Source: a sulfur-oxidizing endosymbiont of Gigantopelta aegis (GTDB taxonomy: Bacteria > Pseudomonadota > Gammaproteobacteria > GRL18). Taken from it: a DNA stretch of 64,000 nt. The notes under the pieces are model-generated. The model saw only the letters and a program-made list of their open reading frames with translations. It did no database searches and was not told where the DNA came from. Positions 1 to 64,000 of the stretch are shown here, piece by piece (within the stretch, counting starts at the first letter, position 1; each line of letters starts with the position of its first letter). A program made the position numbers and the translations under genes. Location: positions 3,476,857-3,540,856 of the forward strand of contig NZ_JAEHGE010000001.1 in NCBI RefSeq assembly GCF_016097415.1, given 5' to 3'.

Positions 1-36
1 TGATAGCTCGGTGGATCGTGGTGAGCCTATTAGTTT

Positions 37-1077
37 CTTGATTACCCACAAAGCTCCGCCATATTTCGATAATTATACTATAATTATACTATAATTAAAG
101 TATAGATTATGTGTGGAGTAGAATGATGTCAAAAAATAAAATTCAGTTTCAAGAAGGTTATAGTTTATTTGAGCTTTTTAATGATTATGGCACTGACAAA
201 CAGTGCCGACAAGCCTTATTTAAATGGAAATTTCCTGATGGATTTGTTTGCCCAGAGTGTGGCAATAAGACTTATTGCACTCTAGAACATCGCCATCTTT
301 ATCAGTGCCACCATTGTCATCATCAGACATCAGCAACCTGTGGGACAATATTTGATAGTACCAAACTGCCTTTATCTAAGTGGTTTTAGCGATTCATCTT
401 ATGACTCAATTGAAGACAGCGGTTTCAGCATTAGAATTAAAGAGACAGCTTAAGGTAAGCTACAATACAGCCTGGAGTATGAAACAAAAGATCATGCAGG
501 TTATGAAAGAACGTGATGACAGTAAACCTTTATCAGGCATCATTCAAATTGATGATGCCTACTGGGGTGGTGAGCACAGAGGCGGCTCCAGAGGTCGTGG
601 TTCAGAAAATAAAACACCGTTCGTTGCAGCCGTTTCTACTAATGAAGATGGACACCCGATTGCAATGAATTTAAATGTGCTTAAAGGGTTTAAATCCAGT
701 GAAATAAAACGATGGGCACAAACTCATTTAACACCTGGAAGTACTGTTTACTCAGATGGGTTAAATTGTTTTCCTGCGGTTAAAGAAGCTGACTGTAAGC
801 ATGTTCCAATCGTCACGGGTGGTGGTGCGGCAAGTGTTGATAAAATTGAGTTTATCTGGGTTAACACTATGATAGGTAATATTAAAAACTCTATGAAGGG
901 AAGCTATCATTCCATTAACTCAAAACATTTACCTCGGTATCTTGCTGAATTTTGTTATCGGTTTAATAGACGCTTTAACTTAAAAGACATGATGCCAAGG
1001 TTTTTATGCGTGGCGATGAAAACGCCACCTATGAATGGAAAGCTCCTAAAAATGGCGGAGCTTTATGGGTAATCAAG
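37..1077 (+). mobile_element. IS1595-family insertion sequence, copy 1
   Basis: The 1041-bp element is bounded by inverted ends cttgattaccc (37-47) and gggtaatcaag (1067-1077). The 8-bp target duplication attagttt occurs at 29-36 and again at 1078-1085. An 8-bp duplication is typical of the IS1595 family. Just inside the left end are tandem copies of an 11-bp AT-rich unit (attatactata) that probably hold the transposase promoter. The same element recurs at 22827-23867 with the same length, and in deleted form at 21887-22818. Confidence 0.93.
111..1072 (+). pseudogene. IS1595-family (ISXO2-like) transposase, frameshifted
   Basis: This is the DDE-type transposase of IS1595 copy 1. An N-terminal zinc ribbon (CPECGNKTYC, then CHHCHH) is followed by a helix-turn-helix-like segment and the ISXO2-like catalytic domain, with acidic residues in QIDDAYWGGEH and VYSDGLNCF and the NSMKGSYHSI motif near the C-terminus. 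The frame breaks near 384 because the T run after AAGTGG is one base shorter than in copy 3 (22771-23793), which reads through without interruption. The stop lies inside the right inverted repeat. Apart from homopolymer lengths I see no difference from copy 3, so the break may be a sequence error and the element may be active. Confidence 0.88.
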
Positions 1078-1277
1078 ATTAGTTTTGCATTAAATCAGGT
1101 TATTCCCGGTTGGACTGAAGGACTGCAATTAATGGTTGTCGGTGAAAAGACCCGTTTTTTATTCCGGCTAAACTCGCCTATGGCAATCGAGCTATGGGCG
1201 CCATTGCCCCTGGCTCGACATTGATCTTTGATGTGGAACTCTTAGGTGTTACAGAATAGTATCATGAGTATAAGGCG

Positions 1278-1909
1278 ATGCTAAAAATACTCTGTTTTGG
1301 TGATAGCATTACCCTTGGTGAATTAGACCTTGAGTGGGGTGGCTGGGCTGATCGTTTAAAGAGGCACTTTTTGCCCAATTTTCAGCACAACAAACACAAG
1401 ACATTGGCCTATATAATCTGGGCATTGCCGGAGAAAATACCGATGGCTTAGTTTATCGATTTGAAACAGAGCTCAAAGCACGTCATATCAATGGTCAACA
1501 ATTGATTATTTTATTCGCCTATGGTGCAAATGATATTGTCATTCATAAAGATAAAAATATTGTTCCGGAAGCTTATTTTATCAGGAATTTAAAACACTGT
1601 ATTGAAATAGCTCAAGGTGTTAATGCCGAGATAGTATTATTAGGTGTTTTGCCAATCTCTGACCGCATTGAAGGTCAAGTAAATCAGCATGGCAAGTTGC
1701 GTTTTGATAGTGACATACAAAAATATAATGTCATTTTAAACACGCTTGCTCAAAAAATGCATTGCCAATTTATTGATTTATACTCGATTTTTTCGGAAGC
1801 TGGCAATAAAGAAAAGTACCTTTCCAGCGATGGATTGCATCCCAATGCTAAGGGACATGAATTGCTCTACAAAAATATAAAGCAACAACTCGAAGCATTA
1901 GTTCTTTAA
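1278..1909 (+). pseudogene. SGNH/GDSL-type esterase or lipase, one frameshift
   Basis: The reconstructed protein is about 210 residues. It starts MLKILCFGDSITLGE, the GDS block holding the catalytic serine. Next come NLGIAGENT (block II glycine), YGANDIV (block III, GxND) and SDGLHPNAKGHE (block V, catalytic D and H). This is the complete SGNH hydrolase signature, so it is an ester or acyl hydrolase of unknown substrate. The frame shifts near 1371, where the T run in CACTTTTTGCC is one base too short; restoring it joins the two halves in alignment. No signal peptide is visible, so it should be cytoplasmic. It follows the FKBP remnant by 21 bases. Confidence 0.85.
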
Positions 1910-1921
1910 CAGGTAAAATTT

Positions 1922-1942
1922 GTAGGGTGGGCACTGCCCACC
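1922..1942. repeat. Short palindromic repeat fragment of the GTAGGGTGGGCA family
   Basis: The sequence gtagggtgggca followed by tgcccacc forms a small hairpin 12 bases after the GDSL hydrolase stop codon. It matches the outer arm of the two larger palindromic elements at 4995-5084 and 40273-40362, and looks like a collapsed copy. The rest of the gap to 2126 holds nothing I recognise. Confidence 0.6.
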
Positions 1943-2126
1943 AATTGCGATCAATGAATACTGCTGATGGACAGCTCCCTACGTTCTATTTTTTTATTTA
2001 GCCTTATTTTATTGACTCTTTAGCCTGTCAGTATCAAACTGAACCACGTAAATGCTTCACTTGAGCGATTATAATGGATTAAAGTGAAATATCGCTTATT
2101 TATATTGACAACTCAATGGGATTAAT

Positions 2127-3668
2127 TTGAGAAACACACGTATTTTAACATTGGGCATCATTGTATTGGTGTTTATGGTCGCTTTTATCGTCAGTGTATG
2201 GAATCCATTTACACCTCGTATAATGAGCCCCAAAGACCAACCAACAGCATGTTGGCAACCGGATTCCCCTATTGCACAGTTTGATCCAAAGACTGCGGTC
2301 TATTCTGATTTTCTGCCGATCAATGATGGTATTGATGCACTTTCCTGGCGCTTGGCTCTTATTGAATCGGCTCAAGAGCGTATCGATGTGCAATATTTTA
2401 TGTGGCACATGGATGAGGTGGGTTTACTGATACTGGAACGCTTATTGAGTGCAGCCGATCGGGGCGTCAAGGTGCGGATCTTATTGGATGATCTCATGGG
2501 AGGCTGGATCGTGAATGGCTTTTGGCCAGTGCCCATGAAAATGTAGAAGTACGATTATTTAATCCTTTTAGAACCCGTGATGATAATTGGTTGGCGAGAG
2601 GACCCGAGTGGCTGATTAATATTTCACGCTTAAATCGCCGCATGCATAATAAGTTATTTCTGGTGAATCAGAAAATCGGCATTATGGGCGGTCGAAATAT
2701 TTCTAATGAATATTTTGGTCTTGGGAGTCATCTTGATTTCCGTGATTTTGATTTGCTGGTATCAGGTCCGGTGTCTTATCAATTGGATGAGAGTTTCGAA
2801 ACCTTCTGGCATAGCACTTGGACTTATGCACCGAAAAAATTACCGAACAAAGAAAAAACCAGAACGATCTTGATGTTTTCGTGAGACAACACGGCAGTGG
2901 TTATCAAAGGCAGAGAAGATAGCTTATTTGCAAGACCTAGGCTATAACTGGGAAGATAAATTGACTGAGGCTCGTAAGCGGTTTATACACGCCAGTGCCA
3001 AGGTGATTTATGACTGTCCACCGGGGACAAAATCGGACAAGCCAGTGCAAAGGGTGATTGTTAGCTTTCGTGATTTATTGCATGTAACGGACAAAAAAAT
3101 ATTATTGGTATCACCCTATGTGGTACTGCCAGACAGTATACGTGAACATTTGTTTGACGCAATGGAACGGAATGTGACAGTTCAGTTACTGACTAATTCT
3201 CTTGCCGCCGCCGATCAAAATATTACTTTTAGTGCCTATGCAAAAAGTCGCAATACATTGCTCAGTAATGGTATAAATATTTATGAAATGAAGGCAAATG
3301 GGGAGCATTGGGATAATTATCGTACGCCATTGTCATCCGGTGAATACCTCAGTGTACATGCTAAAATTGTTCTTCTTCTGGATGATGATAAAGTGATGGT
3401 GGGTTCGCCTAATCTTGATCCACGTTCGAAGCTTTTGAATTCGGAAATAGCCTTGTTGATCCGTAGCAAAGAACTTTCGCAACGGATTTCGCAACTTTTT
3501 AAGCGTGATCTTCAAGCCGAAAATAGTTGGCAAGTCCGCTTAGATGATGCCGGTAAAATGTATTGGGAAGCGGGTGATGAAAAGTACTATAAAGAGCCTG
3601 CTCGTTCAACGCTACAACGACTACAGGTGTTCTTTTTCTCGTTATTTCCGATTGATGATCAGCTTTGA
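2127..3668 (+). pseudogene. Phospholipase D-family protein (cardiolipin synthase-like), frameshifted
   Basis: The reconstructed protein is about 510 residues, with an N-terminal membrane anchor (about residues 5-25) and two PLD phosphodiesterase domains. The first HKD-type motif reads MHNKLFLVN followed by GGRNIS; the residue normally Asp is Asn. The second reads VHAKIVLLLD followed by VGSPNLDPRS, one residue longer than usual between Lys and Asp. Such proteins make or cleave phosphodiester bonds in phospholipids at the inner membrane. The frame breaks near 2520 (T run one base short in GGCTTTTGG) and in 2840-2900. The only initiation codon in frame with the membrane anchor is TTG. The exact substrate is not known. 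Confidence 0.8.
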
Positions 3669-3708
3669 TTAGTCATTTTTTTTGGTGTTTTTTCTTCAAT
3701 CCACTTGC

Positions 3709-4946
3709 TCATAAAATACTGGCTACGATAAAGATTATGACGTAATATTTGGCCATAAAAATTATTTTTCGATGTGCTGATAAATTATTCATTAATTGTT
3801 TGATGGTGTTTATAAAGGCGAGCGTATGTTGTGATTCATTGAATTGTTGCTTAATAATTTGCTCACCATGCTGCTGACTTACTTGCCAAAGTGTTTTATC
3901 TTGATAGAGTTGAATGGCACTTTGGGCAATTTCCTCAGGTGTTTCGGCAATGAGTCCACCCCACGATGAAGGCTCATTGTTTTTGCTCTCATTTAGCGCC
4001 ATTCCTTCCTGACCAATGGCGGTACTGATACAAGGTGTACCTGATAACCAACCATCCGCTATTTTACCTTTGATGCCTGCACCAAAGCGCAAGGGTGCTA
4101 AATTAACGCGGTATTGGCCTAGAGTTACAAGAGCATCGTCTGCTCGACCTTTAATAAAGAATCCCTTTTCGGGCTGGTGTAATTGCCAGACTTTTTCTGA
4201 TGGGTAAGCACCATAAACATGTAGTTCTGCTTGTGGTAGTTGTTTTCTAATGAGTGGCCAGATAGATTGATAGCACCATAAGACGGCATCCCAATTGGGT
4301 GGGTGTAGAAAATTGCCTATCATGACAAAATGCTCACGGCTGTTATATGGCTGATGGCTGTTATAAAATTTTTATGAATAATATGATGCTTGTTTTCTAA
4401 TGTCAGCATAAAGGGACAATAGAGTAAAATTTCCGCTGCTATGTTAAATTGCTCCGTCAGCAATTGCATTTCATAGCTGGAAATAATCAAACTGAGATCA
4501 CAACGTAAAATAGCCCCTATTTCACGCACACAGTCATCACTGTATAAATCCAGTTCTTGCTTACTTTGTAAGGCTTTTTGTCGGGCTCTACGCAGAAAGT
4601 GCAAGTCCTGAGTGTCGAGGATATTAATGGCTGCTGGAAAATGCGCCTGTACCCGGGGAGCAAATTGTTCTTCGGTGATAAAGCGATCATAAATAACAAT
4701 GTCGGGTTGGATCGTTAGAATGAAATCATCAAAGGAACTGTCATTGAGTTTGATTGCCTGACTGGTAATATTCAGTTGCTCTAAGTTCGCACAATACTCA
4801 GTTTTATCGGCGGCACTGCTAAAATAAATTTGCCAATTGGATTCACTTTGTAGGGCTTTTAACAAGGCTAAAGTCCGATAACCAGCTGCAGAAGAACTGG
4901 GTTCAGGCCATAGATGACCAATGAAGAGAATTGTTTGTTTGCTCAT
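3709..4946 (-). pseudogene. Glycosyltransferase, GT-B fold (family 4-like), one frameshift
   Basis: Two overlapping fragments make one GT-B enzyme of about 410 residues. The N-terminal part begins MSKQTILFIGHLWPEPSSSA and contains ILDTQDLHFLRR. The C-terminal part has FVMIGNFLHPPNWDAV, then GRADDALVTLGQYRVNLAPL and GAGIKGKIADGW, the usual nucleotide-sugar binding region. It would transfer a sugar from an activated donor to an unknown acceptor at the cytoplasmic face. The frame changes near 4366 in an A/T run (AAAAATTTTTATAAC); one extra base makes the join continuous. It lies downstream of metR on the same strand, with a palindromic element filling the gap, so its ribosome-binding region comes from that element. 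Confidence 0.78.
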
Positions 4947-4949
4947 TAG

Positions 4950-5124
4950 TTAGTATTCATCCGTTTATTCTAAAATTATTTGATAATTGCGACCGTAGGG
5001 TGGGCATGGCTTTATCTGCCCACGCTGACTCAAGCGCTTATTATGTACACTTTCAGCGTGGGCACAAAAGCGTGCCCACCCTACAGTTCTTTATATAAAA
5101 AACCTATTTACGGATGGATACTAG
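4950..5124. repeat. MITE-like palindromic element, copy A
   Basis: A 90-bp core (4995-5084) starts gtagggtgggcatggc and ends gtgcccaccctac, with inner arms cccacgctga and tcagcgtggg. It is flanked by about 40-bp arms ending in terminal inverted repeats ttagtattcatccg (4950-4963) and cggatggatactag (5111-5124). It fills the whole gap between the glycosyltransferase start and the metR stop. A second copy is at 40228-40409, with its outer arms exchanged relative to the core. No coding capacity. Likely a non-autonomous element or a folded RNA hairpin. Confidence 0.75.
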
Positions 5125-6054
5125 TTAGCTTTTGCTATCAATCGGAATAATACCTTCTAAATGCGTGGCGATAATGGCCTTAGCCTGCTTGATAAAGGCA
5201 ATAAAATAAGCTTGTTCCCGATCTTCCTTGCGGATAGCCGCATATAAGATGCCCCAACAACCCTTTTCTCCCAGCGGCAGGGCTTTGATGCCGTATTGCT
5301 GTAGCACTTTTTATTTAACACCCAACACGGCAGGGCAGCCACACCGCGATTGCTGGCAATCAATTGCAAGGTCATGGCATTGACTTGTGAATGACGTACC
5401 AAGCTCGGTTCAACGCCAGCAGGCCCTAGAAAACGGGTAAAAATATCCAGTCGTTCGCGTTCCACGGGATAAGTGATCAGCGTGTCATCATACATGTCTT
5501 CGGCAAAAATACAGGCCTCAGAAGCTAGGGGGTGTTGTTTGGCAACCGCTAAAAAGAATTTGATAGTTAAATAATGGAATATAAGTCACTTCATCGTGAT
5601 CACGAATGTCTGAAGTAATAATTAAATCGGTATTAGCACGTAAGAGTGATTCGGTGGGATTAAGATCAAAGCCGGTTAACAAGTCTAATTCGACATCGGG
5701 CCAGTCAGACGGTATTGATCAAGGTGGGCATCAACCAGTCAAAGCAACTATGGCATTCGACACCAATACGTAAACTGCCACTATCGCTGGTTTTGATTCG
5801 GCTTAGTTGTTGCTCTGTTTGTTTGACCTGAGGAAGAATTTTATCCGCGAGCTCCAGCAGTTTTTGACCAGCCGGGGTAAAGCGCATGGGGCGGGTTTTT
5901 CTGACCAATACGGGCGTGCCGAGATAGTCTTCAATACTTTGAGTTGGTGAGATAATGCCGATTGTGACAAATTCAGTAATTCTGCCGTAGCCACTAGACT
6001 ACCGGTTTCTCTGAGCCCAACTAAAGTTTTTAGGTGACGAATTTCCAGATCCAT
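5125..6054 (-). pseudogene. metR: LysR-family regulator MetR, several frameshifts
   Basis: The pieces match MetR, the homocysteine-responsive LysR-type activator of methionine biosynthesis genes. The N-terminal winged helix reads MDLEIRHLKTLVGLRETGSL with LLNLSQSALSHQLKVL. The next pieces are RKTRPMRFTPAGQKLLELAD, the MetR-typical IGVECHSCFDWLMPTL, TYPVERERLDIFTRFLGPAG and NRGVAALPCWVL. At least four changes of frame are needed (near 5935, 5710, 5560 and 5310), several in homopolymers. The gene is degraded, or this stretch is poorly sequenced. The normal divergent metE or metH partner is not here; the MATE pump lies upstream on the same strand. The gene identification is strong, its function doubtful. 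Confidence 0.82.
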
Positions 6055-6118
6055 ATTTGAACGCCTTTTTCTTAGCCGTGTGAATACAGTTTAACAGCTT
6101 TGAGTCGATTGGTAATAG

Positions 6119-7461
6119 CTATTCTAGCGTATTTCCGGTCGGTAGTAGAAGTCTTATGCTCATAAAAAAAGCCGATATGGTCAGGCCGATCAATAAGCCA
6201 ATCCAAAAACCGCTAGCGCCCATGGGGGCGGTGATTGTGTCGGTCAAAGCAAGGCTATAACCCAAGGGAAGCCAATAAACCAATAGGCAATAATGGACAG
6301 GAACATGGGAATCGTTGTATCTTTTAAGCCCCGTAGTGAACCGGCAGAACAAAGTTGAATACCGTCAGAAAATTGATACAAAGCAGTGAATATCATCAGG
6401 CTACTGGCCAGTTCAATGACTTCGCGATTATCCGTATATAAGGCCGGAATACCACTGGAATAATTAACAATTAAAATAGCTGCAGTCGTGGAAATTGTCA
6501 AACTGATGATATAGCCGGCCTTGATGGTGTCCCGTACCTGTTGATATTGTTTGGCACCACTTAAACGCCCTACTTGAATGGTTAAACTAATGGACAAACT
6601 GAGAGGCAGAATAAAAATCAGAGAGGAAAAACTTAGGGCAATTTGATGAGATGCAACTGCTACAACACCCATAGAGGCGAGAAATAGGGCAATAATAGAG
6701 AAAATACTCCCTTCGACAAAAAAGTAATGCCGATGGGTAGTCCCAGCACTAATAAGCGTTTTAACTCTTCGAAATGGGGGCGTAAATCAGCTTTGAATAA
6801 TTCAATAGGGGCGAGTTTTTACTTTGAAATAAATACATTAGTAAGCCAAAGAACATCACCCAATGTGTAATCGTAGTCGCCCAGCCTGCGCCCACGCCAC
6901 CCATAGCCGGAGCGCCTAAATAGCCAAAAATCAAAATACTATTACTGATAATATTAACGATCAATCCCAAAATGCCGATCAACATAACGGGGATAATATT
7001 GCTCATGCCTTCGTTTAAATAACGTAGAATAAAAAATCCGACAATAGCAGGCATACCCCAGGCAATGGCACGTAAATAACCGTCGGCAATGGGCAAAATG
7101 GGGGCTTCAACAGACATAAAGACAAATAAATCATACATGGAGTACAAAGTGACAAAGCCGAATAGGCTGAGTAGAAGTCAATCCAGAGTGATTGTCGAAT
7201 AGTATGACCTATATTAGAGTATTGCTTTGCCCCGCAGAAATGAGCAACGGTCGGAGTAATGGCATTCAAAATACCACCTAGTAATAACATTAATGGTATC
7301 CAAATACTTGAACCGACAGCAACGGCAGCCAAATCAGCGGCACTGGCATGACCGGACATCACCGTATCCACGACACCCATGGCCATTGACTGAACTGAGT
7401 GGCAATAACGGGGGCGGCGAGGAGAAGTAGTTGTTTAAGTTGTTGTTTGAGTGCTTGCATC
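6119..7461 (-). pseudogene. MATE-family multidrug efflux transporter (NorM/MdtK-like), frameshifted
   Basis: The reconstructed protein is about 445 residues and twelve-helix type. It starts at 7461 with MQALKQQLKQLLLLAAPVIA. The NorM-type first repeat follows: AMGVVDTVMSGHASAADLAA, then SSIWIPLMLLLGGILNAITP. The second repeat includes VVAVASHQIALSFSSLIFIL, then PLSLSISLTIQVGRLSGA. Members export cationic drugs in exchange for Na+ or H+ across the inner membrane. Frames break near 7395 (CAATGG, where one more A restores MAMG), about 7180, 6800, 6735 and 6270. None of these breaks removes a domain. Either a multiply broken pseudogene or a low-quality consensus; I cannot decide from one sequence. 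Confidence 0.82.
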
Positions 7462-7629
7462 TAAGGGGGTGAACTATCCTGATGATGAGTTGATTATTAG
7501 GATTATAGCGTACTTGTTATTTGGTTTTGCAATGAATTGGTGCTAAAAATGGATGTTTCAATATTTGGGTGAGTCCTTTTGACCCCCCTCTCACTAGGGT
7601 AAACACTTGCCAATAGGGGGGATAGGTCA

Positions 7630-7658
7630 TTGAATTATGCTTGATAATTACCTATACT
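7630..7658 (+). promoter_or_regulatory. Putative sigma-70 promoter of the pyruvate dehydrogenase operon
   Basis: TTGAAT (7630-7635), a 17-base spacer and TATACT (7653-7658) stand about 200 bases upstream of aceE. An imperfect G/C-rich inverted repeat (tgacccccct near 7578, aggggggat near 7614) lies just upstream and could be an operator. This is a motif match only. The rest of 7462-7863 is AT-rich and non-coding. Confidence 0.4.
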
Positions 7659-7863
7659 TGAGCGTAGATTTAACGTGCGATTTATTTTTACTTTTTAACT
7701 TCATGATAAATAAGTAAATAATATCATGCCTGTAAATTTAAAGGCATAAACAAGTAGGGATAGAAAAAATAAATTCACAATTTTCATAAATATTAAATAA
7801 TAAAATGCTAATGTCTTAGAAGTGCTTATATTTGGATATTGGTAAATGGCAGGAGACTAAATC

Positions 7864-10526
7864 ATGTCAACTCAAGACCTCGATCAGGATATTGATCAAC
7901 AGGAAACGCAGGAATGGCTCGATGCACTGGAAAGTGTATTAGAAAATGAAGGGCCAGAACGCGCTCACTTCTTATTAGAGCAAATGATCGAAAAAGTACG
8001 TCGTTCCGGTGTCAACCTGCCACATTCTTCAAATACTGCTTATGTCAACACCATCCCCACGCATTTAGAACAAGCGATGCCCGGTGATATTGCCATGGAA
8101 GCTAGAATTCGTTCTTTGATCCGTTGGAATGCAGCGGCGATGGTGGTTAAGGCCAACCGTAAGTCTTCAGAGTTAGGTGGACATATTGCCAGTTTTGCCT
8201 CTGCTGCGACATTGTATGATGTGGGCTTTAACCATTTTTTCCGTGCTCCGACTCATGAGCACGGTGGTGATATGGTTCTTTTTCAAGGACACTCAGCACC
8301 TGGAATGTATGCCCGTGCCTTTTTAGAAGGGCGTTTTGATGAAGAGCAGTTAGATAAATTCCGTCAGGAAGTGGATGGCGGCGGTTTATCTTCTTATCCA
8401 CATCCCTGGTTAATGCCTGATTTCTGGCAATTCCCAACCGTATCCATGGGCTTAGGTCCAATTCAATCCATTTATCAAGCACGTTTTATGCACTATATGC
8501 ATGATCGGGGCCTATCCTGTACTCGCGGTCGTAAGATTTGGACTTTTATCGGTGATGGTGAAACCGATGAGCCGGAAACATTGGGTGCAATTTCACTGGC
8601 GGCGCGGGAAAAACTGGACAATTTAATTTGGGTCATTAACTGTAACTTACAGCGTCTGGATGGACCGGTGCGTGGTAATGGTAAAATCGTTCAGGAATTA
8701 GAAGCGATCTTCCGTGGCGTGGGCTGGAAAGTGATTAAAGTCATGTGGGGCAGTTATTGGGATCCTTTGCTGGCTAAAGATAAAGACGGCTTGCTAAAAC
8801 GCCGTATGCTGGAATGTGTTGATGGTGATTTCCAGAACTACAAATCCAAAGATGGTGCTTATGTCCGTGAACACTTCTTTGGCAAATACCCCGAACTAAA
8901 AGCTATGGTGGCTAATATGTCAGATGATGATATCTGGCGTCTTAACCGTGGCGGACATGATCCCCATAAAGTCTATGCCGCTTATAAAGAAGCAGCAGAT
9001 ACTGTCGATCAGCCCGTTGTTATTCTTGCTCATAGTGTCAAAGGCTATGGCATGGGTGCTGCAGGTGAAGGTCAGATGCGGACTCACTCGCAGAAAAAAC
9101 TTGATGCGGAAGAAATGATTGCTTATAAGAATCGTTTTAATATTCCCATCTCTGATGAGCAAGCGGGTAAGGCCGACTATTACCATCCGGGCAAAGACAG
9201 TGACGAATATAAATACATGATGGCACGTCGTGAAGCACTCGGTGGTGTAATGCCAGTGCGCAATCGTACTGCGGCACCATTGGATGTGCCTGACTTGTCA
9301 ATATTTGACCCTATTCTTAAAGGCTCTGGTGAGCGTGAAATGTCTACCACTATGGCCTTTGTACGTATGCTGACCTTATTAGGCCGTGATAAAAATATTG
9401 GCAACAATATTGTCCCCATCGTACCAGATGAAGCTCGCACCTTTGGAATGGAAGGCATGTTTCGTCAACAAGGTATTTATTCTTCTGTGGGTCAGCTTTA
9501 TACACCACAAGATAAAGACCAAGTAATGTTTTATAAAGAAGATAAAACGGGTCATATCTTGCAGGAGGGTATTAACGAAGCGGGTGCGATGTCATCTTGG
9601 ATTGCAGCGGCAACTGCCTATAGTAATCACAATGTCAATATGGTGCCGTTTTATATTTACTACTCCATGTTTGGTTTCCAACGTATTGGTGATTTGGCCT
9701 GGATGGCCGGTGATATGCAGGCACGTGGTTTCTTATTAGGTGGTACTGCCGGTAGAACTACATTGGCAGGTGAAGGCTTGCAACATCAGGATGGTCACTC
9801 CTTAATTCTGGCAGCAACTATTCCAAATTGTGTGACCTATGATCCCACTTTTTCTTATGAATTAGCCGTCATCGTTCAGGATGGTATGCGCCGGATGTAT
9901 AAAGAACAGGAAAATGTGTTCTATTACATCACCGTCATGAATGAAAACTATCAGCAACCTGCCATACCTAAGGGCGTGGAAAAAGGCATACTCAAAGGTA
10001 TGTATCTTCTTCAGGGCGGTGGTAAGCGTCGTAAGAAAGTACAATTGATGGGCTCGGGCACTATTTTACGTGAAGTCATAGAGGCAGCTCGTTTACTCGA
10101 TGAAGACTGGTCAGTCGATGCCGATGTCTGGAGTGTGACTAGCTACAACGAATTACGTCGTGAAGCACAGGATGTCGATCGCTGGAATATGCTGCACCCA
10201 TTAGAAGAGCCAAAAATTTCGTACATTGAGAAATGTCTGAAAGATCGTCGTGGTCAGTGCTTTCTGCAACGGATTATATTAAGGGTTATTCTGATCAAAT
10301 CAGAAAATGGGTACCTGCTAAATATGATGTACTGGGCACCGATGGCTTCGGTCGTTCTGATACCCGTGCACAATTAAGAAAGCATTTTGAAGTGAATGCG
10401 GTTTATGTCGTTATTGCTGCTTTGAAATTACTGGCGGATGATGGTCAGTTCCCAGCAGGCAAAGTACAAGAAGCCATTGCGAAATATGGTATTGATCCTG
10501 AAAAACCAAATCCAGCCACTGCTTAA
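7864..10526 (+). CDS. aceE: Pyruvate dehydrogenase E1 component, homodimeric type (one 3' frameshift)
   Basis: AceE decarboxylates pyruvate with thiamine diphosphate and passes the acetyl group to the lipoyl arms of E2. The frame is open for about 797 residues before the shift. Landmarks are an AceE-type N-terminus (TQEWLDALESVLENEGPERA), the thiamine diphosphate motif GDGETDEPE ending in INCNLQRLDGPV (about residues 236-270), VKGYGMGAAGEG, and the C-terminal domain with QHQDGHS. The length of about 886 residues is normal. Near 10257 one C appears missing (GGTCAGTG for GGTCCAGTG), and the true C-terminus VLSATDYIKGYSDQIRKWVP continues in the next frame to 10526. AGGAG precedes the ATG by 8 bases. 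First gene of an aceE-aceF-lpd operon. Confidence 0.93.
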
Positions 10527-10539
10527 TTGCAGTTTGCTT

Positions 10540-10557
10540 GCCGACTTTTGGGTCGGC
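10540..10557 (+). other. Intra-operon stem-loop between aceE and aceF
   Basis: GCCGAC (10540-10545), loop TTTTGG, GTCGGC (10552-10557) form a six-pair GC-rich hairpin 13 bases after the aceE stop and about 40 before aceF. There is no U tract after it, so it is more likely an mRNA processing or stability element, or a weak attenuator, than a full terminator. Confidence 0.45.
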
Positions 10558-10595
10558 TTGGTTTCAGGACATAAAGAATACAGTGGAGTAATACC

Positions 10596-11881
10596 ATGAG
10601 TAAAATGATAGAAGTATTTGTACCGGATATTGGTGATTTTGATGATGTTGAAGTCATTGAATTGCTCGTATCTGAGGGTGACACGATTAACGTTGAAGAC
10701 TCGTTAATTACTGTCGAGTCGGACAAGGCCACCATGGAAATTCCCAGCAGTCATGCGGGAGTTGTGGCCAAGGTTAAAGTGGCTGTCGGTGAGCGTGTTG
10801 CCGAAGGCTCACTGGTCATCTTATTAGATGCTGAAGGCGTTGTCACAGAAGCGGCCCCGGTTGAAGAAAAGTCTGAGCCAGCGCCTGAGCCGGTGGTAGA
10901 AAAAGCAGTACCTGAAAAGAAACTTGCTCCTGTCTCGGCAAAAACCTTCACCGACGATTAATATCGATCATGAGAATTTCAAAAAAGCCCATGCCTCACC
11001 CTCAGTCAGAAAATTTGCCCGTGAGCTCGGCGTTGATTTAACGAAAGTGAAAGGCACGGGTAATAGTAGTCGTGTCTTGAAAGAAAATGTGCAAGATTTT
11101 GTTAAACAAGCGCTAAAAAGAACCTGCCAGTGGTGGTACTAGCTTGGGTGTTGCGCCAATGCCTGACATTGATTTCAGTCAATGGGGTGAGGTTGAAACC
11201 AAGAAACTATCCAAAATTAATATTCTGACGGGTAAGTTTTTACACCGTAACTGGGTGAACATTCCTCATGTGACCCAATTTGATGAAGCGGATATTACTG
11301 AACTGGAAGCTTTTCGTAAGAAGAGTAATGTTGAATATGCCGATAAGGGTATTAAAGTCACCATGCTGTCATTTATGATGAAAGCAGTGGTTGCGGCACT
11401 GAAAGAGTTCCCTCGTTTTAATTCTTCGTTGGATGTCACCGGTGAGTCACTGATCCAGAAAAATTATTACCATATCGGCATCGCTGTAGCGACTCCGGAC
11501 GGTTTGGTGGTGCCGGTGATTCGTGATGTGGATAAGAAGAGCTTAGGCGATTTAGCCGGTGAATTACGCGAAGTATCAATGAAAGCCCGTGATAAGAAAC
11601 TCAAACCTTCAGAAATGCAGGGTGGTTGTTTCACTATCTCAAGTCTAGGTGGCATTGGTGGTACTAGTTTCACTCCGATTGTGAATGCCCCTGAAGTGGC
11701 TATTCTTGGTGTCTCGCGCTCTAAAATGGCTCCGGTCTGGAATGGCAGTGATTTTGATGCCCGCTTGATGTGTCCTTTAGCCCTATCCTATGACCATCGT
11801 GTCATTGACGGTGCTCAAGGCGCTGCATTTACCGCTTATTTGAGCAAAATGTTAGCAGATGTTCGCTATTTATTAATGTAA
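10596..11881 (+). pseudogene. aceF: Dihydrolipoamide acetyltransferase (PDH E2), two frameshifts
   Basis: E2 is the core of the pyruvate dehydrogenase complex and transfers acetyl from lipoate to CoA. Domains in order: one lipoyl domain (residues 1-80) with the lipoylated lysine in ESDKATMEIPSS; an Ala/Pro/Glu-rich linker; an E3/E1-binding domain [20 protein letters not shown]; a second linker; and the catalytic domain ending with SYDHRVIDGAQGA, which holds the active-site His and Asp. Only one lipoyl domain is present, while E. coli has three. The frame breaks near 10941 (one extra A) and 11115 (A run one short); both joins give perfect domain continuity. Start ATG 10596 follows GTGGAG. Confidence 0.9.
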
Positions 11882-11898
11882 ACAACGGGAATTTAAAA

Positions 11899-13668
11899 AT
11901 GAGTAATACCATTGAAGTAAAAGTCGAATATTGGCGACTTTGATAGTGTGGAAGTGATTGAGCTATTGGTCACAGTGGGGGATTCAATTAATGTTGATGA
12001 TCCACTGATCCGGTTGAATCAGACAAGGCCAGTATGGAAATTCCATCCTCGGATGCCGGTGTGGTGAAAAGCATTAAAGTCGGTCTGGGCGACTCGGTTT
12101 CTGAAGGCAGTGTGGTAATAGAACTTGAGGCATCTGCTACTAGTGTTGAAAGTGCGGCTGAAAAGCCTGCTGAAGCAGCGCAAGAAAAACAAACTAAAGC
12201 TGAGCCGGAAACAGCAAAAGAGACTGCACCGACTGCTAGCAGTTTCTCCGGTGAGTCTGACATTCAGGCTCAAGTGCTAGTCTTAGGCTCCGGCCCCGGT
12301 GGTTATACCGCAGCCTTTAGAGCGGCAGATCTGGGCAAGCAAGTTGTCATGATTGAGAAAGATGATTATCTGGGTGGTGTCTGCCTGAATGTGGGCTGTA
12401 TTCCCTCAAAAGCCTTATTACATGTTGCTGAAGTGTTAAATGAAACACGCGAATTTTCAGACTTGGGTGTGACTTATCAAGAACCAGAAATCGACACTGA
12501 TAAGTTACGTGAGCATAAAAATAAAATTGTCGGTCGCTTAACGGGCGGTTTAAAACAGTTGGCCAAACAACGTAAAGTACAAATTGTTAATGGCTATGGT
12601 AAATTCACCTCGGCTAATAGCATTGAAGTTGAAGCGGCTGATGGTACGAAACAAGTGGTTGCTTTTGAGCATTGTATTATTGCCGCCGGTTCATCGGTGA
12701 CTAAATTACCCTTTATTCCCTGGGAAGATGAACGGGTTTGGGATTCAACAGATGCTTTAGAATTGCATAATGTGCCCAAGCGCTTACTCGTTGTTGGTGG
12801 TGGTATTATCGGTTTGGAAATGGCCTGGTTTATCATGCGCTAGGCGCAAAAGTCACAGTGGTTGAATTAGGCGCAGGTTTAATTCCCGGTGCTGATCGTG
12901 ATTTACTCAAACCTTTTGAGCGGACTTTAAAACGCCGTTATGAAAATATTTATCTGAAGACTAAAGTGACAGAATTGACGCCAACAGATGAAGGCATAGT
13001 CTGTAAATTTGAAGGTAAAAAAGCCCCTGAGCAAGATACTTTTGACAATGTCTTAGTGGCAATTGGTCGTTCACCTAATGGCAAGCTAATTGATGCGGAT
13101 AAAGCTGGTGTTATGGTCAATGAGCAGGGCTTTATCCCTGTTGACAGCCAACAACGCACCAATGTGGACAATATCTTTGCTATTGGTGATGTTGTGGGAC
13201 AACCGATGTTGGCCCATAAGGCCACTCATGAAGCAAAAATTGCTGCTGAAGTGATTGATGGTCAGCAACGCTATTTTGATGCCCGCACGATTCCTTCAGT
13301 TGCCTATACTGAGCCGGAAATTGCCTGGTGTGGTCAAACAGAAGAGCAGCTTAAAGCTGAAGGTGTTGAATATGAAAAGGTGTTTCCCCTGGGCAGCCAG
13401 TGGTCGGGCTTTATCGGTAGGTGCTGATGTGGGTATGACCAAGGTCTTATATGATAAGGCCACCCATCGCATGTTAGGTACGGGTATTTTGGGGAAAAAT
13501 GCTGGAGAACTCATTGCTGAAGCGACATTAGCGGTCGAAATGGGTGCAGAAATGGAAGATGTCGCCTTGACGATTCACCCACATCCTACCCTGTCTGAAA
13601 CCATTAACTTTGCCACGGAAGTTGCTGAGGGCACTTGTACGGATATTTATCTGCCGAAGAAAAAATAG
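11899..13668 (+). pseudogene. lpdA: Dihydrolipoamide dehydrogenase (PDH E3) with N-terminal lipoyl domain, frameshifted
   Basis: E3 reoxidises the dihydrolipoyl groups with FAD and NAD+. An N-terminal lipoyl domain (Lys in ESDKASMEIPSS) and an Ala/Glu-rich linker precede the flavoenzyme. The FAD site is VLGSGPGGYTAAFRAADLGK, the redox disulfide is in GGVCLNVGCIPSK, the NAD-binding motif is VVGGGIIGLEMA, and the dimer-interface catalytic His is in TIHPHPTLSET. Lipoyl-E3 fusions are known in several proteobacteria. Frames break near 11927, 12012, 12832 (TGGTTT for TGGGTTT) and 13390 (one extra C). All domains are otherwise intact. Last gene of the operon, 17 bases after aceF. Confidence 0.9.
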
Positions 13669-13680
13669 TCAAATAGTGGA

Positions 13681-13721
13681 AGCACTGAATTAGCGCAGGC
13701 TAATATTTTTCAGTGCTTCAA
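13681..13721 (+). terminator. Stem-loop after the PDH operon
   Basis: Arms GAAGCACTGAA and TTCAGTGCTTC enclose a second small stem TTAGC/GCTAA, starting about 12 bases after the lpd stop. The 11-pair outer stem is stable, but no clear T run follows, so it may be a Rho-assisted terminator or an mRNA 3' end protector. Confidence 0.55.
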
Positions 13722-13895
13722 CTGATTTATCTAAGTCAATTTTCCAGATTTAATTTATTCACCGCATCACTCTTGCCAAAAAACTTGTCAAAAAAATCCC
13801 TCAGTTTATAGAATGAGTCATGCCTTTACAAAATGAAAATATAAAGTAATACTTCACTTAATCAAATTATAGTCAGAGTTAAATATCAAGTTATT

Positions 13896-15262
13896 ATGTA
13901 TCTTTTTATAAAATTGTATCCATTTTTTCTTTTTTATTATTTCTATCTGGCTGTTCAAGTCAGTCAAAGATTGAAAATTTTGAAATAACAGAGCATTCGC
14001 CTGAAAACCAATACTCCTATAAAAACAATCTAAAAAACAGAGGCGAGGTGAACTTGTTTGTTTCCTTTTCTGGTGGTGGAACCCGTGCTTCGGCTTTTTC
14101 ATATGGTGTGCTTGAAGTATTAAGGGACACAATGATTAGCACGGCAACAGGCAGGAATAGTTTGTTGTCTGAAGTAGATGTCATTACCGCTGTCTCAGGT
14201 GGTAGTTTTACAGCCGCTTATTATGGTCTGTATGGCGATAAAATATTTGACGATTATGAAGAAGTTTTCTTAAAGCGGAATATCCAGCATGTACTGATTA
14301 GTGGTATTCTCAATCCATTAAATTGGATGAAGTTTATTGGTAGTGGATTTAACCGTTCAGAATTAGCCGTTAATTATTATGACAAACATATTTTTGATGG
14401 TAAAACTTTCGCTGATTTTAGATCGGATATGCCATTTGTGCAAATTAATGCCACCGATTTAAGTGCCGGTCAGCCGTTTATTTTCAGGCAAGAATATTTT
14501 GACTTTTTGTTCCGATTTATCACAGTTTCCAGTTTCAAGAGCGGTAGCTGCTTCATCAGCAGTACCTGTTGCATTTGCTCCCATTGTTTTAAAAATTATC
14601 ATGGCTGTCATGAATCCGAGTCAGCGGGCGATGCAATAAAAACACATTATCAGGATAATACTCGAACAGAGCAAATAAAAAGTGGACTCTTTCGCTATAT
14701 CGAGAAAGATCTTGTTGACTATGTTCACCTAGTGGATGGTGGTGTTTCTGACAACTTAGGCGTGCGAGTGCTATATGATACTGCGAACATCCTGAGTAAT
14801 ATCCCTGAAATATCCGATGAAGCGGCCTCTAATCCGCCAAAATATTTAGTATTACTCATTGTTAATGCTGCCGTATCGCCAGTAAAAAGGATGGATAAAG
14901 ACCCTAAAGAACCCGCAATATTTGAGCAATTGAGTGCGGCTTCAGCAGCACAAATCAATCGATACAATATAGAGACGATTCAGTTGATAAAAGATTCTTT
15001 GCAGGCATGGGCGTCAAAATTGTCAAAAACAGCAGACTATGAAGTTAAACCTTTTTTTATTCAAATTGATTTTAATGGTATACAAGATAAGAAAAGAAAT
15101 CGCCTGCTGCATACGATTTCCACCAGTTTAGCCTTGCCCGCCGAACAAGTGGTTGAGTTGCGTAGTGTGGCAAGAATCTTATTAAATAAGTCGCCTGAAT
15201 TTCAACGTTTGATCACTGAACTTAATGCACCATCAAATACACCGATCTTAAATGACTATTGA
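13896..15262 (+). pseudogene. Patatin-like phospholipase, predicted lipoprotein, with compensating frameshifts
   Basis: Patatin-family acyl hydrolases cut lipid esters with a Ser-Asp dyad. The core has the oxyanion motif SGGGTRASAFSYG, the nucleophile in TAVSGGSFTA, the SRAVAASSAVPVAFAPI helix and the catalytic Asp in VDGGVSDN. I place the start at ATG 13896, not at the internal GTG 14048. Restoring one T in the run near 13931 gives a signal peptide with lipobox LSGCSS in frame with the rest, which suggests an exported, lipid-anchored protein. A -1 shift near 14508 is undone near 14590, and in that 85-base stretch the shifted frame carries the conserved patatin motif. No operon partner is evident. 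Confidence 0.78.
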
Positions 15263-15459
15263 GAAGCCCTTATAAGGTCCTGATAAAACGACTTCAGCTT
15301 GTTGAGTCGCCGTTTAAACACAGTGCTGAAGCACATCTGATAACACTAGCCACAGTATAGCTTACAAAGCATCTTGAAAAAAACCTTTCGCAAAAAATGC
15401 TAAACCCAGCAAAATTTTCTTGATAGACTTAGCCTGAATAACTGTCTATTGGATAACTT

Positions 15460-15859
15460 ATGTCTATCTCAGAAGAATTAATTTTTAGGCAAAGTGGTCG
15501 AGAATTTGATCACAAGGATGTTCAACTCATCCAACAAACCTTCAGAATGTTTCCAACCCTATCTCAATCAGAATTGCTTGAAACGATCGGTGAAAACCTA
15601 AATTGGCTTACTGCTTCCGGTTTTCCCAAACGACGTGCCTGCAAAGAATTGATTATCCAAATGGAAGAACAAGGACTGATTCAATTACCACAAAAGCGTT
15701 CTCAAGGTGCAGTGAAGCGTTCATCACCCACAAATACCTCACTGACAGATACACCTGATATTTTAGAGGCGACTCTCAAAGTAATCAGCCCTGTTTCGGT
15801 TGAACCCGTAACAAATGATAAACCTAAAAACCGCAGTAGCCCCTGCAATGACATAAAAT
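15460..15859 (+). pseudogene. DUF4338 (DruA-like) protein, N-terminal part, interrupted by an IS1380-family element
   Basis: The segment begins MSISEELIFRQSGREFDHKD and contains LNWLTASGFPKRRACKELII and QGLIQLP, the typical N-terminal helical region of DUF4338 proteins, the family that includes DruA of Druantia. It breaks off at the IS1380-family element, and the C-terminal part resumes at about 17507. Here the gene is coupled to a DDE transposase, so I read it as cargo or an accessory protein of a transposable element rather than a Druantia defence locus. Its biochemical role is unknown. Confidence 0.72.
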
Positions 15860-17506
15860 CCTGCAAAAAATTTCTTTTAGCTGAACGGTTTTGTCTAGGC
15901 TGGAGCAGGTAGCTTAATTTGTCGTGATTTATCTGAAACCAGTTCAAATTTTTCCATCGCTTTCTCTAAAATATAGCCCCAACACTCATCTAAAGTTAAC
16001 TGCGGAGCAATTGCTTTAAGTTGTTTAAAAAACTGATTTAATCGCTTGTATATTCCCTGCAATTTTTTCACGTCACCATGGTTGCTGGTAATGAACATTT
16101 TCTTTTGGTTGCCTGATTTTGTTAAACGTCCAATACTACTCAGTAATAAGGGACGGCTTGTGATGGCTTCATGGTGTTTTTCTGGAATGGCTAAACGAAC
16201 AAATAAATTCCACCAATTATAAACCAACGCAATCATTCAAGACATGAACTGACAACTCTTAATATCTTGAGTGGCATATCCACCCCAGCCCCATTGATTT
16301 TTCATTTCATCAAAGTTATTTTCACAGTCCGCTCGGTCACGATAATGGTAAAACATTGAGACTAAGTCATCTTCTAAATCAGTCACTAATACGGAGTACT
16401 CATAGGCTTTAATATTTTCCTGTCCATCAACAAATACCATCTCTTGTTGACCTCTCTTTTTTTGTACTCAATGGCCACCATGTTGTCATTAGATAAACGT
16501 CGGCGGATAATAACAACTCGGCGTGGCATTTCCCAACCATCCAGCTGAATATCATCATCCTTAGCTTCCCAACCTTTACGAACAACTGTCCATTCACCTA
16601 AGCCATGATGCTTTCCTATAAGCTCTTTAACGTTTTTTGAACGTTTAAGCTTGAACAGATAAGGTTGATTAATACTCTCCAGTTCTTTCATGAATTTATC
16701 CGTACCATAACCAATATCACCTCGAACAAATTCCGGTCTTTCATCGACCGAAAAACGTTTGAGTAAGCTCATTAATCCAGGTAATGAATGGTTTGAATGT
16801 GCCTGGTTTCCAGATTGAACTTCAACCTCTAACACTAAACGAGTATTCGCCATCATATAGGTATGATAGGTGTGTGATGGTCGTCCTGGCTTTTGTGGAT
16901 TGTAGCCTATCTTGGCACCTTCCTGATGTCCATAAAGCGGTTTAACTGTGATATCAGCATCTAAAATCCAGGGTGTTTTCAGTAAGGGGAATAGCTGGAT
17001 TGTAAATGTGTCTGTAACCATTTTATTCCCATTTCTTCATCAATCTTTTTAAACCTCGACGTGCAGAATCATCACTCACGACTTTACTCATGCCTAATAA
17101 TTCAGAGTTGACTCGATCACTCATTAAATTCGTTATATGAGCATAACGCTTATGACCGGATAAAATGGATAAAAATAATGAACCCAGCACATCAATTTTT
17201 TTAGGGGCATTATTGCTTTTGTAATGAAGTGGGCAATCATCAACCCAGGGTTGAAATCGACCACCGAGTTTTAGAAATTGAATAAAAATGGAAGTTGACC
17301 TATCGGAGTAACGGCTGCATCAGGATCCCATTCGACTTGTAATTTTCCACCATAAGTCTCTACTTCAACCGCTTCAAATAGGTCTGTTTTCTCGGGCAAT
17401 TGGGATACACCCATAGGGTGAATGACTTTTGGCGGTAATTTCATGATATTTCACTATAAATTCAACAGGTTATGATTGTAGCCGATTTTTAACTGATTTT
17501 TATAGG
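15860..17506 (-). mobile_element. IS1380-family insertion sequence
   Basis: The element carries one transposase on the minus strand. Its likely ends are cctgcaaaaaat at 15860 and, on the other strand, cctataaaaatc at 17506. The five bases ataaa occur at 15852-15856 just outside the left end and at 17507-17511 after the right end, a plausible but imperfectly placed target duplication. It splits the DUF4338 gene. The boundaries are approximate. Confidence 0.7.
15895..17444 (-). pseudogene. IS1380-family transposase, frameshifted
   Basis: The DDE transposase reads from MKLPPKVIHPMGVSQLPEKT. Its signature central part is ILDADITVKPLYGHQEGAK and YNPQKPGRPSHTYHTYMMAN (first catalytic Asp in DAD). 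Next come VRGDIGYG (second Asp) and YHYRDRADCENNFDEMKNQW, which holds the catalytic Glu. The C-terminus ends RQIKLPAPA. Frames break near 17020, 16440 and 16240 and probably once more upstream at about 17300. The copy appears inactive unless these are sequence errors. Confidence 0.85.
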
Positions 17507-18051
17507 ATAAAGAACGACATCTTTGGAATGAGTATATTGAACGATATCACCCCCTTGGATATAAACACCCCTTTGGTTATGCCATCCGTTATTTTATTCG
17601 TGCCAATGGTCAATACCTTGGCTGCATTATGTTGTCTGGTGCATCACGCGCTTTAGCGCCACGTGATCGCTGGATTGGCTGGCAGCCAAAACAACGTAAG
17701 GCCAACTTATCCTGGATAGTGAATAACTCACGCTATCTTATTTTTCCCTGGGTTAAAGTGCCTCATCTGGCCAGTCATGTCTTAGGTCAACTTGCTCGGA
17801 GAGTCGCTGATGACTGGGATGAACGCTGGGGTTTTCGCCCTGTTTTATTAGAAACCTTTGTTGATCCGCTCCACTATTCGGGCGTTTGCTATCAGGCTGC
17901 AGGGTGGGAAATGTTGGGTAAAACCACGGGAAGAGGTTTAGCGCAACCCGGTAAAACTTATACCAGTAGCCCTAAGCTGATTTATATCAAACCGCTTTCA
18001 AAGCAATGCCAGTCATTACTGTGCTCTACATTACAAGGAAGAACTGAATGA
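17507..18051 (+). pseudogene. DUF4338 (DruA-like) protein, C-terminal part
   Basis: From about 17510 the frame reads KERHLWNEYIERYHPLGY, then QYLGCIMLSGASRALAPRDR and the strongly conserved stretch WIVNNSRYLIFPWVKVPHLA. It goes on to VLLETFVDP, CYQAAGWEMLGKTTGRG and a stop at 18051, the core of the DUF4338 domain. It is the continuation of 15460-15859. The stop overlaps the region of the next ATG (TGATGAATG), so the DUF4338 gene and the following transposase were probably translated as a coupled pair. Confidence 0.75.
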
Positions 18052-18052
18052 T

Positions 18053-19510
18053 GAATGAATTTAAAAAAAATCGTCTGGCTCAGGATATGATTGAGGGCAA
18101 CCGTTGCAAAAAAAACACTGGAAAAGCATCTCTACTCAGATAAACCCAAGCAACAACTGAGCACAGCCAGTCTTTTAGCGAATTCGCTCTGCCCATGGCA
18201 AACACCTGAAGAAGAACAAGTGGCAAGACAACAGCTCAGTCAAAACCAGCTTAATGTCTTTCGTTCTCAATTGCCTCTCATTCTAAAGGGCTTTAAACAA
18301 ATACCCGATCACCGAAACCCCAAAAAGATAAAACATAAAATAACCGTATTAATGCTCTATGGACTGTTGATGTTCGTCTTCCGCTTTGCTTCACGTCGTG
18401 AAGTGAATCGGGAAATGACTCGACCTCTATTTGAAAAAAATCTAAAAGAATTCTTTCCAGAACTCGACACATTGCCCCATGCAGATACCTTACATCGAGT
18501 GCTGAAAAAAATAGAGATAGAACAATTTGAACAGCTCCAACTTAATGTGCTGAACGCTCTTATCCGAAAGAAAAAATTCAAGCGTTATCTCATCAATAAT
18601 TGTTACCCTGTTGCTATCGATGGTTCACAAAAATTGGCTCGAAAGGTGCTTTTTACTGAAGAATTGTTGCAACGCAAAAAAAGCAAGAAGAAGGATGCCA
18701 ACAATAAAGATAAATTGAATGAGGATGAGGATGAGGATGAAGATGAAGAATATCAATACTACATCTATGTACTAGAAGCGAATCTGTCCTTCCATAACGG
18801 TATGGTTATCCCTTTGTTAAGTGAGTTTTTAGAATATCAATTGGGTGATCAACAAAATAGTAAGCAGGACTGCGAACTCAGAGCCTTCAGACGTTTGTGC
18901 AAAAAAATAAAATCTTACTTCTCACATTTACCCATTCTATTATTGCTGGATGGTCTTTATGCCAATGGTCCGTTAATGAAATATTGCCAGAAGAAAAACT
19001 GGCAGTATATGATTGTTCTACAAAAAGCAGATTTAAAGACAGTCTGGCGAGAATTTAATTCACTGAGTACAATACAAAAAAATAATCAATATCAGCAAGA
19101 ATGGAATGGGAGAGAGCAATATTTTACCTGGGTCAATCAGATTGAATATGATTTTGATAATGGCAAAAAAACAATGACCGTCCATTTAGTGGTTTGTGAT
19201 GAGTATTGGCAAGAAGTGAATTCATTCGGAGAAGTTGAGCAAAAGCATTCACGCCATGCCTGGCTTTCCAGTCGTGAGCTTAAAATGCATAATGTTCATG
19301 AACGCTGTAACCTGGGTGCTCGATACCGTTGGGGAATTGAGGCTAATTTTTTAGTCGAAAAACATCAGGGCTATCATTATGAGCATTGCTTCAGCCTGAA
19401 TTGGAATGCCTTGAAGGGATATCATTTACTCATGCGCTTAGCTCATCTGTTTAATGTCCTGGCTTTGTTTTCGGTGGCTTTAGGGGCTGTTGATCTTTTG
19501 TGTTTATATT
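18053..19510 (+). pseudogene. DDE (IS4-like) transposase coupled to DUF4338, truncated by an IS5-family element
   Basis: About 480 residues of a large IS4-clan transposase. The first catalytic Asp is in YPVAIDGSQ, the second in LLLLDGLYANGPL, and the Glu in YRWGIEANFLVEKHQGYHYE. A very acidic Glu/Asp run lies near residues 208-220. A likely native start at 18053 (MNEFKKNRLAQDMIEG) is out of frame with the main frame, which opens at 18091; the two could join through one indel near 18090. The last 30 codons up to 19599 read into the IS5-family element, so the natural C-terminus is lost. Confidence 0.75.
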
Positions 19511-20221
19511 TTAACCAACCCACATCGGTAGCCAGATTAAACAACAAGCCAAAGCTAATGTACTGGCATAGTTTCTTTCCAACTTATCGTAACGTGTAGC
19601 AATAGCACGATAATGCTTTAGTCGAGCAAATACATTTTCAACCAGATGTCTGTATTTATACAAACACCAATCCATATCTGAATTACCTGTTTTTGAATTC
19701 TTCTTTCTGGGTATAACAGGTACGGACTTTTTGTTACGAATAATTTCTCTTATTGATTCACTATCGTAACCTTTATCCGCTATAACGTAGTCTGAAATGG
19801 GTAAACGGGCGATTAAGTCAGGTGCTGCTTTACTGTCATGCACCTCACCGCCCGTTAGGATAAATTCAATCGGCAAACCATAACTATCAACAGCCATATG
19901 TATTTTAGTGGTATTACCACCACGGCTTTTTCCTATCGCTTCGACACTATTACTTGCAGCACCCATACTATGTTGATGAGCCTTTATAATACTGCCATCA
20001 ATAAATTCCCACTCAATATCAGATAGTTTTTTCAGAGCATTAAACAGTGCGAGCATAATGCCTTTCTTTGACCATAAGTTAAATCGCCTATAAATTGCAC
20101 TCCAGTGACCAAAAGAGGCGGGAACATCTCTCCATGGGCAACCAACTCGCATTCGGTAAAGTATACCTTCCAATGTGCTTCTATGCTCTGCCTTATTATA
20201 TATTCGACCGGTATAAAGCAT
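19511..20221 (-). CDS. IS5-family transposase
   Basis: About 236 residues. MRVGCPWRDVPASFGHWSAI is the IS5 N-terminal domain. IDGSIIKAHQHSMGA holds the first catalytic Asp, VIADKGYDSESIR the second, and LVENVFARLKHYRAIATRYD the Glu. It resembles the IS427/IS1031 subgroup, whose members are often made from two overlapping frames. The N-terminal end before MLYTGRIYNKAEHRS is unclear, as the usual start region is missing. It lies opposite to, and cuts into, the DUF4338-associated transposase. Confidence 0.82.
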   Translation of the reverse strand: MLYTGRIYNKAEHRSTLEGILYRMRVGCPWRDVPASFGHWSAIYRRFNLWSKKGIMLALFNALKKLSDIEWEFIDGSIIKAHQHSMGAASNSVEAIGKSRGGNTTKIHMAVDSYGLPIEFILTGGEVHDSKAAPDLIARLPISDYVIADKGYDSESIREIIRNKKSVPVIPRKKNSKTGNSDMDWCLYKYRHLVENVFARLKHYRAIATRYDKLERNYASTLALACCLIWLPMWVG

Positions 20222-20271
20222 TCAGCAATTCTCGCTGAGATGAACAATTGAGTTGTAGTGGTACTTACCAA
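19511..20271 (-). mobile_element. IS5-family insertion sequence
   Basis: This segment is occupied by an IS5-type transposase and ends abruptly inside the upstream DDE transposase. I could not identify convincing terminal inverted repeats, so the coordinates follow the coding part only and the true ends may lie some tens of bases outside. Confidence 0.6.
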
Positions 20272-20344
20272 GCAGAAATAAAAAAACTTTTCGCAGTAAC
20301 TTTAGCAAAATTAAAAAAATCGAATAAAAAGCTTGCATTTTGAG

Positions 20345-20371
20345 AAACAAGAGATCAAACTCTTGTTTTTC
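20345..20371. terminator. Hairpin with T-rich tail between the IS5-family element and the next transposase
   Basis: AAACAAGAG (20345-20353), loop ATCAAA, CTCTTGTTT (20360-20368) then TT form a nine-pair stem followed by T residues. The complement also has a T-rich end on the other side, so it could work in both directions and insulate the transposase from outside transcription. Confidence 0.55.
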
Positions 20372-20433
20372 AATTGGTTGAATGACTTCATGTTAAAAAA
20401 TATTTCCCTTTTATATGCTTGGTACTGTGAATT

Positions 20434-21830
20434 TTGGCCTCTTTAAGTCAGCAAAAAAAACATTTAAGTTTTTCTGCCCTGAAACAGGCCATCTCACTGC
20501 ACTTTCATGCAATCAAAGATAGCCGAGTACAAGGAAAGTGTGATTACAGTCAACATGATGTGCTTATGAGTGCTTTTGCCTGCATGTATTTTCAAGATCC
20601 CTCTTTAAGTGAATTTCAGAAACAGATGGAAGAGGAACAGAATCAAAATAATTTACGCACTCTTTTTAATGTTGAAAAAATTCCTAAAAATAGTCAACTA
20701 AGAGACATTTTGGATCTCATACCCTCTAAAACATTTGCACCTGCATTTAAAGATTTATTTGAACGACTCAGACGACATAAGCATCTTGAAGAGTATGCCA
20801 TATTACCCAACACATTGCTTTGTGTTATTGATGGCACGCAATATTATTCCTCTAAGCAAATCCATTGTGACTGTTGTCTTCATAAAGAACATAGAACGGG
20901 TGAAATAACCTACAGTCATGCTGTTTTACAAGGTGCCATTATGCACCCCGATAAAAAACAAGTGCTCCCTGTCATGCCTGAAGCAATACAAAATACGGAT
21001 GGTACAAAAAAACAGGATTGTGAAAGTAATGCAGCCAAACGTTTTATAGCCAATCTAAAAAAGCACATCAAGACAAGGATTTATGATTTGTGGTGATGGT
21101 TTGATGTCACATCAACCTATGATAGAAGATATAATTGAAGAAATGATGCATTATTTATTGGTTGCCAAACCTGGTGATCACACATATTTATTTGAATGGC
21201 TTGAAGCATTTTCTGAACTCCCATCAATGGACTGGATTGACGAAAAAGGGCACCAACATCATTATCGATGGAAAAATAATGTCCCTTTACATGGCGAAAA
21301 AAATGCCATTGAAGTTAACTTTTTGAATATACCCTCACCAATACCGCAGGGAAAATTATCTACCGAAATAGCTGGGTCACCGACATAAAGATCAGTGAAC
21401 ATAATATTCAAACAATGACCCAGGCGGGTCGATGTCGTTGGAAAATAGAAAACGAATGTTTCAACACATTAAAGAACCAAGGCTATCACATTGAGCATAA
21501 TTATGGTCATGGGAAGAAGCACCTGAGCTTTAATATGTATCTGTTAACCTTGCTGGCTTTTTATTTCCATCAAATTTTTGAATTAACCGATGGGGCTTAT
21601 CAAGCTTGTCGTAAAAAGTTTGGCTCTAAAAATTAATGTGGGAAAAGTTCAGAGGGGTTATTACCTTTTTGTGATGGACTCCTGGGAACATTTAATGGAT
21701 TTTTATTGTACAGAGACGATTATGAGGAGATGAGACCTGTAAAAATAAGAAAACAAACCTATTTTAGGGAAAATGCGTCGATTAAACGCAGCATCTCACG
21801 TGCCTGCTATTTAGAAAGAAAGAAAAAAAA
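20434..21830 (+). pseudogene. Second DDE (IS4-like) transposase, multiply frameshifted
   Basis: The fragments make one transposase of about 450 residues, related in layout to the one at 18053-19510. The first Asp is in LLCVIDGTQYYSS, followed by a Cys-rich HCDCCLHKEH. The second Asp is near GDGLMSHQP, and the Glu is in RCRWKIENECFNTLKNQGYH. A C-terminal tail, DDYEEMRPVKIRKQTYFREN, continues in yet another frame from 21706. Breaks fall near 21085, 21385, 21630, 21680 and 21700, several in T or A runs. It begins with TTG 20434 or lacks its native start. No DUF4338 partner is next to it. Confidence 0.72.
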
Positions 21831-21886
21831 TTTTAAAAAGCATCAGGCAAACAAAAATGCTGTTTTCAGCTTAATTCATAAGAATA

Positions 21887-22818
21887 CTTGATCAGCAAGA
21901 TACCGAGGTAAATGTTTTGAGTTAATGGAATGATAGCTTCCCTTCATAGAGTTTTTAATATTACCTATCATAGTGTTAACCCAGATAAACTCAATTTTAT
22001 CAACACTTGCCGCACCACCACCCGTGACGATTGGAACATGCTTACAGTCAGCTTCTTTAACCGCAGGAAAACAATTTAACCCATCTGAGTAAACAGTACT
22101 TCCAGGTGTTAAATGAGTTTGTGCCCATCGTTTTATTTCACTGGATTTAAACCCTTTAAGCACATTTAAATTCATTGCAATCGGGTGTCCATCTTCATTA
22201 GTAGAAACGGCTGCAACGAACGGTGTTTTATTTTCTGAACCACGACCTCTGGAGCCGCCTCTGTGCTCACCACCCCAGTAGGCATCATCAATTTGAATGA
22301 TGCCTGATAAAGGTTTACTGTCATCACGTTCTTTCATAACCTGCATGATCTTTTGTTTCATACTCCAGGCTGTATTGTAGCTTACCTTAAGCTCTCTTTA
22401 ATTCTAATGCTGAAACCGCTGTCTTCAATTGAGTCATAAGATGAATCGCTAAAAACCACTTAGATAAAGGCAGTTTGGTACTATCAAATATTGTCCCACA
22501 GGTTGCTGATGTCTGATGATGACAATGGTGGCACTGATAAAGATGGCGATGTTCTAGAGTGCAATAAGTCTTATTGCCACACTCTGGGCAAACAAATCCA
22601 TCAGGAAATTTCCATTTAAATAAGGCTTGTCGGCACTGTTTGTCAGTGCCATAATCATTAAAAAGCTCAAATAAACTATAACCTTCTTGAAACTGAATTT
22701 TATTTTTTTTTTGACATCATTCTACTCCACACATAATCTATACTTTAATTATAGTATAATTATAGTATAATTATAGTATAATTATCGAAATATGGCGGAG
22801 CTTTTGTGGGTAATCAAG
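21887..22818 (-). mobile_element. IS1595-family insertion sequence, copy 2, internally deleted
   Basis: The same element as at 37-1077 but with about 120 bp lost next to one end: after the terminal cttgat (21887-21892) the sequence jumps to cagcaagataccg, deep inside the transposase 3' region. The other end (gggtaatcaag, 22808-22818) is intact. It carries three 11-bp AT-rich units where copies 1 and 3 have two. The 8-bp taagaata stands directly before (21879-21886) and after (22819-22826) it. Confidence 0.9.
21893..22736 (-). pseudogene. IS1595 transposase remnant (copy 2)
   Basis: The reading frame is that of the IS1595 transposase but lacks the last 40 or so codons, because of the deletion beside the end of the element. 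It is broken by a two-base loss near 22394 (AGCTCTCTTT for AGCTGTCTCTTT) and has an expanded run of ten T near 22704 at the fourth codon (six in copy 3). The catalytic motifs QIDDAYWGGEH and YSDGLNCF remain. Non-functional. Confidence 0.88.
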
Positions 22819-23793
22819 TAAGAATACTTGATTACCCATAAAGCTCCGCCATTTTAGGAGCTTTCCATTCATAGGTGGCGTTTTCATCGCCACGCATAAA
22901 AACCTTGGCATCATGTCTTTTAAGTTAAAGCGTCTATTAAACCGATAACAAAATTCAGCAAGATACCGAGGTAAATGTTTTGAGTTAATGGAATGATAGC
23001 TTCCCTTCATAGAGTTTTTAATATTACCTATCATAGTGTTAACCCAGATAAACTCAATTTTATCAACACTTGCCGCACCACCACCCGTGACGATTGGAAC
23101 ATGCTTACAGTCAGCTTCTTTAACCGCAGGAAAACAATTTAACCCATCTGAGTAAACAGTACTTCCAGGTGTTAAATGAGTTTGTGCCCATCGTTTTATT
23201 TCACTGGATTTAAACCCTTTAAGCACATTTAAATTCATTGCAATCGGGTGTCCATCTTCATTAGTAGAAACGGCTGCAACGAACGGTGTTTTATTTTCTG
23301 AACCACGACCTCTGGAGCCGCCTCTGTGCTCACCACCCCAGTAGGCATCATCAATTTGAATGATGCCTGATAAAGGTTTACTGTCATCACGTTCTTTCAT
23401 AACCTGCATGATCTTTTGTTTCATACTCCAGGCTGTATTGTAGCTTACCTTAAGCTGTCTCTTTAATTCTAATGCTGAAACCGCTGTCTTCAATTGAGTC
23501 ATAAGATGAATCGCTAAAAACCACTTAGATAAAGGCAGTTTGGTACTATCAAATATTGTCCCACAGGTTGCTGATGTCTGATGATGACAATGGTGGCACT
23601 GATAAAGATGGCGATGTTCTAGAGTGCAATAAGTCTTATTGCCACACTCTGGGCAAACAAATCCATCAGGAAATTTCCATTTAAATAAGGCTTGTCGGCA
23701 CTGTTTGTCAGTGCCATAATCATTAAAAAGCTCAAATAAACTATAACCTTCTTGAAACTGAATTTTATTTTTTGACATCATTCTACTCCACAC
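22771..23793 (-). CDS. IS1595-family (ISXO2-like) transposase, uninterrupted
   Basis: The one copy whose frame is uninterrupted from MWSRMMSKNKIQFQEGYSLF through zinc ribbon, helix-turn-helix and DDE-type domain. It has four A where copy 1 has five near the 3' end, so it misses the normal stop and runs through the inverted repeat into the end of copy 2, adding about 25 foreign residues. A start at the second or third Met (MMSKN or MSKN) is equally likely. It could be an active transposase supplying the other copies, if the long tail is tolerated or is itself a sequence error. Confidence 0.88.
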   Translation of the reverse strand: MWSRMMSKNKIQFQEGYSLFELFNDYGTDKQCRQALFKWKFPDGFVCPECGNKTYCTLEHRHLYQCHHCHHQTSATCGTIFDSTKLPLSKWFLAIHLMTQLKTAVSALELKRQLKVSYNTAWSMKQKIMQVMKERDDSKPLSGIIQIDDAYWGGEHRGGSRGRGSENKTPFVAAVSTNEDGHPIAMNLNVLKGFKSSEIKRWAQTHLTPGSTVYSDGLNCFPAVKEADCKHVPIVTGGGAASVDKIEFIWVNTMIGNIKNSMKGSYHSINSKHLPRYLAEFCYRFNRRFNLKDMMPRFLCVAMKTPPMNGKLLKWRSFMGNQVFLLDYPQKLRHISIIIL

Positions 23794-23867
23794 ATAATCT
23801 ATACTTTAATTATAGTATAATTATAGTATAATTATCGAAATATGGCGGAGCTTTGTGGGTAATCAAG
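22827..23867 (-). mobile_element. IS1595-family insertion sequence, copy 3, full length
   Basis: 1041 bp, exactly the length of copy 1, with ends cttgattaccc and gggtaatcaag. It follows copy 2 in the same orientation, separated by only the 8-bp taagaata (22819-22826), which is repeated after it (23868-23875). The two copies therefore form a tandem in which one target octamer is present three times. Confidence 0.93.
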
Positions 23868-23961
23868 TAAGAATAAGTTACTTCACCGAGTTTTGCTGGT
23901 TTAAACATTAGAGACCTGATTTATTTTTATGTTTGAATTACAATGAATGATTGCTTAGTAT

Positions 23962-23989
23962 TTGTCATAAATTGTATCTTTGATAAGAT
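23962..23989 (+). promoter_or_regulatory. Putative sigma-70 promoter of the RND efflux operon
   Basis: TTGTCA (23962-23967), 16-base spacer, TAAGAT (23984-23989), ending 40 bases before the adaptor gene. This is a motif match only. No repressor gene or clear operator is adjacent. Confidence 0.35.
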
Positions 23990-24028
23990 TTTAAAAAACC
24001 TAACTCTTTAAAATAGACTAATGGAATA

Positions 24029-25228
24029 ATGATGAAAAGTTTTCACCCCTTTAGCGTAATAGCAATTACTTTGTTTATAATGATATTAATTCCCGGTTGC
24101 GATAAAAAGCAAGAGGTGGAAAAAGTTGCAGAAGTCAGACTTGTAAAAACAATTATTGTTAAGACACCCGATGCGGGTGGTATAAGACATTTCCCCGGAC
24201 GTATTGATGCCAACAGGAAAGCCGGGCTGTCTTTTCGTGTGTCAGGTAAGGTGCAGGAATTACTGGTTAAGGAAGGGGATTTAGTGGCTAATGGTGATAC
24301 CATTGCTAAACTGGATCCGACGGATTTTCAAATTACAGTCAATGATAAGAAAGCAGTATTTACCCGGGCATCGAATGACTACAATCGTGGTAAAAAACTG
24401 GTTAAAGAAGGCCATATTTCGAAAATGGATTATGACAAGTTAGAATCTTCCTTTCTTAGTGCTCAGGCAGAGTTAAATCTTGCTAAACAACAGCTCGTTT
24501 ATACTGAACTGAAGGCGCCTTTTAGCGGTACAGTGGCTAGACGTTATATCCAGAGTTTTGAAGAAATTCAGGCCAAGCAGCCGATCATTATACTGAATGA
24601 TAACGAGATTCTGGAAGTAAAGTTTGACCTGCCGGAAAATTTGATCTTACGCATTCAAAGAATTGAAGGTATTAATTCGATGGAGCAATCAACAATGAAA
24701 CACCAAATCCCCGTTGTTGCCATATTTCAGTCTCGGGCAGATAAGGAGTTCCCGCTTACATTTAAAGAAATGTCCACTAAAGCTGATGCCAGTACACAAA
24801 CATTTTCGGTAACCTATACCATGCCGAAACCTGCTAGAGTTATTATCTTGCCGGGCATGACTACGACGGTAAAAGTTGATTTGAGCAAAATGATTGAACG
24901 TAATGATGTTTTTTACTTACCGGTTAGTGCGGTAGTGGCTGATGCGGCTTTGCAGAGCACAGTCTGGATCGTTAATGAACAAACAATGCAGGTTGAGCCA
25001 GTATCAGTGAAAGTGGGTACCATGAGAGGTAATAGTATTGAAATAAAAGAGGGGCTTGATGCCGGGCAACGTGTTGTGACTGCTGGTGTACCGTTTTTAT
25101 ATAAGGATCTTAAAGTCTCTTTAATGAAAGAGCTGGAACAGGCGGAAGATAATATTAAGCATGAACCGCCTGTTATGCAGCAAACACCGACTAAAAACTC
25201 AACTGCCACAACGCCGGCGAAGGGATAA
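24029..25228 (+). CDS. RND efflux periplasmic adaptor (HlyD/MFP family), lipoprotein
   Basis: 399 residues. The signal sequence ends in lipobox LIPGC (Cys about residue 25), so it should be anchored in the inner membrane and bridge the pump to an outer-membrane channel. Domains in order are a barrel-sandwich half (SFRVSGKVQELLVKEGDLVA), an alpha-helical hairpin (about 105-150), the second sandwich half (ELKAPFSGTVARRYI), a beta-barrel, and a membrane-proximal domain (VKVGTMRGNSIEIKEGLDAG). The start is ATG 24029 or 24032. The stop is six bases before the pump gene, so they form one operon. No outer-membrane factor gene follows. Confidence 0.9.
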   Translation: MMKSFHPFSVIAITLFIMILIPGCDKKQEVEKVAEVRLVKTIIVKTPDAGGIRHFPGRIDANRKAGLSFRVSGKVQELLVKEGDLVANGDTIAKLDPTDFQITVNDKKAVFTRASNDYNRGKKLVKEGHISKMDYDKLESSFLSAQAELNLAKQQLVYTELKAPFSGTVARRYIQSFEEIQAKQPIIILNDNEILEVKFDLPENLILRIQRIEGINSMEQSTMKHQIPVVAIFQSRADKEFPLTFKEMSTKADASTQTFSVTYTMPKPARVIILPGMTTTVKVDLSKMIERNDVFYLPVSAVVADAALQSTVWIVNEQTMQVEPVSVKVGTMRGNSIEIKEGLDAGQRVVTAGVPFLYKDLKVSLMKELEQAEDNIKHEPPVMQQTPTKNSTATTPAKG

Positions 25229-25234
25229 GAAACT

Positions 25235-28200
25235 ATGAATGTCGGAGAATATTCGGTAAAAAACCCGGTAGTATCCTGGCTGTTGGTCATTGTTTTTCTG
25301 GTAGGCGGCTATAGCGGTTTTATGAAAATGGGTAAGTTGGAAGACCCTGAATTTACCATTAAAGATGTCAAAATTATTACTCAATACCCGGGTGCAACAG
25401 CACAGCAGGTTTATGATGAAGTCACTTATCATATTGAAGAAGCTCTTCAGTTAATGCCGCAGATAAAATGGATCAAAATGTCTATTTCACGGCCAGGTAT
25501 GTCAGATATCAGTGTCACCTTCCAGGATAAATATAATAAAGAAGATTTTCCAGATATCTATGATGAGGTGCGTAGAAAAATAGCGGATATGCTGTACAAA
25601 CTGCCGCCGGGTGCTAAAGAACCGGTTGTTGTTGATAGTTTTGGTGATGTTTATGGCGTTTATGTTGCTTTGTCTGGTGACGGCTATAGTTACCGTGACT
25701 TAAAAGATACCGCTGATTTTCTCAAAAAAGAGTTGGTTCTGGTTAATGGGGTTAGAAAAATTGTTATAGGCGGGGCTCAGACTGAAGTAGTCTATCTGGA
25801 CATTTCTCGTCAGCGTCTGGGCGAACTGGGTTTATCTTTGGAGAAAATAGGTCAGATTCTGCAGTCGCAAAACGTGGTTACTGATGCCGGTAAGGTGTTA
25901 GTCGGTGATGAATACCTGCGAATTCAGCCAACCGGTGAATTTAAATCAGTGAGTCTGATTGGTGATGTGTTAATCAGTTCATCCGATAAAACACTCATCT
26001 ATCTGAAAGATATCGCTCAAATTCGTCGCGAATATAAAGAGGTACCAGATTTATTGATTTACTATGAAGGTAAACCCGCGTTAACCATTGGTGTATCAAT
26101 GCAATCTGGTGAAAATGTAGTGGCTGTCGGTGACAATCTTGCAAAAAGAATGGGTGAAATTTCGTCATTGATTCCATTTGGTATGAAACTTTATATGATT
26201 TATAACCAGCCGGTAGAAGTTGATAATTCCGTGTCTGGTTTTATGGTCAATGTGGCGGCTGCCATTGTTATTGTTATTGTGGTACTGCTGTTGTTTATGG
26301 GCGTGACAGCGGGTTTAATTATTGGTGCAGTACTGTTGATCACTGTTGCAGGTACGGTATTGATAATGGAGTTGTATGGCATTGAATTGCAGCGGATCTC
26401 TCTGGGGGCACTGATCATCGCACTAGGGATGTTGGTGGATAATGCCATTGTGATTGCCGAAGGCATGATGGTGAGAATTCAGGCGGGAATGAACGCTGCC
26501 AAAGCGGCAAAAGAGGTGGTCGGTAAGAATTCAGTTGCCCTGCTGGGAGGAACCATTATTGGTATTCTGGCTTTTTCCGCTATTGGTCTGTCACAAGATG
26601 GTACGGGTGAATTCAGCCGTACTCTGTTTTATGTGATTCTGATTTCCTTATTGTTGAGTTGGGTCACTGCAGTGAGTACCACTCCCTTGTTTTGTGCGTT
26701 ATTTATTAAGGAAAAAGTGAAACCTAAAAAGGGTGCTTCCGGTGAAGGTGCTTCTGTGGATAGTCAGGATGCTTATTCGGGTTTTGTCTTTATGCTTTAC
26801 CGGAATTTTTTAAAGAAAGCACTGCATTTTCGTGGTGTCACTGTGGCCATAATCGTTGCTTTATTCGCAATTTCTGTCTATGGCTTTGGTTTTGTTCGAG
26901 GCGGTTTTTTCCCTGATTCGAATACCCCGATGTTTTTTGTTGAAGTCTGGGAAGTTGAAGGGACTGATATTTTCAAAACCAGGGATGATACTCTGCAAAT
27001 CAGTGAATATATTCGTACTTTGCCGGGAGTTACCAAAACCACCGAGCTTATTGGTGGCGGTGATCAACGGTTTTCTCTGGTTTATGAACCTAAAGAACGT
27101 AGCCCGGCTTATGCTCAGATTATTGTGCAGACAGAAACGCGTGAGCAGATTGCTGATATCTGGGATAAAACCGATGCCTATATGAAAAATTATCCCAATA
27201 TTGAGCCGATTATTAAACCTTTACGTATTGGCCCTGGGCGAGACAGTAAAATTGAGGCTCGAATCAGTGGACCTGATGGCGCGATATTAAGACAATTGTC
27301 TAAACAGGCTCAGGAAGTTTTCCGTAATAATGATGGTACTAAAGAAATTCGTGATGACTGGCGTCAACCCGTTAAGTTAGTTAAGCCCATATTTAATGAA
27401 CAAGTTGGACGTCAGCTTGGAATTAACTATGAGAATCTATCAAATGCATTAAAATATGCCTTTGATGGCACACAGTTTGGTCTTTATCGGGATGGCATTC
27501 GCCTATTACCTATTTTTGTCCGAGCGAGCGATGATGAGCGTGAAGATATTAGCAATATTCAGGATATTCAGGTCTGGAGTCCGGTGTTGCAGAGCTCTAT
27601 ACCGATTGCTCAGGTGGTTAAACGCTTTGAAACAGTCTGGGAAAATACCGTTATTAGAGGACGTGACCGAAGACAGACAATTATTGCCTCATGTAATCCT
27701 GAAACGGGTGTTGACACGACAGAGTTGTTCCAGCGTCTACGCCCGCAAATAGAAGCAATTGAGTTACCACCTGGTTATCAGTTAGTTTGGGGGGGAGAGT
27801 ATGAGGATTCAACCAATGCCTCGAATTCTTTGGCCTCGGCTTTGCCGGGTGGTTTCTTGATGATGATACTCACCACTATCCTGCTGTTTGGTAAGGTCAG
27901 ACAGCCATTAATTATCTGGTTAACTGTTCCTCTTGCGCTAATTGGTATTACTGCTGGATTGTTAGCGCTTGATGGAGCTTTTGATTTTATGGGTTTACTA
28001 GGCGCCTTAAGTCTTATTGGACTATTGATTAAAAATGCGATTGTTTTAATTGAAGAAATTGATCAACAAATTGGCGATGGTCTTGAGTCTTTTAAAGCGA
28101 TCCTAGACTCAGCCGTGAGTCGTATGAGACCTGTAATGATGGCTGCGGCAACGACAATTTTAGGTATGATTCCACTGTTTTCCGATGTGTTTTTCGTTAA

Positions 28201-28312
28201 TATGTCAATTATCATTATGTCAGGACTGGCTTTTGCTTCCATGTTAACTTTGATTGTTGTGCCGGTATTGTATGCTATCTTTTTCAAGATAAAATACCGT
28301 GAAGATGCTTAA
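25235..28312 (+). CDS. RND efflux inner-membrane transporter (AcrB/HAE-type)
   Basis: 1025 residues, normal for the RND superfamily, with the duplicated layout of twelve membrane helices and two large periplasmic loops. Helix 4 reads ALGMLVDNAIVIAEG, with one Asp where AcrB has the pair Asp-Asp; the VDNAIV form is common in other RND branches. Helix 10-11 motifs include LIGLLIKNAIVLIEEI, and the ends MNVGEYSVKNPVVSW and VPVLYAIFFKIKYRED are typical. It expels small molecules using the proton gradient together with the adaptor upstream. The substrate is unknown. Frame intact, unlike most genes before 22 kb. Confidence 0.92.
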   Translation: MNVGEYSVKNPVVSWLLVIVFLVGGYSGFMKMGKLEDPEFTIKDVKIITQYPGATAQQVYDEVTYHIEEALQLMPQIKWIKMSISRPGMSDISVTFQDKYNKEDFPDIYDEVRRKIADMLYKLPPGAKEPVVVDSFGDVYGVYVALSGDGYSYRDLKDTADFLKKELVLVNGVRKIVIGGAQTEVVYLDISRQRLGELGLSLEKIGQILQSQNVVTDAGKVLVGDEYLRIQPTGEFKSVSLIGDVLISSSDKTLIYLKDIAQIRREYKEVPDLLIYYEGKPALTIGVSMQSGENVVAVGDNLAKRMGEISSLIPFGMKLYMIYNQPVEVDNSVSGFMVNVAAAIVIVIVVLLLFMGVTAGLIIGAVLLITVAGTVLIMELYGIELQRISLGALIIALGMLVDNAIVIAEGMMVRIQAGMNAAKAAKEVVGKNSVALLGGTIIGILAFSAIGLSQDGTGEFSRTLFYVILISLLLSWVTAVSTTPLFCALFIKEKVKPKKGASGEGASVDSQDAYSGFVFMLYRNFLKKALHFRGVTVAIIVALFAISVYGFGFVRGGFFPDSNTPMFFVEVWEVEGTDIFKTRDDTLQISEYIRTLPGVTKTTELIGGGDQRFSLVYEPKERSPAYAQIIVQTETREQIADIWDKTDAYMKNYPNIEPIIKPLRIGPGRDSKIEARISGPDGAILRQLSKQAQEVFRNNDGTKEIRDDWRQPVKLVKPIFNEQVGRQLGINYENLSNALKYAFDGTQFGLYRDGIRLLPIFVRASDDEREDISNIQDIQVWSPVLQSSIPIAQVVKRFETVWENTVIRGRDRRQTIIASCNPETGVDTTELFQRLRPQIEAIELPPGYQLVWGGEYEDSTNASNSLASALPGGFLMMILTTILLFGKVRQPLIIWLTVPLALIGITAGLLALDGAFDFMGLLGALSLIGLLIKNAIVLIEEIDQQIGDGLESFKAILDSAVSRMRPVMMAAATTILGMIPLFSDVFFVNMSIIIMSGLAFASMLTLIVVPVLYAIFFKIKYREDA

Positions 28313-28461
28313 CGATTTTATGTTTTGATTTCTTTGCTCCGGACTTTGTCCTTAATGGATAGATAAAGTCAGGGGGTGAAGGGTTCAAGCTATATTACAC
28401 ATTCATATTTTGTTATCATTGTTATTATTGTTAAATAGCTCAAAAAGGACAAGAGACTAAC

Positions 28462-30252
28462 ATGCCATCAAATTTTCGATTTGGGGACTATCAAAGTGAG
28501 CTTTTAGGCGGTCACAAGACGATAAGCTCAAATCGCCTTTTTCCAACATTGGAGAAAGACGCACAAGGCCATGTTATTCCAAAAAAACGTTTAGCAATAA
28601 CATTAACACCGATTGAAATATTTCGTTTATTGCGCCCCTATATTTCTAGACGTTTTATAATACAGGCAAAGGCCGTTATACCACTTGCTGTATACATGAT
28701 TTTATTTCAGGTCTTAATCCTTCGACAATTCTCTGCAGACTATTGGGTATTGGCCGGCGGACTATTTGCAGTGATGGTCGGTTTGATGTTTTTTATGGAG
28801 GGGCTCAAACTTGGCTTGATGCCCTTTGGTACGCTCATCGGTTCAACCTTACCCCGAAAATTATCCCTGCCAATGGTGTTAATTATCACCGCATTATTAG
28901 GTATCGGTGTGACCTTTGCAGAACCGGCAATTGGTGCGCTTAAGGCGGCAGGTCAGAATGTGTCTGTTGAGCAAGCCCCTTATCTCTATGCCTTGCTGAA
29001 TAATTGGTCAGACGTGCTGGTGCTGGTTGTGGGAGCCTGTGTGGGGCTGGCAGCGGTGGTGGGGACTCTGCGATTTGTTTCTGGCTGGAGTCTGAAACCA
29101 ATTATTTATAGTGCTCTAATACCGGTATTAGCATTGACTCTATTTGCATCGACTGATGCGGATTTAAAGAATATTATTGGTCTGGCGTGGGATTGTGGTG
29201 CGGTGACCACAGGGCCCGTGACCGTGCCACTGGTACTCTCCTTGGGTATCGGTATCGCGGCTGCAGCTGGAAAGGGTGACTCCGAATTATCTGGCTTTGG
29301 TATTGTTACTCTGGCCTCCCTGTTTCCGATTATCGGCGTGTTTCTATTAGCCTTTTATGTTTCTTCCATCTATACCCCTGCAGAAATTATCGCTGCGTCT
29401 CAACTCAGTGCAACTATGGCTCATACGGTATCAATCCCCTGGTATGAACGTAGTCCATACCAGGAGATTGTACTGGGTGTGAGAGCAATTGTACCCCTCA
29501 TCCTTTTTTTGTTTTTTGTCTATCGCGTGATATTAAAAGCAACACTGCAAAATAAAAGTGAAATAATTTTTGGTATTATTCTCACTATTATTGGTATGTG
29601 TATTTTTAATCTGGGTCTTACCTATGGTTTATCGATGCTGGGTGGTAGTCTGGGTAATCAGATCCCGGCGGCCTTTATTGCGATCCCCGGTATGGACGGT
29701 TCACCGATTTATCAATACCTTGTTGGTGTTAGCCTAGCACTGCTGTTTGCCTGGGCTCTGGGCTATGGCGCAACCATCGCAGAACCGGCGCTTAATGCGC
29801 TGGGTGAGACGACAGAAAATCTGACTAATGGTGTCTTTAAAAAAAGCACTCTACTAAAATCAGTGTCACTTGGTGTGGCTTTTGGTATTGCTGCGGGTGT
29901 TGCAAAGCTGATGTTTGGTTGGTCACTGGTATGGATACTGGTACCCGCTTATCTATTGGCAATTGTATTGACTTATTTTTCAACTGAGCAATTTGTTAAT
30001 GTTGCCTGGGATAGTGCTGGTGTGACCACTGGGCCGATTACCGTTCCATTGGTGCTGGCTATGGGCTTAGGTATTGGTGGAGCAATGAATGCCGCAGATG
30101 GTTTTGGTATTCTTTGTCTCGCTTCAATCGGGCCAATTATTAGTGTCATGATTACTGGACTCTGGGCTCAGTACGAGGATAAATTACAAACATCAGAGGC
30201 CATAAAAATGAATTCACTAATTGAAGAGCAGGAGGCAATGAGAATTATATGA
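28462..30252 (+). CDS. DUF1538 family polytopic membrane protein, internally duplicated
   Basis: 596 residues with a hydrophilic N-terminus of about 65 residues and then many membrane helices. Two homologous halves are visible: FAEPAIGAL (about 152) and IAEPALNAL (about 439); CGAVTTGPVTVPLVLSLGIG (about 246) and GVTTGPITVPLVLAMGLGIG (about 520). The inverted or tandem duplication and the TTGPxTVP repeats resemble re-entrant selectivity motifs of transporters, so it is probably an ion or small-solute carrier; the substrate is unknown. Its stop overlaps the next ATG (ATGA), tying it to two PII-like proteins. GGAC(A)AGAG precedes the start. Confidence 0.8.
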   Translation: MPSNFRFGDYQSELLGGHKTISSNRLFPTLEKDAQGHVIPKKRLAITLTPIEIFRLLRPYISRRFIIQAKAVIPLAVYMILFQVLILRQFSADYWVLAGGLFAVMVGLMFFMEGLKLGLMPFGTLIGSTLPRKLSLPMVLIITALLGIGVTFAEPAIGALKAAGQNVSVEQAPYLYALLNNWSDVLVLVVGACVGLAAVVGTLRFVSGWSLKPIIYSALIPVLALTLFASTDADLKNIIGLAWDCGAVTTGPVTVPLVLSLGIGIAAAAGKGDSELSGFGIVTLASLFPIIGVFLLAFYVSSIYTPAEIIAASQLSATMAHTVSIPWYERSPYQEIVLGVRAIVPLILFLFFVYRVILKATLQNKSEIIFGIILTIIGMCIFNLGLTYGLSMLGGSLGNQIPAAFIAIPGMDGSPIYQYLVGVSLALLFAWALGYGATIAEPALNALGETTENLTNGVFKKSTLLKSVSLGVAFGIAAGVAKLMFGWSLVWILVPAYLLAIVLTYFSTEQFVNVAWDSAGVTTGPITVPLVLAMGLGIGGAMNAADGFGILCLASIGPIISVMITGLWAQYEDKLQTSEAIKMNSLIEEQEAMRII

Positions 30253-30623
30253 GTGTAAAAAATATTGTTTATTTAACGGATGTTTCACAGATCACCTGTG
30301 TTGTTCAGGAAGGAAATGGCGATGTCATCTTAAAGGCCGCTCGAGAATTGGGCGTTTCCCTTGGCGCACGTTCCTATCATGCCAAAGGAACGGGAACGCA
30401 TGAATTATTTGGCCTTTTGGGCGTTGCCGTTGAAACAGAAAAAGATGTTGTGAGTGTGCTTGTTTCAGCTGAACAACGGGATATTATTTTTGATGCGCTG
30501 TATCTTGCTGCCGAACTTGATACACCAGGAATGGGCTTTATGTACATTACTCAGTTGGATAAGGTGGCCACTTATTTGCCGGAAAGTTTTGTTAATTCTT
30601 CAGAAGATGATAGTCATGGTTAA
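30249..30623 (+). CDS. PII-like regulatory protein 1
   Basis: 124 residues with a ferredoxin-like PII pattern: a beta strand, ILKAARELGVSLGARSYHAK (helix and strand entering the T-loop region), GVAVETEKDVVSVLVSAEQR, and the C-terminal PGMGFMYITQLDKVATYLPE. It lacks the canonical GlnB T-loop tyrosine motif and the standard signature, so it is a PII-like protein rather than GlnB or GlnK. Such proteins sense nucleotides or metabolites and bind membrane transporters. The four-base overlap with DUF1538 suggests it gates that protein. ATP or ligand binding is inferred only. Confidence 0.7.
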   Translation: MSVKNIVYLTDVSQITCVVQEGNGDVILKAARELGVSLGARSYHAKGTGTHELFGLLGVAVETEKDVVSVLVSAEQRDIIFDALYLAAELDTPGMGFMYITQLDKVATYLPESFVNSSEDDSHG

Positions 30624-31005
30624 TATGAATCCTGAAGTTCAAACTGACACGGGTGTTGCTCGCGAAACGGTTAAACTTATTTCTTGCCTTGTTAATAGTG
30701 AAAAAGCTGAAAAAGAATTACTGCAGGCATTGTATGATGAGCAGCAAATTGTTCGTGCTAATAGCATTAACTGTCGTGGCTACGCTTCTTTATTTGAAGC
30801 TAGGAGCAAAAAAAACACCCTGCCACAAGCACACTTTTCATACTTGATTGAAGTTGTTGTAGCACAAGTTAATGCAGATACAATATTTGATTTTATTTTT
30901 CGCAAAGCAGGGCTTGATAAGCCGGGTGCAGGTGTGGTCTTTATGGAACCCTTACAAGGTGCCAGTCATTTTTCTTTGCCGGATGCAGCCTTGCATCTAG
31001 AATAA
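30616..31005 (+). CDS. PII-like regulatory protein 2
   Basis: 129 residues starting at ATG 30616, overlapping the previous gene by eight bases. The fold pattern is like its neighbour: ETVKLISCLVNSEKAEKELL, a variable loop (GYASLFEARSKKNT), FSYLIEVVVAQVNADTIFDF and PGAGVVFMEPLQGASHFSLP. Sequence identity with PII-like protein 1 is low, so the two may form a heteromer or answer to different ligands. Two PII-like genes after one membrane protein is unusual. Confidence 0.62.
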   Translation: MVNMNPEVQTDTGVARETVKLISCLVNSEKAEKELLQALYDEQQIVRANSINCRGYASLFEARSKKNTLPQAHFSYLIEVVVAQVNADTIFDFIFRKAGLDKPGAGVVFMEPLQGASHFSLPDAALHLE

Positions 31006-31073
31006 TCAGTTGAAGGATAAATAAAGTAGCTCACTGAACTATTGAGCCGATATTTTATTATTAAGGAATATAT

Positions 31074-31655
31074 ATGAAACAAAATAACAACACTACAAAT
31101 AGAAGACCGCTGTCATTAAGCAAACTAGTTGTTCCTATCGTGTTATTTGTCGTGCTGTTAGCCGGTGTGGTTTATCTTGGCGATAGACTACATAGCCTTG
31201 AAGATAACTTAGCGTATGTACCTCCGGTGTTGGAAAATATGCTAGTCGATAGTAATAGTATTCATATCAGCAATGCTCAAACGGTTTATGTGCCCATCTA
31301 TTCGCATATCTATTCTTCAGGAGGAAGTCCTCAATTACTAGAAGCAACATTAAGTATCCGTAATTCTGACCCAGATAAAAGTATTATCTTGCTATCAGCA
31401 AGTTACTATAATTCTAAAGGCGAAAAGTTACAAAATTATATTAAGGGACAGCTTGTGCTTGCTCCGCTACAGTCTACTGAAATACTGATTGAAAAGCAGG
31501 ATGCCCGAGGTGGTTCAGGAGCAAACTTTATTGTTAAGTGGCGCTCAGACAAACCAGTATATGAACCCGTTATTGAGGCAATTATGATAGGTGATGAAAA
31601 AAATGGTATTTCATTTAAGAGCTATGGTAGACCATTGATGAAACGAATTAAATAA
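31074..31655 (+). CDS. DUF3124 domain protein, membrane-anchored
   Basis: 193 residues: one N-terminal membrane helix (LVVPIVLFVVLLAGVVYLGD, about 20-39), then a periplasmic domain with QTVYVPIYSHIYSS, LEATLSIRNSDP and GANFIVKWRSDKPVYEPVIE, which fits DUF3124. Function unknown; the beta-rich domain looks like a binding module. AAGGAATAT precedes the ATG. It lies 68 bases after the PII-like genes, probably in the same operon. Confidence 0.7.
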   Translation: MKQNNNTTNRRPLSLSKLVVPIVLFVVLLAGVVYLGDRLHSLEDNLAYVPPVLENMLVDSNSIHISNAQTVYVPIYSHIYSSGGSPQLLEATLSIRNSDPDKSIILLSASYYNSKGEKLQNYIKGQLVLAPLQSTEILIEKQDARGGSGANFIVKWRSDKPVYEPVIEAIMIGDEKNGISFKSYGRPLMKRIK

Positions 31656-31770
31656 TAATTTTGCAAGTACCTCGAAGTACAATAATTAAAATTTGATGAA
31701 ATCGAATTCATGCACTTATGACTTGAATTCAGACTACATATTATTCCAGAATTACAGAATTAGGATCATA

Positions 31771-32298
31771 ATGAACGTTCAAGAACCGTTGATTGGAAGA
31801 CTTCAGCTTATTATTAGTTGGGTAGTACGTGCGCTGGCTCTGCTTATGGTGTTTGTGATCATTATGGGGGTTATCGATGTCGGTTGGACTTTGTATCAAA
31901 GACTCATGGCACCTCCCATCTTTATCTTAACCATTACTGACATGCTGGCGACCTTTGGTGCTTTTATTGCAGTACTAATTGCCATTGAGATATTCATTAA
32001 TATTGTTGTTTATTTACAAGACGATGTGCTACATGTCAAAATTGTTATGGCTACAGCATTGATGGCCATTTCACGAAAGGTTATTATTCTTGATCTTGAC
32101 GCCACTGAACCTGCCTATCTTTGGGGAATTGCTTCAGTTGTGCTTGCCGTCAGTATTGGTTATTGGCTGGTTGTTCATTATAATCTTGAATTCAGTACTA
32201 ATGATAGAAAAACTTCAAATGCAAGCATTTGCAAAGAAAGCGAAAAAGAACATAATGTTGTAAAAGCACAACCAAGCAATACTAAGTCTATTGATTAA
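31771..32298 (+). CDS. PsiE-family phosphate-starvation-inducible membrane protein
   Basis: I use ATG 31771, just before NVQEPLIGRLQLIISW, rather than the upstream TTG or ATG codons. Of 175 residues, about 145 form four membrane helices. The family pattern is FIIMGVIDVGWTLYQRLM, then FGAFIAVLIAIEIFINIVVY and DDVLHVKIVMATALMAISRK. E. coli PsiE is induced by phosphate starvation, but its activity is unknown. Here it stands between DUF3124 and a P-type ATPase. The charged tail after residue 150 is specific to this protein. Confidence 0.75.
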   Translation: MNVQEPLIGRLQLIISWVVRALALLMVFVIIMGVIDVGWTLYQRLMAPPIFILTITDMLATFGAFIAVLIAIEIFINIVVYLQDDVLHVKIVMATALMAISRKVIILDLDATEPAYLWGIASVVLAVSIGYWLVVHYNLEFSTNDRKTSNASICKESEKEHNVVKAQPSNTKSID

Positions 32299-32325
32299 TA
32301 AGATACCCGTAAGAGAGCAATTAAA

Positions 32326-35043
32326 ATGAAACCCATTATGCAAAAACATTGGCACCACCTACCACAGGAAGAAGTGCTGGAGCTGCTGGAAGCAGACCTT
32401 GAAAAAGGACTGGATCAGCTTGAAGTCGGTGAGCGACAGGAAAACTTTGGTCCTAATGAGCTGACTCAGAAAAAAGGTCATGGCCCCTTAGTCAGGTTTT
32501 TATTACAGTTTAATCAGGCTCTGGTTTACATCTTGCTGGTGGCGGTGGTTATAAAGCTGTTTCTGGGTGCTTATGTTGATGCGGGGGTCATTTTTGGTGT
32601 GGTATTGCTTAACTCTATTATTGGTTTTATGCAGGAAGGTAAGGCATTAAGTGCTCTGGATGCGCTGGCAAAAGCATTAACCACTGAAACTACAGTCTTG
32701 CGTGCCGGTGATAAGCAACGTATTAATGCCAGTGAACTGGTACCGGGAGATATTGTTCTGCTGGCCTCAGGTGACAAGGTTCCCGCTGATTTGCGCCTAT
32801 TGCAGAGTCGTAGCTTGCAAATCGATGAATCTGCTTTGACCGGTGAGTCTTTGCCTGTGGAAAAAAGTCCGGGCACCCTGGGCCATGACGCTATTCTGGC
32901 GGAGCGCAAGAATATGGCTTATTCCTCTACTCTGGTCACTTATGGCACCTGTGTGGGAGTGATTACTGGTACGGGAGATGAGACTGAAATTGGTCGTATT
33001 TCCGAATTGATATCCAGTGCAGAAATACTGGCTACCCCATTAACACGCAAAATTGCCAAATTCAGCCATGTTTTGCTGTATGCAATTCTGGCATTGGCAG
33101 CAGTTACCTTTATGATTGGCCTATATCATGGAGGTCATTGGGTGGATCTCTTTATGTCGGCAGTGGCATTGTCGGTGGCAATGATACCCGAAGGCTTGCC
33201 TGCGGTGTTGACTATTACGCTAGCCATTGGTGTGGCACGGATGGCAAAACGTAACGCTATTATTCGTCATTTACCTGCGGTAGAAACACTGGGTAGCACT
33301 ACCATAATTTGTTCTGACAAAACGGGCACACTGACACGTAATGAAATGACGGTGCAGCAGATCTGGGCCGGTGATGAATTATTTACGGTCAGTGGTGTGG
33401 GTTATGCACCTAAAGGGGAAGTGCTGAAAGATGCACAGAAAATAGATATTCATAGCAATACGGCGTTAACTGAGCTATTGCGCGCTGGCCTGCTGTGTAA
33501 TGAGTCTATATTGAAAGAGGATGAAGAAGGCTGGAAAGTTGAAGGTGATCCGACAGAAGGGGCATTATTAGCATCTGCTTTCAAATCAGGCTTGGATTTA
33601 CAAGCGGAAAAACAAGCCTATCCACGCATTGATACCATACCTTTTGAGTCCGAATACAAATACATGGTAAGCCTGCACGGAGGTGATAAGCCCGTTGTCT
33701 ATCTGAAAGGTTCCGTTGAAAGTATGCTGGCTCGTTGTGATAAAATCATGGGGGCTGATGGTAAAGCGCAGGCCTTGGATGCTGAGGCCGTTAATGCCCA
33801 GGTAGAAGCATTGGCACAGCAGGGCCAGAGAGTGTTAGCTTTTGCCTGTATGACAGAGTTAGCCAATAATGTAACGGCTATTGATCATGATGATGTTGAT
33901 AAAGGACTGATTTTTCTTGGCCTTCAGGGTATGATTGATCCACCAAGAGAAGAAGCCATTAAAGCGGTCAGTATTTGTCAGACTGCGGGTATTCGGGTGA
34001 AGATGATTACCGGTGATCATGCGATTACTGCCGCTGCCATCGCCGGGCAAATCGGTCTTGATCATACTTTAGCTAAGGGTGAGATGCCTAGGGTTCTGAC
34101 CGGCATTGAGTTGGCAGAAATGTCAGATGCTGAGATGATAGAAGCGGCGACAGGTACTGCCGTTTTTGCCCGGGTGACACCAGAACAAAAACTGCGTCTA
34201 GTCGAAGCCTTGCAGGCTCATGGCGAAGTTGTCGCAATGACGGGTGATGGCGTGAATGATGCACCGGCATTACGTCGTGCTGATATTGGTGTGGCGATGG
34301 GAATTACGGGCACTGAAGTCTCCAAAGAAGCAGCCGACATGGTACTCACGGATGACAACTTTGCTACGATTACGTCCGCTGTTGAAGAAGGACGTGGTGT
34401 CTTTGATAACCTGATTAAATTTCTAACTTGGATCCTACCAACGAATGCGGGTCAGGGCTTGGTGATTATCACCGCTGTTGTCATGTCTCAACCGCTGCCG
34501 GTTTTACCGGTACAGGCCTTATGGATTAATATGACCACTGCTGTCCTGCTGGGGCTTGCCCTTGCCTTTGAACCCCGTGAACCCGGCATTATGAACCGCT
34601 TGCCTCGTAAACCCGACATTTCACTACTCAATGGTGAAATGATATTTCGTGTTTTGCTGGTTGGACTGATGTTATTAGTGGGTAGTTATGGCCTGTTTGA
34701 ATTAGCCTTGGCTAATGGTGATAGCGAAGCTCAGGCACGTACTATTGCGGTGAATGTTTTTGCCGTCGGCCAGTCTTTTTACTTGCTTAATTGTCGTTCA
34801 TTGCGATTTTCAATGTTGAGTCTGGGGCTCTTTAGTAATCTATGGATTTGGGCTGGTATTGCTGCAATGGCAATAGCACAGCTTCTGTTTACCTACCTGC
34901 CTCTGATGAATCAGATGTTCCATACCGCGCCTATTGATCTGCTTGATTGGTTACAAATTCTAGCAGTGGGTCTGGTTATTTATATTGTTATTGGTGCTGA
35001 AAAAGCAATCAGACGAAAGCAAGAAAACAAACAATACTCGTGA
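32326..35043 (+). CDS. Cation-transporting P-type ATPase, P2A-like
   Basis: 905 residues with a full P-type layout: cation-ATPase N-terminal domain (HHLPQEEVLELLEADLEKGL), actuator motif LTGESLPVEK, helix 4 MIPEGLPAVLTITLAIGVAR (about 286-305), phosphorylation site CSDKTGTLT (about 330), nucleotide domain with VEGDPTEGALL, hinge MTGDGVNDAPALRRAD (about 638) and four C-terminal helices. The PEGLPA motif and the C-terminal domain place it with Ca2+/Mn2+ or Na+/K+ exporting P2 ATPases; the ion cannot be told by eye. It starts 27 bases after the PsiE-like gene, so the genes are co-transcribed. Confidence 0.9.
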   Translation: MKPIMQKHWHHLPQEEVLELLEADLEKGLDQLEVGERQENFGPNELTQKKGHGPLVRFLLQFNQALVYILLVAVVIKLFLGAYVDAGVIFGVVLLNSIIGFMQEGKALSALDALAKALTTETTVLRAGDKQRINASELVPGDIVLLASGDKVPADLRLLQSRSLQIDESALTGESLPVEKSPGTLGHDAILAERKNMAYSSTLVTYGTCVGVITGTGDETEIGRISELISSAEILATPLTRKIAKFSHVLLYAILALAAVTFMIGLYHGGHWVDLFMSAVALSVAMIPEGLPAVLTITLAIGVARMAKRNAIIRHLPAVETLGSTTIICSDKTGTLTRNEMTVQQIWAGDELFTVSGVGYAPKGEVLKDAQKIDIHSNTALTELLRAGLLCNESILKEDEEGWKVEGDPTEGALLASAFKSGLDLQAEKQAYPRIDTIPFESEYKYMVSLHGGDKPVVYLKGSVESMLARCDKIMGADGKAQALDAEAVNAQVEALAQQGQRVLAFACMTELANNVTAIDHDDVDKGLIFLGLQGMIDPPREEAIKAVSICQTAGIRVKMITGDHAITAAAIAGQIGLDHTLAKGEMPRVLTGIELAEMSDAEMIEAATGTAVFARVTPEQKLRLVEALQAHGEVVAMTGDGVNDAPALRRADIGVAMGITGTEVSKEAADMVLTDDNFATITSAVEEGRGVFDNLIKFLTWILPTNAGQGLVIITAVVMSQPLPVLPVQALWINMTTAVLLGLALAFEPREPGIMNRLPRKPDISLLNGEMIFRVLLVGLMLLVGSYGLFELALANGDSEAQARTIAVNVFAVGQSFYLLNCRSLRFSMLSLGLFSNLWIWAGIAAMAIAQLLFTYLPLMNQMFHTAPIDLLDWLQILAVGLVIYIVIGAEKAIRRKQENKQYS

Positions 35044-35086
35044 TACTTGGAGGTGTTGCGTCTAAGTTAATCATATAGAGTTAGGA

Positions 35087-35114
35087 TATAAGAGTTAAGG
35101 TATAAGAATTAAGG
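35087..35114 (+). repeat. Short tandem repeat in the uspA leader
   Basis: Two 14-bp units, tataagagttaagg and tataagaattaagg, preceded by a third diverged unit (atagagttagga), lie directly before the UspA start. The last unit supplies the TAAGG ribosome-binding site, so unit number could affect translation. Confidence 0.5.
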
Positions 35115-35121
35115 TATATTG

Positions 35122-36078
35122 ATGAAAAACTTTAAAAACATACTTTTTATTGCCGATGCAGAAATGCAATGTCGCCCAGCATTTGAGAGAGCTATGTTAC
35201 TGGCAGAAAATAATCAGGCCAACTTGACGGTTGCTACTATAGTTGATGAATTGCCCGGTTATTATCCACAGTTAATAAATGGTGAATTAAGCAAACAGAT
35301 AAAGGATGAGCATCTGAAGCAGATTGAAAATCTGGTCGCATCGGTATCGCATAGTAAAAAAGTGAGAGTCATTACGAAATTATTAGTTGGGAAACCTTTT
35401 TTGGCTATTATTCATGAAGTGCTGACTCAAAAAATAGAGCTAGTGATAAAAACGGTTGATAAAGAAACGTTTATGTCACGTCTTTTTGGTAGCTCTGATA
35501 TGAGTCTATTACGTGAATGTCCATGCCCTGTATGGTTATTAAAGTCATCAGTTCATGAACCGTATAAGAAGTTAATGGTTGCTATTGATTTTGATCCCAT
35601 GTCAACTGAACCAGTTGATGAGCAACTTAATCGACAAATTTTGAATATGTCCCTATCTCTGGCCTTGTCTGAATTTAGTGAGTTGCATATTGTTCATGTT
35701 TGGTCTGCCTATGGTGAAAGCGGTTTGCGAACTGGATTTGCAAAGCAACCTAAAAAAGATGTTGATGCCTATGTCAATGAAATACGAGTGAAGCATGAAA
35801 CGTATTTTAAACAACTGGTTTCAAGTGTGATTGATGAGGTAGGAAAAGAGGTCTCTGATTATATAAAACCTCAGGTTCATCTGATAAAAGGTAATGCTCG
35901 GGATAAAATTCCAGAATTCGCCAAAAAAGAGGAAGTTGATCTTATTTTGATGGGAACCCTTGCTCGAACCGGGGTGTCAGGTTTGTTTATGGGGAATACC
36001 TCGGAAACGATTCTAAGTCAAATTGACTGTTCCATTCTGGCTGTTAAACCTGAAGGATTTGTATCACCCGTTGCATAA
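35122..36078 (+). CDS. Universal stress protein, tandem UspA domains
   Basis: 318 residues with two Usp domains, as in UspE. The second has the ATP-binding glycine pattern GTLARTGVSGLFMGNTSE near residues 275-292. The first (about 1-145, KNILFIADAEMQCRPAFERA) has lost it, reading VDKETFMSRLFGSSDMSLL. I use ATG 35122; an in-frame TTG at 35119 would add one Met. A cytoplasmic stress or energy-status protein, placed here with ion pumps. It ends 21 bases before the convergent Na/Pi gene. Confidence 0.85.
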   Translation: MKNFKNILFIADAEMQCRPAFERAMLLAENNQANLTVATIVDELPGYYPQLINGELSKQIKDEHLKQIENLVASVSHSKKVRVITKLLVGKPFLAIIHEVLTQKIELVIKTVDKETFMSRLFGSSDMSLLRECPCPVWLLKSSVHEPYKKLMVAIDFDPMSTEPVDEQLNRQILNMSLSLALSEFSELHIVHVWSAYGESGLRTGFAKQPKKDVDAYVNEIRVKHETYFKQLVSSVIDEVGKEVSDYIKPQVHLIKGNARDKIPEFAKKEEVDLILMGTLARTGVSGLFMGNTSETILSQIDCSILAVKPEGFVSPVA

Positions 36079-36099
36079 AAGGATTATTAATTGTCCTGA

Positions 36100-37878
36100 C
36101 TAACCAATGGGCGGTGGAACATTTTTAGCGATACGTTTTGTTAAAGTGTAGATGCGTCGCATTTGTTCAACAAAAGCCATTTCAACTCGCACCAGTTTCA
36201 GGTAATCAGGATCATTGGTGCCAAGGCGAATGGCTTTTCGGCTAAGCAATGCATTTGAATTTTTAGCGATAATCTTTCTCATGGATATAACGGATTCAGC
36301 CGCTTTTTGGTCGTCATCCCGGATGGCTATCACGGTTAGTTCAAGCGCCTTGACCACAGATTGATGCAGTGTTTTCATTAATATCTGTGTCGTCTTTCCC
36401 GTTTTTGGCTTAAGCTCGCAGGCTTTATGAGCAAGTGCCTGCAGTTCATTTCTGACCACATCGGCAATACTTTCAAAATTGTCACAGGCAATCATTAATT
36501 GCTGAAAATTGTCACTGTCATGCTCACTGAGTTCCCCCCTACGAATAAGCCCTAGATAGTGTAAGATTTCTTCTTCAAGAATATCGACCTCGTCATAGCG
36601 TTTGGCAATCTCAATTACTGTTTGCATATTGCCGTTTTTGTAGGCGGTAAATATTTCATCTAACATCAGGCTGGTTATGTCACCCATTCTGCCCAGTTCC
36701 AGGCGTACTTGTTGCAGGGCGATGGGGGTAGAGACTAAGGCGTTTTTATCGATAAATTTGGGTGTAATAATAACCCCTACTTTGGCTTTGCGTTCAGGTA
36801 CTAGGAATTCAGCCAGGCGGGCAAACCAGGTTGTAAAGCCGATGAAGATCAGTGTGTTTATAATATTAAAAAATGTATTGGCATTGGCAATCTGTCGGGG
36901 CACTTCGGCGCCTGCTCGAGCTAGGCCTGTCAGTTCAGGTTCTGCAGGAGAGAGCCAGACGGCAATGTCTACTAAAAGCCAGATGAGCGGTAACCATATC
37001 AACACCCCCACAACATTAAAGACTACATGAACGACCGATGCCTGCACTGCCTGAGTGGACTTGCTGCTCATGACCCCCATGATGGCGGTGGTGATTGCGG
37101 TACCAATATTGGCGCCTAATGCAAGTGCGATACCTGCGGGTAAGGACAATAGACCTTCACTGGCCATTGCGATGGCAATACCAATGGTGGCAGCAGAGGA
37201 TTGAACTATTGCGGTAAATATGGCACCCGCTAAAATGCCGGCCATGGGTTTTTCAAGACTGACGAGTATGTCTAAGAAGGGCTGATAAGTACGCAATGGT
37301 GTCATGGTATGACTCATTAAGCCCATGCCGTAGAAGACTAGACCAATCCCCATGATCATCATGCCATAGTATTTCACTTTATCTTTTTTTGCCGTAAAAA
37401 GCATAAAAAACCCAATTGCCACCGGACCAAGGGAATAGGCCGCTAGATCAAATGCGAGTAATTGTGCGGTGACGGTACTGCCAATATTTGCCCCCATGAT
37501 GACCCCCACAGATTGTGCGAGAGTCATCATGCCACTACTGATAAAACCTACAACAAGTAGTGTTGTGACGGTGGATGAATTGAGAATGCCCGTGACAAAG
37601 GCGCCTGTTATGGCACCCATAAAACGATTTGTGGTGAGATGAGAGAGTACTTTTGTCATTGCGTCACCGGCGGCTTTTTTCATCCCCTCAGACAATAACT
37701 GCAAACCGGCAAGAAATAAGGCCAGGCCACCGAAAAGCCCCAATGCGAGTTGCAGCCAGTCAATTTTGACGTCTGTGGACGCTGCAAAAGCAAAGGGTGA
37801 GCCGCTAAAAAGCATGAGCAGGAAGATAAAACCTGAAATTTTACACAGTGTTAATGTCACTGAGGTGGCCTCGGTCAT
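36100..37878 (-). CDS. Na+/phosphate cotransporter family protein with PhoU-like tail
   Basis: 592 residues. A signal-like N-terminus (about 13-35) leads into the duplicated Na/Pi cotransport domain: GLALFLAGLQLLSEGMKKAA, FVTGILNSSTVTTLLVVGF in the first half and IFTAIVQSSAATIGIAIAMA in the second, the paired serine-rich motifs of the NptA/PF02690 family. Residues from about 385 form a helical PhoU-like domain (RRGELSEHDSDNFQQLMIAC). It probably imports or exports phosphate with Na+ at the inner membrane. It is divergent from the orphan at 38101, with a 220-base gap. Confidence 0.88.
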   Translation of the reverse strand: MTEATSVTLTLCKISGFIFLLMLFSGSPFAFAASTDVKIDWLQLALGLFGGLALFLAGLQLLSEGMKKAAGDAMTKVLSHLTTNRFMGAITGAFVTGILNSSTVTTLLVVGFISSGMMTLAQSVGVIMGANIGSTVTAQLLAFDLAAYSLGPVAIGFFMLFTAKKDKVKYYGMMIMGIGLVFYGMGLMSHTMTPLRTYQPFLDILVSLEKPMAGILAGAIFTAIVQSSAATIGIAIAMASEGLLSLPAGIALALGANIGTAITTAIMGVMSSKSTQAVQASVVHVVFNVVGVLIWLPLIWLLVDIAVWLSPAEPELTGLARAGAEVPRQIANANTFFNIINTLIFIGFTTWFARLAEFLVPERKAKVGVIITPKFIDKNALVSTPIALQQVRLELGRMGDITSLMLDEIFTAYKNGNMQTVIEIAKRYDEVDILEEEILHYLGLIRRGELSEHDSDNFQQLMIACDNFESIADVVRNELQALAHKACELKPKTGKTTQILMKTLHQSVVKALELTVIAIRDDDQKAAESVISMRKIIAKNSNALLSRKAIRLGTNDPDYLKLVRVEMAFVEQMRRIYTLTKRIAKNVPPPIG

Positions 37879-38100
37879 GAAGAAGAATAATATTTATATT
37901 GTATAATAGTACGAATTGACTATTCTTAGAAGGTGCTTTGTTCAAAATTCTCGAATAAATAAATGCTTCGAGGAATATACCATGCTGACAAATATACTTA
38001 TGATACTTACAGTAATGGTAAAGAATAAAACGACAGGAGGAAAAATCAATGCGATTAAGGTTTAAATGTTATCTAAGTTTAATGGATTGTAGACGATAGA

Positions 38101-39483
38101 ATGAGTGTTATTCTCAAAATAAAAATGCATGATAAATTTCGCCTAGAGCTTATCACGGTCAGTCATCCTCAGCAAAAGCCTTTAACCTTCGATTTGTTCT
38201 GGTTTTTTCCTAAAGAGCTGGATGTGACTCAATCCAGTTATCCCAAACCTTTGTTTTACCGCTATCTGAAAAATAATATGAGGTATCGTATTCCAGATCA
38301 AACATTGACGGAATTAACAGCGCCTGACAATCGTTATATAAAAATACTGGTTGATGAAATCATTAATGAAAATGATTTGGAATATCATCATGCCCTCAGG
38401 CTATTAAGTAATATCTTTGTCAAGGCTCTGAAGAAAGAAATAAACGTTCACACGGCCAATGAGAAGACTGAAGATATATTGCAAGCCAACATTCAGGTCA
38501 AGGCAGTTTTAAGGCGTTTACGTGCACAGATTACAATTTCCGGACAAGGAAATAAGTTTGGATTTCAGACTGTCAATCAATACTGTAGTAGTGAAGTTAT
38601 TCAAACCTACCTCGCTTGCATTGCGGACATTCCTGACGGGCAGATAAAAAATGCCTTGTTAAAGACCGTTGCAGAAGAAAATGAATACCGCCATGCAAAT
38701 AAGATGTCTGCATTAGATAATAATGCCAGCTTTATAAAATCCGTCCGGAAGCTAAAATTAATCCGGCGTTATTGTGAAGGTACACTGTTTCTTAAAACCC
38801 GTAGAAGCGAAGAAGGGGTTGTTGCACAGCAGATTATATTTAGTCTGGCTGCCGCTTTGTCCATGATGTTTGCAATGTTAATTGCCTTTTGGTCTCAGCA
38901 AAAATTTGGTAACTTTACCACGAGTTTTCTGGCGGCAATGGTATTAGGTTATATTGTTAAAGACAGGCTAAAAGAGTTGAGCCGGGAGGTAACATATCTC
39001 AGACTGAGCCGATATTTGTTTGACTTCAGCACACAATTGCAATCAGAGCGATTATTGCGTAAACCTACCATCGGCACAATCAAAGAAGTGGTACAATTTA
39101 TTAAGCCACGAAAACTGGATAATACGCTTAGAAATTTCTACCAGCAACAAGCGAACTATAGCAAGGATTCTTATGAATCAGTTTTAATGTATCGGCGGCA
39201 ATTTAAGACGAGTACAAAAATAATGCCAAAGGGCATTGATCAATATGTTAATTTTACGCTTTTTAACCTGAGAAAGATGTTGCGCAATGCGTCTTATCAG
39301 GACTATCCCTTTTTTTACCAAAAAGGCAGCAAAGTTATTTGTCGTATGGTGCAAAAAAGTTATCCAATAGAACTTGTGGCTCGTATCACCGGTGATGGGG
39401 AGGCACGTTATCAGCATTATACGCTGACAGTGACTCGAAAAGGTATTCGTCGCATTCATCAAGCCAGTTTTAATGATAACTAG
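38101..39483 (+). CDS. Unknown protein with two central membrane helices
   Basis: I do not recognise a family. 460 residues: a soluble N-terminal part of about 240, two membrane segments (QIIFSLAAALSMMFAMLIAF about 243-262 and FTTSFLAAMVLGYIVKD about 269-285), then a basic soluble part with about 25 Lys/Arg in the first 100. The hairpin would leave both soluble parts in the cytoplasm. A further region (YPIELVARITGDGEARYQHY) is beta-rich. It is followed after 93 bases by a CYTH-like protein on the same strand and may work with it. No catalytic motif is apparent. Confidence 0.6.
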   Translation: MSVILKIKMHDKFRLELITVSHPQQKPLTFDLFWFFPKELDVTQSSYPKPLFYRYLKNNMRYRIPDQTLTELTAPDNRYIKILVDEIINENDLEYHHALRLLSNIFVKALKKEINVHTANEKTEDILQANIQVKAVLRRLRAQITISGQGNKFGFQTVNQYCSSEVIQTYLACIADIPDGQIKNALLKTVAEENEYRHANKMSALDNNASFIKSVRKLKLIRRYCEGTLFLKTRRSEEGVVAQQIIFSLAAALSMMFAMLIAFWSQQKFGNFTTSFLAAMVLGYIVKDRLKELSREVTYLRLSRYLFDFSTQLQSERLLRKPTIGTIKEVVQFIKPRKLDNTLRNFYQQQANYSKDSYESVLMYRRQFKTSTKIMPKGIDQYVNFTLFNLRKMLRNASYQDYPFFYQKGSKVICRMVQKSYPIELVARITGDGEARYQHYTLTVTRKGIRRIHQASFNDN

Positions 39484-39576
39484 GCACCGTGTAAAAAATT
39501 TTTTTAAATGACTGTTGTCTATTGTTCTTAACGTGTTAATCATTTAATCTGTAGAAGATAAAAGGAAGGGAAAATT

Positions 39577-40233
39577 ATGTCTGATACAACCACATCTGAT
39601 ACAAATGTAAATATTGGCGAAGAGACAAAGCCCCGCTTTGAATTTAGAAGCTTTGGCCAGGATTTTTCAACACAAAGTGCTCGCATGGCACGCTTATCCT
39701 CACCAATACCTGAAAAATTATGGGAAAGAAGTTCGGATGAAATTTACATCATGTCCAGAATGAATAATGTCAATAATACCAAAGTGCGTGATGGCAAGAT
39801 GGATATCAAAACCTATGTGCAAACGGTTGACGGTCTGGAACAATGGAATCCACTGATGAAGGCGGAGTTTCCTATTGCGCATGATATACTGGAAAAATCA
39901 GTGTTTCCTGCTTTTCAGGTGGAGATGCCACAGCTTGAACAAGAACGCTATTCTTATGAAGAATTTATGGCAATCATCAATGCTCATCCTGATTTGCAGG
40001 CCGTTAAAGTCCATAAACAACGGTTTGCTTATATGGTTAATGATACTATTTGTGAAACAGGCAATATCTTGTTTAATGGTGCAAAAGTGTCAACCATTAA
40101 TTCTGAGTCTACAGAAATAGATGCGATTAAAAAAACACTCAGTGATACTGGCCTTGAAAACATTGAAAATATAAACTATCTTCAGGCCATTAAACGAGTG
40201 ATTGGAATGATAGATAAACCATTGGCCAATTAG
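39577..40233 (+). CDS. Possible CYTH-like protein 1 (cytoplasmic)
   Basis: 218 residues, no signal or membrane segment. SDEIYIMSRMNNVNNTKVRD followed by GKMDIKTYVQ and GLEQWNP recall the strand pattern and basic residues at the start of CYTH/triphosphate tunnel domains. The second half KQRFAYMVNDTICETGNILF plus STEIDAIKKTLSDTGLENIE fits the later strands and final helix. The EXEXK start motif is not clear, so the call is tentative. Its stop codon TAG lies inside the end of the palindromic element copy B. GGAAGGGAAA precedes the ATG. Confidence 0.5.
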   Translation: MSDTTTSDTNVNIGEETKPRFEFRSFGQDFSTQSARMARLSSPIPEKLWERSSDEIYIMSRMNNVNNTKVRDGKMDIKTYVQTVDGLEQWNPLMKAEFPIAHDILEKSVFPAFQVEMPQLEQERYSYEEFMAIINAHPDLQAVKVHKQRFAYMVNDTICETGNILFNGAKVSTINSESTEIDAIKKTLSDTGLENIENINYLQAIKRVIGMIDKPLAN

Positions 40234-40409
40234 TGCCCATCTGTTAATAGTTTTTTTTATCAGTATAAAATAGTAGGGTGGGCATGGCTTTATCTGCCCA
40301 CGCTGACTCAATACTTTGTATTCACACTTTCAGCGTGGGCACAAAAAGCGTGCCCACCCTACAGTCACAATTATCAAATAATTCTAGAATAAACGGATGG
40401 GCACCAATT
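40228..40409. repeat. MITE-like palindromic element, copy B
   Basis: The 90-bp core (40273-40362) matches the core of copy A (4995-5084) in the same orientation. The outer ends are inverted repeats aattagtgcccatctg (40228) and cggatgggcaccaatt (to 40409). The arm on the right of this core matches, in reverse complement, the arm on the left of the copy A core. The left end supplies the TAG stop of the gene before it. It fills most of the gap to the CYTH gene at 40475. Confidence 0.75.
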
Positions 40410-40474
40410 AATGCTTAAACATTAGTTGGCAAATAAAAAAGCAACGTAACGACTGACATTAGAGAGAAAATAAA

Positions 40475-40945
40475 ATGCCTTTTGAAATTGAAAAAAAGTT
40501 CCTGGTTTCAGGTGAACAGTATAAACAAGACGCTGAGAAGCAGGTGCGTATTGTTCAGGGGTATCTATCGACAGTACCTGAACGCACGGTACGCATTCGC
40601 ATTAAAGCTAATACCGGCTATCTGACCATCAAAGGTAAGGGAAATCAATCGGGTGCTACCCGTTATGAGTGGGAAAAAGAAATCAGCGTGGGAGATGCTA
40701 AAGAACTATTAGCGCTTTGTGAGTCCGGAGTCATTGATAAAACACGTTTTCTGGTGAAGTCAGGGAAACACACCTTTGAAGTCGATGAGTTTTATGGTGA
40801 TAATCAGGGTTTGGTGGTGGCCGAGGTCGAACTTGAATCAGAAGATGAGGCATTCGAAAAACCATCATGGCTTGCCGAAGAAGTCACCGGACAAAACCAA
40901 TATTATAATGCCATGCTAATGGCCAAGCCTTTTAAAAACTGGTAG
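40475..40945 (+). CDS. CYTH domain protein (triphosphate tunnel metalloenzyme)
   Basis: 156 residues, a complete single CYTH domain. The EXEXK-type signature is FEIEKKFLV at the N-terminus. RTVRIRIKANTGYLTIKGKG gives the paired basic residues lining the tunnel. RYEWEKEI, then KTRFLVKSGKHTFEVDEFYG and VVAEVELESED complete the acidic and basic set that binds metal and triphosphate. Bacterial single-domain members of this type include inorganic triphosphatases, so hydrolysis of PPPi or another organic triphosphate in the cytoplasm is likely; adenylate cyclase activity is less likely. It is followed at 41001 by an SLC13 carrier on the same strand. Confidence 0.88.
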   Translation: MPFEIEKKFLVSGEQYKQDAEKQVRIVQGYLSTVPERTVRIRIKANTGYLTIKGKGNQSGATRYEWEKEISVGDAKELLALCESGVIDKTRFLVKSGKHTFEVDEFYGDNQGLVVAEVELESEDEAFEKPSWLAEEVTGQNQYYNAMLMAKPFKNW

Positions 40946-41000
40946 TATCGAATACAAGACAAGTTTATACCTGTCTTGAATCTGTAGAATAAGGATTTTT

Positions 41001-42614
41001 ATGGCAGAACAAAGGCCAACAACGTCTGATCCGCTGGATATGAATAACTATCGGATCGAACACCTACCAATACGTGAGAAATCTGGTTTTGAGCAAAGGC
41101 TTGAGCAAATTGGCCTGCCTTTAGCGATTATCACCTTTTTTGCCATCCTGCTTTTTTTCAATGTCCCCTATTTGGAAACTATTAATCCTGAAATTTTGGG
41201 TAAACGTGCTTTAGAACAGTATGAGACTCTGGGGGCAGAAGCATTCGCACAAACAAATATTGCCATGATGGCTATTTTTGTTGCCGCGATTATTCTCTGG
41301 ATCACCGAAGCCATTCCCAATTATCTGACCTCGTTTCTAGTGATTATTACCATTGTACTCACGGGTGTCACCCCTGAGCGTGAAGCCTATGCTCAGCTGG
41401 GACATCCAGTGATGTGGCTGAACATTCTTTCCTTTATACTGGCCAGCATGCTGGTTAAAACCTCAGCAGCCAAACGTTTTGCCCTATGGTTTATTGTACG
41501 CTTTGGCCATAATGCCACCTCCATATTTTTCAGCTTTATTTTTATTAATATTATTCTTTCCATGTTTATTTCTGCCACCACTGCCAAAGCAGCTATTTTG
41601 TTACCCATTTTTATGGTGATAGCGGCTGTTTTTGGGGCTACGGGCGGTAAAAACAAAAATAATTTTGGCCGTAATCTGGTATTGCAAAATCTGTTTCAAA
41701 TTAATATGGGAGCGGGTATGTTTATTACCGGCTCCGGCGCCAATTTATTGGCTGGGGCGCTAATTGCCGGTGCTTTGGCCGACATGAATGATTTTTCTTT
41801 TTATGCTTGGATGGAAGCTGCTTTTTTCCTGTCATTTTTTAATATTCTTATTGGCTGGTTTATAGGCACCCGGTTTATTTTTAAAATACCTAAAGAAGAG
41901 GCGGTTCCTCAGATTGAAGGCGGCTTGGAACGTTTGCGTGAAGAACTGCAGAAAATGGGCAAAATCCGCTTTGAAGAAATCAAAGCCATACTTATTTTTG
42001 TCTGTGTACTCGCTGGTTGGGTCACGGACTCTTATCATGGTGTCAGCAAAACAGCGATAGCTTTTATTGGTGCCATTGTTTCCTTGATGCCGGTAGTTGG
42101 CGTGGTGAAATGGAACGATGTTGATATTCCCTGGCACTTATTATTATTTTCTGCCGGAGCTTATACTTTAGGAGCAGGCTTTTCCACCACTGATCTGCCT
42201 AATATCTCGGTTGATGCCCTGTTTAATTATCTGGGCTTTACTGATGTAACACCCTTTTGGATACTATTTTTGATCCTCACCGGGGGAATGTTATTCAGTG
42301 CGCTGATTTTTCAATCCAAAACCATGCGTACTTTAATTTTTATCCCTATCGCCATTGGTACGGCACAAAAATTTGGCTATCCTATTCTTAGTCTGGCCTT
42401 GCCGGTTGCGTTATTAATTGAACATGTTTATGCTTTACCGTTCAATAGTAAACCGGCGGCTTTGCTTTATGTGACCGATCACTATAGCTGGTCTGATACC
42501 TTTAAATTTGGTGTGACCATGCTCTTTGTTGCCTGGGTAATGATCATAATCTGGAGTGAAACCTGGTTAAGGTGGTTAGGTTATCTACCCAATGGTGTGT
42601 TTGGTTTGTTTTAG
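41001..42614 (+). CDS. SLC13/DASS-family anion:Na+ symporter
   Basis: 537 residues, about 12 membrane helices after an N-terminal hydrophilic segment of 35. The family pattern is seen in IILWITEAIPNYLTSFLVII, FISATTAKAAILLPIFMVIA and SAGAYTLGAGFSTTDLP. A hydrophilic loop with many Lys/Glu lies at about 300-330. Members carry sulfate, phosphate or dicarboxylates with sodium. The placement between a triphosphatase and a phosphate-type porin favours an inorganic anion, by inference. Start ATG 41001 follows AAGGA. Confidence 0.82.
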   Translation: MAEQRPTTSDPLDMNNYRIEHLPIREKSGFEQRLEQIGLPLAIITFFAILLFFNVPYLETINPEILGKRALEQYETLGAEAFAQTNIAMMAIFVAAIILWITEAIPNYLTSFLVIITIVLTGVTPEREAYAQLGHPVMWLNILSFILASMLVKTSAAKRFALWFIVRFGHNATSIFFSFIFINIILSMFISATTAKAAILLPIFMVIAAVFGATGGKNKNNFGRNLVLQNLFQINMGAGMFITGSGANLLAGALIAGALADMNDFSFYAWMEAAFFLSFFNILIGWFIGTRFIFKIPKEEAVPQIEGGLERLREELQKMGKIRFEEIKAILIFVCVLAGWVTDSYHGVSKTAIAFIGAIVSLMPVVGVVKWNDVDIPWHLLLFSAGAYTLGAGFSTTDLPNISVDALFNYLGFTDVTPFWILFLILTGGMLFSALIFQSKTMRTLIFIPIAIGTAQKFGYPILSLALPVALLIEHVYALPFNSKPAALLYVTDHYSWSDTFKFGVTMLFVAWVMIIIWSETWLRWLGYLPNGVFGLF

Positions 42615-42712
42615 AAAGAGAAAGAGTACAAATAAAATAATAATAATAACTGCTAAAAGTGAAACATTTGCTTTAAAAAATTATAATCGTTATTAAAAAA
42701 TAGGAATTAAGT

Positions 42713-44206
42713 ATGCGTAAAAATGGTATGAAATTAAATAGACATAGCGCTCAACCTGGGCGATTTCTACTCACAGCATCGGTCTCATTAGCTATTATGG
42801 GTTCTTTTAGCGTGCCTGCTTTCGCTGTTTCTAATGATGAAATCATGAAAGAACTGAGAAGGCTGCAACAACGAGTGCAAAAAGTAGAGTCAAAACTGGA
42901 AATAACTGAGCAAGAATTGACTTCCACAAAACAAGAACTGGTCAAGACGAAGAAAGAACTGATTGATACTCAGGTGACCAGTAAAAAGCCCAATATTCGC
43001 TTCTCAAAAACAACCGGTATGCCTAAGTTAGTATCGGATGATCGTAGCTCTTCTCTAGAGTTTAATGGTCGGGTACAGCTGGATGTTGCAGCACTTCCTG
43101 ATCAGCATAAGAATGGTAGAAATAGAGATAGTAACTTCTTTTCCAGTCGCACAGAAAGTGAAATTCGCAGGGCAAGACTGGGCATTGAAGGTGTATTCCA
43201 TTCAGACTGGGAATATGAACTGGAATTAGACTTTGCCGAAAATGAAGTGGATTTGAAAAAAGCACAGCTCACCTATGGGGGTATCAAAGATAATGATATT
43301 ACCGTCGGTTTTCAGCGTGTTGCTTTTGGTCTGGAAAATACTGCCAGCTCACGATATACCACCTTTATGGAGCGAGGCTTAACCGATACTTTTTCACCGG
43401 ATAGAAATCTGGGTGTTGCCTGGCGTTATACTGGCTGGGATTGGGGACAGTTTAAGGTCGGTGCTTATATTCCAAATACAATTGATTCGACCTCAGAAGA
43501 TGACATCGACGCGGGTGAAACCACTCATCGAAGTGATGCTTATAATTATGTGGGTCGTTTTACTGTGGTACCGATTAATTTAAGTAATCAGGTGCTACAT
43601 TTAGGTGTTAGTGCTGCTTATACCAATTTCAGTAATGTTGATTCAGGCGATGCTATTCGCTATCGAGCTCGACCCGAATCACATTTGTCGCAAAGGTTGG
43701 TGACAACGGGTAAATTTTATGACCCTGACAATAGCAAAACATATGGACTTGAAGCTGCTTATTCCGGCTATGGATTTCTGCTCCAAAGTGAATATGTCGG
43801 AGTCTCAACTAAAGGCTATTATGATGATGATAAGTTAAGAAATGAGGATACTTATAAATATGACAGCTGGTATGTTTCAGCGGCCTATATGCTAACGGGT
43901 GAGACGCATGCTTATAGACGAAAAGGTGGTACCTTTGGCAATGTTATGCCCGATCATCCTCTTTCAAAAGGGGGCTGGGGTGCCTGGGAAATTGCTGGAC
44001 GCTTTAGTTCCATTGATTTGAATGATAATGGTGAAAAGGGTGGTCAACTGGATGATTTCACCTTTGGGGTGAATTGGTATATGGAAAACAATCTAAAACT
44101 GATGTTTAACTATATCCGCTATGATGCAGATAGTTATGAAGAATATCCAAAATATGAAGATCAGGATGACAATATACTCCAAACCCGTCTGCAGTGGTTC
44201 TTTTAG
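42713..44206 (+). CDS. Phosphate-selective-type porin (OprO/OprP family)
   Basis: 497 residues: a long signal peptide ending at about PAFA, a periplasmic coiled coil (EIMKELRRLQQRVQKVESKL and following, about 43-90), and a beta-barrel beginning SSLEFNGRVQLDVAAL and ending in LQTRLQWFF with the terminal Phe typical of outer-membrane barrels. The repeated RRARLGIEGVFHSDWEYELE and FAFGLENT-like segments are characteristic of Porin_O_P. It should form an anion or polyphosphate channel in the outer membrane, feeding the carriers in this cluster. The coiled coil suggests trimerisation in the periplasm. Confidence 0.87.
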   Translation: MRKNGMKLNRHSAQPGRFLLTASVSLAIMGSFSVPAFAVSNDEIMKELRRLQQRVQKVESKLEITEQELTSTKQELVKTKKELIDTQVTSKKPNIRFSKTTGMPKLVSDDRSSSLEFNGRVQLDVAALPDQHKNGRNRDSNFFSSRTESEIRRARLGIEGVFHSDWEYELELDFAENEVDLKKAQLTYGGIKDNDITVGFQRVAFGLENTASSRYTTFMERGLTDTFSPDRNLGVAWRYTGWDWGQFKVGAYIPNTIDSTSEDDIDAGETTHRSDAYNYVGRFTVVPINLSNQVLHLGVSAAYTNFSNVDSGDAIRYRARPESHLSQRLVTTGKFYDPDNSKTYGLEAAYSGYGFLLQSEYVGVSTKGYYDDDKLRNEDTYKYDSWYVSAAYMLTGETHAYRRKGGTFGNVMPDHPLSKGGWGAWEIAGRFSSIDLNDNGEKGGQLDDFTFGVNWYMENNLKLMFNYIRYDADSYEEYPKYEDQDDNILQTRLQWFF

Positions 44207-44224
44207 AACTTCCTGAAGAATAGT

Positions 44225-44259
44225 ATTAATCTGGATAGTGCTAAGCGATCCAGATTAAT
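44225..44259 (+). terminator. Hairpin after the OprO/P-like gene
   Basis: ATTAATCTGGAT (44225-44236) and ATCCAGATTAAT (44248-44259) form a perfect 12-pair stem with an 11-base loop, 18 bases after the porin stop. No T run follows on the plus strand. Terminator or mRNA stabiliser. Confidence 0.55.
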
Positions 44260-44300
44260 GCTCTGCTTATTACTATCGTTATAGCTTATAGGAAATAACC

Positions 44301-45131
44301 GTGAAAAAAATATTATTGATCGCAGTATTATTAAATACTCTCTTTGTTTTACCCGTATTTGCACTGGATATCAGTCATTTTACCCAGTCTGAATATGCCT
44401 TTAACCTTCAGGAACCAGAAGGTTTGAATAGCACACCAGGCTCACTCGCAGGCCAGCGTGAAAAATTATATGACTTCATCAATTTTGAACCGGGCAATGA
44501 TGAAAAACTGGTTACTTATCTGGATACACCGGATCGTATTTTAGCTAAAAATTCATTGATTATTCGTGTCAGAGAAGACTTAAGAAGTCCCAGAAAAACC
44601 CGCATTACCGTTAAGCTCAGAGCCGAATCTCCAGCGGATTTTGGTGATATTAAACGCTATAGAAAAGCTGAAATTGATATCGTTGGCGGCAATAAATCCT
44701 ATAGTGTCAGCTGGGATATTCGCTATAATCACAATGATATCAATGTCAGAAAAGTAAATATACTCGCTGTTTTAGATCGCATTAAGAAAAAGAATCCTGA
44801 AGCCTGGAATGTTGTAGAAACACGCTTAGAGGGAAAAAGTGAGCAATTAATACAAACACTGGTGATGCGCACCTTATCCTGGGAAGGACCGATTACAAAA
44901 GTACGAGGTATCGTAGAAATGGACTATACTATTTGGAGTCCCCTGTATAAAGAAAATGACGAAGCATTTACCTCCATGTCATTTAAAGGGAAAACCAAAG
45001 ATAAAAACCTGTTAGCGGTTGTCAAACGTGTTGATGCTGTGCTTGCTGAAAAAGGGCTTGCTATCCCACCGGAAAAGTCTTTTTCAAAAACCAGAAGAAC
45101 GTTTGATATGAGTCCCGGTTTTAAGCAATAA
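44301..45131 (+). CDS. Exported CYTH-like protein
   Basis: 276 residues with a clear Sec signal peptide (MKKILLIAVLLNTLFVLPVFA, cut before LDISH). The mature part has the CYTH-like series YLDTPDRILAKNSLIIRVRE, then RKTRITVKLRAESP and KRYRKAEIDIVGG, with alternating basic and acidic residues as in the tunnel fold. The canonical EXEXK start is not obvious. If real, it would be a triphosphate- or polyphosphate-handling enzyme in the periplasm, just behind the OprO/P-like porin encoded 94 bases upstream. The family assignment is inferred. Confidence 0.55.
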   Translation: MKKILLIAVLLNTLFVLPVFALDISHFTQSEYAFNLQEPEGLNSTPGSLAGQREKLYDFINFEPGNDEKLVTYLDTPDRILAKNSLIIRVREDLRSPRKTRITVKLRAESPADFGDIKRYRKAEIDIVGGNKSYSVSWDIRYNHNDINVRKVNILAVLDRIKKKNPEAWNVVETRLEGKSEQLIQTLVMRTLSWEGPITKVRGIVEMDYTIWSPLYKENDEAFTSMSFKGKTKDKNLLAVVKRVDAVLAEKGLAIPPEKSFSKTRRTFDMSPGFKQ

Positions 45132-45175
45132 CACTATAAGTCTAGAATAATCCCTGTATATTAAACACATAAAGT

Positions 45176-45205
45176 TAAACCAACCTCTTTACTGGTGTTG
45201 GTTTA
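45176..45205. terminator. Bidirectional hairpin between convergent genes
   Basis: TAAACCAAC (45176-45184) and GTTGGTTTA (45197-45205) form a nine-pair stem between the exported CYTH-like gene and the oppositely oriented SLC13 carrier. It can serve both transcripts. Confidence 0.6.
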
Positions 45206-45233
45206 GTGATTATTAAAGGATTGTTGTCGGCTG

Positions 45234-47051
45234 TTAGGGTGTCAAAGGAAACAATAGTGGCACTGTCAGTAAAGTGATTAGCATCGCTAGGATTTGTAAT
45301 GGCACCCCAATTTTTACAAAGTCATTAAATTTATAACCGCCCGGTCCCAGAACCAGCGTATTAACGGGGGAAGCAACGGGTGTAGCAAATGCGGTGGATG
45401 CTGCAATGGCTACGGTCATAAGAATCGGATATACGGAAATATTCAGTGCAATAGCCGCTGCCACAGCAATAGGCGCAATGAGTACTGTAGTGGCTGTATT
45501 TGAAATAAATTGACTAAAGAGTGATGTTAAAACGAACAGCCCCGCCATCAAAGCAAAGGGACCATAGTCGCCCAAACCATTGACCAGGCCATTGGCAAGC
45601 AGTGTGACAGCGCCAGTTTTGTCCAGAGCAGTTGCCATCGGTAGCATGCCGGCAATCAGCACAAGGCTCTGGGTATTCAGTGAGTGGTAGGCATTATTCA
45701 TACTGATACAGCCTGTGACAATCATCGCTAATGCGGCCAATAACACTGCCGTCACACTGGGCACCAGATTAAACGTCATCAGTATCAGCATAATAGCAAG
45801 AATCGCTAGTGCTAATGGTGCTTTGCGCCGGCGGGGAGCTACCTCTGCAATTTCTTCTGGCAGATTTAATACCAGAAAGTCATCATGTTCTTCCTGTAGG
45901 CGACAAATGGACCGCCACCCTCCGGCAACCAATAGAGAGTCACCAAATTCCAAGGCTGTATGGGAAAAATTTTCTTCCAGCGGTTCACCCATTCGCTGAA
46001 TGCCAAGTACGGTTAGACCATGCTGTTCCCTAAAATTTACCTCGACCAAACCATGGCTAATGAGTTCAGAGTTTGGTGTCAGTAATACCTCAGCCAATCC
46101 CAACTCTTTTTTTGCGAGTTGTAGCTGGTATTTATTCAGTGGTGTTTCATTCAGTCTCTCATCGCTGCACAATGAGTTCAAATTAGAGTCGTTGCCAGCG
46201 ACTAATAGTGAATCGTTATGCTCGAGGCGAGTATGGGATAAAGCGGGTGCTAGAAAACCATCATGCTCGATACCAATGACCATGGTATCGTAGCGGCTCA
46301 GTAATCTGGCTTGTTCTATCGTTTGGCCGTGTAAGGGAGAGTTCGCTCCTAAATGTAGACGACGGATTCTTTTTCGGACGCCATAAGCATCCGCCAGTTC
46401 TCGAATGGTACGGCGGCTACGACGTGCTTTGGCGGCTGTTCGATGGGGTAGCAGATGACGTCCTATCAACAGCACATAGATAATACCACTTGCTAATATC
46501 AGTAGGCCAATGGGGGTAAAGCTGAAAAAGCTAAAGGGTTCCAGCCCCTCGCGTTCCAGCTGAATGCTCACCACCAGATTGGGTGGTGTGCCAATGAGAG
46601 TTAACATGCCCCCCATTAAGGAGGCCAGTGAAATAGGCAAGAGTAGTCGGGAAGGATTGATGCCTGATTTTGCGGCTAGGCTGAGTACAATAGGAATGAA
46701 AATGGCGACGGCACCCGTAGAGCTCATAAAGGCAGATAATCCAGCAACTACCAGCATGAGCATTACCATGAGACGTAGTTCATGAGTGCCTGCGACCCGC
46801 ATCAACCAGTCACCGACAGCAAAGGCAATACCTGTTCGGTAAAGTCCTTCACCGATGACAAAAAGCCCAGCAATTAACAACACGACTGGATCACCAAAAC
46901 CAGCCAGCGCTTCAACAGGTGTGAGTAAACCGCTCAGCATAAGACATAGGATAGCACCTATTGCAACAACATCTAAGCGAACTTTGTCACTCACAAAAAG
47001 GATGATGATAATAAGCAGTAGTCCAAATACGAATATCATGTCACCACTCAT
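45234..47051 (-). CDS. SLC13-type permease with two RCK_C (TrkA-C) domains
   Basis: 605 residues. Two membrane halves flank a cytoplasmic insert (about 205-395) with two TrkA-C-like domains, seen in GANSPLHGQTIEQARLLSRY with HNDSLLVAG and ELISHGLVEVNFREQHGLTV with FGDSLLVAGG. The membrane part has LIGTPPNLVVSIQLEREG and the SNTATTVLIAPIAVAAAI motif of Na+-coupled anion carriers. The layout matches the SAC1/YfbS-like group; sulfate or another anion is likely. A strong AAAGGAGTG ribosome site lies 5 bases before ATG 47051. Confidence 0.85.
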   Translation of the reverse strand: MSGDMIFVFGLLLIIIILFVSDKVRLDVVAIGAILCLMLSGLLTPVEALAGFGDPVVLLIAGLFVIGEGLYRTGIAFAVGDWLMRVAGTHELRLMVMLMLVVAGLSAFMSSTGAVAIFIPIVLSLAAKSGINPSRLLLPISLASLMGGMLTLIGTPPNLVVSIQLEREGLEPFSFFSFTPIGLLILASGIIYVLLIGRHLLPHRTAAKARRSRRTIRELADAYGVRKRIRRLHLGANSPLHGQTIEQARLLSRYDTMVIGIEHDGFLAPALSHTRLEHNDSLLVAGNDSNLNSLCSDERLNETPLNKYQLQLAKKELGLAEVLLTPNSELISHGLVEVNFREQHGLTVLGIQRMGEPLEENFSHTALEFGDSLLVAGGWRSICRLQEEHDDFLVLNLPEEIAEVAPRRRKAPLALAILAIMLILMTFNLVPSVTAVLLAALAMIVTGCISMNNAYHSLNTQSLVLIAGMLPMATALDKTGAVTLLANGLVNGLGDYGPFALMAGLFVLTSLFSQFISNTATTVLIAPIAVAAAIALNISVYPILMTVAIAASTAFATPVASPVNTLVLGPGGYKFNDFVKIGVPLQILAMLITLLTVPLLFPLTP

Positions 47052-47262
47052 GAATCACTCCTTTAGGTAAATAATAATTTTATATTCTAGCGCAATAATC
47101 AAAAAGATGGCAATCAGCACTTGAAAAATCTAAGACATAATATAAACTTGAGAGCATAAAAATAAACATGTTAGAATCATTTGAGTCATTTCTTTTTGTT
47201 GCTGTTCCAGTTTAAATAATGAAAAATCCATTAAGCTATAAACTTGCCCATAAGGGAATATT

Positions 47263-48645
47263 ATGAGAAAAATAAATTCGATTGAAGAAGCAAAAGAAGA
47301 AATTAAAAAATTTAAAATTTCAGATTGTGCTGAGGATGATGTATTCTTTCAAGCATTAGAAGAAGTGTTGCTATCTATTTATCCACTCTTTAAATCCGGC
47401 GAACTTTATACGCTCAGTGCAAAAAATGCCATAGTCAAACGACTAGTTATGCCCGACCGGGTGATTAAGTTTAAAGTGGCCTGGCTGGATGATGATAATA
47501 TTGTTCAGGTTAATACTGGATACAGAGTTCAGTTTAATAATGCTTTGGGTCCTTATAAAGGCGGCTTACGTTTTCATCCGAGTGTTAATGAGGGTATATT
47601 AAAATTCCTGGCCTTTGAACAAATTTTGAAAAACTCCCTGACAGGTCTACCTATTGGCGGTGCTAAAGGTGGTAGTGATTTTGATCCGAAAGGAAAAAGT
47701 GATTTTGAGGTAATGAAATTCTGTTCTGCTTTTATGACTGAATTACATAAATATATCGGACCCAGAGTGGATGTGCCCGCTGGTGATATTGGTGTTGGGG
47801 CGAGGGAAATAGGCTACCTATTTGGGGAATACAAGAAGATCACTTCATCCTACGATGGCGTTCTAACCGGTAAGCCCTTTTTCTTTGGAGGCTCTTTAAT
47901 GCGACCTGAAGCAACAGGTTACGGCGTTATCTACTTTACTCGAAAAATGCTGGAACTCGAAGCAAAGGAGAGCCTTAAAGGTAAAATTTGTACCGTCAGC
48001 GGTGCTGGAAATGTGGCACTGCATGCCATTGAAAAACTGCTGCATCTAGGGGCTATTCCCGTTTCATGCACGGACTCTAAAGGAACACTTCATGACCCAA
48101 GAGGATTGGATCTTGAACTATTAAAGGATTTAAAACTTAAGCAACGTCAGTCTTTGCAGGAATATCTGAAAACACATCCTGATACTGAATACACCCCGAT
48201 TTCAGATTATCCAAAAAATGCTCATGCTGTGTGGAATATACCCTGTTACGCTGCTTTTCCCTGTGCAACTCAAAATGAACTGACCGCAAATGATGCTAAT
48301 AATCTAATTAAGAATGGCTGCATCAGTGTGTCAGAAGGTGCCAATATGCCATCAACGAAAGAAGCGGTCAGTATTATGTTAAACAAGGGAATACTACTCG
48401 CACCAGCAAAAGCAGCAAACGCTGGCGGGGTTGTAGTCAGTGGTTTTGAAATGAGCCAGAATGCTGCCATGCAAAAATGGACATTTGAAGAAGTAGATGA
48501 GAAATTAAAAGCAACCATGGAAAGCATTTGTGAAAAGGTCGCTGCAACCGCTGAAGAGTATCATGTTAAGGGAAACTATGTTGATGGTGCCAATATTGCA
48601 GGATTTAAGAGAGTGGCTGATGCCATGATTGCAGAAGGAATCTAG
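47263..48645 (+). CDS. gdhA: Glutamate dehydrogenase (NADP-type, hexameric)
   Basis: 460 residues, the size of hexameric bacterial GdhA. It joins ammonium to 2-oxoglutarate. The active-site motif is NALGPYKGGLRFHPSVN with the catalytic Lys in LPIGGAKGGSDFDPKGKSD; VDVPAGDIGVGAREIGYLFG and TGYGVIYFTRKML follow; the nucleotide-binding loop is VSGAGNVALHAIEKL. The length and motif set fit the NADP class, but coenzyme choice is inferred. It begins 211 bases after the divergent SLC13 carrier; AAGGGAATATT precedes the ATG. Confidence 0.93.
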   Translation: MRKINSIEEAKEEIKKFKISDCAEDDVFFQALEEVLLSIYPLFKSGELYTLSAKNAIVKRLVMPDRVIKFKVAWLDDDNIVQVNTGYRVQFNNALGPYKGGLRFHPSVNEGILKFLAFEQILKNSLTGLPIGGAKGGSDFDPKGKSDFEVMKFCSAFMTELHKYIGPRVDVPAGDIGVGAREIGYLFGEYKKITSSYDGVLTGKPFFFGGSLMRPEATGYGVIYFTRKMLELEAKESLKGKICTVSGAGNVALHAIEKLLHLGAIPVSCTDSKGTLHDPRGLDLELLKDLKLKQRQSLQEYLKTHPDTEYTPISDYPKNAHAVWNIPCYAAFPCATQNELTANDANNLIKNGCISVSEGANMPSTKEAVSIMLNKGILLAPAKAANAGGVVVSGFEMSQNAAMQKWTFEEVDEKLKATMESICEKVAATAEEYHVKGNYVDGANIAGFKRVADAMIAEGI

Positions 48646-48759
48646 TGACTTTAAGCACTTATGCTATGTGGCTGTTGATACTTGAGAAGTGCCTTGCTGC
48701 ATTTTCAAGTATCACGAGTATAAAAATGAGAGTAAATGAGTGCTAATGCACCTATTATT

Positions 48760-49116
48760 TCATTTTTTAGGTATTGCGGGAAGCGGTGCAAGTCTGAGCA
48801 AGCGAAATTTATATTCAGCGACAGTTGATTTGCTCCCCTTTAGTCTTGCTTTTCCTTCAATTTTATCCTCTTTGTATTTTGCAGTTAATTCAACTGAAAA
48901 TGTTCTTCGTTTTTCTCCAAAGACAGTCTGCTTGTCATTATGTTGAGTAACATCTACATGAGCACTGAATTTTTTTCCCTTGACTGTATAAACGCCATGG
49001 CTAAACATAATAGCGCCACCACTTAAATAACGGCCTTTTTCTAAAAAGGTCGTGGATATGCGTTCCCAGCCATAAATACCTGCTATCTCAAAAATCCAAA
49101 TTCCATTCACTGACAT
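48760..49116 (-). CDS. GrlR-like small protein (probable)
   Basis: 118 residues, no signal. MSVNGIWIFEIAGIYGWERI, then YLSGGAIMFSHGVYTVKG and FSVELTAKYKEDKIEGKARL give the eight-strand small-barrel pattern of the GrlR/L_negative_regulator family, which has many unrelated chromosomal members. The tail is basic (LRLAPLPAIPKK). GGAGATAATAAA precedes the start. No partner regulator of the GrlA type is nearby, so its role is unknown. Confidence 0.5.
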   Translation of the reverse strand: MSVNGIWIFEIAGIYGWERISTTFLEKGRYLSGGAIMFSHGVYTVKGKKFSAHVDVTQHNDKQTVFGEKRRTFSVELTAKYKEDKIEGKARLKGSKSTVAEYKFRLLRLAPLPAIPKK

Positions 49117-49255
49117 TTTATTATCTCCAAAATCATTAATGACTTGATACCAATATACTCATAAACTTGGGAGTAAGTACCTTTTGGACCTTTTCGGCAC
49201 TTTTTTAAGGCTATGGGTATAAAACTGTTGATTATTATTTGCCGTAGCCTACAAA

Positions 49256-49284
49256 TTGTAGCTGGATCCATTACAATATATAAT
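49256..49284 (+). promoter_or_regulatory. Putative sigma-70 promoter of the mrp operon
   Basis: TTGTAG (49256-49261), 17-base spacer, perfect TATAAT (49279-49284), about 98 bases upstream of mrpE. It is the only good match in the gap between the GrlR-like gene and the operon. The rest of 49117-49381 shows no other feature. Confidence 0.5.
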
Positions 49285-49381
49285 AATTTAATTGTGTTTG
49301 TAGATCTTAGCAAGCTTTATTCTTATGATAGAGCTATGATGAGTATAGAATAAAAAACCATACTTTAGAAGGAATCGCACA

Positions 49382-49897
49382 TTGTTAGAACCGGTATTGA
49401 AATCAGAACTTGAGGTAAAACTTACTTTGTTTGAATATTTAAAGCGTGGTTGGTTACGGGGAGTGTTTTTTTCTTTTTTATGGTTGATTTTGACGGAAGG
49501 TGTGATAAGTTCATTGCTAGTTGGCATTCCCGTTGTGTTGTTGGCCACTTGGTCGAGTGTTTTATTGCTACCTCCTATTACGCTGTCATTGCTTGGTATA
49601 CTTAAATTTATTCCTTTTTTCCTTTGGCATTCTCTTCTTGGTGGGGTTGATACAGCGCGGAGAGTGTTGCGCTTTCGTATGCAGATCTCACCGGGAATGC
49701 ATGACTACCCATGGTCATTACCACCGGGAATGCCTCGTGTTTTTATGGCTAATACCGTGAGTTTATTTCCGGGGACCATGAGTGCTGAGCTAACAGAAGA
49801 CTATCTCAGAGTACACGTTTTGGATGACAGCAGTGATTTTATCTCTGAATTGCGAGCCGTTGAGCAATCAGTGGCGATTTTGTTTAAACTGAGTTAA
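49382..49897 (+). CDS. mrpE: Cation/proton antiporter subunit MrpE
   Basis: 171 residues starting with TTG 49382, preceded at the right distance by AGAAGGA; no ATG gives the conserved N-terminus. Three membrane helices, then the MrpE motif PGMPRVFMANTVSLFPGTMS and LRVHVLDDSSD. It is an assembly subunit of the multisubunit Mrp Na+/H+ antiporter. First gene of a nine-gene operon with tight overlaps. Confidence 0.88.
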   Translation: MLEPVLKSELEVKLTLFEYLKRGWLRGVFFSFLWLILTEGVISSLLVGIPVVLLATWSSVLLLPPITLSLLGILKFIPFFLWHSLLGGVDTARRVLRFRMQISPGMHDYPWSLPPGMPRVFMANTVSLFPGTMSAELTEDYLRVHVLDDSSDFISELRAVEQSVAILFKLS

Positions 49898-49988
49898 ATA
49901 GTTGCTAAATTTCCTGAGATTGACTTATGAAAAATTTTAAAAAAATATTTTTTTTAAATCTATTGGTTTTTATTCATAAGGTGTCTCT

Positions 49989-50264
49989 ATGAGTATATTG
50001 TATATAGGCTTGAGCATTTTTCTTTTTATGACTCTGATTGCTGGTTTTTGGCGTGTATTGAAAGGTCCTGATGAAGTTGACCGCATGCTGGCAGGGCAGT
50101 TATTTGGCACCACTATTGTGGCCTGTTTACTGCTTCTAGCTCAGGCCTTTAAACGTCCTGATTTACAGGATGTCGCTCTGGTGTTGGCATTGATTTCAGC
50201 AATCACCATGATTGCTTTTGTCCGCCTTAGAAGTGCTTCTGATAATAAAACGGGAAGTGATTAG
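49989..50264 (+). CDS. mrpF: Cation/proton antiporter subunit MrpF
   Basis: 91 residues with three helices. The family motif is FWRVLKGPDEVDRMLAGQLF, and LQDVALVLALISAITMIAFV forms the last helix. The stop lies one base before the mrpG start. Small membrane subunit required for the Mrp complex. Confidence 0.88.
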   Translation: MSILYIGLSIFLFMTLIAGFWRVLKGPDEVDRMLAGQLFGTTIVACLLLLAQAFKRPDLQDVALVLALISAITMIAFVRLRSASDNKTGSD

Positions 50265-50265
50265 T

Positions 50266-50564
50266 ATGTCGATCATTGATATCATAACGGCTATTTTTTT
50301 ACTGGCAGGAGGTTTTTTTTTCTTGCAGGAACTATTGGCTTACTGCGCTTGCCTGATGTCTATACCCGCTTACATGCCCTAACAAAAGCCGATAATGTGG
50401 GTTTAGGATTGATTGTCATAGGTTTGTCCTTACAAGTTGAATCGCTGGCTATGGTCGGCAAGTTACTGCTGATTTGGTTGTTGGTTTTAATGACCAGTGC
50501 CAGTATTGCTTATTTAGTCATTAAATTGGCTCGGCACAAGGGGCTTAAATTATGGACTCGCTGA
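50266..50564 (+). pseudogene. mrpG: Cation/proton antiporter subunit MrpG, one homopolymer frameshift
   Basis: MSIIDIITAIFLLAGGFFF then LAGTIGLLRLPDVYTRLHAL is MrpG, about 100 residues. After GGAGG there is a run of nine T; a tenth T restores the frame and the fully conserved LLRLPDVYTRLHA. All neighbours in the operon are intact, so a sequence error or a phase-variable tract is more likely than loss of function. Its end overlaps the next gene by 13 bases. Confidence 0.85.
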
Positions 50565-50875
50565 GTATTCTGCTCTCTGTTTTTGATTTCTTTCTTATTG
50601 TGGCTATTATTGGTTCTGCCTGGCAAGCATTGAAAGAAAATAGTGATTTATTTCGTGCTATAACATTGTTTATCACCTTTGGATTATTGATGGCCGTGGC
50701 ATGGGCTCGCCTAGGGGCGGTTGATGTCGCATTGGCAGAAGCAGCGATTGGCTCTGGATTGACTGGCGCTTTATTGTTGTCGGCACTCTCTAAATTAAGG
50801 GAAGCTAAATTAAGGGAAGCTAAATTAACCGAGCCTGAACCCAAAAAGTTGCATAGCTCCCTTAACGATGAATAG
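50552..50875 (+). CDS. DUF4040/MbhD-like subunit (separate MrpB N-domain)
   Basis: 107 residues with three helices: FFLIVAIIGSAWQALKENSD, ITLFITFGLLMAVAWARLGA, DVALAEAAIGSGLTGALLL. This is the DUF4040 module, fused into MrpA or MrpB in many bacteria and separate in membrane-bound hydrogenases and related complexes. The tail holds a short repeat (KLREAKLREAKL). It overlaps both neighbours (13 and 8 bases). Confidence 0.8.
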   Translation: MDSLSILLSVFDFFLIVAIIGSAWQALKENSDLFRAITLFITFGLLMAVAWARLGAVDVALAEAAIGSGLTGALLLSALSKLREAKLREAKLTEPEPKKLHSSLNDE

Positions 50876-51587
50876 CCCTGCCTCAAAAGCACTGCCCCTT
50901 ACGTTGCAGCAACGTTTGTTTCGATGGTTGCTAATACTTATTTTGACTACGTTTATGATCACTTTGTCTTATGTTCTTTTGACCCAGCCTGAACCGGTAT
51001 CGGAGTTGCCTCGCCAGATCGCTGATAACTTGGAAAATACCGGGGTTAAAAACCCAGTGACTGCGGTACTGCTTAACTATCGTGCTTATGATACTTTTTT
51101 AGAAATGGCCGTTTTACTACTGGCATTGATTGCGGTTAAGTCGCTAGCCGATCCACTTGCCAGAAAGGGCGCTGCGTTGTTTTCACCGCCGGGAGAAGTT
51201 CTTACTCTCTTATCTCAAGTTTTTACTCCGTTATTTATTCTAATTGCTGGTTATTTGCTATGGGCAGGTGCCGATAAACCAGGAGGTGCCTTTCAGGCGG
51301 GTTCTGTATTGGCGGTTGCCTGTGTTCTCCCTTTACTGACTAATTGGCGGGGGGATGAGTTTTTTGCTCGTCTGAGCACACGTCTGATTCAGATTGCGGG
51401 TCTTAGTTTATTCTTGCTGATTGGTTTATTCACGCTGTCGAGTGGGAATTACTTTCTTGAATTTTCACCTGCAATGGCAGGTGGACTTATTTTAATTATT
51501 GAAGTGGCGGCTACATTGTCTATTGCACTAAGCTTGGGGGCGCTTTTTTTTGCGTTCCAGTCTAGCGAAAAGGGGGCTAATAAATGA
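50868..51587 (+). CDS. mrpB: Cation/proton antiporter subunit MrpB
   Basis: 239 residues. An N-terminal helix and periplasmic stretch precede the MnhB domain: LNYRAYDTFLEMAVLLLALI, then FTPLFILIAGYLLWAGADKP and GGAFQAGSVLAVACVL. Membrane subunit of the antiporter. It overlaps the next gene by four bases (ATGA). Confidence 0.85.
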   Translation: MNSPASKALPLTLQQRLFRWLLILILTTFMITLSYVLLTQPEPVSELPRQIADNLENTGVKNPVTAVLLNYRAYDTFLEMAVLLLALIAVKSLADPLARKGAALFSPPGEVLTLLSQVFTPLFILIAGYLLWAGADKPGGAFQAGSVLAVACVLPLLTNWRGDEFFARLSTRLIQIAGLSLFLLIGLFTLSSGNYFLEFSPAMAGGLILIIEVAATLSIALSLGALFFAFQSSEKGANK

Positions 51588-51919
51588 CCTCGGCTTTGTT
51601 GTATGTTTTTACCGGTATCGCACTTTTTTGTATGGGTTTTTATGCCTTGATTCTTCATCCGCACTTGTTGCGAAAAATTCTCGCGATTAACGTCATGAGT
51701 AGTGGTGTTTTTATGTTGCTGGTGGCCTTGGCTGATCGTTCACAAGCCTTGCTCAATCAGAGTGCGCCTGATCCCGTGCCTCATGCGATGGTTATTACCG
51801 GTATTGTGGTGGCAGTTTCTGCGACGGCTTTGGCTTTGACACTGATGTTACGCGTCCAGTTTGCCAGTGGGCGACCTGAGCTTATTGATGATGATGTTTC
51901 TAATACCCATGATCATTGA
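51584..51919 (+). CDS. mrpC: Cation/proton antiporter subunit MrpC (NuoK-like)
   Basis: 111 residues with three helices. FYALILHPHLLRKILAINVM and SGVFMLLVALADRSQ, then DPVPHAMVITGIVVAVSATA LALTLML, are the NuoK/MrpC pattern, including the conserved DPxPHAMVITGIVV. The stop overlaps the next start by 11 bases. Confidence 0.9.
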   Translation: MTSALLYVFTGIALFCMGFYALILHPHLLRKILAINVMSSGVFMLLVALADRSQALLNQSAPDPVPHAMVITGIVVAVSATALALTLMLRVQFASGRPELIDDDVSNTHDH

Positions 51920-53417
51920 TATTCCCTGGGTAATTATTGTCATTCTCTTACCCTTAATCGGGGCGATGAGCTGTTTCGTGTGGCCTCAAAAGAGTATTTT
52001 ACTTGGCATGGTAACGGCAGTATCTATTGTTCTGGGTACTGCCGGACTGCTTTGGCAACTGATAACACTTGGTGTGCAACGCTATACCCTAGGTGGTTGG
52101 GCTGCACCTCTGGGAATTGATCTCTATGTTGATGGCCTGAGTTTGTTGATGCTTATTATTACAGCCTTGGTTGGTCTGGGCATTAGTAGTTATTCAATCG
52201 ATTATTTCTCACCTGTATCTGGGGCGCATAAAGCCTCGGATAAAAATAATACAGAAAATAATAAAGCACAGGCCTTTTGGCCACTCTGGTTGTTTTTATG
52301 GGCAGCACTAAATGCCTTATTTCTTTCGGCTGATATTTTTAATCTCTACGTCACTCTGGAGTTATTAGGCCTTTCTGCTGTTGCTCTAGTTGCACTTGCA
52401 GGCACTCGCGATGCACTCTCTGCGGCGATGCGCTATCTCTTGGTGAGTTTGTTGGGCTCGCTGTTTTTCTTGTTCGGCGTGGCCTTACTGTATCATAGCT
52501 ATGGTAGTGTCGATATTGCCACTCTGGCACAACAAATAAAGCCCGGTCCCATTATGAGCATTATTATGGCGCTGATGATGTCGGGTTTATTATTAAAAAC
52601 GGCATTGTTTCCAATGCATTTTTGGCTACCACCGGCACATGGTAGTGCCCCCGCACCGGTGAGTGCGTTATTGTCGGCACTGGTCGTTAAGGCCTCTTTT
52701 TATATTTTTCTACGCTTATGGTTAGAATTTTCTCCAGTGTTGGATGTCAGTCATATCGCTTCCTTTTTAGGCTTGCTGGGTGCAGTGGCGGTCGTATGGG
52801 GCGGGGTGCAGGCTTTGCGCCAAGTTCGGCTAAAAATGTTGATTGCCTATTCAACGGTTGCTCAATTAGGTTATTTGTTTCTGGCCTTTCCTTTGGCCAG
52901 TGTTTACGCTTGGCAAGGTGGATTGTATCTGTTGTTATCCCATGCCTTTGCTAAAGCGGCCATGTTTCTGGCAGCGGGTAATATTATGTATTTTTGCGGG
53001 CACGATCGGATCAGTGATTTGGACAGAGTGGCACAGCGTTTGCCTATTACCGTATCCGCTTTTGCTCTGGCTGGAATCAGTATCATGGGCTTGCCTCCTA
53101 GTGGTGGTTTTGTGGCAAAATGGCTAATGCTGAATGCTGCACTGGCTACACAACAATGGTGGTATGTGTTGGTGCTAGTGGTAGGCAGTTTATTAGCATC
53201 AGCGTATATTTTTAAAGTCATTGGCTATGCTTTTACACAAGCCGCTCAATCGGCTGAAGAAATAAAAACTAAACCTGTCCCTCTGACAATGGAGTGGGCA
53301 GCCCTGGCTCTGGCTTTTGTCGCTTTGTTATTGGGGTTGTTCTCAGGTTACCCTCTGGCTTTGATGGATATTGGCTCCCCTTTTTTGTCAGAAATCGCCT
53401 CTGGTGGTGTTAAATGA
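51909..53417 (+). CDS. mrpD: Antiporter-like subunit 1 (MrpD/NuoN-type)
   Basis: 502 residues from ATG 51909 (MIIDIPWVIIVILLPLIGAM); a longer start at 51861 would run deep into mrpC. About 14 helices. The proton-path residues are present: Glu in FNLYVTLELLGLSAVAL, Lys in LLLKTALFPMHFWLPPAHGS and Lys in ALVVKASFYIFLRL, with APAPVSALLSA between. It should carry out ion or proton translocation. Confidence 0.87.
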   Translation: MIIDIPWVIIVILLPLIGAMSCFVWPQKSILLGMVTAVSIVLGTAGLLWQLITLGVQRYTLGGWAAPLGIDLYVDGLSLLMLIITALVGLGISSYSIDYFSPVSGAHKASDKNNTENNKAQAFWPLWLFLWAALNALFLSADIFNLYVTLELLGLSAVALVALAGTRDALSAAMRYLLVSLLGSLFFLFGVALLYHSYGSVDIATLAQQIKPGPIMSIIMALMMSGLLLKTALFPMHFWLPPAHGSAPAPVSALLSALVVKASFYIFLRLWLEFSPVLDVSHIASFLGLLGAVAVVWGGVQALRQVRLKMLIAYSTVAQLGYLFLAFPLASVYAWQGGLYLLLSHAFAKAAMFLAAGNIMYFCGHDRISDLDRVAQRLPITVSAFALAGISIMGLPPSGGFVAKWLMLNAALATQQWWYVLVLVVGSLLASAYIFKVIGYAFTQAAQSAEEIKTKPVPLTMEWAALALAFVALLLGLFSGYPLALMDIGSPFLSEIASGGVK

Positions 53418-54922
53418 ACTGGAATGCCTTATTACCCTTATTGGTGGTACTCAGTTCCTTCCTGGCTGGGCTAATCATTTTCTTTCTGCCTGAAACGCGT
53501 CATAAAACACGCATTACCCTGAATCTGCTGGCGGCTGTTTTTAAGTTGGTTTTAGTGGGCATCATGCTTTGGGGTGTTTTTCACGGTCATCAATATGAAA
53601 CCCGACTGGCTTTTTTGCCGGGCTTAGAACTGGTTTTAAAAGCCGATGCTTTGGCGCTTTTGTTCGTGACCCTATCATCAGGTCTGTGGCTGCTAACGAC
53701 TATTTATGCCATTGGTTATCTGGAAGGTTCACCACATCGTAGCCGCTTTTTTGGCTTTTTTAGTTTATGTGTCACCTCTGCCGTCGGTGTTGCTCTGGCA
53801 GGTAATCTGATCACATTTTTATTATTCTATGAAATGTTAACGCTGGCAACCTATCCATTGATTGTGCATCGCGGTAATGAAGTATCCCGTAAGGCTGGCA
53901 AGACCTATCTGATATATACCATGTCGGGTGGTGTGCTATTGTTGATTGGCACGGTATGGCTCTATAGCATCACGGGTACATTGGAATTTACCGCTAGGGG
54001 AGTGGTGGCATCATCACTGGATAGCTATGGTCAATCCCTGGTTATTATCTTTGTACTACTAATTTCAGGGCTTGGTGTTAAGGCAGCCTTAATCCCTTTT
54101 CATGGCTGGTTGCCTCAGGCAATGGTGGCTCCAGCACCGGTGAGTGCCTTGTTACATGCGGTGGCGGTGGTTAAATCCGGTGCTTTTGGTATTGTTCGGG
54201 TGGTTAATGACATCTACGGTGTAGAAGTCGCCAATAATCTAGGTGTCACTATGCCGCTTGCCATCGTTGCGGGAATAACGATTATTTATGGTTCCGTACG
54301 GGCTATCTTTCAGGATGATTTAAAGCGTAGACTGGCTTTTTCTACCGTGAGCCAGGTTTCCTATATTGTGTTGGGGATTGCCATTGTCGGGCCCATGGCC
54401 ACCATTGGTGGCTTGATTCATTTAGTGCATCAGGGGGTGATGAAAATTACCTTGTTTTTCTGTGCAGGTAATCTGGCAGAAACACTGGGAATCCATAAAA
54501 TCAGTGAAATGGATGGTGTTGGCAAACGCATGCCCTGGACCATGGCTGCTTTTACCATCGGTGCTTTTGGCATGATGGGGATTCCTCCGTTGGCAGGCTT
54601 TATTTCCAAATGGTATCTCGGCGTCGGTGCTGTGAATACGGGGCAATACTGGGTTTTATGGGTGCTTGTGGGGAGTAGTTTGCTGAATGCTATCTATTTT
54701 CTCCCCATTATCTATGCCGCTTGGTTTAAACCTATTAGCAGAGCCTGGCCGGATGAACGGGATTTTAAACAACTTAAATGGAAAGCAGAAACAGCCTGGG
54801 CTCTGTTATTGCCACCGGTGATTACAGCGCTACTCACTCTGCTAATTGGCTTGTTTGCCTCAGCACCTTTTAGCCCCTTAAAATGGGTGCAGTTTATTAC
54901 GTTTCAGGAGTATCAGCCATGA
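53414..54922 (+). CDS. Antiporter-like subunit 2 (NuoM/MrpD-type)
   Basis: 502 residues, about 14 helices. Glu in LLFYEMLTLATYPLIVHRG, Lys in GVKAALIPFHGWLPQAMVAP and Lys in VAVVKSGAFGIVRVVND keep the full set of channel residues. It overlaps its neighbours by four bases on each side. A standard Mrp operon has the large MrpA and one MrpD; here separate MrpD-like proteins seem to replace MrpA. Confidence 0.87.
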   Translation: MNWNALLPLLVVLSSFLAGLIIFFLPETRHKTRITLNLLAAVFKLVLVGIMLWGVFHGHQYETRLAFLPGLELVLKADALALLFVTLSSGLWLLTTIYAIGYLEGSPHRSRFFGFFSLCVTSAVGVALAGNLITFLLFYEMLTLATYPLIVHRGNEVSRKAGKTYLIYTMSGGVLLLIGTVWLYSITGTLEFTARGVVASSLDSYGQSLVIIFVLLISGLGVKAALIPFHGWLPQAMVAPAPVSALLHAVAVVKSGAFGIVRVVNDIYGVEVANNLGVTMPLAIVAGITIIYGSVRAIFQDDLKRRLAFSTVSQVSYIVLGIAIVGPMATIGGLIHLVHQGVMKITLFFCAGNLAETLGIHKISEMDGVGKRMPWTMAAFTIGAFGMMGIPPLAGFISKWYLGVGAVNTGQYWVLWVLVGSSLLNAIYFLPIIYAAWFKPISRAWPDERDFKQLKWKAETAWALLLPPVITALLTLLIGLFASAPFSPLKWVQFITFQEYQP

Positions 54923-56688
54923 GTGCGCTGCTGTCGTCGCCAATGCTTTTACTTGTTCTTCCCGGCTTGCCCTTATTGCTGGCCGGTGCTTTAATCATCG
55001 CTCGAAGCAGACATCTGGCATTGATATTGGCGCCTTGGATAGCTCTTCCGGCACTACTGATTGCTCTTTTTTCCAGCCCGGGGCTTACACTAGAATTACC
55101 CTGGCTATTGTTAGGGACTCATTTTAGCCTTGATGAAACCGGCCGTTTTTTTCTACTCTTCAGTGCCTTTATATGGCTGTGTGCAGGAGTCTATAGTTGT
55201 GCTTATTTTGCCGATCAGGCTGTGCGACGCCGCTTTTTAATCTGGTTCTTATTTGCCATGAGTGGCAATTTAGGACTCATTATTAGTCACGATTTAGTCT
55301 CTTATTATACCTTTTTTGCCTTAATGAGCTTTGCTTCCTACGGATTGGTGATATTTGAGCCTAATGCACAAACAATAAGAGCAGGGCGCATTTATCTGAT
55401 CATGGTGATTGTGGGTGAATTGATGCTGTTTAGTGGCTTTGTTATGGCTGCGATGCTGACGGGTAGCCATGAATTTGCTGTACTCAGGCCTGCTCTAGCC
55501 AGCGTTGAATTACAACATTGGATTATTGGCTTGATTGTATTTGGCTTTGGGGTCAAATCTGCGCTATTGGGATTGCATATTTGGCTGCCTTTGGCTTATC
55601 CAGCTGCCCCATCACCGGCTAGCGCCGTGTTATCCGGTGCGATGATATCTGCCGGGTTTTTGGGCTGGTTACGTATCTTACCCTTGGGTGAAATTAGTCT
55701 GCCGGGCTGGGGAAGCTTGTTATTGTTAATGGGCTCAGTATCCGTTATTTATGCCTTGCTGGTAGGCTTATTACAGAATGATCCTAAAAAAGTATTAGCC
55801 TATTCCAGTGTTGGAAAAATGGGCTTATTGACTATTTTATTTGGCCTGGGCATGATTGCACCTCAGCACTGGCCACAAATTATGATCAGCATCCTATTTT
55901 TTTCCTTGTATCATGGCCTGGCAAAGGGGGCTTTATTTCTTGGTGAAGGTTTATACGCCAAGTTGTCAGCAGAACGAGTGCGACAACGTTATTGGGCTTT
56001 GTTAGGCTTATTATTGCCGGCACTATCACTGGCAGGTGCGCCTTTGACCAGTGGTATGATGGCAAAAAAGATGCTGAGTTTGCAAATTGCATCGGTTGAT
56101 TCATTTTGGGATGAGGGCCTGTCTCTAGTGCTGATCCTAAGTTCATTATCAGCCAGCTTATTGATGCTACATTTTTTGTTTTTGCTCTGGTCTGAACGGT
56201 CTAAATCAAGAACTGACTCTCAATCGCCGACTCAATCGGCTTGTCAGTCGGATACTCTTTGGATGTGGCTAGCCTGGTTGCTACTTCTTGCGGCTGTGGC
56301 TTTGACTTCCAGATTCCCCCCGATTGAATTGAATGCCTCTTTAAGTAGCAGTGAAATTCCCGGGGCTCTCTGGCCTCCTCTTGTGGCATTCATCTTGATA
56401 GCCTTTTACCATTGGAGATTCCCGCAACTCTTCAGGCTTCAATTTGATGGTCTAATTCACATTGAAAAGCGTGTGTCACTTGTTTTAAGAGCTATCAGCT
56501 CATTTTCTATGACTATTTTACCTCAATGGAGTGCATTATCGGTTAGTGTATTTAATGGTATCTTAGTTAAAGAAAGATACTCACTTATTCTGAGTAAGAT
56601 GGAACAACAATTAAGGCAATGGTCTATGGCTCTAAGTCTATTATTGCTGCTAGCCTTTGTTATGGCAGCTGCAATTTGTTCTTTTTGA
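54919..56688 (+). CDS. Antiporter-like subunit 3, lacking key channel residues
   Basis: 589 residues from ATG 54919, overlapping subunit 2 by four bases. The fold is that of NuoL/MrpA-type proteins with LysTM7 in GFGVKSALLGLHIWLPLAYP. However, the TM5 Glu position reads YTFFALMSFASYGLVI (Ala), and the TM8 Lys is missing (VLSGAMISAGFLGWLRIL). A C-terminal extension of about 130 residues holds two more helices and a long polar stretch. It may be a structural or coupling subunit rather than a pump. Confidence 0.82.
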   Translation: MSALLSSPMLLLVLPGLPLLLAGALIIARSRHLALILAPWIALPALLIALFSSPGLTLELPWLLLGTHFSLDETGRFFLLFSAFIWLCAGVYSCAYFADQAVRRRFLIWFLFAMSGNLGLIISHDLVSYYTFFALMSFASYGLVIFEPNAQTIRAGRIYLIMVIVGELMLFSGFVMAAMLTGSHEFAVLRPALASVELQHWIIGLIVFGFGVKSALLGLHIWLPLAYPAAPSPASAVLSGAMISAGFLGWLRILPLGEISLPGWGSLLLLMGSVSVIYALLVGLLQNDPKKVLAYSSVGKMGLLTILFGLGMIAPQHWPQIMISILFFSLYHGLAKGALFLGEGLYAKLSAERVRQRYWALLGLLLPALSLAGAPLTSGMMAKKMLSLQIASVDSFWDEGLSLVLILSSLSASLLMLHFLFLLWSERSKSRTDSQSPTQSACQSDTLWMWLAWLLLLAAVALTSRFPPIELNASLSSSEIPGALWPPLVAFILIAFYHWRFPQLFRLQFDGLIHIEKRVSLVLRAISSFSMTILPQWSALSVSVFNGILVKERYSLILSKMEQQLRQWSMALSLLLLLAFVMAAAICSF

Positions 56689-56818
56689 TGAATTCATCGC
56701 AATTTTTTGTTATGAAACCAAAAATTAAGCCAATAATATTGATTATATAGCACTTTTCTCCTAGTGTTTATAGAGTAGTATTCTAGCTTTCAACAAAAAA
56801 AGAGATGAGAAAAATTAA

Positions 56819-57615
56819 ATGCGTCGTTCTGTATGGCAAATGTATTCATTGACTGTATTTATTCTTTTTAGCCTCTTCTTTAGTGCGTTATCCCATGCAA
56901 AAATCAATTTGACCGCTGAAGAAAAAAATTACCTGCAACAAAAAAACACATCAAAATGTGTATCGATCCGGATTGGATGCCACTGGAAAAAATTGACCAG
57001 GGCAAGCATATTGGTATGTCATCAGCATATATTGCTATCATGGAAAAAGAAATTGGTATTCCTATCGTATTGCTCCCCAGTAATTCATGGGCTGAGACTA
57101 TTCAGTTTGCCAAAGAGCGTCGTTGCGATATTATTTCTATGGCTATGATCACAGAAGGCCGTAAAAAATATATGGATTTTACCCTTCCTTATTTATCTAT
57201 TCCCGTTGTCGTTGCGAGTCGCACCGATCAATTTTTTATTGCCAATCTTGATGCGATTAAAGACAAAAAGCTTGGCGTTGTTAGAGCTTATGCTATTGGT
57301 GAAATATTGCGTCAGCAATATCCGCAAATGGAGATTGTCGAAGCAGATTCATTACATCAGGGATTAGAAATGGTTAATCAGGGAGAAATTTATGGCTTTG
57401 TTGATTCTCTGGTCTCTGTGGGCTATGAATTTCAGCGTAATTTTGTGGGCGAACTGAAAATTATTGGTAAGTTTGATCAAAAATGGGATTTAAGTGTAGC
57501 GACTCGCAATGATGAGCCCTTATTACTCAGTGTGTTTGATAAAGCGATTGCATCAATTTCAGAAAAACAAAAACAGACTATAATGTGGCTATACTTAACC
57601 GGACACACAACTTAA
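56819..57615 (+). pseudogene. Periplasmic solute-binding protein, family 3, one frameshift
   Basis: About 265 residues: a signal peptide (MYSLTVFILFSLFFSALSHA), then the SBP_bac_3 domain with MCIDPDWMPLEKIDQGKHIG, RRCDIISMAMITEGRKKYMD and FTLPYLSIPVVVASR. The A run near 56943 is one base short, separating signal peptide and domain. Domains like this bind amino acids, or act as sensor parts of signalling proteins; no kinase, GGDEF or permease follows. Stand-alone protein of unknown ligand. Confidence 0.75.
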
Positions 57616-57646
57616 AACAACTAAAAGATAAAAAGTGTGACCTAAA

Positions 57647-57844
57647 ATGAATGATCAAACAAAAAAACCGAATAAAAGCTATACATCAGAATTTAAAGAA
57701 TCAGCTGTCAAATTAGCTAATGAGACGGATCAACCCGTTTCTCAGACTGCCAGGGAGCTAGGTGTTAATGTAAATACTCTACATACCTGGATCAGTAAAT
57801 ATTCCAAACCGGTGAAGACGGTAGCCAATAGAAGTGATGAATGA
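57647..57844 (+). pseudogene. IS3-family OrfA remnant
   Basis: 65 residues matching the N-terminal helix-turn-helix of IS3-type OrfA (HTH_Tnp_1): KSYTSEFKESAVKLANETDQ, SQTARELGVNVNTLHTWISK. The usual coiled coil and OrfB are absent; the frame stops after NRSDE. A left-over of a deleted element, or a domesticated small DNA-binding protein. No terminal repeats found. Confidence 0.72.
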
Positions 57845-58202
57845 TGTACATCACAATTCTTCGGCATTGTCCTCACAGAGCGTAAGCCGATAGGCGCGAC
57901 GGTACAAGGGTCTTAGATGAGGGCGAATGTGCGCCTCAAATCGTTGTTTTTTGCTTTTTAGCAAGGAAGAAATATTCATATACAGTCTTTAACGATTAAA
58001 TTGAGTAAAAGGTTCCACTTTATGGTGAAAATAATGATAATTATTATCTTTTGGTGGGATACATTGGTTGATATACACAGAGATTGTACAAATTATGAGC
58101 AGAACTATCTGTGAATTCAATCATAGAAAGACTGATTTTTTAATGTTCAAAAAATCAATTCGGTGTTATCCTTGCCCCGATATAAAATAATAGGATAAAG
58201 CC
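57845..58202 (+). other. Non-coding gap and possible long leader of dbpA
   Basis: 358 bases with no credible gene. It has a locally G/C-rich patch (about 57870-57945, gagcgtaagccgataggcgc) unlike its AT-rich surroundings, then an AT-rich part leading to ATAGGATAAAGCC before the dbpA GTG. The patch could be the remnant of the IS3 element or a structured leader. I recognise no known RNA family. Confidence 0.3.
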
Positions 58203-59585
58203 GTGAGCCAGACTGACTTTTCATCACTTAAATTACAGCCGGAATTGCTAAAAAACCTGAGTACTTTGGGCTATCAACAGATGACGCCAATACAGCAGCA
58301 GAGTCTGCCGCCTATTTTAAAAGGCCAGGATGTGATTGCTCAGGGGCAGACGGGATCAGGAAAAACAGCAGCCTTTGGTCTGGGTTTGCTGGAAAAGCTC
58401 AATGTGAAGCGTTTTCGTATCCAGTCTCTGGTACTTTGTCCTACTCGCGAGCTGGCGGATCAAGTGGCTAAGGAAATTCGTCGCTTAGGACGCGGTATTC
58501 ATAATATTAAAGTCTTGACCTTATGCGGCGGTTCAGCCTTTGGTCCACAAGTGGGATCTTTGGAGCACGGTGCGCATATTATTGTCGGTACGCCTGGGCG
58601 TATTGAAGATCACCTCGGCAAAGGAAACCTAGACCTATCCAATGTTAACTTACTGGTATTGGATGAAGCCGATCGCATGCTGGAAATGGGCTTTCAAGCA
58701 GCGCTAGATAATATTATTGAAAGAATTAGCCCTGAGCGTCAAACCCTGATGTTCAGTGCCACCTTTGCCGAACAAATTAAATCGGTTGCCAAGCGCATTA
58801 TGAAACAACCGGTTATGGTACAGGTTGAATCCAGCCATGACAATTCCACAATCCAACAGCATTTATTCAAAGCCAATGATAATGCTCATCGACTCACGGT
58901 ACTGCGCTTGTTGTTACAGCAATATCAGCCTGAATCCGCAGTGGTATTTTGCAATACAAAAATTGAAACACAGGAAGTTGCCGATGAACTCAGTCGCTAT
59001 GGTTTTAGCGTCATGGCCTTGCATGGTGATTTAGAACAGCGTGATCGTGACCAGACGCTAGTACGCTTTGTTAATAAAAGCATTTCAGTTTTGGTGGCAA
59101 CGGATGTTGCGGCTAGGGGCCTGGATATTGAGTCATTGGATGCGGTGATTAATTACCAAATCGCACGCGATCTGGAAGTCCACGTACATCGTATTGGACG
59201 CACTGGACGGGCGGGCAATAAAGGGCTGGCTTTGACCATTATTACCGAAAAAGAAAGCTTTAAATTGGCTAAATTGGAAGATTTTCTGGAGCAACGCATT
59301 GATGCCGAAAAACTACCACCGATTAACCTATTGGATAAGCCGACATATCAGCCGCAAATGGCCACGCTACAAATTGATGGCGGCAAAAAGCAGAAGTTAA
59401 GACCCGGTGATATATTGGGTGCATTAACAGGACAGGATGGCATTACTGGTAAGCAAGTGGGTAAAATTCAGTTGTTTCCTAATAAAGCCTATGTCGCAGT
59501 CAATCGAGAAGTCGCTCAGTATGCATTGAGAAAAATAACGGAAGGTCAGTTAAAAGGACGTAATTTTCGCGCGAGAATTATCTGA
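58203..59585 (+). CDS. dbpA: ATP-dependent RNA helicase DbpA
   Basis: 460 residues starting with GTG 58203. DEAD-box motifs in order: GYQQMTPIQQQSLPPIL (Q motif), AQGQTGSGKTAA (I), PTRELADQ (Ia), VGTPGRIEDHL (Ib), VLDEADRML (II), FSATF (III), VFCNTK (IV), VATDVAARGLDIE (V), HRIGRTGRAG (VI). The C-terminal DbpA RNA-binding domain follows (RPGDILGALTGQDGITGKQV to NFRARII). DbpA unwinds near 23S rRNA helix 92 in 50S assembly. The specific C-terminal domain supports the DbpA name over other DEAD proteins. Confidence 0.94.
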   Translation: MSQTDFSSLKLQPELLKNLSTLGYQQMTPIQQQSLPPILKGQDVIAQGQTGSGKTAAFGLGLLEKLNVKRFRIQSLVLCPTRELADQVAKEIRRLGRGIHNIKVLTLCGGSAFGPQVGSLEHGAHIIVGTPGRIEDHLGKGNLDLSNVNLLVLDEADRMLEMGFQAALDNIIERISPERQTLMFSATFAEQIKSVAKRIMKQPVMVQVESSHDNSTIQQHLFKANDNAHRLTVLRLLLQQYQPESAVVFCNTKIETQEVADELSRYGFSVMALHGDLEQRDRDQTLVRFVNKSISVLVATDVAARGLDIESLDAVINYQIARDLEVHVHRIGRTGRAGNKGLALTIITEKESFKLAKLEDFLEQRIDAEKLPPINLLDKPTYQPQMATLQIDGGKKQKLRPGDILGALTGQDGITGKQVGKIQLFPNKAYVAVNREVAQYALRKITEGQLKGRNFRARII

Positions 59586-59653
59586 GCCATATATATTTTC
59601 AAAACACTCATTAGCGACACCTTATTAGCCCTTTATAACATGACACAAAACAG

Positions 59654-60523
59654 ATGAATGATAAAACGATAGTAACTCACAACGGTAATTTTCATGCCGA
59701 TGATGTTTTCAGTATTGCTGCACTTAAGCGCATATTCCCTTCTTTTGAGCTTATTCGCACCCGTGACTTAGAACTTATTGCCAAGGCCGATATTGTGCTT
59801 GATGTTGGCGGTGAATATGACCCGGATGCAGACCGTTTTGATCATCATCAACGGGGTGGGGCAGGTGAGCGAGAAAATGGTATTCCTTATTCCTCGTTTG
59901 GTCTGATTTGGCAGAAATATGGCTTAGAAATATGCCAGGGAAAGCAAGACGTAGCCAATGCTGTGGATGCTGGTCTGGTATCCACAATTGATGCCATCGA
60001 TTGCGGTCATGTTGAAGGGGTTGTTAAAGGTATTAGCCTTAGTCAAACCATTTCAATGTTTAACCCGACTTGGCAAGAAGATAGCCACTTTGATGAATGT
60101 TTTGATGAAGCGGTCGATTTTGCAGTGCGTGTTTTAAGCCGCTTCATTGCCTCGGCTAGCGGCGGTATTAGTGCAAAAGAAATTGTGGCTAAAGCGATTG
60201 ATAATGCCGACGATCCAAGGGTGATCGTATTAGAAAAATATACCCCGTGGAAAAGAACGGTTCACGCTTTGTCTGAAGAGGCTTTATATATGATTTACCC
60301 ATCTCAGACCGGCCAATGGAGAATTCAAACAGTACCGGTTGAACCTGGTTCATTCGAAGACCGAAAGTCGCTGCCTAAAGCATGGGCAGGCTTATCTGAT
60401 AAAGACTTTAAAGAAGTGACTGGAATTGATGATGCTATGTTTTGTCATAATGGTTTATTTATTGCGGGTGCAGAATCTTTTGCAAGCACTATGAAAATGG
60501 CAGCGATCGCACTGAAAGAATAA
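59654..60523 (+). CDS. MYG1-family protein (DHH-like metal-dependent hydrolase)
   Basis: 289 residues. The N-terminus VTHNGNFHADDVFSIAALKR, then ADIVLDVGGEYDPDADRFDH HQRGG, carries the metal-binding Asp/His set (HADD, DVGG, FDHHQ) of the MYG1/UPF0160 family. The eukaryotic members act as 3'-5' RNA exonucleases; bacterial function is unproven. Stand-alone gene after dbpA, perhaps with an RNA-related role. The stop codon forms part of a 13-base direct repeat (see 60518-60734). Confidence 0.88.
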   Translation: MNDKTIVTHNGNFHADDVFSIAALKRIFPSFELIRTRDLELIAKADIVLDVGGEYDPDADRFDHHQRGGAGERENGIPYSSFGLIWQKYGLEICQGKQDVANAVDAGLVSTIDAIDCGHVEGVVKGISLSQTISMFNPTWQEDSHFDECFDEAVDFAVRVLSRFIASASGGISAKEIVAKAIDNADDPRVIVLEKYTPWKRTVHALSEEALYMIYPSQTGQWRIQTVPVEPGSFEDRKSLPKAWAGLSDKDFKEVTGIDDAMFCHNGLFIAGAESFASTMKMAAIALKE

Positions 60524-60734
60524 TCAATGCACTATCAAAAACAAAAATCTAATCGGCACAGATCAAACCTTGTTTACACCTCAGATGTAGGATGTGGTGA
60601 GGAACGAACCGCATCAATGGCTTTAAATTTACGTCTTTGATGCGCTTCGTTATACTCACCACATCCTACCAATGTAAAGATAAATTGGCTTATTTGATCT
60701 ATCCCATCTAATCATTTAAATGAATAATCAATGC
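60518..60734. repeat. Palindromic element flanked by a 13-bp direct repeat
   Basis: A palindrome from gtaggatgtggtgagg (60587) to ctcaccacatcctac (60669), with inner arms aaccgcatc and gatgcgctt, is enclosed in about 190 bp bounded by the direct repeat gaataatcaatgc at 60518-60530 and 60722-60734. The first repeat includes the MYG1 stop. The layout fits insertion of a small non-autonomous element. Confidence 0.6.
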
Positions 60735-60778
60735 TGACGCCCATTATTTGAAATTCAATTCATGCATTGGTTCGCATA

Positions 60779-60848
60779 ATCCTAGAAACCTCAGTGAACC
60801 TCCAGCACTTTGATCGCTCGCAGTAGATTCAACTGAGGTTTCTAGGAT
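60779..60848. terminator. Long perfect inverted repeat after the AhpD-like gene
   Basis: ATCCTAGAAACCTCAGT (60779-60795) and ACTGAGGTTTCTAGGAT (60832-60848) are perfect 17-base arms with a 36-base loop, 26 bases downstream of the stop of the minus-strand gene at 60874. No T run. Either a transcription end or another small repeat element. Confidence 0.5.
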
Positions 60849-60873
60849 AATGGATGTCTGAGCTGTTACCCGT

Positions 60874-61422
60874 TTAGGCAAAAGCTCCCTGTTGCTCCAC
60901 TTTAAAAGTACGCAACACATATGTAAATGCATTGTTGCTGGAAGCGATTGCCACCACATCAAAAATATCCCGCTCACTAAAGCCCTGATTTTTGGCTTGT
61001 TGAATATCATCGGCACTGATACCTTCAGGGCAGCTAATTGCTGATAAAGCCAGTTTTAATAGCACTTTTTCAGCATCATTAATGGGAGCATCATCTGTAT
61101 TGGCTCTGGCACTTCTCAGTTGTTCCGATGTGATCCCTTGGTTCATCAAAATTGCCGCATTAAAATCAATGCAAAAATGACAATTTGCTTTGGATGACAC
61201 CAGATAGCGGATCATGGCAAGTAAGGTTTGGCTAAGATGTTCATGAGCCATAAAATAACCAACATTGCCCATAAAGGCCTCTAATAATGGTGGACTGATA
61301 CTATACAAACGTAGGCCATCAGGAATAAATCCCATATGCTCCTGTACACTATTAAATATTGCATCAACACGAGATTTATCTTCACTGGATACGGTTGGAG
61401 TAATTAAAACTGAGTGATTCAT
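60874..61422 (-). CDS. Carboxymuconolactone decarboxylase family protein (AhpD-like)
   Basis: 182 residues. The AhpD-type active site is present as LVSSKANCHFCIDFNAA, a CxxC pair followed by the conserved region, and ENEGF-like SERDIFDVVAIASSNNAF TYVLR. Such proteins are thiol peroxidases or alkylhydroperoxidase partners; here the N-terminal part (VDAIFNSVQEHMGFIPDGL) is of the peroxidase-related type. The promoter region holds the same palindrome as that of the tetR gene 125 bases upstream, so the TetR protein probably controls it. Confidence 0.82.
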   Translation of the reverse strand: MNHSVLITPTVSSEDKSRVDAIFNSVQEHMGFIPDGLRLYSISPPLLEAFMGNVGYFMAHEHLSQTLLAMIRYLVSSKANCHFCIDFNAAILMNQGITSEQLRSARANTDDAPINDAEKVLLKLALSAISCPEGISADDIQQAKNQGFSERDIFDVVAIASSNNAFTYVLRTFKVEQQGAFA

Positions 61423-61443
61423 AATAATTTCCTTTTATAATAT

Positions 61444-61461
61444 ACAGACCGGTCAGTCTGT
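61444..61461. promoter_or_regulatory. TetR operator upstream of the AhpD-like gene
   Basis: acagaccggtcagtctgt, a near-palindrome (ACAGAC and GTCTGT arms), lies 22 bases upstream of the AhpD-like start. The identical 18-mer stands before tetR at 62189. Two exact copies in front of the regulator and its neighbour make it the likely binding site. Confidence 0.75.
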
Positions 61462-61546
61462 TGTTTGAGCTAAAAAAATAGCTTGTCTGAGTAAGCTATA
61501 GTTGTTTTCACCCGATAATTCAGACGGGTATTAACAAGTGCCAGGC

Positions 61547-62152
61547 CTAAGTGTGGCCTAGGTAGCGCTTGATAAAATGAATGCTTTTATCAAAATTGTC
61601 AGGCTGCTGGTTGGCCTTGTCAAGTAGAATTGCACCTTCTACTTGACCGAGAATAATATGGCTCAATTGCTCTGCATCTTCTTGTGGATCAATGTCACCT
61701 TCGTTTATAGCCTCTTGTATTATTGATTTAATTAGGCTGAGATACTGGTTAAAAATAAATTTGACCTTATCGCGGATACTCTGACTCATGGTGCTGAGTT
61801 CTAAAGTAAAGTTACCAAAATAACAACCACAAACAAAGCCTTCTGCAAATTGTTTCTTTTGGCGATTAGACATAAATTTAAGTAACTTAAATAATTTATC
61901 TATTGCCTTATTGCTATGCATTAGCACCTGTTCTTTAAATTCTTTGCTAACCAGCTCAAATTGCCAGTCCAAAGTGGCAACGGCTAATTCCTCTTTACTT
62001 TTAAAATGGTAATAAAAATTACCTTTAGTGATGCCGGCAGTTGTAATCACTTTATCAAGACCCGTAGCATTATAACCCTGAAGATAAAATAGCTCTGTGG
62101 CGGCGGTTAAAATGCGTTGCCGTGTGGCTAATGCTTTTTCAGATAACGCCAT
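61547..62152 (-). CDS. TetR/AcrR-family transcriptional regulator
   Basis: 201 residues. The N-terminal helix-turn-helix is typical: RQRILTAATELFYLQGYNAT with TTAGITKGNFYYHFKSKEEL. The C-terminal ligand domain (about 70-195) contains GCYFGNFTLELSTMSQSIRD, as in regulators of the NemR/YxaF-like branch that sense reactive electrophiles. It ends 125 bases before the AhpD-like gene on the same strand. Its own promoter has the operator at 62189-62206, implying autorepression. Confidence 0.88.
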   Translation of the reverse strand: MALSEKALATRQRILTAATELFYLQGYNATGLDKVITTAGITKGNFYYHFKSKEELAVATLDWQFELVSKEFKEQVLMHSNKAIDKLFKLLKFMSNRQKKQFAEGFVCGCYFGNFTLELSTMSQSIRDKVKFIFNQYLSLIKSIIQEAINEGDIDPQEDAEQLSHIILGQVEGAILLDKANQQPDNFDKSIHFIKRYLGHT

Positions 62153-62188
62153 TTTATGTCCATTACAATTATATTTTCAGAAAATAAA

Positions 62189-62206
62189 ACAGACCGGTCA
62201 GTCTGT
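62189..62206. promoter_or_regulatory. TetR operator upstream of its own gene
   Basis: acagaccggtcagtctgt, 37 bases upstream of the tetR start, identical to 61444-61461. Its position fits autoregulation. Confidence 0.75.
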
Positions 62207-62303
62207 ATTTAGCTTTAGTATAGATAATTCTAAAGATTTGTCAAATTTTTTATGAGAAATTCTAAACAGCTTTTGTTCTTTCTGAAAGGTAATCGCCGCG
62301 CGA

Positions 62304-64000
62304 CTAAATTTTGAATGCCCCTACCAGCGTATTCAATTTATCCGCAATCTCATTGAGACTCTTCAAGGCATTAGAAACATCCTGAGTACCTTTAGCGGTG
62401 TTTTCTGAAATATCTATGATGTTATCCATATTATCATTAATCTCACTACTGGTTTTACTTTGGTTCATTGAGGCATCGGCGATGTATAAATTCATTTCTT
62501 TAATGGTGACGACGGCATCAACAATAGAGCCTAAGGTGTCGTTGGCTTCTTTGGCATGACCAACGGTTTTAACGGCCTGTTGCTGACTGTCTTGCATGGC
62601 TTCAACCGCTAGAGTTGAGGCATTTTGCAATTTCTCAATTGTTGCTTGAATTTCCTGAGTTGATTCCTGTGTCTTACTTGCCAACATCCGCACTTCATCA
62701 GCAACGACGGCAAAGCCCCGGCCTTGCTCACCGGTTCTGGCGGCTTCAATTGCGGCATTCAGAGCCAATAAGTTCGTTTGTTCAGCAATGCTCTTAATCA
62801 CTTCTGCGACCGAACTGATACTTTCAACATCCTGACCCAATTTATTGATCACGCCAGTTGCGCGTTCAACACCCTGAGCTAAATGTTCGATAGAATGAAT
62901 GGTTTGACCAACAATTTCTTGTCCTTGTTTAGCAGAGGTGTCAGCTTGTTGCGCAGAATCAGAAGCCGATTGAGTTTTGCCTTCCATTTCTTTAGAAGTA
63001 TTGAGCATCGCAGTCATTGCGTGGCCAACTTTGTCGGTCTCAATGCGTTGTTTTTCAACGCCCTTGCTATTGCTGTCCATGATATGAGCCATTTGTGAGG
63101 TTTCATTGACTAAACTGGTGACAGCTTCACTCACGTCAGTAATAGCGGAGTGAATTTTATGTACAAAGAGATTAAAGCTTTCGCTCATACAAGAAATTTC
63201 ATCCTTGCCGGAAACAGCTAACTGCTGAGTGAGATCGCCTTCGCCTTCAGCAATATCTTTCAGTGCATCAGTGACATTACGTAGGGGTCTATTGATGGAA
63301 ATTAAAATAAACACAGCGACCAGTGAAACAAAAACGACTCCAACTAGGGTAATAATCATGATAAAGGTATTAATTTCTGCTGCATTTTGCAGTAATTTGT
63401 CACCAGTGTCCGATGTTTTACGGTTGAGTTTTGTTTGCAGGTCACCCAATTGCTTGTCAATTTTTGCTACCAAAGGGGCAATCTCGGCACGAATTAAGTA
63501 ACGATCCTGATAGGATTTTTCACTTTCATGAATAACATAGAGTTTTTCTAATTGGGTATGATAATTTTTGATTAAGGGGGTAAGTTCAACGATAGCCTCT
63601 TCCTGCTCAAAGGTTAAGACATCTTCAAGTCCATTTAATTTCTCTAAGCCTGAATCAATTTGTTTTAAATAAAGTCGTGAATTTTCTTTATTTGATGCGG
63701 CTTTGAAGGCTACAAAAGCACGTAAATCAGAAACCACTCGGATAAAGGAATAACGCATATCATACAAGGTTTTTTTCATATCCTTTCTATTGCCATACTC
63801 GTCTTCTTCTTCGTTTTCTGAGTCAATCATTTGCGCTAGGAGCTCTAAGACTTTGCGCGCCATAGGATTAACTGAATCATTGGCTAATTTTAATGCCGGG
63901 ATATTTTTGTCTGGATTTTCCGTGATTGCAATAATTTCATCTTTATAGGCTTCGAATTTCTCCAGATTAATTTTGACCTCATCAACCGCTTTTTTGTATT
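62304..64000 (-). CDS. Methyl-accepting chemotaxis protein, incomplete at the window edge
   Basis: The frame is open from 64000 down to 62304, at least 565 residues; the start lies beyond the window. Visible are part of a helical periplasmic sensor domain, one membrane helix ([20 protein letters not shown]), a HAMP domain ([20 protein letters not shown]) and the signalling domain with hairpin tip [20 protein letters not shown] and [15 protein letters not shown]. It relays chemical cues to CheA/CheW. The ligand is unknown; the sensor is four-helix-bundle-like. No C-terminal CheR pentapeptide. Confidence 0.9.

Follow-up and report, generated by a model that had tools for sequence, protein, structure and literature searches.

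Organization of the phosphate island

The window, the whole stretch of 64,000 nt that was analysed, carries the gene island listed in Table 1, whose genes and products are named here by their lower coordinate. All of the island ORFs were recovered at the coordinates given in the first-pass annotation, and its assignment of an SLC13 carrier, an OprO/P-type porin and an Na/Pi cotransporter with a PhoU-like tail was borne out by Pfam in each case. The transcript may be split at the 90 bp element that precedes the CYTH gene. Promoter-like sites (24 found, 21.4 expected) and terminator-like sites (8 found, 5.5 expected) were also counted. The Pho-box pattern occurred six times in the window against a mean of 5.7 in shuffled sequences, and Pho-box regulation was rejected because the pattern is no commoner than in the shuffles.

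Table 1. Features of the island in the window
Feature	Position	Strand	Evidence
Na/Pi cotransporter with PhoU-like tail	36100..37878	-	PF02690 (Na_Pi_cotrans) 188.7 bits, E 6e-56; PF01895 (PhoU) 43.3 bits, E 5e-11
460 aa protein with central hydrophobic stretch, island member	38101..39483	+	No Pfam match above cut-off, no NCBIfam match
New cytoplasmic family, triphosphate-tunnel fold, altered tunnel residues (RxExR)	39577..40233	+	AlphaFold2, Foldseek, VIA
90 bp element bounded by inverted ends (GTAGGGTGGGCA), in the gap from 39577 to the CYTH gene	40273..40362	.	
CYTH/triphosphate tunnel protein, EIEKK (ExExK) motif, probable tripolyphosphatase	40475..40945	+	PF01928 E 2e-17
DASS/SLC13 carrier, subfamily co-occurring with 38101	41001..42614	+	PF00939 (Na_sulph_symp) 160.7 bits, E 8e-47
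OprP/OprO-like outer-membrane porin	42713..44206	+	PF07396 (Porin_O_P) 216.2 bits, E 1.1e-63
Probably exported protein with a likely triphosphate-tunnel fold and an apparently incomplete set of catalytic Glu residues	44301..45131	+	Sub-threshold CYTH, AlphaFold2, Foldseek, VIA

The earlier description of 38101 as a two-TM protein stands by eye, as its hydrophobic stretch (residues ~245-290) has room for two helices; a single segment (245-263) came out of the automatic scan. Of 18 further genomes searched, four have a relative of 38101. The solved SLC13 relatives of 41001 carry the names of dicarboxylate or citrate transporters and of SLC13 member 1, a sulfate carrier. The Porin_O_P match of 42713 covers residues 118-496 and lies far above the cut-off of 20.9 bits. 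The porin also matches OprP (2o4v, E 2.2e-21), with R155 and R202 aligned to OprP Tyr62 and Tyr114.

One conventional CYTH protein and a new tunnel-fold family

Judged by Pfam, 40475 is a true CYTH protein (64 bits against a cut-off of 23.2), as first proposed. Its N-terminal ExExK (E4, E6, K8) and C-terminal ExE (E117, E119) are invariant in seven sequences, and a profile of its family finds the NE1496 triphosphatase 3typ (E 1.7e-24), the nearest solved relative. PMC3440374 presents NE1496/NeuTTM as an enzyme specific for inorganic triphosphate, and 40475 is, from its sequence, a probable tripolyphosphatase.

The neighbouring protein 39577 had been put forward as a cytoplasmic relative of CYTH proteins, and this proved correct by fold rather than by sequence. 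The AlphaFold2 model (pLDDT 88.9, pTM 0.83) is a confident eight-stranded tunnel. Foldseek gave 41 matches at E <= 1e-3 (best TMq 0.46-0.49), and the best VIA match was 2een (Z 12.7, rmsd 3.4, 154 aligned), followed by TTM1 7z67 (Z 12.2) and by SaTTM 7ns9 and ygiF 5a60 (both Z 12.0); chains of Mediator were among the matches of both methods. VTC was rejected as the nearest relative, since the VTC rows listed (Z 8.0-8.4) fall below the single-domain TTM proteins; the two may still be kin. The Pfam scan of 39577 returned no CYTH match at E <= 1 and no family above cut-off, and searches of PDB sequences with 39577 and 44301, singly or as profiles, gave no useful match. Comparisons of the island families' profiles by hhalign were all insignificant, the alignments being too shallow, so that the link between these families comes from structure comparison.

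Residues of 39577 and 44301 were mapped onto the TTM enzymes by hand. In 39577 the ExExK motif is replaced by R20-x-E22-x-R24, which is invariant across nine sequences; part of the catalytic acid set seems to be lost by this mapping, and extra basic tunnel residues are apparently present. A match of 34.4 bits within a GPP34 protein (G040) was excluded from these nine relatives, and another of 19.4 bits (G380), which on reading lies within a LepA-like translation factor, was taken as chance. The gene 39577 represents an unnamed, rare and new cytoplasmic family of the tunnel fold.

A probably exported tunnel-like protein

The first-pass annotation had proposed that 44301 is exported and CYTH-like. 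Its CYTH match is sub-threshold (14.7 bits against 23.2, E 0.028), as are those of the two relatives that were scanned (18.3 and 14.1 bits). The N-terminus is hydrophobic at residues 4-22 in the automatic scan and is followed by a V-F-A site that by eye resembles a cleavage site, features which suggest that the protein is probably exported. Although the AlphaFold2 model is poor (pLDDT 52.7), a Foldseek search of 350,542 solved chains with it placed the tripolyphosphatase AtTTM3 in complex with tripolyphosphate first (E 1.2e-4, TMq 0.30), and ranks 1-5 were all TTM or VTC proteins, VTC taking ranks 2, 4 and 5. With the same poor model, VIA reached a best Z of 6.4, and 15 of the first 18 rows were titled TTM, VTC or CYTH-type cyclase, the remaining three carrying uninformative titles. 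The weak Pfam matches and the Foldseek ranking support a CYTH-like protein. The tunnel fold anticipated for both proteins is confident for 39577, and for 44301 tunnel proteins are the best matches of a poor model.

By hand mapping on this low-confidence model, Ser227 and Lys229 occupy the sites where the paired C-terminal Glu residues are expected, and are invariant in four full-length sequences; the catalytic Glu set of 44301 is apparently incomplete. Because 39577 and 44301 both seem short of catalytic acids, among them metal-binding Glu residues of sites 1 and 2 in the TTM enzymes, enzymatic function is unproven for either, and their earlier designation as enzymes is not supported by the mapped residues (R-x-E-x-R against E-x-E-x-K, and Ser/Lys against paired Glu).

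Recurrence of the island in other genomes

Recurrence was followed in 19 hand-picked genomes: the window's own, seven of the same genus, three of the same family and eight already known to hold a relative of 39577 or 44301. The counts describe association within this set and not frequency. Relatives of 38101 and of the 41001 subfamily (49-65% identity) occurred in the same 5 of the 19 genomes, with 39577 and phosphate transporters nearby; four of these five also showed an OprP-like porin. The 39577 gene directly adjoins a CYTH gene in five of nine genomes (G000, G107, G326, G280 and G586), and a Pi transporter lies within the region read around it in seven of nine; the G586 locus has CYTH, but the nine ORFs scanned there, out of 26 in 20 kb, included no phosphate transporter. 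In G326 the 39577 relative lies among PPK1, two PPK2 and CHAD genes identified by Pfam, and apparently in similar company (PPK1, PPK2, CHAD) in G280, by resemblance of translations. Genes for DHH/DHHA2, PhoU-like, PiT, Na/Pi and pyrophosphatase proteins were repeated company of the island genes.

Three genomes that share one Desulfobacteraceae-type family (G057, G058 and G333) carry a 44301 relative followed immediately by genes for a second exported CYTH-like protein and for an exported pyrophosphatase of PF00719. Neither of these two genes lies beside 44301 in the window's genome, where the single PF00719 match is a 204 aa frame ~1 megabase away and no exported pyrophosphatase was found. Within the window's genus, a shortened 44301 (G013) and a 44-residue remnant (G005) are retained between the CYTH and Na/Pi genes, and in two same-genus genomes (loci L012 and L013) the translations show genes like 36100 adjoining CYTH. 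The 44301 gene is rare, being found in 3 of 57 relatives, own genome counted, and in 2 of 291 of the class of G057. Recurrent clustering with phosphate genes, whose absence would have refuted the first-pass annotation, was found, and chance co-location was rejected because the same genes are grouped in other genomes.

A possible module for condensed phosphate use

We tentatively read the block 36100-45131 as a recurring module by which condensed phosphate (polyphosphate, tripolyphosphate or pyrophosphate) is used, an explanation that is plausible and somewhat short of probable. The gene set, its recurrence, the ordinary CYTH protein, the 39577 tunnel-fold family and the probable exported tunnel-fold protein 44301 are what the analysis shows; from these we infer the substrate, activity and regulation of condensed phosphate handling. 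Condensed phosphate would enter the periplasm through porin 42713, whose selectivity for Pi or polyphosphate is putative, and would there be captured by 44301, which might cut it or pass it on. In some Desulfobacteraceae relatives, the second exported CYTH-like protein and the exported pyrophosphatase could complete the conversion to Pi. Products would be imported by the Na/Pi carrier 36100, by PiT in relatives and perhaps by the SLC13 carrier too. In the cytoplasm, 40475 would convert tripolyphosphate to PPi and Pi, and 39577 may bind tri- or polyphosphate and help or regulate 40475, perhaps as its partner. The pathway first suggested for the island was supported in part: it gains from the exported pyrophosphatases beside 44301 relatives in three genomes and from the PPK and CHAD genes beside 39577 relatives in two. 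Polyphosphate is bound by CHAD domains (PMC6537752).

Counted against the module were the want of an own exported pyrophosphatase, the apparently incomplete catalytic residues and the poor 44301 model, together with G586 and its locus without a transporter, the names of the SLC13 structural relatives, the lack of a Pho-box signal and the rarity of the genes. The stronger proposal is doubtful: that this is a dedicated system for life on external condensed phosphate, with porin entry, periplasmic breakdown by exported tunnel-fold proteins (plus exported pyrophosphatase in some relatives), ion-driven phosphate uptake and the 39577 family partnering the cytoplasmic triphosphatase.

A serious rival, if on balance an unlikely one, is that 39577 and 44301 are non-catalytic, binding polyphosphate or similar ligands and, in the role of sensor or holder, adjusting the transporters and the CYTH enzyme. 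RxExR in all nine 39577 relatives, the invariant Ser227 and Lys229 of 44301 and the Mediator fold matches are consistent with such a role, as is the parallel with eukaryotic tunnel-fold proteins that seemingly lack catalysis: PMC4641920 describes Med18/Med20 as keeping the tunnel fold with catalysis apparently lost, and activity of AtTTM3 and ygiF as strongly reduced or impaired when metal-binding Glu residues are mutated. Against this, the residue mapping was manual and, in the case of 44301, used a low-confidence model, and the exported pyrophosphatases adjoining 44301 relatives suggest a degradative path.

It is also conceivable, and in our judgement improbable, that the island stores and mobilizes endogenous polyphosphate, with the porin and carriers just supplying Pi and 44301 performing a task in the cell envelope. 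The PPK1, PPK2 and CHAD neighbours of 39577 and CYTH in G326, and apparently in G280, and nearby Na/Pi or PiT genes with PhoU-like partners would suit this explanation; yet it does not account for the tunnel-fold, second CYTH-like and pyrophosphatase proteins, all of them exported, that share a stretch with a porin and PiT. We consider it very unlikely that some other anion (dicarboxylate or sulfate) is what the carriers and porin transport and that the tunnel proteins act on nucleotides. The names of the solved SLC13 relatives point that way, and some CYTH proteins are adenylate cyclases, as PMC3440374 notes, but it sits badly with the Na/Pi, PiT, PhoU-like, DHH/DHHA2 and pyrophosphatase genes that turn up repeatedly around the island genes.

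For the condensed phosphate module that we favour, the wider context is external polyphosphate, which some marine bacteria and algae have been seen to consume; a 2026 Haloferax volcanii paper states that the mechanism in these organisms, including access and any transport into the cell, is unknown. With its porin, exported tunnel-fold proteins and phosphate carriers, plus an exported pyrophosphatase in some genomes, the recurring gene set would allow this to be tested one gene at a time. Adjoining polyphosphate and phosphate-transport genes, 39577 is a natural experiment in which the catalytic acids of a tunnel are apparently swapped for bases.

Comparison with known systems

The CYTH/TTM tripolyphosphatases (NE1496/NeuTTM, the TTM domain of ygiF and AtTTM3) share both family and motif with 40475, whereas 39577 and, probably, 44301 belong to the same fold class by model comparison, with altered tunnel residues and, for 44301, probable export. 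A literature search judged on titles and the beginnings of abstracts, with most subscription papers outside its coverage, found no exported or periplasmic bacterial CYTH/TTM protein; within the same bounds no paper linked OprO to tripolyphosphate uptake, and a wider search returned no such system.

On its poor model, 44301 probably has the tunnel fold in common with the tunnel domain of the VTC polyphosphate polymerase (Vtc4, Vtc2). Extra basic tunnel residues seem common to 39577 and Vtc4, which is described with such residues relative to AtTTM3 in PMC4641920. Unlike VTC, both island proteins are single-domain and have no membrane part, and the Pfam scan of the island proteins gave no VTC match at E <= 1. 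Polyphosphate clusters with PPK1, PPK2 and CHAD contain relatives of 39577 and CYTH in G326 and, by resemblance, G280; the window's island differs from them in having transporters and a porin, with no PPK seen among its proteins scanned with Pfam. Finally, 42713 belongs to the family of the Pseudomonas OprP/OprO porins with most of the barrel matched, and differs from OprP in carrying Arg at both of the aligned Tyr sites.

Two further candidate tunnel proteins

Judged by its predicted structure, protein 39577 (named, like the others, by its start in the window) is a tunnel protein of the triphosphate tunnel (TTM/CYTH) fold. Its AlphaFold2 model, built from eight sequences (pLDDT 88.9, pTM 0.83), matched 41 solved chains at E <= 1e-3 in Foldseek, led by the putative adenylate cyclase 2gfg (E 2.4e-6, TMq 0.46, rmsd 7.3) and followed by ygiF and AtTTM3 with tripolyphosphate and by thiamine triphosphatase. 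By title, the 41 chains comprise TTM enzymes, known or putative CYTH-type cyclases, capping-enzyme RNA triphosphatases and Mediator chains, together with 1yem, 2dc4 and 3v85, whose titles are uninformative. In a second aligner the top places went to three uninformatively titled archaeal proteins, with Z-scores of 12.7 (2een), 12.6 (1yem) and 12.4 (2dc4); plant TTM1 came next at 12.2, ahead of Sulfolobus TTM and ygiF at 12.0. All these scores exceed the range that the aligner's notes term ambiguous.

Protein 44301, whose N-terminus resembles a Sec signal (cleavage site placed by eye), is probably also a tunnel protein. Its four-sequence model was poor (pLDDT 52.7, pTM 0.54). Among 370 Foldseek matches, AtTTM3 with tripolyphosphate ranked first (E 1.2e-4, TMq 0.30, rmsd 8.6) and was the sole match below 0.001; ranks 2-5 were a VTC chain, ygiF with tripolyphosphate and two more VTC chains, and unrelated folds were interspersed from rank 6 onward. 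The best Z-score was 6.4 (5a68, rmsd 4.5, 165 aligned), in a range (below 8) that, according to the aligner's notes, may reflect just a common arrangement; 15 of the first 18 rows were titled TTM, VTC or CYTH-type cyclase, the other three being uninformative. Independently of the fold comparison, 44301 and two relatives each gave a sub-cut-off match to the Pfam CYTH family from profile position 38. The first-pass annotation had proposed both proteins as tunnel relatives, which is now firmly borne out for 39577 and provisionally for 44301.

Organization of the phosphate island

The gene set originally described for the island was right. Its six-gene run has intergenic gaps of 93, 241, 55, 98 and 94 bases, and the Na/Pi gene is divergent from it. 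Because the 241-base gap ahead of the CYTH gene contains a 90-bp element with inverted ends GTAGGGTGGGCA, the run may represent one or two transcripts. Element ends matched five times in the window against 0.13 expected, and the elements look like a small mobile repeat. A second carrier directly adjoins the island, and a universal stress gene adjoins the Na/Pi-PhoU gene.

Features of the island and of related loci (window positions, or other contigs with L-numbers)
Feature	Position	Strand	Assignment
Lone element end	1922-1933
90-bp elements	4995-5084; 40273-40362
Universal stress gene	35119-36078
Universal stress gene, G280	L024:6960-7439		By resemblance
36100	36100-37878		Na_Pi_cotrans + PhoU (Pfam); two NCBIfam Na/Pi models over their cut-offs
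Six-gene run	38101-45131	+
38101	from 38101	+	No Pfam family above cut-off
39577	from 39577	+	No Pfam family above cut-off
40475	from 40475	+	CYTH (Pfam, E 2e-17)
41001	from 41001	+	DASS (Pfam); NCBIfam DASS model sub-cut-off, 186.9 vs 198.6 bits
42713	from 42713	+	Porin_O_P (Pfam)
44301	from 44301	+	CYTH, below Pfam cut-off
Second carrier	45234-47051	-	CitMHS/DASS-type, TrkA_C domains
44301 version, G013	L002:1432-1968
44301 remnant, G005	L013:12639-12770
GPP34 protein	L027:685-1938
CHAD protein	L023:6391-7950; L024:11639-13288
Second exported CYTH-like family	L006:10972-12012; L007:2568-3611; L011:10707-11747
Exported family-I pyrophosphatase	L006:12122-13546; L007:3695-5116; L011:11847-13268
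Separate neighbour gene	L006:13726-14436; L007:5249-5935; L011:13312-14100

In an alignment with OprP (2o4v), porin 42713 places R155 at Tyr62 and R202 at Tyr114, positions which we take to set the choice of phosphate versus more highly condensed phosphate, and at which the OprO entries 4rjw and 4rjx are unlike each other. The extra positive charge would suit more highly charged anions. For the CYTH protein, a profile from seven 40475 relatives retrieved NE1496 (3typ; E 1.7e-24), described as a specific inorganic triphosphatase (PMC3440374).

Distribution and gene neighbourhoods

A search of genome contigs with 44301 found two relatives, in MAGs labelled Desulfobacteraceae (G057, contig L006) and Desulfobacterales (G058, contig L007). 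Among the relatives of the window's genome, itself included, 3 of 57 had a match, as did 2 of 291 genomes of G057's class and 3 of 86 of G057's family (G057, G058 and G333). Two same-genus versions, in G013 (lacking residues 157-253, in-frame) and G005 (44 residues, 43% identity), are each flanked by a Na/Pi gene and a CYTH gene, the latter 85% and 82% identical to 40475, respectively. On these sequences, 44301 seems to be undergoing decay within the genus, an assembly fault being a possible alternative.

Protein 39577 was found in 1 of the 57 relatives (the window's own genome), in 6/291 genomes of G057's class and, counting the window's own genome, in 4/274 of its class, where the match in G586 (78.8 bits) is convincing; the G058 copy was found on reading its contig. 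The resulting set holds nine genomes, the window's (G000) and those tabulated below. In a 417-aa protein elsewhere, a stretch matching the 39577 profile (34.4 bits) is fused to an N-terminal GPP34 (Golgi phosphoprotein 3) domain.

Genes around 39577 (named by resemblance of translations except where backed by Pfam or pairwise comparison)
Genome	Genes
G057	38101 immediately upstream of: DHH/DHHA2, SLC13, porin, LysR, PhoU-like DUF47, PiT, 39577, 44301, second exported CYTH-like, exported pyrophosphatase, gene like its C-terminal domain
G333	38101, SLC13, DHH, LysR, DUF47, PiT, 39577, porin, 44301, second CYTH-like, pyrophosphatase, C-terminal-domain gene
G058, one contig	39577, PiT, DUF47, LysR, SLC13, DHH, 38101
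G058, other contig	44301, second CYTH-like, pyrophosphatase, C-terminal-domain gene
G272	porin, 39577, PiT, DUF47, LysR, DHH, 38101, SLC13
G107	porin, LysR, 39577, CYTH, Tct-type genes, DUF47, PiT
G326, G280	PPK1, CHAD protein, ParA-like, guanylate-kinase-like, 39577, CYTH, SixA-like, two PPK2 (Pfam for G326 genes only)
G280, in addition	Na/Pi gene, universal stress gene
G586	39577 + CYTH, adjacent

No porin was seen in the G058 stretches read, 44301 was not found in G272 by the class and family searches, and no phosphate transporter was present among the nine scanned of 26 ORFs listed over 20 kb in G586. The CHAD proteins are encoded in the PPK1/PPK2/SixA cluster, which also has ParA-like and guanylate-kinase-like genes. 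No Pfam family was matched by their residues 1-220 (L023 copy scanned), a region that by eye looks like a degenerate tunnel domain.

The second exported CYTH-like family (by-eye signature YYDTP..L..LGYVVRITT..ALTVKF) is 81-83% identical to its first member among three genomes, and two members scanned had no Pfam match. The exported pyrophosphatase carries a C-terminal part of ~250 aa of no assigned family, which the separate neighbour gene resembles by eye. PF00719, the pyrophosphatase family, was present in 14 of 19 hand-picked genomes, but in long frames (473-494 aa) only in G057, G058 and G333, the genomes other than the window's with full-length 44301; these long frames have signal-like N-termini. 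G272 had no PF00719 match, and the window's genome has a single one, a 204-aa frame outside the island. The exported pyrophosphatase, which would complete the proposed pathway of polyphosphate or triphosphate use, is absent from the window genome's island. This condensed-phosphate pathway is a plausible one and has gained support since the first reading, its enzymatic steps, substrates and regulation being putative.

A possible composite locus

Within the same 19 genomes, 38101 occurred in five (G000, G057, G058, G272 and G333), and relatives of 41001 (49-65% identity) occurred in the identical five, the remaining DASS matches listed reaching at most 85.4 bits. By sequence comparison, the island genes differ in closest kin. 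The window's SLC13 carrier is 64% identical to those of G057 and G058, and a tree groups all three; the G057/G058 carriers share only 48-50% identity with those of G272/G333. The porin is closest to that of G057 (48%) and 44301 to the G013 version (72%). The window's 39577 groups with the CYTH-linked copies (46% G107, 43% G326, 41% G280) and not with the PiT-linked copies (40-41%). Both 38101 and the SLC13 subfamily of 41001 were absent from seven other same-genus genomes tested, and 39577 from the other 56 relatives. The pattern fits a locus of composite origin, part of which has passed, in either direction, between distant bacteria.

Candidate catalytic residues

Residues were mapped by hand from motif order, the alignment starts of the second aligner and hairpin spacing. 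All nine 39577 sequences have R20-x-E22-x-R24 on the first strand, then K69/R71, K78, K147/R149, E160 and E177, with N, C or A at residue 175. For 44301, where the mapping is weak, it gave E31-Y-A-F-N, R89/R91, K105, E124 and R190, with S227/K229 at the expected paired-Glu position. According to PMC4641920, AtTTM3 and ygiF require two metal sites, site 1 being Glu-169/160 and site 2 an acidic patch (AtTTM3 Glu-2, -4, -90 and -171) that four basic residues replace in Vtc4. The comparison suggests that 39577 and 44301 each have an unusually basic tunnel that binds triphosphate-like ligands, which they may not hydrolyse in the manner of AtTTM3.
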